Under the pieces are notes generated by a model. That model saw nothing but the letters and a program-made list of their open reading frames with translations. It searched no databases and was not told where the DNA came from. Below are positions 1-36,336 of a DNA stretch of 36,336 nt, in pieces. The translations under genes were made by a program, and so were the position numbers. The stretch's first letter is position 1. Each line of letters opens with the position of its first letter. Origin of the DNA: an uncultured Mediterraneibacter sp. (lineage in GTDB: Bacteria; Bacillota; Clostridia; Lachnospirales; Lachnospiraceae); the NCBI RefSeq assembly GCF_944377805.1, contig NZ_CALWFZ010000022.1, forward strand, positions 1 through 36,336. The letters are read 5' to 3'.

Positions 1-70
1 GATTCAAATATAACACAAAGTGAGCCGGTCCTCGCTTTTTAAATATTCAGTTGTAACACATGTATTGTAA
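1..70. other. Foreign sequence abutting broken spo0A
   Basis: These bases follow the last recognisable spo0A codon and do not encode Spo0A. They are AT-rich and hold short direct repeats: TAACACA at 11-17 and 54-60, and TTGTAA at 51-56 and 65-70, the last one touching the breakpoint. Short repeats at a junction are common at the ends of integrated elements, where they serve as recombinase arm or core sites. No recombinase gene is in view. Identification as an element end is inference. Confidence 0.4.
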
Positions 71-340
71 TCCTACAGCTGTGATCACGATAAAGTACGG
101 ACGTTTATTGACAAAATGATCCTGCCCCACTTTCTCCATTACTGTCAATCCATCCATTTTCGGCATGATCAGATCGAGAAGAACAACATCCGGCTGTCTG
201 TCCTTTATGATCTGACACATCTCCTCGCCATTTTTAGCCTTTCCTACCAGATCAAGATCCTTGTCCGTGCTGATGATCTCGCCCAAAACATCCAGTAATT
301 TCTGATTATCATCAGCGATGGCCACACTCAAATGCTCCAT
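47..340 (-). pseudogene. spo0A: Truncated Spo0A, receiver domain only
   Basis: Spo0A is the phosphorylated master regulator of sporulation. The ATG at 340 follows a strong ribosome binding site (AAAGGAGAG), and residues 1-90 form a recognisable Spo0A receiver: acidic pair D10-D11, phospho-acceptor D56 in LLDLIMP, and T87 in the VITAVG strand. In intact Spo0A that strand continues into GQE and later the conserved lysine and the C-terminal DNA-binding domain. Here, after G90 (codon ending at 71), the reading frame goes into seven unrelated residues and stops at 47. The receiver lacks its last helices and lysine, and the effector domain is absent, so the product cannot act as a transcription factor. 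The gene lies downstream of spoIVB in the usual order. The break could be an inserted mobile element, a skin-like excisable element, a deletion or an assembly join; the other half is not in the window. Confidence 0.88.
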
Positions 341-392
341 TCTCTTCTCTCCTTTAGATTTGATGACCTCTTCCTTAAAACGCCACTCGATT

Positions 393-421
393 ATTATATC
401 CGTGTCAATTCGCAGAATCAA
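393..421 (-). promoter_or_regulatory. Vegetative-type promoter for spo0A
   Basis: Reading the minus strand, TTGATT (421-416) and a perfect TATAAT (398-393) are separated by 17 bases, about 50 bases upstream of the spo0A start. This fits a housekeeping sigma factor promoter. Confidence 0.6.
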
Positions 422-440
422 GGAGATTTTGTAGCACTAA

Positions 441-479
441 TTCGACACAATATTCGACTAATCAGACGATTCGACCTGC
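441..479 (-). promoter_or_regulatory. Three 0A-box-like sites and sigma-H-like promoter
   Basis: The known Spo0A binding core is TGTCGAA. The minus strand shows TGTCGAA at 447-441, AGTCGAA at 459-453 and GGTCGAA at 476-470, all upstream of spo0A and overlapping the end of spoIVB. GCAGGTCGA (479-471) and GTCGAATA (458-451), 12 bases apart, also loosely fit a sigma-H promoter. Bacillus spo0A is known to be controlled by both sigma-H and Spo0A. The boxes are clear; their function is inference. Confidence 0.6.
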
Positions 480-1552
480 TTCAGCATATTTTCAATAAAG
501 ATGCCATATCCTTTTGTCGAATCCTGAACAAACACATGTGTCACCGCTCCGATCAGCTTTCCGTCCTGTATAATAGGGCTTCCGCTCATACCCTGGATAA
601 TTCCTCCGGTTTTCTCAAGCAGTTCAGGATCCGTGATCTGGATGACAAGCCCTTTATTGATCTCCGAGCCCGACGTGTCGATACCTGTCACCTGGATTTC
701 ATAATCCTTCAATTCGTTGTCAATATAGCATCGTATTGTCGCTTTTCCTTTGTGAATGTCGTTTTTTGTCGCTGTCTCAATGGGAACCTTTTCACTGAAC
801 AGTTCATCAATTCTGTCTATTGTTCCGTAAATTCCCGCCTCTGTATTCTTGTCGATACTTCCCAGCACATTATAGTTATTGTACACAATGATCCCTTCCA
901 TTGTTCCGGGAGATCCGCTGTACCCTTTCGTGATGTCCTGAATACTCGTCCGGTATACCCGGCCATTGTCTATAGACATCAGAACACTTGTATCTGTGTC
1001 GTGGATTCCGTGACCCAGCGCTCCGAACCTGCCGTCTCCGGTGAGAAATGTAACCGTTCCCAGTCCCTGTACGTTATCCCTGACCCAGATTCCAAGGCGA
1101 TACCTGCCGGGAGAATATTCTACCGGGTCAATCTCTACATCTACGGTTTCCTCTCCCCGCCGAAGTGTGAGAACCACCTGAGTTCCGTCGATCTCTCCCA
1201 CCGCTTCAAGCAGGTCGGCTTTTCCGGATATTCCCTCATGATTGACCGCTGTAATATAATCTCCTGACCTGACCAGTTCTGCAGCGGGGTCATATTCTTC
1301 GCCGTCAATCCCTTCAATCTCTTCTGTGTTCAACACCATCACGCCGTCCGTTTCCATATAGATTCCAACCGGCATGCCGCCCAGAAGAACCGTGTTATCG
1401 GCCGATGATGAAGTGTTGGCTTCCGCTTCCACAAAAGAAGATTCCCCGTACAGAGGCGGAGAACTCTTTTGCACCGCCGCGGCCACACAGAGCAGACACA
1501 GAAGGCCACAGACAATCACATATCCTGTCCTGTATTTCCGGTTTTCCACCAT
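458..1552 (-). CDS. spoIVB: SpoIVB serine peptidase
   Basis: SpoIVB is the forespore-made peptidase that signals across the inner spore membranes to release pro-sigma-K processing in late sporulation. The 364-residue product has a membrane-spanning N-terminus at about 10-27, a PDZ-like region at about 60-150 and a C-terminal S55 peptidase domain. That domain shows GALGHGIHD (178-185, catalytic His) and GMSGSPIIQDGKLIGAVTHVF (321-341, catalytic Ser), both SpoIVB hallmarks. Length is slightly below the Bacillus protein. The start has a good ribosome binding site (GGAAAGGAAG). It sits between recN and spo0A as in most endospore formers and is separated from recN by a terminator, so it should have its own promoter. 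Confidence 0.95.
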   Translation of the reverse strand: MVENRKYRTGYVIVCGLLCLLCVAAAVQKSSPPLYGESSFVEAEANTSSSADNTVLLGGMPVGIYMETDGVMVLNTEEIEGIDGEEYDPAAELVRSGDYITAVNHEGISGKADLLEAVGEIDGTQVVLTLRRGEETVDVEIDPVEYSPGRYRLGIWVRDNVQGLGTVTFLTGDGRFGALGHGIHDTDTSVLMSIDNGRVYRTSIQDITKGYSGSPGTMEGIIVYNNYNVLGSIDKNTEAGIYGTIDRIDELFSEKVPIETATKNDIHKGKATIRCYIDNELKDYEIQVTGIDTSGSEINKGLVIQITDPELLEKTGGIIQGMSGSPIIQDGKLIGAVTHVFVQDSTKGYGIFIENMLKQVESSD

Positions 1553-1577
1553 ACTTTCACTTCCTTTCCCGATGCTG

Positions 1578-1609
1578 CAAAATCACCGGAAGTGCCAAAA
1601 GGCATATTC
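1578..1609 (-). promoter_or_regulatory. Weak forespore-type promoter candidate before spoIVB
   Basis: GAATA (1609-1605) and GGTGATTTTG (1587-1578), 17 bases apart, loosely resemble sigma-F/sigma-G elements. Bacillus spoIVB uses forespore sigma factors. There are several mismatches, so this is tentative. Confidence 0.25.
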
Positions 1610-1676
1610 CGGGATTGTAAGCGGTCGCCAAGGTCTCGGGCAAGCCCGGACTTTGGCTCGTCGCCATCACAAAAAG

Positions 1677-1705
1677 AAAACGGATACATGCACCGTATCC
1701 GTTTT
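1677..1705 (-). terminator. Rho-independent terminator after recN
   Basis: An 11-base-pair hairpin, AAAACGGATAC with GTATCCGTTTT and a 7-base loop, lies 35 bases downstream of the recN stop. On the minus strand it is followed by a T-rich tract. It closes the nusB-to-recN operon and isolates spoIVB. Confidence 0.85.
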
Positions 1706-1739
1706 TAGTATGTGTGGTTTTCCTGTTTTCACTCTTGTA

Positions 1740-3416
1740 TTATCTTTCACGCATTGCCAGATCTTTCATTTCCCTGGCGCTTTCTATAATATGGTCTGTT
1801 ATTTTGGAACCTCCCAGAATTCGTGAAAGTTCCATGACGGATTCCTCCCGGTCCAAGCGTCGGATCTTTGTATGGACAGATTGATCTTTCGCGCTCTTCT
1901 CAATCACGAAATGAACATCCGCCGCAGCCGCAATCTGGGGAAGGTGAGTAATGGCGATGACCTGTCTGCTCCCGGCAATCAGGTGAAGCTTTTCACTGAC
2001 CTTATCAGCAGTAATACCGGAAATTCCGGCGTCAATCTCATCGAAAATAAGAGTCGGCGTATCTTCCGCGTCCGCCAGCACCGTCTTTACCGCCAGCATG
2101 ATTCTGGAAAGTTCTCCGCCGGAGGCCACATTGGCCAGCGACTTTAACGGTTCCCCTGGATTAACGGCCAGATAAAACTCAGCCTCATCACTCCCGTTTG
2201 CACTGTAGATACCGGTATCTTTCACCCGAAGCTCAATCCTTGTATCAAGAAAGTTCAGCTCTGCCATCTGTTTTCGGATCTCATCCGCAAACACTTTCGC
2301 GTATCTCCGTCGAATTCCGCTCAAGTTCTCTGAAACTTTTTTCGCTTTTGATTCAGCCTCTCTTTTCTTTTCCTGCAATTCCTTTATATAGGCGTCGTAA
2401 TCATTTAACGCTTCTATTCTGCCCTTTTTTTCCTCACAGTATTCCAAAATATCAGGAATTGTTTTTCCATATTTTGCCTTTAAATGATTGATAAGATTCA
2501 GTCTGTCCTCAGTCTGCCTGAACTCATCCTCAGAAAATTCAAAACTTTTCGCATATTCCGACAGTTCACGGTTAAAGTCATTTAAAAGGCTGTCCGCATC
2601 CAGAAGCTGACTGTAGAGTTCGGCGGCCTGACTGTCAAACTCCGAAATCTCCTGAAAAGCGCGGATGGCTCGGGTCAGACAATCGCTCGCGTTGGCGGTG
2701 GAATCCTCAGATGTATACCGGTATGTTTCCGCAACCGCCTCAGTGATCTTACGGCTCTCGGTCATCCTGCGGTACAGCTGCTCCAGTTCGTCATCCTCCC
2801 CCTCTGTAAGTGCAGCGTCCTCAATCTCACTGACCTCAAATTCAGCCAGAGAAAGCTCTCTTCTTCTGCTCTCGTCATCCAGCGTAGACTCTTTAAGCAG
2901 ACGCTCTGTTTTCTGGAGCTCGCGGTAAGCATCCGCCATCTCCGCTCTCACAGGACTTACTTCTTCCCCCGCAAAGAGATCCAGAAGCGCAAGATGATTC
3001 CTGCGGTTAAGAAGTGTCTGATTGTCATGCTGTCCGTGGATGTCGATCAGAAGACCGGCTGCTTCTTTGAGCGTTCCCATGCTGACGGACTCCCCGTTGA
3101 TCCTGCTGATGCTGCGCCCTTCCATAAGCTTACGGCTCAGGGTAATCATTCCGTTTTCCGGAAATATTTCCAGCGCCTCGAGCTTTTTTATGATACCGGA
3201 CTCTTCCACGGAAAAGGTGAGTTCCACCAGTCCGCTCTGCGCTCCGTTTCTTAACATGTCCGCGCTGTATCTCCCGCCCAGGGCAAGATTAACTGAGCCC
3301 ATAAGGATAGATTTTCCGGCTCCTGTTTCACCGGTCAGTATGTTGAGGCCTTCTCCGAAGTCAACTTCCGATTCCTCGATTAAAGCAAGGTTTTTTACAT
3401 GAAGATTTACTAACAT
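1740..3416 (-). CDS. recN: DNA repair protein RecN
   Basis: RecN is an SMC-like ATPase that acts early at double-strand breaks. The 558-residue protein has the full architecture: an N-terminal AAA half with Walker A GETGAGKS (29-36), long charged coiled-coil arms from about 150 to 370, then the ABC signature ASGGELSR (431-438), Walker B TLIFDEIDAG (455-464) and the ITHLPQIAAAAD segment. Length matches the family. It lies nine bases downstream of argR in the same order as in Bacillus and is the last gene before the terminator at 1677-1705. Confidence 0.97.
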   Translation of the reverse strand: MLVNLHVKNLALIEESEVDFGEGLNILTGETGAGKSILMGSVNLALGGRYSADMLRNGAQSGLVELTFSVEESGIIKKLEALEIFPENGMITLSRKLMEGRSISRINGESVSMGTLKEAAGLLIDIHGQHDNQTLLNRRNHLALLDLFAGEEVSPVRAEMADAYRELQKTERLLKESTLDDESRRRELSLAEFEVSEIEDAALTEGEDDELEQLYRRMTESRKITEAVAETYRYTSEDSTANASDCLTRAIRAFQEISEFDSQAAELYSQLLDADSLLNDFNRELSEYAKSFEFSEDEFRQTEDRLNLINHLKAKYGKTIPDILEYCEEKKGRIEALNDYDAYIKELQEKKREAESKAKKVSENLSGIRRRYAKVFADEIRKQMAELNFLDTRIELRVKDTGIYSANGSDEAEFYLAVNPGEPLKSLANVASGGELSRIMLAVKTVLADAEDTPTLIFDEIDAGISGITADKVSEKLHLIAGSRQVIAITHLPQIAAAADVHFVIEKSAKDQSVHTKIRRLDREESVMELSRILGGSKITDHIIESAREMKDLAMRER

Positions 3417-3425
3417 ATTTTTTCC

Positions 3426-3884
3426 CTACATTTTCTTTGCTACAATCTTTCTGATCTTCTCCATTACAGCAGACGTGTCCGCGACAGTACGGATCGCGCA
3501 CATAATCGTATCGTCTCCCGCGATGCATCCTACAACCTCATTCCACTTCATGGCGTCCACGGCAGCCGCGACAGCCATAGCCATACCGGACACAGTCTTA
3601 ATAACCAGAATGTTCTGCGCCATATCCATCGAGACATATCCGTCTCTGAGCACCCTTATATACTTTTCATTAAGTTCCGGTTCTTCCTGTCTGTGAATTA
3701 CATATTTCTGCCTGCCGCCACTGACAGATACTTTCGTGAGTTTCAGATCGCGTATATCTCTTGAGACTGTAGCCTGCGTCACTTTAAATCCGGCCCGGTT
3801 GAGATATTCCGCCAGTTCTTCCTGTGTCTCAATGTCATACTGACTTATCAGTTCAATGATTTTTGCGTGTCTGCTGACTTTCAT
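3426..3884 (-). CDS. argR: Arginine repressor ArgR/AhrC
   Basis: This is the arginine-responsive repressor and activator of arginine metabolism. The 152-residue protein has the N-terminal winged helix with the recognition motif ATVSRDIRDLKL (38-49) and the C-terminal hexamerisation and arginine-binding domain with GCIAGDDTIM (119-128), where the GDD aspartates contact arginine. Length is typical. It sits between nadK (four-base gap) and recN, the same neighbourhood as ahrC in Bacillus, so it is probably made as part of the long operon rather than from its own promoter. Confidence 0.97.
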   Translation of the reverse strand: MKVSRHAKIIELISQYDIETQEELAEYLNRAGFKVTQATVSRDIRDLKLTKVSVSGGRQKYVIHRQEEPELNEKYIRVLRDGYVSMDMAQNILVIKTVSGMAMAVAAAVDAMKWNEVVGCIAGDDTIMCAIRTVADTSAVMEKIRKIVAKKM

Positions 3885-3888
3885 TCTC

Positions 3889-4722
3889 TTAATTTCCTTT
3901 CATCTTCTTGCGCATCGTCTTCATGAAACTCTCACTGCTCAGTTTGACGAGGCGGGCTGTCTGTTCCGCCCTCCGGATGACAACCCTTTCACCTGTTACA
4001 AGAGTCGTCTGTTCCGCGCCGTCAAAGCACAGCGATACCTGTTCTTTTCTTCCATATCTGCCCTCACAGATCTCCACTTCAATCGTGTCATCCGCGGAAA
4101 GTACGACGCTGCTTGTATTCAGCGCATGGGAGCAGATCGGCGTAATCACAATCATCTGAGCTGTAGGCTCCACGATCGGGCCGCCTGCCGATAAATTATA
4201 TCCCGTACTTCCTGTCGGAGTCGACAGGATCACCCCGTCCGCATGATACGTATTCAGCAGAATGCCGTTTACATAGATATGAAAGCTTACAATGCGTACT
4301 TTGCCTTCTCTTGCCAGTACAATATCATTTATCGCAATGTCTCTTCCTGTGTCCTGAAAACGCCCTTCCAGCATCATGCGCTCCTCAATATCAGGAGTTT
4401 CCTCAAAAAGTCTCTCAAGAGCTCTCCGGTAATCTTTCAGCTCGACATCCGCCAGGTATCCCAATGTGCCCAGGTTGATTCCCAGAAGCGGAAGATTGTT
4501 TTTTCCCAGGTCGCGCACCGCGCGGATCAGCGTCCCGTCTCCCCCGAGCACCAGACCGCATTGAACGTCCTTTGGTACAGTTCCTGGTATAATATGCCCC
4601 TCACGGTCCTTTTCTGAGACGTAACAGACCTTCCCCCTGCTCTCTATATAACGGCGTATCTCATTAGTAATCGCATAGTCTTTGTCCTTGAGTTTATTCG
4701 GAATGATATAAAAGCAGTCCAT
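3889..4722 (-). CDS. nadK: NAD kinase
   Basis: NAD kinase phosphorylates NAD to NADP, using ATP or polyphosphate. The 277-residue protein has the family GGDGT motif (60-64) with the nearby LGINLGTLGYLAD block, the NE/D-type segment INDIVLAREG (131-140), and the NAD-binding signature STPTGSTGYNLSAGGP (167-182). It is cytoplasmic, of typical length, and placed between tlyA and argR in the operon. A ribosome binding site (AGAGGTG-like) precedes the ATG. Confidence 0.96.
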   Translation of the reverse strand: MDCFYIIPNKLKDKDYAITNEIRRYIESRGKVCYVSEKDREGHIIPGTVPKDVQCGLVLGGDGTLIRAVRDLGKNNLPLLGINLGTLGYLADVELKDYRRALERLFEETPDIEERMMLEGRFQDTGRDIAINDIVLAREGKVRIVSFHIYVNGILLNTYHADGVILSTPTGSTGYNLSAGGPIVEPTAQMIVITPICSHALNTSSVVLSADDTIEVEICEGRYGRKEQVSLCFDGAEQTTLVTGERVVIRRAEQTARLVKLSSESFMKTMRKKMKGN

Positions 4723-4739
4723 CTCACACCTCTTGCGGT

Positions 4740-5546
4740 TTATTTCGTCAGTGTCTCAAACGCCCGGTCTACCACAGCTGCAGGGTCAAGTCCGCGGTTC
4801 TCCCCGTGCTCTTTGAGGCTTTTTTTCAAGTGAATCAGATATTCGATATTTCCCTCGGGACCGCGGATCGGAGAAAAGTCAAGATCGCACAGGTCAAACC
4901 CGATCGACATGGCAAAATCCATCACTTTTACAATCACTTCTCTGTGGGTGCTTCTCTCCCTGACTACGCCCTTTTTCCCGACTTTCTCACGTCCCGCCTC
5001 AAACTGCGGTTTGATCAGCGCCACGATCTCTCCCCGGTCTCTAAGATAATCACGGATCGGGCCGAGCACTTTTGTAAGCGAGATAAAAGAGACGTCGATT
5101 GAAGAAAAGTCGATCGGTTCCCCAATATCTTCCGGCCGGACATAACGGATATTGGTCTTCTCCATACAGACGACCCTGGGATCATTGCGAAGTTTCCAGT
5201 CGAGCTGGCCCCGCCCCACATCGATGGCAAACACTTTCTTTGCCCCGTTCTGAAGCATACAGTCTGTAAATCCCCCTGTGGAGGATCCTACATCCGTACA
5301 GATTTTATCCCGGACCGTAACGTCAAAATGAGCCAGCGCTTTTTCAAGTTTTAATCCGCCTCTGCTTACATAGGGAAGAGAATGTCCCCGTATCTCTATG
5401 GTCACATCTTCCGGAAAAGTACTTCCGGCCTTATCCTCCCGCTGTCCGTCAACAAAAACATTGCCCGCCATAATCACGGCTTTCGCCTTTTCCCTGGACT
5501 CGGTAAGGTTCCGCTTAACGAGCATTACATCTAAACGTTCCTTCAT
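4740..5546 (-). CDS. tlyA: TlyA-family rRNA 2'-O-methyltransferase
   Basis: TlyA enzymes methylate the 2'-hydroxyl of cytidines in 16S and 23S rRNA. The 268-residue protein starts with an S4 RNA-binding domain (about 1-60, beginning ERLDVMLVKRNLTESREKA) followed by a Rossmann methyltransferase domain with the SAM motif DVGSSTGGFTD (85-95) and AIDVGRGQLDWKLR (107-120). The same family has been called hemolysin, but the rRNA methylase role is the supported one. It follows dxs by four bases, as yqxC does in Bacillus. Confidence 0.93.
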   Translation of the reverse strand: MKERLDVMLVKRNLTESREKAKAVIMAGNVFVDGQREDKAGSTFPEDVTIEIRGHSLPYVSRGGLKLEKALAHFDVTVRDKICTDVGSSTGGFTDCMLQNGAKKVFAIDVGRGQLDWKLRNDPRVVCMEKTNIRYVRPEDIGEPIDFSSIDVSFISLTKVLGPIRDYLRDRGEIVALIKPQFEAGREKVGKKGVVRERSTHREVIVKVMDFAMSIGFDLCDLDFSPIRGPEGNIEYLIHLKKSLKEHGENRGLDPAAVVDRAFETLTK

Positions 5547-5550
5547 GTTG

Positions 5551-7422
5551 TCATCCTTTAATCATCAAATAATCTGCAATCACCTGTTTTACAATCGTAT
5601 CGCAATCCAGGCCGACTTCCTTTCTCAGAAGTTCCACATTGCCGTGCTCCACATAATCGTCCGAGATACCGATATTGCGTACACGCACGTCCAGAGCCGC
5701 CCTGAAGACATAGTCCATCACCTGCTCGCCGAATCCCCCTGTCAGCACATTTTCTTCGATCGTCACAAAGAGACTGTGATCCTTTGCGAGAGTTTCTAAA
5801 AGCCGGGTATCGAGGGGTTTGACAAACCTTGCGTTGATCAGACTGCAGCTGTAGCCGGTTTCCTTTAATTTATTTCGGACCTTTTCGGACAGTTCTGCCA
5901 TGTGGCCTACAAAAATCACAGCAATATCTTCTTCCTCATAAAGCACTTCGCCCTTCCCGTATTCAATCGGGGCTCTGAATTCCTTCATTCCCTCATAGGC
6001 TTCTCCGCGAGGATAGCGAAGCGCAATCGGATACTGAAAATCAACGGCAAATCTGACCATATCAGCCATCTCCCAGCGGTTTTTCGGAGAAATGACGGTC
6101 ATATTCGGTATCGTCGACAGATAGGACAAATCAAAAACTCCCTGGTGAGTCTCGCCGTCGCTTCCGACCAGCCCCGCCCGGTCAACCGCGATCACTACCG
6201 GCAGATTCTGCAGACAGACATCGTGTAAAGTCTGGTCATAAGCCCTCTGCAGAAATGAGGAATATACGGCAAATACCGGTTTCATTCCCCCCGCCGCCAG
6301 CCCCGCGGCAAAAGTCATCGCATGTTCTTCGGCAATTCCCACATCAAAAAATCGCTGTGGGAAATGGCGGGCAAAAGAAGCCAGCCCTGTACCGTCTTCC
6401 ATAGCAGCGGTAATGGCCACAACCTTCTCATCCTTCTTACCGATGTCAGTCAGTACTTTCGCAAACACCTGAGTATAACTGTCAGTTCCTCCGGACTCTT
6501 TTGGCTCACCGGTCTTAATGTCAAAAGGTACTGTTCCGTGAAAACGGGCCGGATTTTCCTCAGCCGGCGGATAGCCTTTGCCTTTTTGGGTAATCACATG
6601 TACAAGCACTGCGTGGTCCACGCGCTTTGCCTCATGAAACACTTTTAAAAGCTTGTGTATATCATGCCCGTCTACCGGACCGAGGTAAGTAATATCCATA
6701 TCCTCAAAAAACATTCCCGGCACAAAAAGCTGTTTAATGCCGCTTTTTGTCTTTCTGAGCTGATTGAGAATCCGGCTGCCCTGCCCCGGAATTTTTCTGA
6801 GCGTATCCTCCACGCCCCGCTTTATATCCGTGTAAGCCTGAGCGGTACGCAGACCGTTTAAATATTTGGACATTCCGCCTACATTCTCGGAGATGGACAT
6901 ATTATTATCGTTGAGGACGATAATAAAATTGCTCTTCAGTCGTGAAGCGTTGTTCAGCGCTTCATATGCCATCCCACCTGTCAGCGAGCCGTCACCTATC
7001 ACAGATACTACGTTGTGATTCTCTCCTGAAAGTTCACGCGCCGCCACATATCCGAGTCCTGCCGAAATAGAGGTGGAACTGTGGCCGGTATCAAAGGCGT
7101 CACAGTCACTTTCTTTTCTCTTTGGAAATCCGCTCATCCCTCCGTATTTCCTTAATTTATCGAATCCGTCCTTCCTTCCGGTCAGAAGCTTGTGCGTATA
7201 AGACTGATGCCCTACATCCCAGATCAGCTTATCCTGAGGGAAGTTCAGTGTCAGATGCAGTGCCATCGTAAGCTCGACTACGCCGAGGTTTGAGGCAAGG
7301 TGCCCGCCTGTCTGGCTGATTTTGTTGATCAGAAAATGGCGGATCTCCCCGGCAAGTTCACAAAGCTGCTCATCATTTAGTTTTTTTATATCATTCTCTT
7401 TTCGGATCATCTCAAGTACCAT
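5551..7422 (-). CDS. dxs: 1-deoxy-D-xylulose-5-phosphate synthase
   Basis: Dxs condenses pyruvate and glyceraldehyde-3-phosphate in a thiamine-diphosphate-dependent step, the entry to the MEP isoprenoid pathway. The 623-residue protein has GGHLASNLGVVELT (39-52), the thiamine-binding stretch VIGDGSLTGGMAYEALNNA (141-159) ending at NDNNMSIS (171-178), and a transketolase pyrimidine domain with DVGIAEEHAMTFAAGLA, which holds the catalytic glutamate. Length is normal. The adjacent ispA makes prenyl diphosphates from the products of this pathway. Confidence 0.97.
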   Translation of the reverse strand: MVLEMIRKENDIKKLNDEQLCELAGEIRHFLINKISQTGGHLASNLGVVELTMALHLTLNFPQDKLIWDVGHQSYTHKLLTGRKDGFDKLRKYGGMSGFPKRKESDCDAFDTGHSSTSISAGLGYVAARELSGENHNVVSVIGDGSLTGGMAYEALNNASRLKSNFIIVLNDNNMSISENVGGMSKYLNGLRTAQAYTDIKRGVEDTLRKIPGQGSRILNQLRKTKSGIKQLFVPGMFFEDMDITYLGPVDGHDIHKLLKVFHEAKRVDHAVLVHVITQKGKGYPPAEENPARFHGTVPFDIKTGEPKESGGTDSYTQVFAKVLTDIGKKDEKVVAITAAMEDGTGLASFARHFPQRFFDVGIAEEHAMTFAAGLAAGGMKPVFAVYSSFLQRAYDQTLHDVCLQNLPVVIAVDRAGLVGSDGETHQGVFDLSYLSTIPNMTVISPKNRWEMADMVRFAVDFQYPIALRYPRGEAYEGMKEFRAPIEYGKGEVLYEEEDIAVIFVGHMAELSEKVRNKLKETGYSCSLINARFVKPLDTRLLETLAKDHSLFVTIEENVLTGGFGEQVMDYVFRAALDVRVRNIGISDDYVEHGNVELLRKEVGLDCDTIVKQVIADYLMIKG

Positions 7423-7455
7423 AACGATCCCCTCGTCTTTCCTTCTTATTGCCGC

Positions 7456-8346
7456 TTATTTTTCGCGGTATATCAGCCACTTGAACAACGCTTCAAGATA
7501 GTCGCTGTCACGGCCGGTATCTCTCAGCAGACCGATGGCCTCCTCTGTCAGCCGTGCCACTTCATTTCCTGACTCTTCAAGCCCTTTCCAAGTCACATAC
7601 GTCGTTTTTTCATTTTTTTCATCACTGTGCACAGGCTTTCCAAGTGTCTCCGCCGTACCTGTCACATCCAGAATATCATCCTGAATCTGAAATGCCAGCC
7701 CTACTTTGCGCGCGATCTGCTCCATCTGTGCCGTCTCATCGGCAGTGGCTCCGGCAAGAACCGCTCCTGCCATAACGGAAGCCTCAATGAGCGCGCCGGT
7801 CTTCAGTCTGTAGATAAAGTCCAGCATATCCCCTGATATTTTCTGACCGGATTCTCTGACGTCCACTACCTGTCCGCCGATCATACCGTAGATTCCGGAT
7901 TTTTCTGCCATAATCTTCATAGCCTGCCCGATCCGGGCGCTTGCGTCCGGCTCCAGCTCAAAAGTTTTACACGCAGTCTCAAACGCGTAATTTAACAGAG
8001 CGTCTCCCGCCAGAATCCCCATATCTTCTCCATAGACTACATGGGTAGTTTTTCTCCCACGGCGGTAATCATCATCGTCCATAGCCGGCAGATCGTCATG
8101 CACAAGTGAGTATGTGTGAATCATCTCAATCGCAGCCGCGAAAGGCTCGATGATTCTCCCTTTTCCACCGAAGAGACGGAAAGACTCCAGCATCAGCATG
8201 GGCCTGAGCCGCTTACCCCCTGCCATCAGACTGTATTCCATCGCTTCCATGATAACCTTCTGATAACCTCCCCCAGCGGGAAGAAACCGTCTCAAAATAT
8301 TTTCTATCTCTTTTATACGTTTTTCATATTCTTCATTAAAATTCAT
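7456..8346 (-). CDS. ispA: Farnesyl/geranyl diphosphate synthase
   Basis: This trans-prenyltransferase builds geranyl and farnesyl diphosphate from IPP and DMAPP. The chosen ATG at 8346 follows GGAGAG and gives 296 residues beginning MNFNEEYEKRIKEIE; an upstream extension in the same frame has no support. The first aspartate-rich motif is DDLPAMD (84-90), the second is DDILD (223-227), and GGKRLRPML (43-51) is the IPP-binding region. The start overlaps the last codons of xseB by 11 bases, which suggests translational coupling. Chain-length specificity cannot be fixed by eye. Confidence 0.95.
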   Translation of the reverse strand: MNFNEEYEKRIKEIENILRRFLPAGGGYQKVIMEAMEYSLMAGGKRLRPMLMLESFRLFGGKGRIIEPFAAAIEMIHTYSLVHDDLPAMDDDDYRRGRKTTHVVYGEDMGILAGDALLNYAFETACKTFELEPDASARIGQAMKIMAEKSGIYGMIGGQVVDVRESGQKISGDMLDFIYRLKTGALIEASVMAGAVLAGATADETAQMEQIARKVGLAFQIQDDILDVTGTAETLGKPVHSDEKNEKTTYVTWKGLEESGNEVARLTEEAIGLLRDTGRDSDYLEALFKWLIYREK

Positions 8347-8593
8347 GTGTCTCTCCATTTTCATCCAGCACAAGAACCTTCTTTTCAACGGTATCGATCG
8401 TCGAATTACACTTTTTCAAAAGCCCCATTCCTCTGTTGTACAGCTCAAAAGACTCTTCCAGTGTCACGTCGCTTTCCTCCATTTTGGAGATAACCTGTTC
8501 GAGATCCCGGAACATCGCTTCAAGATCTTCCGGCGCCTCTTTCTTGTCTGTATCAGTTATCAACTCTTCCGAAGTCTTCTTCTCTTCCACCAT
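8336..8593 (-). CDS. xseB: Exodeoxyribonuclease VII small subunit
   Basis: XseB is the small helical subunit of exonuclease VII, several copies of which wrap the XseA arm. The 85-residue protein contains the family core LEAMFRDLEQVISKMEESDVTLEESFELYNRGMGL at about 24-58. Its start has a strong ribosome binding site (AAGGAGGA) and lies inside the 3' end of xseA, overlapping by 41 bases. The first 20 or so residues are charged and poorly conserved. Confidence 0.94.
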   Translation of the reverse strand: MVEEKKTSEELITDTDKKEAPEDLEAMFRDLEQVISKMEESDVTLEESFELYNRGMGLLKKCNSTIDTVEKKVLVLDENGETHEF

Positions 8594-9815
8594 ATTCCTC
8601 CTTAAGTCCGCCTTCTGAATTACTGCCAGTATATGTCACTTCCGCCTGAAACCGCCCGTCTCTCACATAAACGGTAAGCGGCATTCCCTTGGCTACCTGC
8701 TGAACGCTTCGTATATTTTTCCCCTCAGGGGTCTGGATATAGGAATATCCCTGACTCAGCTTTTCAAGCGGGGAAAGTCCTTTCATCTTCTCCACATAGA
8801 GCGCCAGTCTGTGCTTTTTCTGATCAATCTGAGCAGTCATCAAGGTTCTCAGGCGGTTCTCCAGATCCGCCGCATACTGCCTGCTCTCATTTAGCTTCTG
8901 ACGCGGATGGGCGTATTTCAGACGGAGCTGCAAGTGTTCCAGCGCCGCTCTGATCTGCGAGATCTTAACCGTCAGCTTCTCCCGCATGGAGTGTCTGTAT
9001 CCTTCCATCCTCTCTGCCGCCTCGCGTATATCATACACGGCAAGTTCAGCGGCCGCCGAGGGAGTCGGCGCTCTTAAATCAGCCACATAGTCCGCAATCG
9101 TTGTGTCCGTCTCATGTCCTACTGCCGAAATCACCGGCACACTGCTATCGAAGATAGCTCTTGCCACACACTCCTCATTGAACGCCCACAAATCTTCAAT
9201 GCTTCCTCCGCCGCGTCCGACAATCATGACGTCCACTCCCTGCCTTTCAAGGGCCCGGATTCCGCGCACAATACTCTGGGCCGCTCCTTCCCCCTGCACC
9301 TGCGCGGGATAAAGAACCAGCTGCACATAAGGGTTTCTCCTGCCGGCAATATTGATAATATCCCGCACGGCGGCTCCGGTTGACGCTGTCACAATACCGA
9401 GCGTATGAATATAACGGGGGATAGGCTGCTTATATTCTTCTGAAAACATTCCCATCTCAGAAAGTTCTTTTTTGAGAGCTTCAAACTTCTCATAAAGCGC
9501 GCCAAGCCCATCCAGCACAATCTCCTTGGCGTACAGTTGATACTGTCCGGTGCGTTCATACACATTTACCGATCCAAGCGCGATAATCTGCTGTCCTTCC
9601 CGCAATTGAAAAGAAAGCCCTGACCTCTGCCCCGCAAACATAACACAGGCAATCGTGCCGGACTCATCTTTTAAGGAAAAATATATATGTCCTGATGTAT
9701 GATATTTACAGTTGGAGACTTCACCCTTAACGTAAATGCGGCTCAGCATAAAATCCTGTGTAAACATATTTTTGATATAGGAATTCACCTGCTTTACCGT
9801 ATATACACTCTTCAT
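8553..9815 (-). CDS. xseA: Exodeoxyribonuclease VII large subunit
   Basis: XseA is the catalytic subunit of exonuclease VII, a single-strand exonuclease used in repair. The 420-residue protein has an N-terminal OB-fold (about 1-100), the catalytic core with VMIVGRGGGSIEDLWAFNEE, PVISAVGHETDTTIADYVAD and the RAPTPSAAAE segment, a coiled-coil arm, and a C-terminal part with LSPLEKLSQGYSYI. The start follows GGAG and overlaps nothing beyond the nusB stop. The folD gene that lies between nusB and xseA in Bacillus is absent here. Confidence 0.97.
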   Translation of the reverse strand: MKSVYTVKQVNSYIKNMFTQDFMLSRIYVKGEVSNCKYHTSGHIYFSLKDESGTIACVMFAGQRSGLSFQLREGQQIIALGSVNVYERTGQYQLYAKEIVLDGLGALYEKFEALKKELSEMGMFSEEYKQPIPRYIHTLGIVTASTGAAVRDIINIAGRRNPYVQLVLYPAQVQGEGAAQSIVRGIRALERQGVDVMIVGRGGGSIEDLWAFNEECVARAIFDSSVPVISAVGHETDTTIADYVADLRAPTPSAAAELAVYDIREAAERMEGYRHSMREKLTVKISQIRAALEHLQLRLKYAHPRQKLNESRQYAADLENRLRTLMTAQIDQKKHRLALYVEKMKGLSPLEKLSQGYSYIQTPEGKNIRSVQQVAKGMPLTVYVRDGRFQAEVTYTGSNSEGGLKEEYGGREEDFGRVDN

Positions 9816-9817
9816 GT

Positions 9818-10225
9818 TCAGGACTCCTGCCTTGCCAGCTTGCCAAGTACGCCGTTTACAAAGGAAGAACTGCTGTCTCCGCCAAATTTCTTGGCAAGCT
9901 CTACCGCTTCGTTGATCGCGACGCCCTCAGGAACATCATCATCCCAGCGCATCTCATAAACCGCCAGGCGCAGGATCGTCAGATCCACTTTATTCATCCG
10001 GGCTGGTTTCCATCCCTTCGATGTATCTTCGATCAGACGGTCGATTTCTTCCAGATGAGATGCCACGGCCTCATACTTTTTCTGGATATATTCTTTATCC
10101 CTGTCTTTCGCATCATCAAGAAAATCAAAATAACACCGGAGGCGCTCAGGCATATCTGCGGCATCATTAAACTCTATCTGAAAAAGCATTTTGAATACAT
10201 GCTCTCTTAACTGTGATCTAATCAT
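9818..10225 (-). CDS. nusB: Transcription antitermination factor NusB
   Basis: NusB joins NusE (ribosomal protein S10) on boxA RNA during rRNA antitermination. The ATG at 10225 follows AGGAGA and gives 135 residues starting MIRSQLREHVFKMLFQIEF, the usual NusB opening; the longer frame upstream reads through the terminator hairpin and is not coding. The C-terminal segment with RLAVYEMRWDDDVPEGVAINEAVELAKKFGGDSSSSFVNGVLG is characteristic. It is the first gene of the long operon to recN. Confidence 0.96.
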   Translation of the reverse strand: MIRSQLREHVFKMLFQIEFNDAADMPERLRCYFDFLDDAKDRDKEYIQKKYEAVASHLEEIDRLIEDTSKGWKPARMNKVDLTILRLAVYEMRWDDDVPEGVAINEAVELAKKFGGDSSSSFVNGVLGKLARQES

Positions 10226-10255
10226 ATTAATTTTTCTCCTACTTTCGCAACTATA

Positions 10256-10281
10256 GAAAAAGGATGTCTTGCGACATCCTC
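10256..10281 (-). terminator. Terminator between Asp23 gene and nusB
   Basis: AGGATGTC and GACATCCT form an 8-base-pair stem with a TTGC-type tetraloop at 10261-10280, followed on the minus strand by a T tract. It lies about 50 bases past the Asp23 gene stop. Its upstream arm lies at the predicted transcription start of the nusB promoter. Confidence 0.75.
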
Positions 10282-10282
10282 T

Positions 10283-10312
10283 ATTATACAACACAGGGCA
10301 TATACTTTGCAA
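10283..10312 (-). promoter_or_regulatory. Promoter for the nusB-recN operon
   Basis: TTGCAA (10312-10307) and a perfect TATAAT (10288-10283) are 18 bases apart on the minus strand, in the gap after the Asp23 gene. Initiation would fall about six to seven bases beyond, inside the terminator stem. Confidence 0.65.
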
Positions 10313-10327
10313 CAGCACCCGGACAGA

Positions 10328-10711
10328 TCAGTCCTGTTTCTCCATTTCCACTCCGGCGACCTTGATGTTGACATCAGCGACTTCAAGCCCCGTCATATTC
10401 TCCACCGCGTTCTTGACTCTCTCCTGAACTTTTCCTGTCACATCGATGATATTGTAATTGTATTTGATGTTGAGCGCAAGCGACACTGTGACAACTCCTT
10501 CGAGCACGTCCACCTTCACACCCTTCGACAGGTTTTTAATGCCCAGTTTCCCGATCACTTCGTTTGTAATGTTACCCGCCATAGACGCGACGCCTTCCAC
10601 CTCTGTAGCGGCAAGCGCGGCTATGATCGCGACAACTTCATCCGCAATCTTCACTTCTCCGAGGCTTGCGTCATTTTGTATCGAATAAGTGTTTCTTTCG
10701 TCCTTAGCCAT
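10328..10711 (-). CDS. Asp23/Gls24 family envelope-stress protein
   Basis: Asp23/Gls24 (DUF322) proteins are small cytoplasmic proteins linked to cell envelope homeostasis and alkaline stress; YqhY is the Bacillus member next to nusB. The ATG at 10711 follows GGGAGG and gives 127 residues. The family core is visible: GEVKIADEVVAIIAALAATEVEGVASM early and then VKVDVLEGVVTVSLALNIKYNYNI, ending with VADVNIKVAGVE. It has its own promoter and a terminator, so it is probably monocistronic. The exact biochemical role is unknown for the family. Confidence 0.92.
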   Translation of the reverse strand: MAKDERNTYSIQNDASLGEVKIADEVVAIIAALAATEVEGVASMAGNITNEVIGKLGIKNLSKGVKVDVLEGVVTVSLALNIKYNYNIIDVTGKVQERVKNAVENMTGLEVADVNIKVAGVEMEKQD

Positions 10712-10747
10712 ATTCAAAACCTCCCGTTTTGTCTAATCTCTTTCCTC

Positions 10748-10775
10748 ATTATAGCAAATCTCATCCCGTTTGCAA
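10748..10775 (-). promoter_or_regulatory. Promoter for the Asp23 gene
   Basis: TTGCAA (10775-10770) and TATAAT (10753-10748) are 16 bases apart, with TGC immediately before the minus 10. It lies in the gap after prfC and about 37 bases upstream of the start codon. Confidence 0.7.
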
Positions 10776-10782
10776 AGGGGAA

Positions 10783-12375
10783 TTATGAGCGTCCGAATTC
10801 TGAAAGGATAAGGCCCTCGTTCCGTTCCTGTGTCATGCGGATGCTCCACTCATGGACAAACAAAAGAAGCGGCCGGTCTTTCAGATCTTTGATTTTCTTC
10901 ATATCTGAAGTGCCGCTGACACGATCCAGATCCACATCGTCATTCTCAATCCAGCGGATATGCTCATATGGGAGGTTCTCCAGAATAATTTCAACATTAT
11001 ATTCATTTTTCAGACGGTATTTCAGCACGTCAAACTGCAGTACGCCCACAACTCCTACGATGATCTCTTCCATACCGGTATTATATTCCTGGAAAATCTG
11101 AATGGCGCCCTCCTGAGCAATCTGATTGATTCCTTTGACGAACTGCTTCCTCTTCATCGTGTCAACCTGGCGCACCCTGGCAAAGTGCTCAGGAGCAAAC
11201 GTGGGGATCCCCTCGTAAGCGAATTTTTCTTTTGATGTGGTAAGCGTATCACCAATGGAAAAGATACCCGGGTCAAACACTCCGATAATATCTCCGCCAT
11301 AGGCCTTGTCTATGATTTTTCTCTCGCTTGCCATCATCTGTTGCGGCTGGGAGAGACGCACATCTTTGCCGCCCTGTACATGATAGACGGTCATTCCCGC
11401 GTCAAATTCCCCTGAGCAGATACGCATAAAGGCTATCCGGTCTCTGTGCGCTTTATTCATATTTGCCTGAATCTTAAAGACAAAAGCCGAAAAATCTTCC
11501 TCGCTCATCGGATTGATCTCGCCGTGATCCGACATGCGGGGAAGGGGGGACGTTGTCATTGTAAGGAAGTGTTTCAGGAAAGTCTCCACACCGAAATTTG
11601 TCAGCGCAGAACCGAAAAACACAGGGGAGAGCCTGCCTTTATCTATCAGCTCCTGGTCAAATTCCGCAGAGGCCCCGTCCAGAAGTTCGATTTCTTCTTC
11701 AAGAATCATTTTTGCCTCGGCTCCGATAAGCTGCTCCGCCTCAGGCGCGGTGATGTCGACTTTCTTCACTTCTCCTACAGAAGTTCCTTTTCTCGTATCA
11801 GAGAAAAGATCAACCTCCTTTTTCTGCCGGTCATAGACTCCCTTAAATCCTTTTCCCGAACCGATAGGCCAGTTGACCGGACAGGTGGGTATCCCAAGTT
11901 CCTTCTCAATATCGTCCAGCAGATCAAAAGTATCCTTCGCATCCCTGTCCATCTTATTGATAAACGTGAAGATGGGGATATGCCTCATCGCGCAGACTTT
12001 GAACAGTTTGCGGGTCTGTGCCTCCACCCCCTTTGAAGCGTCGATCACCATAACAGCCGAATCTGCTGCCATCAGAGTACGGTATGTGTCCTCCGAGAAA
12101 TCCTGATGACCGGGGGTGTCCAGAATATTAATGCAGTATCCGCCATAGTTAAACTGAAGAACAGAGGAGGTCACCGAAATACCTCTCTCCTTCTCAATCT
12201 CCATCCAGTCGGACACAGCGTGTTTCGCCGTCGCCTTGCCCTTGACCGAGCCCGCGGTGTTGATAACGCCGCCATACAGCAGAAACTTCTCGGTCAGAGT
12301 CGTCTTTCCTGCATCGGGGTGAGATATGATGGCAAAAGTTCTTCTTTTTTTTATTTCACTTTTAATATCAGACAT
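10783..12375 (-). CDS. prfC: Peptide chain release factor 3
   Basis: RF3 is a translational GTPase that recycles RF1 and RF2 from the ribosome after termination. The 530-residue protein has the G1 loop SHPDAGKTT (18-26), switch and G3 segment LDTPGHQDFSEDTYRTLMAADSAVMVIDA, and G4 FINKMDRDAKD. Length and the block KGKATAKHAVSDWMEIEKERGISVTSSV distinguish it from EF-G and from tetracycline-resistance proteins. It lies alone between spoIIIAH and the Asp23 gene, with its own promoter and a structured leader. Confidence 0.96.
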   Translation of the reverse strand: MSDIKSEIKKRRTFAIISHPDAGKTTLTEKFLLYGGVINTAGSVKGKATAKHAVSDWMEIEKERGISVTSSVLQFNYGGYCINILDTPGHQDFSEDTYRTLMAADSAVMVIDASKGVEAQTRKLFKVCAMRHIPIFTFINKMDRDAKDTFDLLDDIEKELGIPTCPVNWPIGSGKGFKGVYDRQKKEVDLFSDTRKGTSVGEVKKVDITAPEAEQLIGAEAKMILEEEIELLDGASAEFDQELIDKGRLSPVFFGSALTNFGVETFLKHFLTMTTSPLPRMSDHGEINPMSEEDFSAFVFKIQANMNKAHRDRIAFMRICSGEFDAGMTVYHVQGGKDVRLSQPQQMMASERKIIDKAYGGDIIGVFDPGIFSIGDTLTTSKEKFAYEGIPTFAPEHFARVRQVDTMKRKQFVKGINQIAQEGAIQIFQEYNTGMEEIIVGVVGVLQFDVLKYRLKNEYNVEIILENLPYEHIRWIENDDVDLDRVSGTSDMKKIKDLKDRPLLLFVHEWSIRMTQERNEGLILSEFGRS

Positions 12376-12402
12376 ACTAACTCCTTCTTCTGACGCAATA
12401 TC

Positions 12403-12426
12403 AGCGCCGGCATCTGTACCGGCGCT
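12403..12426 (-). other. Stable hairpin in the prfC leader
   Basis: AGCGCCGG and CCGGCGCT pair perfectly (8 base pairs, 8-base loop) about 30 bases upstream of prfC. On the minus strand no T tract follows, so it is not a standard terminator. A second CCGGC/GCCGG pair lies just upstream at about 12435-12450. Function unknown. Confidence 0.5.
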
Positions 12427-12461
12427 TCACTTCCCGGCCCTGACGCCGGACATACGAATTC

Positions 12462-12490
12462 AGTTTAGCATATCTGTATCAATACTTCAA
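12462..12490 (-). promoter_or_regulatory. Promoter for prfC
   Basis: TTGAAG (12490-12485) and TAAACT (12467-12462) are 17 bases apart, with an extended minus 10 TGC directly in front. It lies between spoIIIAH and prfC and implies a leader of about 80 bases. Confidence 0.6.
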
Positions 12491-12518
12491 CACTAAGAAG
12501 GCAGACATTTTCGTGCCT

Positions 12519-13133
12519 TTATTCCTCATAGATCGGAGTGATCACAATGTTTTCAGGCGCTATCTCGGTCTTTCTTGTCACTATATCCTCGATCTGGGCC
12601 CGGTTCGCGTCTGTCAGCTCCTCAGCATTGACAACAATATCAGCCGAATCCCCGTCCAGACTGACGACAGATTCTGAGAATCCTTTGGATGCCATCAGCG
12701 TTTCTATTGCCGCTTCCTGCTCCGCGATCTCCGTCATTTCTACCATCTGAGCCACCGCATCCTCTTTCTGTGCGTCACTTAAGTTTGTGTTGTCGATAAT
12801 CCCCTGCAGTGTCTCCTTATTCTGAGCACGCACCTGCTCTCTCGTCACCTTTGCCTGAGCCACTGTATTCTGGGCCGTTCCACTGGTCAGCACTGCTTCC
12901 CCCGGAGTCCCCTCCACCTCAGAATCTGTGCTCTCAATATCTTCCGTGGAGGACTCAATATCCTCCTGTGAAATATCAAGCAGTTCCTGATTGGCAAGGT
13001 CGGCATTCGCCTCCGTCGTTCCATCCTGCGTATCCCCAAACAGGATGCCGGAGTAGTTCAGGTATCCGGCAATTGCGATCATAACCGCAAGAGTCGCGAT
13101 AATGATCTGATTTTTTTTAAATAATCGTTTCAA
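12519..13133 (-). CDS. spoIIIAH: Stage III sporulation protein AH
   Basis: SpoIIIAH is the mother-cell membrane protein whose C-terminal domain binds forespore SpoIIQ to form the feeding-tube channel. The protein has an N-terminal membrane helix (about 8-28), an acidic serine-rich linker, and a C-terminal YscJ/FliF-like ring domain starting near KVTREQVRAQNKETLQGIID and ending IVITPIYEE. I chose TTG at 13133, nine bases after AAGGAGG. An in-frame ATG at 13142 touches that ribosome binding site with no spacer and is less likely; it would add three residues. Last gene of the spoIIIA operon. Confidence 0.92.
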   Translation of the reverse strand: MKRLFKKNQIIIATLAVMIAIAGYLNYSGILFGDTQDGTTEANADLANQELLDISQEDIESSTEDIESTDSEVEGTPGEAVLTSGTAQNTVAQAKVTREQVRAQNKETLQGIIDNTNLSDAQKEDAVAQMVEMTEIAEQEAAIETLMASKGFSESVVSLDGDSADIVVNAEELTDANRAQIEDIVTRKTEIAPENIVITPIYEE

Positions 13134-13156
13134 GCTCTCCATCCTCCTTCTATGTA

Positions 13157-13753
13157 TTAAGCCCGTTTCATTATTTTAATCTTATGCGCTTCCACACCGA
13201 ATAATGCCTGAACTGCCTCAGTAATATTGCGCTGTACAACAGCATCTTCACCGCCTTCCGCAATCACTACTACCCCCTCAATCTCAGGGGTGAGCTCTTT
13301 GCTGACATAGGGATCGGAAGAGCCGTCCTCATTCTGGGAGTAAATGCTCGTTTTGTCGGAGGAAGTATCTTCCACCGTTCTCGTACCGCCGCTGCTGTCA
13401 GATTCCGTTGTTGTCTGGCTGCTGGAAGACTGGTCTTTTTCTATGATCTTCTGGCTTCCGGACTTTAAAGTGATCATCACGCTCACCTCCCCTACGCCTT
13501 CTACCTGACTGAGGATTTCCGCTGTTTTTTCTTCAAGATATGCCTCATAGGCGCCTGATTCTGACGAGGAGAAAATATCCGCTTCCACAGCAGTGTCGGT
13601 ATTGTCATTCACTTCACTGCCGGAAGGAACAGGCACGGTTATAACCAGGAGCAGAATCCCTATCAGGAGCAGGATTAAAAGCTGGTTCTTTTTCGGAAGT
13701 TTCTCTCTCTTTACCAGCCCTCCGATCCATTCTTTCCACTTCTTACTCTCCAA
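13157..13753 (-). CDS. spoIIIAG: Stage III sporulation protein AG
   Basis: SpoIIIAG forms a large ring in the mother-cell membrane as part of the SpoIIIA-SpoIIQ complex. The 198-residue protein has a membrane segment at about 23-43 and a ring-building domain with YLEEKTAEILSQVEGVGEVSVMITLKSG and the C-terminal GVVVIAEGGEDAVVQRNITEAVQALFGVEAHKIKIMKR, both typical of AG. The start appears to be TTG, seven bases after GGAGGAG, overlapping the end of spoIIIAF by 11 bases. Confidence 0.94.
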   Translation of the reverse strand: MESKKWKEWIGGLVKREKLPKKNQLLILLLIGILLLVITVPVPSGSEVNDNTDTAVEADIFSSSESGAYEAYLEEKTAEILSQVEGVGEVSVMITLKSGSQKIIEKDQSSSSQTTTESDSSGGTRTVEDTSSDKTSIYSQNEDGSSDPYVSKELTPEIEGVVVIAEGGEDAVVQRNITEAVQALFGVEAHKIKIMKRA

Positions 13754-14060
13754 TCTCTATCTCCTCCACTTCGATCTTCTCATCGGCTCCCGTCACCTTC
13801 AGATTCTCGTAAAACTCCTCCGCTTTTTCGATCTCGCGCCTGTTCATTTCGTATTCATTTCCCTTATAGAGTGTCTCGAACCGCTCCGCCATACCTGTCA
13901 GATTCAGGATCGGCGACGCCAGCAGCAGCACCAGTATAAGCCCGGAAAAGAACCGGATATATTTACTGTAGTCTTTACCCGGAACCGCGTGCATAACGGC
14001 GGCAGTGACAAGCAGATACACTGTGATGTTCTGTATCCATCCGTAAAGTTCCTGAAACAT
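13743..14060 (-). CDS. spoIIIAF: Stage III sporulation protein AF
   Basis: SpoIIIAF is a small mother-cell membrane protein of the SpoIIIA complex. The 105-residue protein has two membrane helices (about 9-26 and 35-52) and then a charged soluble tail. This is shorter than Bacillus SpoIIIAF (about 200 residues), which has a longer soluble ring-like domain. The family opening LYGWIQNITVYLLVTAAVMHAVPG and KYIRFFSGLILVLLLASPIL are clear. GGAGGAGATCTG precedes the ATG. Confidence 0.9.
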   Translation of the reverse strand: MFQELYGWIQNITVYLLVTAAVMHAVPGKDYSKYIRFFSGLILVLLLASPILNLTGMAERFETLYKGNEYEMNRREIEKAEEFYENLKVTGADEKIEVEEIEIGE

Positions 14061-14080
14061 CAGATCTCCTCCTTACAGAA

Positions 14081-15262
14081 TCAAGAAGTTGAAGATGCGA
14101 CCAGAGCAATCGTAATAAGGAACAGTACTCCGGTTGTAAATATCACTCTCACTAGAATTTCATACCCTTCGCTCACCCCGCTGATACAGGAGGTGATCCG
14201 CTTATCTGAAACCGGCTGAACCAGTGCGGCGGCCAGTTTATACATAAGAGCTGTAATTAACATCTGTAAGACAGGTACCGCGCAGATCGCCACAGCGATT
14301 ACCGCCCCCGCCATACCGATGCCGTTTTTGATCAGAACCGCTGTTCCCAGCACAACTTCCGCTGCCCCTCCAACAGCGTTTCCAACCCACGGAAGCGCCT
14401 CCGCCGTGCGGGTAAGCGTACTCCTTTTTACGGAATCAATAGCCGGCGCCAGTAATCCCTGAATTACATTGATCCCCACGACACATGTCAGCATCGTTCT
14501 GAGAATCCACGTCACAACTTTGCGGATCAGATCCGCCAGTTCAGACAAAAAATCCTCTCCCGTCAGATTGCCAAGCACCCGCACCATAATATAGATATTC
14601 ACGACAGGCAGCAGAAAGCGTACAATCAGAAATTCCACGGCAAAAATCAAAAACAGGATCACATTATAAAAAAAGAGAGCCGTCACGCTGCCGGAGGCAA
14701 AGGCTACCGCAAGAAAATAGCTCGGACACAGAACCCGCATAAAATCCACAAGCAAATCCAGTCTCTCTTCCAGACCTGCGGCCGATGTTCTGAACGCGGT
14801 CAGACACAGGGTAATCAGAAGCATATACATAATGTAGAAGCTAAGATCCGATATTTGCCTGCTCTTAAAAGCCCCCGCAAAATTACTGAAGATCGCCGCG
14901 GTAAGAGCCACGAGCACAACATATACAAGGTTATTCCTGTTGTAATTAAACTCATAGGCGATCTGATCTTTCAGAAACTGTAAAAAGATCTTTCCCGTCT
15001 CTTCCAGATCTCCGGTCAGCATAGAGTCGAGCACATCCTGAAAAGAGATCTTCTCGCCCGGAAACATCTGTCTGAGACTGCCCTCGATCTCATCAAAGTC
15101 AAATTCAGAAAGCAGAGTTTCTTCCAGTTCCTCTTCGACCGCGCCCTGTTCTCCGGGAGAATCTTCAGGCAGTTCCGCCGCATCTACAATTTTTGTTCCC
15201 AGTCCGAATACAAGGAGTACAAGCAGATACAAAAACAGAACATATGCCTTTCGCCCCCTCAT
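14081..15262 (-). CDS. spoIIIAE: Stage III sporulation protein AE
   Basis: SpoIIIAE is the large polytopic membrane protein of the SpoIIIA channel and may act as its permease. The 393-residue protein has a signal-like N-terminus, an acidic soluble stretch at about 30-110, then multiple hydrophobic helices to the C-terminus. The segments SFYIMYMLLITLCLTAF, VEFLIVRFLLPVVNIYIMVRVLGN and GVNVIQGLLAPAIDSVKRSTLTRTAEALPWVGNAVGGAAEV type are family hallmarks. It overlaps spoIIIAD by an ATGA, indicating coupled translation. Confidence 0.95.
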   Translation of the reverse strand: MRGRKAYVLFLYLLVLLVFGLGTKIVDAAELPEDSPGEQGAVEEELEETLLSEFDFDEIEGSLRQMFPGEKISFQDVLDSMLTGDLEETGKIFLQFLKDQIAYEFNYNRNNLVYVVLVALTAAIFSNFAGAFKSRQISDLSFYIMYMLLITLCLTAFRTSAAGLEERLDLLVDFMRVLCPSYFLAVAFASGSVTALFFYNVILFLIFAVEFLIVRFLLPVVNIYIMVRVLGNLTGEDFLSELADLIRKVVTWILRTMLTCVVGINVIQGLLAPAIDSVKRSTLTRTAEALPWVGNAVGGAAEVVLGTAVLIKNGIGMAGAVIAVAICAVPVLQMLITALMYKLAAALVQPVSDKRITSCISGVSEGYEILVRVIFTTGVLFLITIALVASSTS

Positions 15263-15645
15263 GATAAGAACTCCTGTATCGTCTGCAGCAGGGCCGAGAG
15301 CACCGGCAGCCCCAGAATCAGAATGGTCAGTTTTGCAAATATCTCTATCTGACCCGCCAGCGTCTGGTATCCGGCATCTTTACATATACCGGATGAAAAT
15401 TCGGCAATATATGTAATACCGATCATTTTCATCATAATCGACAGATAACCGGCATCCAGATCGACATAGGAAGCGATCTCCCTGACCGTATCAACAAAGA
15501 TACTTAGGCGGTCTGTGATAAACGAAAACAGAATGACGCCCGCAGCCACACATACATAGATTCCATATTCCGCTTTACCGCCCTTTAGCTGAACTGCAAG
15601 CACGGCTCCGATCACGCCGATCACACCGATCTGTATCATACTCAT
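15259..15645 (-). CDS. spoIIIAD: Stage III sporulation protein AD
   Basis: SpoIIIAD is a small polytopic membrane protein of the SpoIIIA complex. The ATG at 15645 sits nine bases after GGGAGG and gives 128 residues, matching the family; upstream ATGs are too close to the ribosome binding site. Four hydrophobic stretches are visible, and the block YLSIMMKMIGITYIAEF with SGICKDAG is diagnostic of AD. spoIIIAC ends 30 bases upstream. Confidence 0.93.
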   Translation of the reverse strand: MSMIQIGVIGVIGAVLAVQLKGGKAEYGIYVCVAAGVILFSFITDRLSIFVDTVREIASYVDLDAGYLSIMMKMIGITYIAEFSSGICKDAGYQTLAGQIEIFAKLTILILGLPVLSALLQTIQEFLS

Positions 15646-15675
15646 GGCCATATGCCTCCCATCTGAGAACATCTC

Positions 15676-15870
15676 TTACAGTGCGAAGAGCCTCCGTATC
15701 GTCTGGAACAGATCATAGATATAGGGAAGCACCCAGGAGAGTACCAGAATCAGTCCGGCAAGACTTGCCAGAAAAGCCTGTTCTTCCCGCCCGCTGTGCT
15801 TGAGCACCTGGCTCAATATAGAGACAAGTATCCCCACCGCCGCTATCCGAAAGATTAAATTTATATCCAT
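15676..15870 (-). CDS. spoIIIAC: Stage III sporulation protein AC
   Basis: SpoIIIAC is a two-helix membrane protein of the SpoIIIA complex. The ATG at 15870 follows AGGAGGAATC and gives 64 residues, the normal size for AC; a longer frame upstream has no ribosome binding site. The sequence DINLIFRIAAVGILVSILSQVLKHSGREEQ, then a second helix LASLAGLILVLSWVLPYIYDL, is typical. It starts 13 bases after spoIIIAB. Confidence 0.92.
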   Translation of the reverse strand: MDINLIFRIAAVGILVSILSQVLKHSGREEQAFLASLAGLILVLSWVLPYIYDLFQTIRRLFAL

Positions 15871-15883
15871 GATTCCTCCTATA

Positions 15884-16402
15884 TCAGAGCAGAAGCACAA
15901 TCAGAAAGATTCCGCTCATCACCCCCAGACAGCTTCCGATGCGCGTCTTTGAAGCAAGTCCTTCCCTTAACTTCTCTATCTCAAGATCGAACTTGTTCAA
16001 ATACATCACAAGGGTGCGATCAAGCGTATCACTTTCAAGACTTCCCAGAAATGTTCCCGGCTCTTTGATCAAAATGGAATGTTCGCTCTTAAGTCCTAGC
16101 GGGCTTAAATACTTATCCACGCATCTGTTCCACATTCTGGCAAAACCGCTCTCCTGGCGGTCTTCCACCGCCCTTGCTGTCTGAATCAGCCAGATCCTGT
16201 ACGGTTCTTTTATTCTTTGAGCGACTCCAATGAATATTTCCGGAAGCGGCGCCTGCGTATAGCTGATTTCTCCTCTGATCAGACTCATTACATAGCGCAG
16301 ATAACACATTTTCGCAAGATAATTTCTCAGGTCCCGGCAGTAGACATAGCCCGCGCCGCCTGTTGCGACCAGAATCAGAATCCCACCGATTACCCTCTGC
16401 AC
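15884..16402 (-). CDS. spoIIIAB: Stage III sporulation protein AB
   Basis: SpoIIIAB is a mother-cell membrane protein whose soluble domain resembles GspF-type platform proteins of secretion systems. The 172-residue protein has an N-terminal helix (about 3-20), a helical soluble domain with LRYVMSLIRGEISYTQAPLPEIF, and a C-terminal helix (GVMSGIFLIVLLL). The start overlaps the end of spoIIIAA by 13 bases. Length matches the family. Confidence 0.94.
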   Translation of the reverse strand: MQRVIGGILILVATGGAGYVYCRDLRNYLAKMCYLRYVMSLIRGEISYTQAPLPEIFIGVAQRIKEPYRIWLIQTARAVEDRQESGFARMWNRCVDKYLSPLGLKSEHSILIKEPGTFLGSLESDTLDRTLVMYLNKFDLEIEKLREGLASKTRIGSCLGVMSGIFLIVLLL

Positions 16403-17328
16403 AAGACACTCCCCCGCTCATCATAAATTCCCCTGATCTCTCCCGGGTGTTTACCATTTCCCAATACGACATAGCGCTCAAACATCCTTCTCCGAATCAG
16501 TTCGCCAAGCACAGGCTTTTTGGAGGCCTCGTCCATGTCAAGTCCGTGTACGCTCGCGATCAACTTGCATCCGCACTGCATCGCGTATTCGATCGCGTGT
16601 ATGTCTTCACTGGTGCCGATTTCATCCACGGCGATTACCTGGGGTGACATCGAACGGATCAGCATAATCATACCTTCTGCCTTAGGACAACAGTCCAGTA
16701 TATCCGTTCTTGATCCGAGATGATTCTGCGCGACGCCCAGATAACATCCTCCCAGTTCAGACCGTTCATCCACAACGCCGACAGAGCATCCCTTCACATA
16801 ACGGTTACCGTCAGATATCTGACGGATCAGATCACGAATCATCGTTGTCTTCCCGCAGAAAGGAGGCGAAATGATAAGAGTATGACACACCTGCCTGTTC
16901 TTTGTAATATAAGGCAGAAGGTTATCGGCACATCCGATCACCTCGTGGGATACTCTTATATTGACTGATGATATGTACTGGATGTTTTTTACTTTTTCCT
17001 GCTCTACAATCACTTTGCCTGCCACGCCGATTCTATGACCTCCTTCTATTGTCAGAAATCCCTGTCTTAATTCATTTGCATATGCGTAGAGGGAGTAATG
17101 GCTGATATAGTCCATTGTCTCCCTCATCTCTTCTTTCGTGACAATATGTGGTTTCTCTGCGGCAGGAAGCACGGTTTCCTGATTATCCCGCACAATGAGG
17201 AGCGGCTGTCCTGTCCGCATGCGGATCTCCTGTATCCGCTCTATGCTCTTTCCGTCCTCCTGGATAATCTTCCGCACGCTTTTCGCGAGTATACTTAAAA
17301 TCTGGTTACTGAAATCCCTTCTTTCCAT
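16390..17328 (-). CDS. spoIIIAA: Stage III sporulation protein AA ATPase
   Basis: SpoIIIAA is the secretion-type AAA ATPase that powers the SpoIIIA channel from the mother-cell cytoplasm. The ATG at 17328 follows AGGTGG and gives 312 residues. Walker A is SPPFCGKTT (154-162), where the family usually begins with glycine; Walker B is QVIAVDEIG (230-238). The arginine-rich HRIGVAGKV stretch and the C-terminal ERYVVLGNGKHPGEI are family features. First gene of the operon, with a sigma-E-like promoter in the gap before it. Confidence 0.95.
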   Translation of the reverse strand: MERRDFSNQILSILAKSVRKIIQEDGKSIERIQEIRMRTGQPLLIVRDNQETVLPAAEKPHIVTKEEMRETMDYISHYSLYAYANELRQGFLTIEGGHRIGVAGKVIVEQEKVKNIQYISSVNIRVSHEVIGCADNLLPYITKNRQVCHTLIISPPFCGKTTMIRDLIRQISDGNRYVKGCSVGVVDERSELGGCYLGVAQNHLGSRTDILDCCPKAEGMIMLIRSMSPQVIAVDEIGTSEDIHAIEYAMQCGCKLIASVHGLDMDEASKKPVLGELIRRRMFERYVVLGNGKHPGEIRGIYDERGSVLCRG

Positions 17329-17347
17329 CTTGTCCACCTCTTTACAC

Positions 17348-17375
17348 AATATATGAGGCGGAGATAAAATTATGA
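17348..17375 (-). promoter_or_regulatory. Sigma-E-like promoter of the spoIIIA operon
   Basis: TCATAAT (17375-17369) and CATATATT (17355-17348), 13 bases apart, resemble the sigma-E minus 35 and minus 10 elements of Bacillus. They lie exactly in the miaB to spoIIIAA gap. spoIIIA is a known sigma-E operon. Confidence 0.6.
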
Positions 17376-17376
17376 C

Positions 17377-18828
17377 TTATTCTTTCACGATCTCCCCAAG
17401 GTAATAAAATCCCTTGCACTCCTTTAAATGTACAGGAAAGAATTTTCCGATCATAGACGCGCCCCCCGGAAAATGAACGAGCAGATTATTGCCAAGCCGT
17501 CCTGTAATCAGACTGTCATCGTGGTCATTGACAGCTTCTGCCAATACCGTCTGGACGGTTCCTGTATGTCTTGAGCATCTTTCGGCCGAGATATCCTGAA
17601 CTTCGCTCAAAAGCCGGTTAAATCTGTCTTTTACAACATCTTCCGGTATCTGGTCCTCCATAGCGGCAGCCGGTGTTCCGGTACGCCTGGAGTAGATAAA
17701 TGTAAACGCGCTGTCATAGCGGACTTTGCGTACTACGTCAAGAGTCTCCTGAAAGTCTTCTTCTGTTTCGCCGGGGAATCCCACGATAATATCCGTAGTC
17801 AGTGAGATATCCGGCACTGCTTTTTTAATCCGGTCAGCCAGGGCGAGGTATCCTTCTTTCGTGTAGCGGCGATTCATTTTCTCCAGAATCCTGGTGCTTC
17901 CCGACTGTACAGGAAGATGAAGATGCCGGCATATCTTTTCCGACTGCGCCATCACTTCGATCAGTTCATCAGAGAGATCCTTCGGATGGGACGTCATAAA
18001 ACGTATACGCTTCAATCCGTCAATCTTCTCGATTCTGCGCAGAAGTTCCGCAAAAGTAATCGGATGCTCAAGTGTTTTTCCATAGGAATTGACATTTTGT
18101 CCAAGCAGCATCACCTCTGCCACGCCATCCTTGGTCAGACGTTCGATCTCACGGATAATGGCCTCCGGTTCACGGCTTCTCTCCCGGCCCCGGACGTACG
18201 GAACAATACAGTAACTGCAGAAATTGTTACATCCGAACATAATATTGACGCCGGATTTGAAGGCATATTTTCTTTCACTTGGGAGATCCTCCACAATCTT
18301 GTCCGTATCTTTCCATATATCAATTACCGTTCGCCCGGACTCCATACGCATGGCAAGAAGTTCCGCGAACTTGTAAATGTTATGAGTTCCGAAAATGAGA
18401 TCTATAAAGCGATAGCTTTTCTTCAGTTTTTCAACCACTTCCGGTTCCTGCATCATACAGCCGCAAAGGGCAATCATCATATGCGGATTTTTCTTTTTGA
18501 TCCTGCCAAGCTGCCCAAGCCGTCCGTAGACTCTCTGATTGGCATTCTCGCGGACAGTACATGTATTATAGATGACAAAATCCGCCTTCTCTTCCTCCGG
18601 CTCCTCTCTGTATCCGATGCGTTCCAGAATTCCGGTAAGTTTTTCGGAGTCTCTGGCATTCATCTGACATCCAAACGTAGTGACACAAAAAGTCAGCGGC
18701 CGGCCGGCCGCCTCGCACATCTGCTCAAAGTATCTCTTCGCCTTTTCTATGTAATAGTACTGACGCTCCGGTTCCCGTACCGGAATCGCCGCTTCCTCCT
18801 CCGCGGTATTTCTTATATTATCATTCAT
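17377..18828 (-). CDS. miaB: tRNA methylthiotransferase MiaB
   Basis: MiaB adds a methylthio group to N6-isopentenyladenosine at position 37 of tRNAs reading U-starting codons. The 483-residue protein has an N-terminal UPF0004 domain with cysteines C54, C90 and C124 (TFGCQMN, NTCTVRE, CGCMMQ) that hold one 4Fe-4S cluster. The radical SAM motif CxxxCxxC is C200, C204, C207 (FGCNNFCSYC), and a C-terminal TRAM domain follows (about 415-480). Residues 1-45 form the N-terminal extension common in Clostridia. The start overlaps the DUF4250 gene by four bases. Confidence 0.96.
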   Translation of the reverse strand: MNDNIRNTAEEEAAIPVREPERQYYYIEKAKRYFEQMCEAAGRPLTFCVTTFGCQMNARDSEKLTGILERIGYREEPEEEKADFVIYNTCTVRENANQRVYGRLGQLGRIKKKNPHMMIALCGCMMQEPEVVEKLKKSYRFIDLIFGTHNIYKFAELLAMRMESGRTVIDIWKDTDKIVEDLPSERKYAFKSGVNIMFGCNNFCSYCIVPYVRGRERSREPEAIIREIERLTKDGVAEVMLLGQNVNSYGKTLEHPITFAELLRRIEKIDGLKRIRFMTSHPKDLSDELIEVMAQSEKICRHLHLPVQSGSTRILEKMNRRYTKEGYLALADRIKKAVPDISLTTDIIVGFPGETEEDFQETLDVVRKVRYDSAFTFIYSRRTGTPAAAMEDQIPEDVVKDRFNRLLSEVQDISAERCSRHTGTVQTVLAEAVNDHDDSLITGRLGNNLLVHFPGGASMIGKFFPVHLKECKGFYYLGEIVKE

Positions 18829-19007
18829 ATAAACTGATTCCTTCCTGTATCATACACATAATCGATCGCTGCGAGCCTGTCCAGAAGCTCTGTTCTGTCT
18901 ATCTCCATATCTTCACAGAGCGCGTCAAGCGTAGGGTAATAATCTCTTAACTTCGTATTGACCACACTAAGGAGAATTACCGGGTCCCGGGGCAGTTCTG
19001 TCCGCAT
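18825..19007 (-). CDS. DUF4250 family protein
   Basis: A 60-residue protein with the compact pattern of DUF4250, common in Lachnospiraceae and related Clostridia: ELPRDPVILLSVVNTKLRDYY, then TLDALCEDMEIDRTELLDRLAAIDYVYD. The second half looks like a helix-turn-helix, but no function is known. GGAGTTGATCAG precedes the ATG. It overlaps the end of the cyclo-ligase gene and, by ATGA, the start of miaB, so it is translated within the operon. Confidence 0.85.
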   Translation of the reverse strand: MRTELPRDPVILLSVVNTKLRDYYPTLDALCEDMEIDRTELLDRLAAIDYVYDTGRNQFI

Positions 19008-19576
19008 CTGATCAACTCCTTTTCCGTAAATATAAACTCTGCTCTTATATCATGCTCCTGCATCGGTATCTCTCCGGCAATCTGAAGAGAAAACGCAGGC
19101 GCAATCCGCCGGCACTTCTCATTGTTTTCCAGATATGCATCATAGTAACCGCCGCCGTATCCGATGCGGGCTCCCGACCGGTCAAACGCCACACCTGGCA
19201 TAATCACAAGGGCATCTTCCTCCGGAGGAGGCGCTTTAGGGCACCAGGGACCGGGTTCAGGGATCCCGTGAAAACCGGGCTGCAAATCAGCCAGGCTCCT
19301 GATAAAATAAAACTCCATTGTGTGCCTGCCTCGAACCCTTGGGGCCGCGACTCTCTTTCCCTGCATAAGGGCCCGCTTTATAATTGGAACTGTATCCGCT
19401 TCGCTTTTAACCGAAACATAGGTATAGATGCACCTCGCCTCTTCATACAGAAAGCTCCCAATAATATTATCCGTGATTTTCCTCTGCGACGCGCTTCTTT
19501 CCTCAACCGGTATCCGGTCTCTTTCCTTTAAAAACTTCTCTCTAATTTCCTTTTTTGTTACCGTATTTTTCACCAA
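18977..19576 (-). CDS. 5-formyltetrahydrofolate cyclo-ligase
   Basis: This enzyme converts 5-formyl-THF to 5,10-methenyl-THF with ATP, returning stored folate to one-carbon metabolism. The 199-residue protein has the N-terminal KKEIREKFLKERDRI region, a basic substrate-binding segment (GKRVAAPRVRG), and the ATP-binding motif RIGYGGGYYDAYL (137-149). Length is typical. The start must be a non-ATG codon: TTG at 19576 or GTG at 19573, both inside the 3' end of the DUF896 gene. The enzyme is also called MTHFS or YqgN in Bacillus. Confidence 0.93.
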   Translation of the reverse strand: MVKNTVTKKEIREKFLKERDRIPVEERSASQRKITDNIIGSFLYEEARCIYTYVSVKSEADTVPIIKRALMQGKRVAAPRVRGRHTMEFYFIRSLADLQPGFHGIPEPGPWCPKAPPPEEDALVIMPGVAFDRSGARIGYGGGYYDAYLENNEKCRRIAPAFSLQIAGEIPMQEHDIRAEFIFTEKELIRCGQNCPGTR

Positions 19577-19763
19577 GATTCACGACCGTTCCATCTTTTT
19601 CTTCAATGTCTATATTATTAAGCTGAGCCAGGAGATTTCCTTTTACCGCCTCGATATATTCTCTGCGGAGAAGTTTCTGCTCTTTCTTCTCCTCATCAGT
19701 AAGCCCTTCTGCTTTTGACTTGCGGTACAGCTCATTGATTCTCTTTATCTTTTGAGTGTCCAT
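19542..19763 (-). CDS. DUF896 family protein (YnzC-like)
   Basis: A 73-residue DUF896/UPF0291 protein related to Bacillus YnzC and YneR-region small proteins. The two-helix core is visible as KIKRINELYRKSKAEGLTDEEKKEQKLLRREYIEAVKGNL, followed by a charged tail. The role is unclear; in Bacillus a paralogue is in the SOS operon. AAAGGAACGTTT precedes the ATG. It leads the overlapping operon DUF896, cyclo-ligase, DUF4250, miaB. Confidence 0.9.
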   Translation of the reverse strand: MDTQKIKRINELYRKSKAEGLTDEEKKEQKLLRREYIEAVKGNLLAQLNNIDIEEKDGTVVNLGEKYGNKKGN

Positions 19764-19806
19764 AAACGTTCCTTTCTAATCATCTTCCTGCTTTACGTCG
19801 GTGTGT

Positions 19807-19835
19807 ATTATACACTATTTACTTTTATTCGTCCA
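19807..19835 (-). promoter_or_regulatory. Promoter for the DUF896-miaB operon
   Basis: A perfect TATAAT (19812-19807) has TGGACG (19835-19830) 17 bases upstream on the minus strand. It is about 45 bases before the DUF896 start. The minus 35 matches four of six consensus bases. Confidence 0.5.
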
Positions 19836-19867
19836 GATACCGCATTTTCCGTCCGGGCATTTTCCCG

Positions 19868-20248
19868 TCAGCTTGAATAATTTTCCAGAAAACCGTACAG
19901 CGCTTCCTTATCAGAGATGTATTTCCCCGTCGCAATCTCCTGCTGTACTTCCTCCGGAAGATCTGTGAGAGGAATTTCGGTAAATTCATACACTGTACTG
20001 CGGTCGCTCAGGTAAACAACGACGAATCCCTGAAGTTCACAGAGATAATACCCCTCCCCTTCTTCTTTTCCTTCGTCTTTCGGCGTCTCAAGTTCCGCTT
20101 CGATACTTCGCGTATCCGCACTCTGGTCTTCAATGGCGGCCTGCCGTTCAAGTACCCGGTTATAGGTCATCTGATAGCCCGCCGACAGAAGAGCTCCAAA
20201 GATCACAATGACAGCAAAAAAGCCAATAACGTATTTAGATCTCATCAT
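19868..20248 (-). CDS. Small membrane-anchored protein, BofC-like C-terminus
   Basis: The 126-residue protein has one N-terminal membrane helix (about 5-25), an acidic linker, and a C-terminal domain YYLCELQGFVVVYLSDRSTVYEFTEIPLTDLPEEVQQEI ending KEALYGFLENYSS. This resembles the C-terminal domain of BofC, the forespore inhibitor of SpoIVB in Bacillus, and such proteins are common in Lachnospiraceae. It is much shorter than BofC, so a BofC role is only a possibility, though spoIVB is also in this window. I chose ATG at 20248, eight bases after AAGG; a GTG at 20254 and an ATG at 20245 are alternatives. It follows the flippase gene closely. Confidence 0.7.
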   Translation of the reverse strand: MMRSKYVIGFFAVIVIFGALLSAGYQMTYNRVLERQAAIEDQSADTRSIEAELETPKDEGKEEGEGYYLCELQGFVVVYLSDRSTVYEFTEIPLTDLPEEVQQEIATGKYISDKEALYGFLENYSS

Positions 20249-20291
20249 GTCCACATCCTTTTTGCATACAGTATTGGCTTTTTTTATTATT

Positions 20292-21983
20292 TTATTCAGT
20301 TTCTTCCGGTTCAGGAAGCAGGCGGAGTCTGCGGCATCCTCTGAGGAGACGCGCTCCCATCGGCAGCGCCAGCATATCTTCTTCAGAGAGCGTTCCCATT
20401 TTGAGAATCAGAACAACATAAACGATAATCGCGACAATGATCGCAATCACAGTCGGTATTACTCTTCCTCCGATTAATGCGTCCAGCCCCAGATGGAGCA
20501 GATATGTGAGTGCTCCCATAGCCACCGATGCAAGCAGCGGCTTCATAAAGAGGCGGACAAAATCCATTTTAAATCCGCAGACTTTTCGGATCTTTCTCTG
20601 GTTCAGATAGCACATTACAAGAGCAAATACGATATTGCTTCCCGGAAGCGCATAGACATTCATGCGGAATACTGTCAGCATAATCACAAAAGCAACCAGA
20701 TGCACTCCCAATGCTATAGCGGCATGTTTTGCCGGACTTGACATATAATTGAGTCCATGCAGCACTGAATTGGTAATTGACGCCCAGCCGTAGAGAACAA
20801 TAACAACTGCTCCGAGCATAAGCAGGTTAGCGGGAGTTGCGCTGGCGTCATTGTAAAGCAGCACCATAAGCGGAGATGCAAGGACAAGGAAGCCCACGCA
20901 GCTTGGAATTGTCAGGATCGTCGTCAGACGCAGAATCTGGTCGATCTGATAATGTACCTTTTTTCGCTGTTTTGTCATAACTACCATCGTCAGACTCGGA
21001 ACAAGCGAAGTACACAGGGCATTTGGTATAGCCATCGGAACATTGATCAGCGGATCGTATTTTCCAGTGTAGATGCCCTGAAGCGCTATGTACTCACTCT
21101 CGGCAAATCCCTGAGCATCCATCACATGATTGAATACGGTCAGGTCTATGATCTGATTAATGTTGTAGATCGCAGTGCTGAATACAACAGGAACCGCAGT
21201 CAGAAGCAGCACTTTCAAAATATGGGAATAGGATTCCGTCTTTTCCGAGTGATCCCGTTCCAGCCTTTTGCGGATCCCTCCCCGAAACATCCAGAGCACA
21301 AACAGAAGGAAGATAAGACCCGTCAATGCGCCGGTAACCGTTCCCAGTGTGCCCCCTGCCGCTCCGTAAGCCGGCCCCAGCATATCTTCCCTTCTTTCTT
21401 TGCCAAGCTGGGAACCTATTCCGAACAGCACGCTGGCTCCCACAATACTGACTACCGCATTGATGATCTGCTCGATCACCTGAGAGACAGCGGTCGGTAT
21501 CATTGTTCCCAGCCCCTGGAAATATCCTCGCAGCACTGCCATCACAGCTACGATAAACAGACCCGGAGCCAGTACTCTGAGTGCATAGACACTTAAAGGA
21601 GCCTTCATCATATGTTCGGAAATGATCCCCGCTCCCAGAAAAATCGCGACTGCGATGACAAATCCGACAACTGCCGCGAACACAAGAGAACCGATAAACG
21701 CGCGAAAGGCATTCTTCTGCTGATTCAGGGCTCTTCGGGCAGATACCAGCTTGGACACTGCCGTGGGAAGGCTGAGAGAAGACAGCATCAGCGCAAACGC
21801 ATAGACCTGATAGGCATATCCGTAATAGCCGTTCCCCTCATCTCCAAGGATATTAGTCAGCGGGATGCGGTAGACAACCCCGATGATCTTGGAGATCATG
21901 GCCGCTGCCGCGAGAATCGAGCCCTGTACGATATAGTCTCCGCCCGCCGCTTTTCTTTTCATGTTCTTCTGTGTCTCAGACAT
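20292..21983 (-). CDS. SpoVB/MurJ-like polysaccharide flippase
   Basis: A 563-residue polytopic membrane protein of the MOP superfamily with about 14 helices. The opening VQGSILAAAAMISKIIGVVYRIPLTNILGDEGNGYYGYAYQVY is characteristic of the SpoVB/YtgP branch, which moves lipid-linked cell wall or spore cortex precursors across the membrane. Strongly basic and hydrophobic blocks alternate to the end, and GYFQGLGTMIPTAVSQVIEQIINA is another family segment. AAGGAGGAAC precedes the ATG. Position after phoH and ybeY under a sporulation-type promoter suits a spore role, but a vegetative lipid II flippase cannot be excluded. Confidence 0.85.
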   Translation of the reverse strand: MSETQKNMKRKAAGGDYIVQGSILAAAAMISKIIGVVYRIPLTNILGDEGNGYYGYAYQVYAFALMLSSLSLPTAVSKLVSARRALNQQKNAFRAFIGSLVFAAVVGFVIAVAIFLGAGIISEHMMKAPLSVYALRVLAPGLFIVAVMAVLRGYFQGLGTMIPTAVSQVIEQIINAVVSIVGASVLFGIGSQLGKERREDMLGPAYGAAGGTLGTVTGALTGLIFLLFVLWMFRGGIRKRLERDHSEKTESYSHILKVLLLTAVPVVFSTAIYNINQIIDLTVFNHVMDAQGFAESEYIALQGIYTGKYDPLINVPMAIPNALCTSLVPSLTMVVMTKQRKKVHYQIDQILRLTTILTIPSCVGFLVLASPLMVLLYNDASATPANLLMLGAVVIVLYGWASITNSVLHGLNYMSSPAKHAAIALGVHLVAFVIMLTVFRMNVYALPGSNIVFALVMCYLNQRKIRKVCGFKMDFVRLFMKPLLASVAMGALTYLLHLGLDALIGGRVIPTVIAIIVAIIVYVVLILKMGTLSEEDMLALPMGARLLRGCRRLRLLPEPEETE

Positions 21984-22013
21984 GTAGTTCCTCCTTGTAC
22001 TGTATCAGAACTG

Positions 22014-22511
22014 CTATCGCAGAATTTGGATTCTTTCCATAATGTCCCGCTGCTTCGCCTCCATAATCAGGCGTTCTTCCTCTTCCATATGGTCATATCC
22101 GAAAAGATGAAGCATACTGTGAGCGATCAGAAAAGCGTATTCCCTCTTTGGAGAATGACCGTATTCTTCCGCCTGAGAAAGAACTCTGTCCACAGAGATC
22201 ACAATATCTCCAAGAAGCAGTTCCCCGGATTCCGGATCAAACAGCTCTGCGTTTTCCTCATCAAACGCAGAAAAATCCCCCTGAGTATCGAACTCAAGCA
22301 TGGGAAAAGAGAGCACGTCCGTAGGACGGTCAATCTCCCGGTACTGATGGTTCAGTTCGTGGATCTGCTCATCATGCGTAAGCAGCAGGTTTATCTCTGT
22401 TTCATAAGGACATTCTATATAATCGAGCGCCGCATTCACAACGAGTTCAGCGACTCCCTCCTCGTCAAAGGGGAGGGTAATCACGCCTTCCCTTTCAAGA
22501 TACAGGGTCAT
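22014..22511 (-). CDS. ybeY: Endoribonuclease YbeY
   Basis: YbeY is a zinc-dependent endoribonuclease for 16S rRNA 3' maturation and ribosome quality control. The 165-residue protein carries the metal motif HSMLHLFGYDH (three histidines in HxxxHxxxxxH) near residue 130-145 and the EINLLLTHDEQIHELNHQYREIDRPTDVLSFP block. Length is normal. The start overlaps the phoH stop by four bases (ATGA), as expected for this conserved pair. Confidence 0.95.
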   Translation of the reverse strand: MTLYLEREGVITLPFDEEGVAELVVNAALDYIECPYETEINLLLTHDEQIHELNHQYREIDRPTDVLSFPMLEFDTQGDFSAFDEENAELFDPESGELLLGDIVISVDRVLSQAEEYGHSPKREYAFLIAHSMLHLFGYDHMEEEERLIMEAKQRDIMERIQILR

Positions 22512-23503
22512 GATTTCTTCCTCCTGGCATTTTTCGGCCTTCCTGTGCCCTTCTTCTCATATTCCTCATAGGCCTTTACAATTCTCTGTACAAGAGGATG
22601 GCGCACAACGTCTTTGCTCGTCAGAGTACAGATACTGATTCCCTCAAGATCTCTTACCACTTTGACAGCCACATCAAGGCCGGACACCGTGCCGGCAGGA
22701 AGATCCTTCTGAGTGGAATCTCCGGTAATCACTACCTTGGATCCGAACCCGATTCTCGTAAGGAACATCTTCATCTGGGCCGGAGTCGTATTCTGGGCTT
22801 CGTCCAGTATAATAAACGCGTTGTCAAGTGTTCTTCCTCTCATATAGGCCAGAGGCGCCACCTCAATGAGGCCTTTTTCAGAATTCTTAAGAAAGCTCTC
22901 GGCTCCCATAATCTGATACAGCGCGTCATAGAGAGGCCGCAGATAAGGATCGATCTTGCTCTGAAGATCTCCCGGAAGAAACCCGAGTTTCTCTCCTGCC
23001 TCGATCGCAGGTCTGGTCAGGATGATCCGCCCCACTTCGTTTCTTTTAAACGCCGTGATCGCCATCGCCATCGCAAGATAAGTCTTGCCGGTGCCCGCCG
23101 GACCCAGGCCAAAGGTAATCATCTCATTTCTGATTGCGTCCACATACTTTTTCTGTCCCAGAGTCTTGGGCTTGACCGGTTTCCCCTGAAGGGTGTGACA
23201 GATCAGATCTTTATCAATTTCTACAATCCCGTCCTCCTGGTCTTCAAAAACAAGAGAGATGGCGTAATCTACATTCTGCTCTGTAATCGTATTGCCCCGC
23301 TTTGACAGTTCTGTCAACTGAGTGAGTACACGCTGTGCCTTTTTAGCTGCTGACTCCTCACCTACAATTTTTGTACTGTCGTCACGGGCGATCAGCGTCA
23401 CATGGAACGTCCGCTCTATCTTTTTCGCATATGTGTCAAACTGTCCGAACACATTCGCCTCATGTTCAGCCGGTATATCAATCATCAGTTCCGCCAGACT
23501 CAT
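22508..23503 (-). CDS. PhoH family ATPase
   Basis: PhoH-like proteins are P-loop ATPases related to the helicase superfamily 1 core and paired with ybeY in RNA metabolism. The ATG at 23503 after AAAGGAAAG gives 331 residues. The core has Walker A GPAGTGKTYLAMAMA and the Walker B segment NAFIILDEAQNTTPAQMKMFLTRIGFGSKVVITGD. A short N-terminal KH-like region precedes it. It overlaps the end of yqfD by 26 bases. Commonly annotated PhoH or PhoL. Confidence 0.94.
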   Translation of the reverse strand: MSLAELMIDIPAEHEANVFGQFDTYAKKIERTFHVTLIARDDSTKIVGEESAAKKAQRVLTQLTELSKRGNTITEQNVDYAISLVFEDQEDGIVEIDKDLICHTLQGKPVKPKTLGQKKYVDAIRNEMITFGLGPAGTGKTYLAMAMAITAFKRNEVGRIILTRPAIEAGEKLGFLPGDLQSKIDPYLRPLYDALYQIMGAESFLKNSEKGLIEVAPLAYMRGRTLDNAFIILDEAQNTTPAQMKMFLTRIGFGSKVVITGDSTQKDLPAGTVSGLDVAVKVVRDLEGISICTLTSKDVVRHPLVQRIVKAYEEYEKKGTGRPKNARRKKS

Positions 23504-24734
23504 CTGTTTCTTTCCTTTCAATCGTCAATATTTCTGTGTCCGCTTCCTCGGCAATGCTCTCATTCAAATAGATCGTACCGGACGCGCTTGCCGTGTCAGC
23601 AGATAAATTTATTTTAACATCATTTGCTCTGATTTGAACCCCTTTTTCCTCCAAATCTTCGCAAAACCGCTTAAAATTTCTGCTCAGCTTCTCTCTCACC
23701 TGTTCTTTTGAGTAAGTTTTCTCCTCATAAGTGTAAGATGTGGCTGTTTTCATCCCCCAGGCAAGCGGCAGGTAGAAGTTTTCCCCAACTTTCCACTGTC
23801 TTTCTTTGGCCGACAGCTCACAATATTCATATTGGTTTGCAGTGCTTCCCACGGAAACCGTCACGTCGCCGATTCGCACATAAGGCTTATATTTTTTCTT
23901 GCCGTCATAGATTTTTTCCTGATAGTTCAGCGGCAGTGTATCCTGATAAGTAATCTGCGTATCGGCGAACACATCGGCATCTGATTCCTGATACTGATAC
24001 CCAATGACTTCCCCACTGTCATCTACGACATCCACTCTTCCCAGAACAAGAATATCTCCCTTCTTTACCTGATCCCCCACATGTACCTGGGGAACACCCG
24101 AACGCGTCACTATGCTTGTGATTACACCATCAGAAGCCGCTATAAGATCTGTCGGACTCTCCTCGTTTGCCACATCGGTATCGCCCTGCGGGTAAGTATC
24201 CTCGTTCTCTTTCACCTGTATTTTCAGCCGGCTTCCATCGATTGACGCAGATACCCAAACGATACTATTATATTCCTTCCGAATGCTTTTGACAATACCC
24301 GGACAGTCCACTCTGCTCTTGAGCATAAGCGGGGATATCCCCTCGCTCCTGAGATATTCTGCCAGCGTTTCATCCGGCCATCTCTCATTCCCCTCAAAAT
24401 GAATATCCCAAATAAACATCGAGTAGATCTTCAGAAGCGCTGCGCACAAAAAAAGACCAATAAAAAATAATTTTCTTTTTCTGTAACGGAAAAGAAAGAA
24501 GGGAAATCCGGTTCGCTCTCTTAGTATTACCTTTGTATGCGTCTTCTTTGCCAGAGGTTTTATTCTCCTGAAGTCATGGATACTCATATACATCTCGTAT
24601 CCGTTTTTAGAAGGGGCCAGCCCCCAGATATAGATTTGATGATAAGAACACATATTTAAGAACCGTTCCGGAGAGTAGCCCTCCACGCAGATTTTGACAT
24701 ACCCTTTGAGATAACGGAGCAGTGAGCGGATCAT
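23478..24734 (-). CDS. yqfD: Sporulation protein YqfD
   Basis: YqfD is a sigma-E-controlled membrane protein of unknown mechanism needed for efficient sporulation. The 418-residue protein has an N-terminal region with SPERFLNMCSYHQIYIWG, a membrane helix at about 90-110 (KLFFIGLFLCAALLKIYSMF), then an extracytoplasmic POTRA-like and later domain with GVPQVHVGDQVKKGDILVLG, a lipoyl-like fold. It starts within an ATGA overlap with yqfC and leads into phoH, the conserved order. Confidence 0.93.
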   Translation of the reverse strand: MIRSLLRYLKGYVKICVEGYSPERFLNMCSYHQIYIWGLAPSKNGYEMYMSIHDFRRIKPLAKKTHTKVILRERTGFPFFLFRYRKRKLFFIGLFLCAALLKIYSMFIWDIHFEGNERWPDETLAEYLRSEGISPLMLKSRVDCPGIVKSIRKEYNSIVWVSASIDGSRLKIQVKENEDTYPQGDTDVANEESPTDLIAASDGVITSIVTRSGVPQVHVGDQVKKGDILVLGRVDVVDDSGEVIGYQYQESDADVFADTQITYQDTLPLNYQEKIYDGKKKYKPYVRIGDVTVSVGSTANQYEYCELSAKERQWKVGENFYLPLAWGMKTATSYTYEEKTYSKEQVREKLSRNFKRFCEDLEEKGVQIRANDVKINLSADTASASGTIYLNESIAEEADTEILTIERKETDESGGTDD

Positions 24735-25033
24735 TCGTCTTCCCTCCCGTCGGCAAACTGGATCATTTCTATTCTTCCGGTTATTTTCATCTCATCGTTT
24801 GTATAGTATTCCACCTGAAGTTTCTTTCCGGTCAGACGGATCTGTCCGCCTTTTGTCTGGACGCGCACCAGACATTCTGTATACTCGGTAATTCCCCGGT
24901 AATTCTCAATACAGACCTCAAAATTGCCCAGAGCAGTCACAACTGCAGCTTTCAGAGTTACATCTTTCGGCATACTTGCAGCCGATGCCAGCCGTTCTCT
25001 TAACTGTTCTCTCTCCATAGAAATGCCACACAT
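24731..25033 (-). CDS. yqfC: Sporulation protein YqfC
   Basis: YqfC is a small YabP-family sporulation protein. The 100-residue product contains the family core: VTALGNFEVCIENYRGITEYTECLVRVQTKGGQIRLTGKKLQVEYYTNDEMKITGRI. Start choice is uncertain: ATG at 25033 sits close after AAAAGG, while ATG at 25018 has no clear ribosome binding site. Translation is coupled to yqfD by an ATGA overlap. A sigma-E-like promoter lies just upstream, giving a very short leader. Confidence 0.9.
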   Translation of the reverse strand: MCGISMEREQLRERLASAASMPKDVTLKAAVVTALGNFEVCIENYRGITEYTECLVRVQTKGGQIRLTGKKLQVEYYTNDEMKITGRIEMIQFADGREDE

Positions 25034-25048
25034 ACGCCTTTTATAAAC

Positions 25049-25078
25049 AGTATATGTGCGGCATGCAATGTCCTATTC
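25049..25078 (-). promoter_or_regulatory. Sigma-E-like promoter of yqfC-yqfD
   Basis: GAATAGG (25078-25072) and CATATACT (25056-25049), 15 bases apart, resemble sigma-E elements and closely match the minus 10 found before spoIIIAA. It overlaps the stop of the upstream Dabb gene. Confidence 0.5.
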
Positions 25079-25382
25079 AATTGTTCTGATAATCCAGACA
25101 TGCCCTCTCAGTTACATAGGGACGTATATAAGTATCCGCAACGGCCACATGAGCGGGATGATTTCCATATACAGAAATATCTTCCGCCTTCTCCAGAGTC
25201 GTAACAAGAGCAATATCGTGAGTGCTTGAGGGGAGAGGCTCTTCTACAAATTCCACAGTCAGCAGCCCCGGAACTTTTCCTACCAGAGAGCTCAGCTTCT
25301 CTTTCATCGCCCTTTTCAGTTCCGGCTTTCTCTCCTCCTCAATATCCGGTCTGAATTTCCACATAACAATATGATGTACCAT
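25077..25382 (-). CDS. Dabb (stress-responsive barrel) domain protein
   Basis: A 101-residue single-domain Dabb protein of the dimeric alpha-beta barrel fold. The start MVHHIVMWKFRPDIEEER and the later HDIALVTTLEKAEDISVYGNHPAHVAVADTYIRPYVTER are the family pattern. Members include stress proteins and small heterocycle-forming enzymes; no specific substrate can be assigned. AAGGAGGAAATAGG precedes the ATG. It is likely separate from yqfC, whose promoter overlaps its end. Confidence 0.88.
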   Translation of the reverse strand: MVHHIVMWKFRPDIEEERKPELKRAMKEKLSSLVGKVPGLLTVEFVEEPLPSSTHDIALVTTLEKAEDISVYGNHPAHVAVADTYIRPYVTERACLDYQNN

Positions 25383-25451
25383 CCTATTTCCTCCTTTTAG
25401 CTGATTCTTCCATTATGTCCGACTTTCACCGCACCGTCAAGCCCCGCCGTC

Positions 25452-26186
25452 TCAGTGACTTAAAAGAATCTCTTTGATCCGCCCCATATCCATAGTTTCA
25501 ATTATATGATTCGCTGCCGGAAGCTCCTCTTTCGGCGATATATCTGTCCTTACATATAAAGTGTCAAGATGTGCCTTTTTAGCCCCCTCAATGTCACATA
25601 CTCCGTCATTACCGATCATAACTGCCCGGTTTCTGTCTATGTTAAAAGTATGCAGCAGTTTCTCAAAGAATCGAAGATCCGGCTTCTTGCACCCGTATTC
25701 GGAAGAAATGAAAATCCCGTCAAAATACGGAGTAATCTTCAGGACATTCATCTCATATTCCGTAAAAATCTTCTGAGCGTTAGACAGAAGATAAATCTTT
25801 CTGCCACTTTCCTTCAACGCGGCCAGCATTTCCTCTGCCCCCTCATACAGTCTCAGGTGTTCGATGGAGAGCACACGGAAGAATTGTCCTGCGTGTCTTA
25901 CAAGAGGTTCATCCGCATTTACACCCTTTTCATGGAAAAGTGTCCGGAACACTTCTTCAATCCTGATTTCAGGAAAGGCTTCATGGGCGTCCTGCCGTAT
26001 CCCGCCCTTTCCTATGGCTAAACACTTTGTAAGCCTGTTATAACTTTCATGAAGCTGTTCCGGCGTATAATGCGCTCCATAAAAAGCGTAAAATAACGCG
26101 AGCTTCTCCCACATTTCTTTCTTTGTCTCATCCGTACGAATATCCACAAGAGTTCCGTACAGATCAAAAATACATGTATCGTACAT
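25452..26186 (-). CDS. HAD superfamily hydrolase
   Basis: A 244-residue HAD subfamily IA protein with a helical cap. Motif I is FDLYGTLVD (7-15) with nucleophile D8; the second position is tyrosine rather than the aspartate of most phosphatases. Motif II is LLSNAQ, motif III the lysine in GCKKPDLRFF, and motif IV MIGNDGVCDIEGAKKA. DxYGT is seen in 2-haloacid dehalogenases as well as in some uncharacterised HAD proteins, so the reaction is not clear. GAGGAGATAAA precedes the ATG; the MerR-family gene lies 33 bases upstream. Confidence 0.88.
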   Translation of the reverse strand: MYDTCIFDLYGTLVDIRTDETKKEMWEKLALFYAFYGAHYTPEQLHESYNRLTKCLAIGKGGIRQDAHEAFPEIRIEEVFRTLFHEKGVNADEPLVRHAGQFFRVLSIEHLRLYEGAEEMLAALKESGRKIYLLSNAQKIFTEYEMNVLKITPYFDGIFISSEYGCKKPDLRFFEKLLHTFNIDRNRAVMIGNDGVCDIEGAKKAHLDTLYVRTDISPKEELPAANHIIETMDMGRIKEILLSH

Positions 26187-26219
26187 TTTATCTCCTCGTC
26201 TTTCCTTCGGGTAATCGAC

Positions 26220-27092
26220 TCATCCTCTGAAGTTTTTCCCGTAGGAATAGTAAATAAACGCCAGATCAGCGGCAAAGAGTATGATTCCGATTATTAGGCC
26301 GAACCAGCCTTCCGGTTCGCTCAGCAACGCTTCGCGGAACACCCAGAAATTGCAGATAATAAATAAAAGCAGCGGAATCGCAATAATAGAAATAACACGG
26401 TACCTGTTATACTTCTTTTCTGACATACCCTCGGGTATGTAATCTTCCGGATGCGTCATCTCACAGTGAACCGTAATGCCGTATCTGCCGGAAGTTCTGT
26501 ACGCATTATACTCAACTCCATCGATCTCGAACCTGGGAGACATACCTTCCTTTGTAATGACAATATCGATTCCCTCCTGCCTGGCAAACTTGAGCAGTTC
26601 ATCCGTAAACTCTCGTGGATTGTCGCACCGCACATCGGGCATAAATGAGAATGAGCGTTTCATCTCAGAACGGAGAACCGCTTTATAGTCATCAATAAGT
26701 TCAGAGAACACCGAGCCCTTTTTCTCCTCATTCTCCATCTCGATAAGATAGTGGTCTGCATCCAGATCCGACAACTGTGACTCACTGATTTTCTCACAGA
26801 ATCTAATAGCATCCTCCATCCTGTTCTTTTCCGTCTCCAGATGACGGATCTGACTGTGGATAGCGCTGCCAAGCGTCACTTCACCATCAAACAACCTGCG
26901 TATCTGGGATACCGGCATATCCAGCTTGCGGAAGAGACGTATCATTTTCAGTCTGTTGATATTCTCATCACTATACTCACGATAAGAGTTCTCACTGTTC
27001 CTTGAAGGAATGATCAGTCCCTGTTTCTCATAATAGCGGATATTCTGCTCGCTGATTCCTGTTTCGGCTGCTGCATCCTTTATTGATTTCAT
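26220..27092 (-). CDS. MerR-family regulator with membrane tail
   Basis: The 290-residue protein begins with a full MerR winged helix (MKSIKDAAAETGISEQNIRYYEKQGLIIPSR, about 1-70) and a dimerisation helix (about 75-115). A middle region of about 100 residues contains PRFEIDGVEYNAYRTSGRYGITVHCEMTHPED and may sense a ligand. Two hydrophobic segments follow near residues 220-242 and 255-280, so the C-terminus is probably in the membrane. The ATG at 27092 follows AAGGGGGATCTCT. Upstream lies a promoter with the long spacer typical of MerR control. The signal is unknown. Confidence 0.88.
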   Translation of the reverse strand: MKSIKDAAAETGISEQNIRYYEKQGLIIPSRNSENSYREYSDENINRLKMIRLFRKLDMPVSQIRRLFDGEVTLGSAIHSQIRHLETEKNRMEDAIRFCEKISESQLSDLDADHYLIEMENEEKKGSVFSELIDDYKAVLRSEMKRSFSFMPDVRCDNPREFTDELLKFARQEGIDIVITKEGMSPRFEIDGVEYNAYRTSGRYGITVHCEMTHPEDYIPEGMSEKKYNRYRVISIIAIPLLLFIICNFWVFREALLSEPEGWFGLIIGIILFAADLAFIYYSYGKNFRG

Positions 27093-27158
27093 AGAGATCC
27101 CCCTTTTCATATGATATGAATGATATGGACTCAGCCAATCTATTGTTTTATTATAAAC

Positions 27159-27189
27159 AATATACAGGTTGTAGTAAGTATAAGGTCAA
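27159..27189 (-). promoter_or_regulatory. MerR-type promoter with 19-base spacer
   Basis: TTGACC (27189-27184) and TATATT (27164-27159) are 19 bases apart on the minus strand. MerR regulators activate promoters with 19 to 20 base spacers by twisting the DNA between the elements. The gene starts at 27092, so autoregulation is likely. A TATAAT at about 27150-27155 is an alternative minus 10. Confidence 0.5.
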
Positions 27190-27203
27190 GTATATTTCAG
27201 ATT

Positions 27204-28580
27204 TTAAGCCCCTCTTAAATCGCCGCTGCGATCGAGATAGGATGTATGAAGCATCTTTTCCGCCAGTTCACTTAACGGCTCTCCGTAAAATTCAGCGTAA
27301 AGTTTCTTAATCTGGCTGTTCTCATGACTCAGGCGCCTTTTCATGGACGCGTCTCTCTGATACAGACTGCTGATCCGGGATTTTCTCGTTTCATCGGCAT
27401 CAGCCATAATATCGCGGGGCTGGCCTCCTCCTCCGATGCATCCTCCGGGACAGGTCATGACCTCTATGAAATGATACTGCTTTTCCCCCGATTTAATCCA
27501 CTCGATTACTTTACGCGCATTGGCAGTTCCGTGAACTACCGCGACATTAACCTGCGTATCTCCGATCTCAAGAGCCGCCTCTCGAATCCCGTCATAACCC
27601 CGGACAGGTTTTGCCTCCAGCAGTGCTTCCGGCGGCTGCTTTCCCGTAAGATATGTATATGCCGTCCTCAGAGCAGCTTCCATCACGCCTCCCGTATTTC
27701 CGAAAATAACTCCTGCTCCGGATGCTTCTCCCATAAGATCATCGTATCCGCTGTCTTCCAGAACATCCAGATCAATGCCTTCTTCCCTTGCCCACAGCGC
27801 AAGTTCACGGGTTGTAATGACCTGATCCATATCCCGCATATCCGGGATGCCGAGTTTTTCCCCTGCCGCATTCATCTCTCCACGGCGGATCTCGAATTTT
27901 TTCGCTGTACACGGTGTCAGCGCCACATTGACGATTTTCTTCGGATCTATGCCCATCTTTTGGGCAAAATAGGTCTTTATCGTCGGCCCCTGCATTCCGA
28001 TAGGACTTTTGGCTGTAGAAATGTAATCTGACATATCAGGATAATAAGTCTCGGCAAATCTGACCCATGCCGGGCAGCAGCTTGTAAACTGAGGCAGAGG
28101 CTTATCCTCTTTCTCAATCCGTCGGACAAGTTCAGCTGCCTCTTCGACAATCGTCAGATCTGCGCCAAAATTCGTATCCAGAACATAGTCAGCGCCAAGC
28201 GCTCTTAAAAGAGCGACCATCTTTCCCTGTACAAATGATCCCTTCGGCATACCGAATTCTTCTCCAAGGGCTACCCGGACGGAAGGAGAAGTACTGACAA
28301 TCACGACCTTCTCCGGATCCTTTACTGCCATACGCACATCAGGGTACTCATATACTTCGGTAATGCTTGCCGTAGGACAGACATTCGCGCACTGGCCGCA
28401 GTTGATACAGACAGCTCTACCATTCGTGTCTTCAAATGAGTATGTGCCGTGTACACCGATCGGACTGGTACAGACCGCTTTGCACATACCGCATTTGACA
28501 CACAATTCTTCATTTCTTCTGATACTTGGATTATCTTCCTCAATGGGAACCCTGACTGATAAAGGTAAATGCTCTTTCAT
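27204..28580 (-). CDS. [FeFe] hydrogenase
   Basis: The 458-residue protein has two N-terminal 4Fe-4S clusters (C27-C30-C33-C37 and C58-C61-C64-C68), the H-cluster domain and a C-terminal small-subunit domain (about 402-450, RISSLYQRDASMKRRLSHEN). H-cluster motifs are L1 TSCCPAW (166-172), L2 TPCTAKKFE (222-230) and L3 ending TCPGGCIGGGGQP (376-388). All cluster cysteines are present. L2 has threonine where most prototypes have methionine, and L3 has CPGGC. It should couple ferredoxin to hydrogen, but direction and partner are not determined. AAGGAGGAAG precedes the ATG. The PerR/Fur-type gene lies 28 bases upstream, so both are probably one operon. Confidence 0.93.
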   Translation of the reverse strand: MKEHLPLSVRVPIEEDNPSIRRNEELCVKCGMCKAVCTSPIGVHGTYSFEDTNGRAVCINCGQCANVCPTASITEVYEYPDVRMAVKDPEKVVIVSTSPSVRVALGEEFGMPKGSFVQGKMVALLRALGADYVLDTNFGADLTIVEEAAELVRRIEKEDKPLPQFTSCCPAWVRFAETYYPDMSDYISTAKSPIGMQGPTIKTYFAQKMGIDPKKIVNVALTPCTAKKFEIRRGEMNAAGEKLGIPDMRDMDQVITTRELALWAREEGIDLDVLEDSGYDDLMGEASGAGVIFGNTGGVMEAALRTAYTYLTGKQPPEALLEAKPVRGYDGIREAALEIGDTQVNVAVVHGTANARKVIEWIKSGEKQYHFIEVMTCPGGCIGGGGQPRDIMADADETRKSRISSLYQRDASMKRRLSHENSQIKKLYAEFYGEPLSELAEKMLHTSYLDRSGDLRGA

Positions 28581-28608
28581 TTTTTCTTCCTCCTTTTTCT
28601 ATATACGA

Positions 28609-29013
28609 TTATCCTTCCGTATCCTTTTTTCGACATTCGGGACATAATCCCTCGAAAACAGTCTGATGGCGCGTAATCAGGAATCCGCTTTCCTCTTCAG
28701 CCTTTTGATCATACTCAGAACAGTAATCGATCGGAGCGTCACATACTTTTCCGCAGCGAACACAGACAAGATGATAATGCCGATCCGTTCTTGAGTCAAA
28801 ACGATCGGCGTCAGGAAGCTCTACCTGAGCCACATCACCGCTTTCTGAGAGCAGTTTAAGATTACGGTAAACCGTTCCCCTGCTGATCTTGTCATCCTGC
28901 CGCCGCACATCCAGATAAATCGAGTCTGCGCTGGGATGATCATGACGTGACTGTACCGCGTCATAGACCATTTTTCTCTGTTTTGTATAACGTCTCTGCT
29001 TCAATTGCAACAC
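28609..29013 (-). CDS. PerR/Fur-family repressor
   Basis: A metal-dependent winged-helix repressor of 134 residues. The N-terminal helix RRYTKQRKMVYDAVQSRHDHPSADSIYLDVR and ISRGTVYRNLKLL (DNA recognition) are clear, with the dimerisation domain after. The regulatory site DRFDSRTDRHYHLVCVRCGKVCDAP and a C-terminal CPEC form the two CxxC zinc pairs of PerR-type proteins. The start is non-ATG: GTG at 29013, or TTG at 29010 or 29004 after AAGAAGG. It probably controls itself and the downstream hydrogenase in response to oxidants or iron. Confidence 0.9.
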   Translation of the reverse strand: MLQLKQRRYTKQRKMVYDAVQSRHDHPSADSIYLDVRRQDDKISRGTVYRNLKLLSESGDVAQVELPDADRFDSRTDRHYHLVCVRCGKVCDAPIDYCSEYDQKAEEESGFLITRHQTVFEGLCPECRKKDTEG

Positions 29014-29036
29014 CTTCTTAAACTTTAATAGGACTC

Positions 29037-29051
29037 ATTACTATTAATAAT
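29037..29051 (-). promoter_or_regulatory. Per/Fur-box-like operator
   Basis: ATTACTATTAATAAT is an imperfect 7-1-7 inverted repeat with six of seven matching positions. Its layout resembles the Per box and covers the minus 10 of the promoter of the repressor gene. Confidence 0.5.
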
Positions 29052-29074
29052 ACACCTATTTCCAGAATTGTCAA
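29047..29074 (-). promoter_or_regulatory. Promoter of the PerR-hydrogenase operon
   Basis: A perfect TTGACA (29074-29069) and TATTAT (29052-29047) are 16 bases apart on the minus strand, directly upstream of the Fur-family gene. Confidence 0.7.
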
Positions 29075-29091
29075 GAATTACCTGACCGATT

Positions 29092-29748
29092 CTACTTTCG
29101 TATATTTTCTTTACTGCTTTCCCCGTCAAGGCAGCGCACCACCCACGCGATCAGCAGACCGCCGGTCATATTGCCCGCTGACACAAAGAACAGCACCTTC
29201 ACAACAGACAGTATATCTGCTTCAAAATACAGCGCGTAACATGCCAGATAGAACATATCCGCCACAATATGCTCAAACCCGCAGAACACGAAAGCGGTAA
29301 TAAAAAGCCATACATAGAAAATCTGGGCAAAAGTCCCCCTCTCATATCTTCCGCCTATGAGAACGGCAAACGCCACAAGGCAGGCACACAGGACGCCGAG
29401 CACGAACAGACTCTGAGGGGTGTCATTTAATTTTGTTTCCGCTATCGCGCGGAGCGATTCATGTATAACATATTCAAATCTGGAAAAACCGATCACAATG
29501 GCGGCGATGAGGGTTCCGATTCCATTACCGATCCATGATATGAGAATATCCTGCCAGCAATAGCCCCCTTCATAAACCATGAGCGGGCACACTCTTGTCA
29601 CCAGCATATTATGTAGATTAAACACTAGAAAAATTCCGGCTGAGAAAAACAAACTGCCAAGAAGCGCATTTGGTATCGACAGATATGTCATTGCTCCGAT
29701 GGATATAAAAATTCCTGCCATAATTCCACTGATCATTTTCTCTTTCAC
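29092..29748 (-). CDS. Formate/nitrite transporter family channel
   Basis: The 218-residue membrane protein has about six hydrophobic helices in the FNT order. The helix 1 start GIMAGIFISIGAMTYLSI, the Omega-loop region with TRVCPLM, and the segment FVFCGFEHIVADMF (154-165, conserved central histidine H160) are FNT hallmarks. FNT channels carry formate, nitrite, hydrosulfide or lactate; the substrate is not known. It is shorter than FocA because the cytoplasmic N-terminus is almost absent. The start is GTG at 29748, ten bases after GGAGG. A good promoter lies just upstream. Confidence 0.85.
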   Translation of the reverse strand: MKEKMISGIMAGIFISIGAMTYLSIPNALLGSLFFSAGIFLVFNLHNMLVTRVCPLMVYEGGYCWQDILISWIGNGIGTLIAAIVIGFSRFEYVIHESLRAIAETKLNDTPQSLFVLGVLCACLVAFAVLIGGRYERGTFAQIFYVWLFITAFVFCGFEHIVADMFYLACYALYFEADILSVVKVLFFVSAGNMTGGLLIAWVVRCLDGESSKENIRK

Positions 29749-29787
29749 AATAAGAATTTCCTCCGGTTCGTTAGCTATTTCTTTGTC

Positions 29788-29816
29788 ATTCTACTGGAAA
29801 CAACAAGGAAATTCAA
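29788..29816 (-). promoter_or_regulatory. Promoter of the FNT gene
   Basis: TTGAAT (29816-29811) and TAGAAT (29793-29788) are 17 bases apart on the minus strand, about 40 bases before the GTG start. Confidence 0.65.
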
Positions 29817-29829
29817 TCACTATTTTATA

Positions 29830-29852
29830 AGAGCCGGCATAAAACCGGCTCT
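29830..29852. terminator. Hairpin, possible second terminator
   Basis: AGAGCCGG and CCGGCTCT form an 8-base-pair stem with a 7-base loop between the FNT promoter and the terminator at 29944. AT-rich DNA flanks both sides without a clean T run. It may back up that terminator. Confidence 0.45.
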
Positions 29853-29943
29853 CAAATCATTTTGTTCATACTTTTTCACAGAGTACTTTTTATGGTTCTG
29901 TAAAGTCTCGGCGCCTGTATAGGAGCGATTCGACAGTTGAAAA

Positions 29944-29982
29944 AATCAAAGCAGGGCCCTGCGAAGGCACCCTGCTTTGATT
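29944..29982 (-). terminator. Strong terminator after the small membrane protein
   Basis: AATCAAAGCAGGG pairs perfectly with CCCTGCTTTGATT (13 base pairs, 13-base loop), followed on the minus strand by six T. It is only seven bases beyond the stop at 29990. Confidence 0.85.
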
Positions 29983-29989
29983 CTATGTT

Positions 29990-30193
29990 TCACTTAGACT
30001 CTCTGCCACAAATAAAATACATGGATAATATAAGGCACGCAAATCTGATACTTGCCGAGTAATCAGAAATTCTGCTTATCTCATATTCAGCAGTCGTTAT
30101 GCTGATGTGTCCGGAAATAAATGTTGCTATTGGAGTGGCCAATAAACAGATAAAAACCAATATAGCAATTTTAATGAATAGTGTATTTTTCAT
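29990..30193 (-). CDS. Small two-helix membrane protein, unknown
   Basis: Not recognised. The ATG at 30193 follows AAGGAGGAATGAGA and gives 67 residues. Two hydrophobic segments are visible (about 5-25 and 50-62) separated by a polar stretch with TTAEYEISRISDY. The frame is open further upstream but without a start signal. It lies about 107 bases after the glycosyltransferase gene and is closed by a strong terminator. Short length leaves some doubt, but the ribosome binding site, terminator and helices support a real gene. Confidence 0.6.
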   Translation of the reverse strand: MKNTLFIKIAILVFICLLATPIATFISGHISITTAEYEISRISDYSASIRFACLILSMYFICGRESK

Positions 30194-30300
30194 TCTCATT
30201 CCTCCTTGCTTTACTCTCCTTTGAAGGAGCCTGTCTATTTTGTATAAATTAATTCTAGCAAGGTTATCTGAGTTTTTCATCTGAAAATATCTGAAAAATT

Positions 30301-31236
30301 CTAAAGAATTCTGAAGTTTTCTCTGCAATTGGCAAGGCGAACTGCAGCAGCCATCCCGCCGTCCCCATAAGACGGATTCTCCATGAACTCCTCTGCTTCC
30401 CGGCTGACGTGCTGTTTCTGTTCGAGGCTGTGCAGAATCTCATTTTCCCAGCCGTAAAGTCTGGACATGGATACGGCCTCTACTCCCAGCACTGCATCCG
30501 CAATGTACTCCTGGTAGGATTTTTGATGCTTTTCGATAAGAAATCTCATAATATCAAGGCGTCTGCTCATACTTCTCACATTGGACGAGGCCGGTGCGGT
30601 GCGGTAATCAATCAGAGGCTTATCCACAATGCCAATGGAAGTGCCATGTGAAGTCTCCAGCATACTTAAAAAGAAATCCCAGTCTTCAAATCCCGCACGC
30701 ATAGACTCATCATATCCGCCGCACTGCTCCCACAGATTTCTGCGTAAAATATGAGTCGCCGGACAGCAGTTTCGGGACAGAAACGGTATTATGTCTCCTC
30801 CGGATGGCCGGACTTCCGCTTCAAGAACTCCAAATGTATGCATCCAGGATGAGGCGGCGGCCATTGACGGTGTATCTCTGAGAAGCCCTCCCACTTCCTC
30901 TATGTAAGTCTCCTTAAGCTTATCATCTCCGTCAAGCACGAGAACCATCGGAGCCCGGGTCGCACGGATGCCTGTATTTCTTGCCGCTGATACGCCTCTG
31001 TTCTGCTGTCTTATCACAGCCAGAGGCACAGCCGTCTCCGGCTCTTTCTCCAGCGCGTTTAATATATTGGCCGAATCCTTATCTGTCGAGCCATCATCCA
31101 CAATATATATTTTCGCCGGCAGTACGGTCTGATCCAAAAGAGAATAAACCGCTTCTAAAATCATTGTCCCCTGATTGAAGCTGGTCACAACCGCTTCTAT
31201 ATCTCCGGCAATATTATGTTTTTTATTTATACTCAT
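30301..31236 (-). CDS. Family 2 glycosyltransferase
   Basis: A 311-residue cytoplasmic GT-A fold glycosyltransferase. The nucleotide-sugar motifs are IVDDGSTD (45-52) and VLDGDD (100-105), with AARNTGI between them; EDWDFFLSMLE supplies the acceptor-side acidic residues. No membrane segment is seen. GAGGAGGGGTTGAA precedes the ATG. It begins 20 bases after the surface protein gene, so the two are probably one operon and the enzyme may glycosylate that protein; this is inference. Sugar and acceptor are not known. Confidence 0.9.
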   Translation of the reverse strand: MSINKKHNIAGDIEAVVTSFNQGTMILEAVYSLLDQTVLPAKIYIVDDGSTDKDSANILNALEKEPETAVPLAVIRQQNRGVSAARNTGIRATRAPMVLVLDGDDKLKETYIEEVGGLLRDTPSMAAASSWMHTFGVLEAEVRPSGGDIIPFLSRNCCPATHILRRNLWEQCGGYDESMRAGFEDWDFFLSMLETSHGTSIGIVDKPLIDYRTAPASSNVRSMSRRLDIMRFLIEKHQKSYQEYIADAVLGVEAVSMSRLYGWENEILHSLEQKQHVSREAEEFMENPSYGDGGMAAAVRLANCRENFRIL

Positions 31237-31256
31237 TTCAACCCCTCCTCAAACCC

Positions 31257-33047
31257 TCAAGATTTTTCGCAACAATCAGCACAGTTTTTGAAAAGAGAAC
31301 GATTCCCCATAACACTTTTCTTTCGCCTGTAAAGAACGGTACCCGTCATAACTGCACCGGCAGCCAGCATGATAATAAGCCAGAAAGTTATATTACTGTC
31401 GTCGCCGGTGTCCGGAGTGGAGGAAGGTACACGTTCTAAATTAACAGGGGCGCCAGCTTCGTCGACCTTGCTCTGATCCGCATCCTTATAAACAAGGCTT
31501 GCAATGGCATTCTCAATGGCTTTTGCCATCTCGTCTACCTCTGCCTGCTCTGTAATATTCTTGCCGCGAACAACCGCGTTGATTGCCGCTTCCACCTGTG
31601 AGAAATCCTTATATTTTTCCTTATTAAGAGCTTCCGCTTTGGCGATGGCTTCGTCCACCTTGCTGTAATCCGCGTCTCTATAGACAAGGGCGGCAACAGC
31701 GTCTTCAATAGCTTTTGCCATAGCTTCAACTTTATCCTGCTCAGCGGCACTTAACGCACGATCAACACTGTTTACAGCATTTTGCAGAGCAGATACTGTT
31801 TCCTCAGTATAAATGGAAAAGTCCTGTGGAATTTTTTCTAATGCACTATCAACCGCTGTATAATCAGCCAGCATATTTCTTAAATCCCAGCTAAAAGTCG
31901 GATGCTCAATGCCTTTTACCCAGTTTATCCCCTGTGAAGCATGATTCTGGAGCGAAGCAAGAACATCATTGTCTGTAAAATCAGATACTGCCTGCCCGCA
32001 TACGGATGAATCAAAGCTGGTATCTGCCGTTCCAGTATTATCTAGTTTCGTAACACTCGGATAAGCCCCGTTATCATCCGGATACAGGCAATTGCTTACG
32101 ACCGGCTCTCCCCTCAGCATGGCAATCCAGGAGATATTTTCAGGTTCAACACTTGTGATATCTTTTACAGCCACCATACAGTTATTGATTGTAACATTGC
32201 TTACTCTAGTATTATATCCCATCCCAAGAATGCCGCTCACCGCAGAATCTTCATATTCACAGCGCACAGAGCCGCCAAACCAGCAGTCAGAGATCAGCGA
32301 ATCCCCATTTGCGAGCTCCCAGCCGCCCACTAAGCCTCCTACAGTATCGCTTGGATTTCCAAGATTAGTGCTGATGACATCCGCATCTGACGCGCATCCG
32401 ATCAACCGGGTACTTTGCATGCATGAACCTGCTATTCCGCCTATATTCCTCCATCCGTTTACGCTTTCGACAGTTCCTGAAGTGTAGCAGTTTATGATTT
32501 TCCCGTTGATAACCATGTCAGCTAAAATACCGACATGCAGACTATAATCATCTGCCCTGACATTGGCGTTGATTACATTCAGGTTTTTTACTGTACCATT
32601 CTTTTCCAGGGTTCCAAAAAGAGCATTATGGTCATTCCTTTCGGTACCATTCGCAGAGAGATTGTAAATACTGTGCCCTTGTCCGTCAAAAGTTCCTTTA
32701 AAATAGTACTGATCTTCGTTCCCCTTATCTCCGATAGAAGTCCAGTTGTAACCGCCTAAATCCAGATCGTTATCAAGGTAGATAATTTTGTTTTCAAAAG
32801 AGTTTCCGTAATGCGGCTTCGGCTCAGAATTGATCTTAGTGTTTGTAAGCTGCGCCAATCCTGCCAGCTGCTCAGCTGTTGTCAGATGAAATTCGGTATC
32901 ATTTTCATTATACCATGAAATGTCTGCGCTACCATCCCATGTATCAACAGTTTCATCCGCTGCAAACACTGTGGTTTGCGGTAAACAAACGATGAGCATC
33001 AGCGATGCCAACGCCGAAAATACCCGGTTGAATAATTTTGATTTCAT
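31257..33047 (-). CDS. Sortase-type surface protein with FIVAR repeats
   Basis: The 596-residue protein has a signal peptide (1-29, ending TTVFA). Residues about 50-330 form a beta-helix-like region with GLUG-type repeats (FDGQGHSIYNL, GTVKNLNVINANV, NIGGIAG, VGGLVGG), rich in cysteine for a secreted protein. Two FIVAR-like helical units follow at about 392-457 and 458-530. The C-terminus has the sortase-like motif TPDTGD (544-549), a membrane helix (554-573) and YRRKKS. The chain then continues 18 residues to NCADCCEKS, unlike a usual sorting signal. AGGAGGGAAGG precedes the ATG. It is likely a cell-surface adhesin or sugar-binding protein; ligand unknown. Confidence 0.85.
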   Translation of the reverse strand: MKSKLFNRVFSALASLMLIVCLPQTTVFAADETVDTWDGSADISWYNENDTEFHLTTAEQLAGLAQLTNTKINSEPKPHYGNSFENKIIYLDNDLDLGGYNWTSIGDKGNEDQYYFKGTFDGQGHSIYNLSANGTERNDHNALFGTLEKNGTVKNLNVINANVRADDYSLHVGILADMVINGKIINCYTSGTVESVNGWRNIGGIAGSCMQSTRLIGCASDADVISTNLGNPSDTVGGLVGGWELANGDSLISDCWFGGSVRCEYEDSAVSGILGMGYNTRVSNVTINNCMVAVKDITSVEPENISWIAMLRGEPVVSNCLYPDDNGAYPSVTKLDNTGTADTSFDSSVCGQAVSDFTDNDVLASLQNHASQGINWVKGIEHPTFSWDLRNMLADYTAVDSALEKIPQDFSIYTEETVSALQNAVNSVDRALSAAEQDKVEAMAKAIEDAVAALVYRDADYSKVDEAIAKAEALNKEKYKDFSQVEAAINAVVRGKNITEQAEVDEMAKAIENAIASLVYKDADQSKVDEAGAPVNLERVPSSTPDTGDDSNITFWLIIMLAAGAVMTGTVLYRRKKSVMGNRSLFKNCADCCEKS

Positions 33048-33095
33048 AACCTTCCCTCCTGAAAATCCGCTCTGTCTATGTCTAATTTTATCATT

Positions 33096-33153
33096 AAAAA
33101 AAGCACAGGACTATTACCCATTTTCCACCTTAAAATGGGTAATGGTTCTGTGC
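33096..33153 (-). terminator. Long hairpin terminator after the dual-HTH regulator
   Basis: A 22-base stem (33103-33124 with 33132-33153, 7-base loop) with two imperfect pairs lies 20 bases after the stop at 33174. On the minus strand seven T follow. The plus-strand RNA would pair at all positions counting two G-U pairs. The promoter for the surface protein must lie at or after this site. Confidence 0.8.
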
Positions 33154-33173
33154 AGTAAACGAAAAATTATTTC

Positions 33174-34361
33174 TCATTCAAGCATATATTTTTTTAATTC
33201 TTTTCGGTTTTCCACCTGTAATTTTTTCATGGCCTGAGAGACATGATGCTTTACTGTGTTTACAGAAATATTCATATGCTCCGCAATCTCACCGTTCGTC
33301 CAGTTCCGTGCTGCCAGCATAGCTGTCGCGAACTCCGTTGTAGTCAGATCATCCGCCACATTATGACCTGTCTCTGGATTATGTATTTTTCTCCATCCAG
33401 CGGAAAACTCATAGGTAATCGCAATAATCCTCTTAAAATCTTCCGGCCACCTCGGCTTGATCACAGCCTCCAGCATTCCTCCCAGCAGTCCGTGATGTTC
33501 ACCAAAGCCTTCAATCAGGTCATCCGGGCGCGCTATTTGCCATGCGGCCAGCAAGTGTTCTTCTGCCTTATCCGGCTGTTTTAAGCTCATATAATCCATG
33601 ACAGCCGCCAAATGAAGATAAATGGCCGGAATCGGGTAGTGCTCCGCCCCCATGATCAAAGCAGACTCTATGATGCCGATACTACATTCGTATTTTTTCT
33701 TCAGATAGAGATGATGCGCCTGAACATACAGAGCAAACGCCCGCAGTCCCAGAGGAAGCGATGGTATAAACTCTTGTGCATCCGGCAGTTCCTCAGGCAA
33801 AGGAAGGTGCAAAAGGACTGCCGCTGTCGCCGAAATAAACGCTTCTATCGACCTGACATGGGAAGTTTTTTCCGTATCTGCTCTCAGTGTCTTTCTAATT
33901 TCTTCTAATGCATATCTTGCACGGTGGATCTCTCCGATAGAAAGATTTGAATATGCATAGATCAGACAGGCGGAAAGACGAAGCTCTGTATCCCGGCAGG
34001 TCAGATAATTTTCCGTTTCCCGCACTGCTTCTTTCGGGTGTCCGCTGAAATAGTGATATTCAGCAAATGCAATATCCCTTTTCGGTCCCTTTTTCATCCT
34101 ATGTATAACTTCCAGGCAGCGCCCCGGCAGAAAGGCAGTATTTATCAGCGGCATAAGATTCGAAAATGACGGATTTCTATAAATCATCTCCACTTCTCTT
34201 TTTATTCTGAGATCTTTTGGTCTTACGGCATCGGACGGGACTTCCCAGACAACTCCTGATTTCCTTGCCCCCTCGATCCGCCCTTCCGCACAAAGTCTCT
34301 GAATGAGACGTACGGACACATTCCATTTTTTTGCTGTTTCTCGAGCAGTCATATACTCCAT
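33174..34361 (-). CDS. Regulator with excisionase-like and LuxR-type DNA-binding domains
   Basis: A 395-residue protein with DNA-binding modules at both ends. Residues 1-50 (MTARETAKKWNVSVRLIQRLCAEGRIEGARKSG) resemble the MerR/excisionase-type helix-turn-helix. The middle (about 60-320) is helical and TPR-like. The C-terminal 60 residues, LTTTEFATAMLAARNWTNGEIAEHMNISVNTVKHHVSQAMKKLQVENRKEL, are a LuxR/GerE helix-turn-helix. AAGGAGGTGACGG precedes the ATG. It sits just upstream of the surface protein and glycosyltransferase genes and could regulate them. The signal is unknown. Confidence 0.85.
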   Translation of the reverse strand: MEYMTARETAKKWNVSVRLIQRLCAEGRIEGARKSGVVWEVPSDAVRPKDLRIKREVEMIYRNPSFSNLMPLINTAFLPGRCLEVIHRMKKGPKRDIAFAEYHYFSGHPKEAVRETENYLTCRDTELRLSACLIYAYSNLSIGEIHRARYALEEIRKTLRADTEKTSHVRSIEAFISATAAVLLHLPLPEELPDAQEFIPSLPLGLRAFALYVQAHHLYLKKKYECSIGIIESALIMGAEHYPIPAIYLHLAAVMDYMSLKQPDKAEEHLLAAWQIARPDDLIEGFGEHHGLLGGMLEAVIKPRWPEDFKRIIAITYEFSAGWRKIHNPETGHNVADDLTTTEFATAMLAARNWTNGEIAEHMNISVNTVKHHVSQAMKKLQVENRKELKKYMLE

Positions 34362-34437
34362 TTTCCGTCACCTCCTTATCACGAACAGTTTCGGCTTTGT
34401 TCGTAGTCATATACTTCAACTCTTTGATCCTGCGATA

Positions 34438-34986
34438 CTATTTTTCCTTGGACAATAAATCTTTCAGCTCTTTTATAATTATTTCTAAATCATCGTCTGA
34501 TACAGGATATTTGCCTGCTTCCCTATATGCAATCGCCAATTCTAATTTTAATAACCTCCAGCTTTTTGCTCTGGCTTTACAATTTGCATTTAAATTACTT
34601 TCGATATTAATATCTAAAGTTTTTAAAAACCAGTCCACGCCATTTTTATATAATTCAGGATTTCTATATTGATTAACAAATTCTATAATTTTTTTACTTT
34701 CATTCAAGTCTCCCTGTTCTCTCAAAATTCTGGCTTTCAAACACCTTGTATGGTCAATATTATCCCATAATGTATAATTCCCATCGAATTTTTCATTTTT
34801 TAATAGATCACATACCGAAACAGCTTCCCGTTTATAGTCATAAACATACAGCCATATTGCCAATTCAGTAATCAGGCCGGTATCTCTCGCAGATTTCATA
34901 CTACATTTTTTCAGGATTTTTCTGCAGTTGCTTTGAATCCCTTTTTTATTTACAGCATCCATGATATTTTGTATAAGTTCATTCAT
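34438..34986 (-). CDS. Unrecognised helical protein, AT-rich
   Basis: Not recognised. The 182-residue protein is predicted helical and hydrophilic, with no signal or membrane segment; segments such as ELAIWLYVYDYKREAVSVCDLL and LEL-AIAYREAGKYP look TPR-like. Its DNA is clearly more AT-rich than its neighbours, with many Lys, Asn and Ile codons, a sign of separate origin. AGGAGGTAAAACT precedes the ATG. It lies 30 bases after the AraC gene and could be co-transcribed. Lone helical proteins of this size can be immunity proteins of toxin systems, but nothing here shows that. Confidence 0.75.
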   Translation of the reverse strand: MNELIQNIMDAVNKKGIQSNCRKILKKCSMKSARDTGLITELAIWLYVYDYKREAVSVCDLLKNEKFDGNYTLWDNIDHTRCLKARILREQGDLNESKKIIEFVNQYRNPELYKNGVDWFLKTLDINIESNLNANCKARAKSWRLLKLELAIAYREAGKYPVSDDDLEIIIKELKDLLSKEK

Positions 34987-35016
34987 AGTTTTACCTCCTC
35001 GAGCAGGGGAACTGCC

Positions 35017-36090
35017 CTACTCCAAAATCTCACATACTCTTTTCCGATACTGAGCAGGCGTCATATGCGTAAATTTCTTAAAGGACCTGATAAATGTTTC
35101 CGGGTTCATATACCCCAGTTCCTCGCTGATCGCTGTCACTGTTTTATTTGTATTCAAAAGCATACGCTCTGCCCTGCGCATACGAAGAGAATTCTTCCAT
35201 TCATTGAATCCGAGTCCGGTAGACGCTTTGATAAGTCGGGAACAATATGGCACGGAGAATCCGAAATGCTCCGCCACGTCAGCCAGTGTCACTGTTCCCA
35301 GATTTGACTGAATATAATTCAATACCAGGAAATGATCCGGCGCCTGACATACATTGTCAATCAGTGATGATTCCATAGTAAAAAGATAATGACGGGTAAT
35401 CAGACCGACCAGCATCGTCATCATTCCGATCATGATCTGATCAGAACACGCATCATGAAAAAGATGTTCCTGATAAAGCTGTATCATAAGGTTTCGGACA
35501 TTCTCAGTGCCATTCTCCCCAGTATGAAAGATCAGATAGTTGATATGCTGAGAATTATAAAGTCCTTCGGAAAAGAACTCACTGACAATATCGTTTTGCT
35601 TCATAAGAGGCATAAACATCTGATAAAAAGTCGCCTTTCTAAGAAGGATATTAAATACAACCGTCTCGTCATCAAATACTTCAATATTGTGGAAGACTCC
35701 CGGAGCGACAAAAATAAAATCTCCCTGCCGGAATCGCAGCCGCTCCCGTCCGATATTCTGGTAACACTCCCCTGAATAGACATAGACAATTTCAAAAAAG
35801 TTATGTTTATGAGTAAAGCCCGGGGTGTAACGGTTATGTTTGCTGATAAAAATATTTCTCTCATCATTTTCCGGAAAATATTCACTGTCATCCATGTAAT
35901 AGGAAATTATATCGGGCAGCAGCTCCGGTATGACAAGGTGTCGGCGGACGGCATCCTCTTTATCTACCTCTTTTAGAAAACGGCGAAGCGTCTCCTCTGA
36001 TTTTCCCGCCTGATAGTATACTTTATAAAATTCTTCATCCCGGTTCATCTCCGTAATATATTTAAGCGTTTCCTGCAGTTTCTGATCCAT
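35017..36090 (-). CDS. AraC-family transcriptional regulator
   Basis: The 357-residue protein has a helical N-terminal part, a cupin sensor (HKHNFFEIVYVYSGECYQNIG, RFRQGDFIFVAPGVFHNIEVFDDE, about 95-160) and a C-terminal double helix-turn-helix (about 255-355) with TLADVAEHFGFSVPYCSRLIK and AISEELGYMNPETFIRSFKKFTHMTPAQYRK. The ATG at 36090 follows GGAGATAACGGCT; a longer frame to 36117 lacks support. AraC regulators with a cupin usually control nearby sugar genes, here perhaps the divergent gene at the right edge. Confidence 0.93.
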   Translation of the reverse strand: MDQKLQETLKYITEMNRDEEFYKVYYQAGKSEETLRRFLKEVDKEDAVRRHLVIPELLPDIISYYMDDSEYFPENDERNIFISKHNRYTPGFTHKHNFFEIVYVYSGECYQNIGRERLRFRQGDFIFVAPGVFHNIEVFDDETVVFNILLRKATFYQMFMPLMKQNDIVSEFFSEGLYNSQHINYLIFHTGENGTENVRNLMIQLYQEHLFHDACSDQIMIGMMTMLVGLITRHYLFTMESSLIDNVCQAPDHFLVLNYIQSNLGTVTLADVAEHFGFSVPYCSRLIKASTGLGFNEWKNSLRMRRAERMLLNTNKTVTAISEELGYMNPETFIRSFKKFTHMTPAQYRKRVCEILE

Positions 36091-36117
36091 AGCCGTTATC
36101 TCCAGTATACAAAGCAA

Positions 36118-36301
36118 ATAATCTGTATCATCAATTTTCTAGATTTTCTCATGGAGAGCAAAAAAAGTCAATGAACTGTGTAAATATGCCAATTTTTTAT
36201 ATTTTAATTTTTTCATATTATATTAACAGACACGGGGAGATAAATCTCAGCCCGTAAAAGAAAGACTAACTATTAAAAGTCAAGTCTGAAATGAAGATTT
36301 T
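36118..36301. promoter_or_regulatory. AT-rich intergenic region, probable divergent promoters
   Basis: About 180 bases without a gene. It holds long T and A runs, TTGACT with a weak GAAAAT 17 bases on toward the AraC gene (minus strand), and TATTATATT on the plus strand toward the right edge. No operator can be assigned. Confidence 0.4.
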
Positions 36302-36336
36302 ATGAATGAATTGCGGGAACGCATTTCAGATATCGT
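36302..36336 (+). CDS. Start of a partial plus-strand ORF
   Basis: ATG at 36302 opens a frame MNELRERISDI that runs off the window. The upstream ribosome binding site is weak (AATGAAG). The location, divergent from an AraC regulator, favours a sugar-use gene; the opening would suit a family 3 glycoside hydrolase, but 11 residues are far too few to name it. Confidence 0.35.
   Translation, partial: MNELRERISDI

Follow-up and report, generated by a model that had tools for sequence, protein, structure and literature searches.

Described Systems Related to the Locus

The skin element interrupts sigK, a sporulation regulator gene, and a gene of the same kind, spo0A, is interrupted at the locus described here.

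For prokaryotic members of the IS481 family, PMC10045372 gives target duplications of 2–15 bp, mostly of 6 bp. Longer duplications are described for the IS1202 group, reaching 24–29 bp in PMC10045372 and 16–28 bp in the long-duplication subgroup according to PMC10132070, in which the transposases have 394–507 aa and members with long duplications showed no specific target. With respect to target choice, PMC3942029 describes that TnGBS, ISLre2 and ISKra4, which have Mutator-type transposases, insert in front of sigma-A promoters at a constant distance. In most cases the same one of their two ends is on the promoter side, the -35 box lying 13–17 bp from the element end in Mutator-type elements.

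The element found in spo0A, as judged from complete same-genus copies, has traits in common with several of these systems. It resembles IS481 elements in its size (about 1.07 kb), its TGT...ACA ends and its single 314-aa DDE (rve) transposase, which scores at the NCBIfam IS481 cut-off. However, its target duplications are of 22–27 bp (25–26 bp at five sites of the source genome, 22–27 bp in 13 relatives), and it shows a fixed offset to promoters that was not found in print for IS481 in the open-access literature. By transposase and ends it would be classified as IS481, forming a subgroup beyond the published duplication range. The long duplication is shared with the IS1202 family, but the transposase is shorter, and its match to the ISNCY model of NCBIfam is weak (46 of 250 bits). 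The fixed distance of a DDE element to sigma-A promoters is shared with TnGBS, ISLre2 and ISKra4; in contrast to these, about 30 nt separate the element end from the -35 box, with the 26-bp duplication in between, and the transposase is matched best by the IS481 and rve models and by none of the Mutator type. Unlike skin, the element is multicopy, generates a target duplication, gives no sign of excision in the assembly and, in its complete same-genus copies, carries no site-specific recombinase. Taken together, we are confident that spo0A has been split by a multicopy insertion sequence of the IS481 family, belonging to a promoter-targeting subgroup.

The Interrupted spo0A Gene

The window, namely the whole stretch of DNA that was analysed, is the complete contig C22 (NZ_CALWFZ010000022.1; 36,336 bases), and its position 1 is a genuine contig end. 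The source genome is a 2.28-Mb draft of 45 contigs, 92.6% complete. The 5' part of spo0A (78..340, minus strand) extends from the start codon to within codon 88 (263 nt) and codes for an incomplete receiver domain (Pfam Response_reg). The open frame to which it belongs (47..340, minus strand) matches Spo0A only at positions 2–92 of TIGR02875 and then continues through foreign sequence, that of the element, to a stop at 47. A previous sequence-only reading had placed the cut at codon 90. The truncation itself holds but its exact point does not, since the Spo0A-derived DNA stops at position 78, inside codon 88, and the "VG" of codons 89–90 comes from the element, its agreement with Spo0A being fortuitous.

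The missing C-terminal half, whose search had been recommended, is present at the terminus of C12, next to the other end of the element (C12:61070-61624; from codon 80 to the gene end, 184 residues). Searching the genome for the Spo0A DNA-binding domain gave two places, C12:61097-61408, near the contig end, and a receiver-less paralogue on C1; all 104 positions of Spo0A_C are present in the C12 fragment. No intact spo0A was found elsewhere in the assembly, the missing part of which may still hold a copy.

Some proteins carry the Spo0A DNA-binding domain but lack a receiver. One of 173 aa is encoded at L002:1408-1929 (G000:C1:107569-108090), and receiver-less matches likewise occur in genomes of the genus such as G011, G044, G049 and G055.

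Positions 1..77 of the window (minus strand) are the transposase-start end of the element (end A), truncated by the contig end. This end reads ...GTAATCCTACA up to position 77, and the same sequence appears at other contig ends and on complete same-genus copies. Next to it lies the 26-bp target-site duplication (78..103), identical to C12:61599-61624 (L001:2003-2028), and then a -35-like TTGACA (108..113, plus strand, antisense to spo0A) that begins 4 nt beyond the duplication, at a distance of 30 nt from the end of the element, and has no matching -10. A sense-form TTGACA exists at the spo0A site in 15/94 loci of relatives (28/94 have no alignment there).

In separate comparisons of the window and of C12 with eight loci of relatives (seven of the 80 Spo0A-fragment matches, plus L241), both contigs adjoined in 8/8, overlapping by 32–36 bp that include the 26-bp repeat. 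On the window side, the gene beside spo0A is spoIVB (458..1552, minus strand; TIGR02860, Peptidase_S55), an intact upstream neighbour in the same gene order as in 8/8 relatives checked; on the C12 side it is a gene that we take, from a reading of its protein, to be glycogen synthase. Since C22 and C12 are side by side in relatives and share the 26-bp repeat, there was no deletion but a single insertion with target duplication. Simple loss of the missing half, which had also been considered, is thus contradicted, nothing being absent between both contigs.

The break falls at contig ends of a fragmented draft, as would be expected if contigs had been falsely cut or joined and spo0A were whole in the organism. 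Such an assembly artefact is highly improbable, given that both contigs run into opposite ends of one element bordered by an identical 26-bp duplication and that four other sites of the genome have the same junction pattern. The contigs extend 77 nt (C22) and 74 nt (C12) into the element with no break at its edge, where the assembly kept no strong alternative, which makes an abundant empty site appear unlikely.

Full-length, single-frame Spo0A was detected by profile search in 55/58 genomes of the genus. This count is preferred to that obtained by a script with an over-strict motif, which gave open spo0A frames in 44/94 loci of relatives. The source genome is the only one of the 58 with spo0A in two pieces; in G016 the gene is cut at a contig start with no element end there, and G015, whose genome is 88% complete, lacks a full spo0A match. 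The nearest relatives by the Spo0A fragment are the Mediterraneibacter metagenome genomes L031 and L032 (96% over 90 residues), in a search that may omit the source genome itself and very near genomes.

The Inserted Element

A repeated element in a short-read assembly gives rise to contig ends of the kind seen here. Within the source genome, the sequence of positions 1–77 is found again at seven further contig ends, and that of the C12 end at six. Five pairs of ends are joined by exact duplications of 26 bp (C22/C12-end, C4/C12-start and C1/C17) or 25 bp (C10/C29 and C5/C30); 3/8 end-A and 2/7 end-B junctions of the source genome are without partner.

The interior of the element is absent from the assembly, in which only the last 38 residues of the transposase are present. 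A complete copy of the same genus (L120:1500-2568) has 1069 bp, is flanked by a 26-bp duplication with one mismatch and codes for a 314-aa transposase that reaches 224 bits with NF033577 (NCBIfam IS481, cut-off 224) and exceeds the cut-off of Pfam rve. This transposase and one antisense ORF are the only ORFs of at least 60 aa in the copy. The termini are imperfect inverted repeats (TGTAGG...CCTACA). According to a search with the end sequences, the element is carried by 11/58 genomes of the genus, the source included. The interrupter is predicted to be a copy of this multicopy IS481-type element, of about 1.07 kb and with one DDE transposase, its class being taken from the same-genus copies because its own interior is unassembled; spo0A may instead contain a larger transposon that terminates in these sequences.

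A tiny MITE-like derivative, with little beyond the two element ends, was observed at L160 (G027:C3:1-1500). It is located beside a full end A, in front of a promoter-like pair.

Besides spo0A, a second gene is split by the element in the source genome, namely rnfE (TIGR01948), which is cut at its start between the end of C4 and the start of C12 (L234, L228). A TTGACA is found here 4 nt outside the duplication, on the end-B side. Other junctions precede a class II aldolase gene, uvrB, rpiB, a SAM-hydrolase-like gene and genes for LysR-type and Rrf2-type regulators.

That an element interrupts spo0A, as had been suspected, is borne out by one end at window 1–77, the other on C12 and the 26-bp duplication. 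The same reading had compared it with skin, that is, a programmed and reversible element that a site-specific recombinase would excise from spo0A for spore formation. The gene is indeed interrupted, and short direct repeats at the junctions could in principle recombine. However, the ends of the element are found at many other contig ends, with a different 25–26-bp repeat at each paired site, which identifies the repeat as a target duplication rather than an attachment site; the idea that the shared 26-bp core is a recombinase attachment site was dropped for this reason. In addition, no site-specific recombinase gene, for which a search had been advised, exists in the complete same-genus copies (for instance L120), which contain a DDE transposase only, the interior of the spo0A copy itself being unassembled. 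Finally, spo0A is uninterrupted in nearly all genomes of the genus, and the continuity of the assembly at the element edge argues against excised forms. A skin-like switch has therefore almost no probability, even less than an assembly artefact.

Position of the Insertions with Respect to Promoters

Sixty distinct end-A flanks were collected from the source genome and the genus, 57 of which were kept after dropping L128 and two flanks of L160, which contain another element end. A promoter-like pair was defined as -35 and -10 hexamers with at most 4/12 mismatches, a spacing of 16–18 and the -35 starting 28–32 nt from the element end. Such a pair is present in 42/57 end-A flanks (dinucleotide shuffles: mean 6.5, maximum 16 in 300). 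Single hexamers in all 60 flanks peak at offsets 29–31 (TTGACA-like) and 52–54 (TATAAT-like). At end B, the pair occurs in 7/17 flanks (shuffles: mean 1.66, maximum 5), and four of the 15 insertions without a pair at end A have one at end B (L006/L019, L007/L018, L158 and L167).

A second test was based on relatives of the transposase, the ends of which were set by terminal repeats and duplications alone. Transposase matches were found in 16/299 genomes of the family and 28/391 of the class. Both ends were determined by script in 13/57 relative loci (27 from the family and 30 from the class); the script gave no ends for the 44 others. Duplications in the 13 resolved relatives are of 22–27 bp (26 bp in eight), and in 13/13 a promoter-like pair begins 3–6 nt beyond the duplication, always on one side only (shuffles: mean 2.44, maximum 8 in 2000). 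Sliding the test window to five other offsets gave only 2–6/13. For two more loci, L270 and L279, whose ends were set by hand, the duplications measure 25 and 24 bp, and TTGATT is found 5 nt outside. The other 42/57 loci include many fragments and copies at contig ends. These offset counts cover the long-duplication subgroup alone, the comparison being with shuffles and slid windows.

The element might track the bare TTGACA hexamer, promoters being struck since they contain it and insertions within genes being purged by selection. Both gene-splitting insertions, in spo0A and rnfE, agree with this: in each, TTGACA occurs without mismatch 4 nt beyond the duplication, and the -10 is poor. On the other hand, a good -10 is present at 34 end-A sites, of which 11 have a weak -35 (three or more mismatches), and 7/11 of these show an extended -10 TG. 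Such sites favour recognition of the whole promoter, plausibly through bound RNA polymerase, over that of the hexamer, and attraction by the bare hexamer is accordingly regarded as unlikely. Under recognition of the whole promoter, the spo0A site is atypical: its -35 is perfect, but it is the sole one of 20 sites with a good -35 that lacks a -10. We read the spo0A insertion as an off-target event at a promoter-like sequence.

The course of events is seen as follows. Most insertions of the subgroup are located immediately in front of sigma-A-like promoters, with about 30 nt between end A and the -35, a positional pattern in which the duplication spans roughly -40 to -66 of the target promoter. 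The transposase may sense promoter-bound RNA polymerase. At spo0A, the element landed within a coding sequence, where an antisense TTGACA is present at the usual distance, the hexamer probably acting as the attractant, and a 26-bp staggered cut of the target inside codon 88 produced the perfect 26-bp duplication with no deletion.

No report on promoter targeting by IS481 elements was found in the open-access literature searched; within that scope, a promoter-targeting IS481 subgroup is apparently undescribed.

Sporulation Genes and Predicted Consequences

The claim that spoIVB, spoIIIA and yqfCD, next to spo0A, are intact is supported, spoIIIAF being uncertain. Open frames matching their families were found for spoIVB, spoIIIAA, AB, an ORF of the SpoIIIAC/AD family, AE, AG, AH, yqfC and yqfD. 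AB, AE, AG, yqfC and yqfD score under the NCBIfam cut-offs; Pfam cut-offs are exceeded by all these ORFs except AG, which has no Pfam match. The SpoIIIAF candidate (13743-14060) is short, with 105 aa covering about 74–76 of 185 profile positions, the first part of the profile. Elsewhere in the genome, sigK forms an unbroken reading frame of 219 aa and spoIIE a single frame of 466 aa. The latter was considered as a sign of decay because of its shortness, but this was rejected since its length is that of the genus form (411–548 aa; 56/58 genomes with a match). Among the sporulation genes examined, spo0A is the only broken one.

With both halves no longer forming one protein, phosphorelay control of Spo0A would be lost and sporulation blocked. 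Loss of sporulation as a consequence of the split is likely, as predicted from the gene sequences. The exact duplication suggests that the insertion is recent, and reversion would require precise removal of the sequence between both 26-bp repeats, which would be a rare event.

An outward ATG is present six codons from the edge at both ends of the element (MFDKPT at L001:2029-2050; MYCNPT at window 56-77), and insertions can in this way give a start codon to a cut gene. A bias of the element ends towards in-frame starts was discarded: 7/13 junctions are in frame, by a rough estimate against one in three, and some of the frames are possibly non-genes.

Spo0A lacking the receiver is active in B. 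subtilis without phosphorylation. It is conceivable that the end-B ATG, which overlaps the transposase stop, yields from the transposase message a 190-aa, receiver-poor Spo0A independent of phosphorylation. The frame is open from inside the element (MFDKPT followed by 184 Spo0A residues), the fragment lies downstream of the transposase gene and in the same direction, and it has the whole DNA-binding domain, with every position of Spo0A_C. Moreover, end A likewise provides an in-frame ATG (MYCNPT) ahead of the cut rnfE. However, a match in frame has a one-in-three chance, the 7/13 in-frame cases among junctions with a long outward frame are not clearly above it, and a literature search on receiver-less Spo0A found nothing direct. 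Synthesis of such an active fragment is consequently considered doubtful, and less probable than the bare-hexamer reading of target choice; the preferred interpretation remains that spo0A has been inactivated.

Significance of Promoter Targeting

We lean towards a general view in which a Clostridia-wide IS481-type subgroup would pick its targets through promoters occupied by sigma-A RNA polymerase. The 26-bp staggered cut would straddle the region bound by the alpha subunits of the polymerase, with the -35 about 4 nt outside, and the subgroup would represent a second, separately evolved form of promoter homing beside that of Mutator-type elements, the spo0A insertion being a misfire. In the open-access literature searched, promoter targeting in bacteria is found in print for Mutator-type transposases only.

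We judge that spo0A has undergone ordinary inactivation by insertion, the agent belonging to an unusual IS481 subgroup that seeks promoters. A draft contig that ends inside spo0A does not necessarily imply a developmental switch. As the element is a compact, single-gene insertion sequence whose signature appears in all 13 resolved relatives, docking of its transposase on RNA polymerase would be directly testable. Promoter targeting allows a transposon to spread with genes mostly spared, and the broken master regulator of this Mediterraneibacter may be explained as a misfire of such an element.
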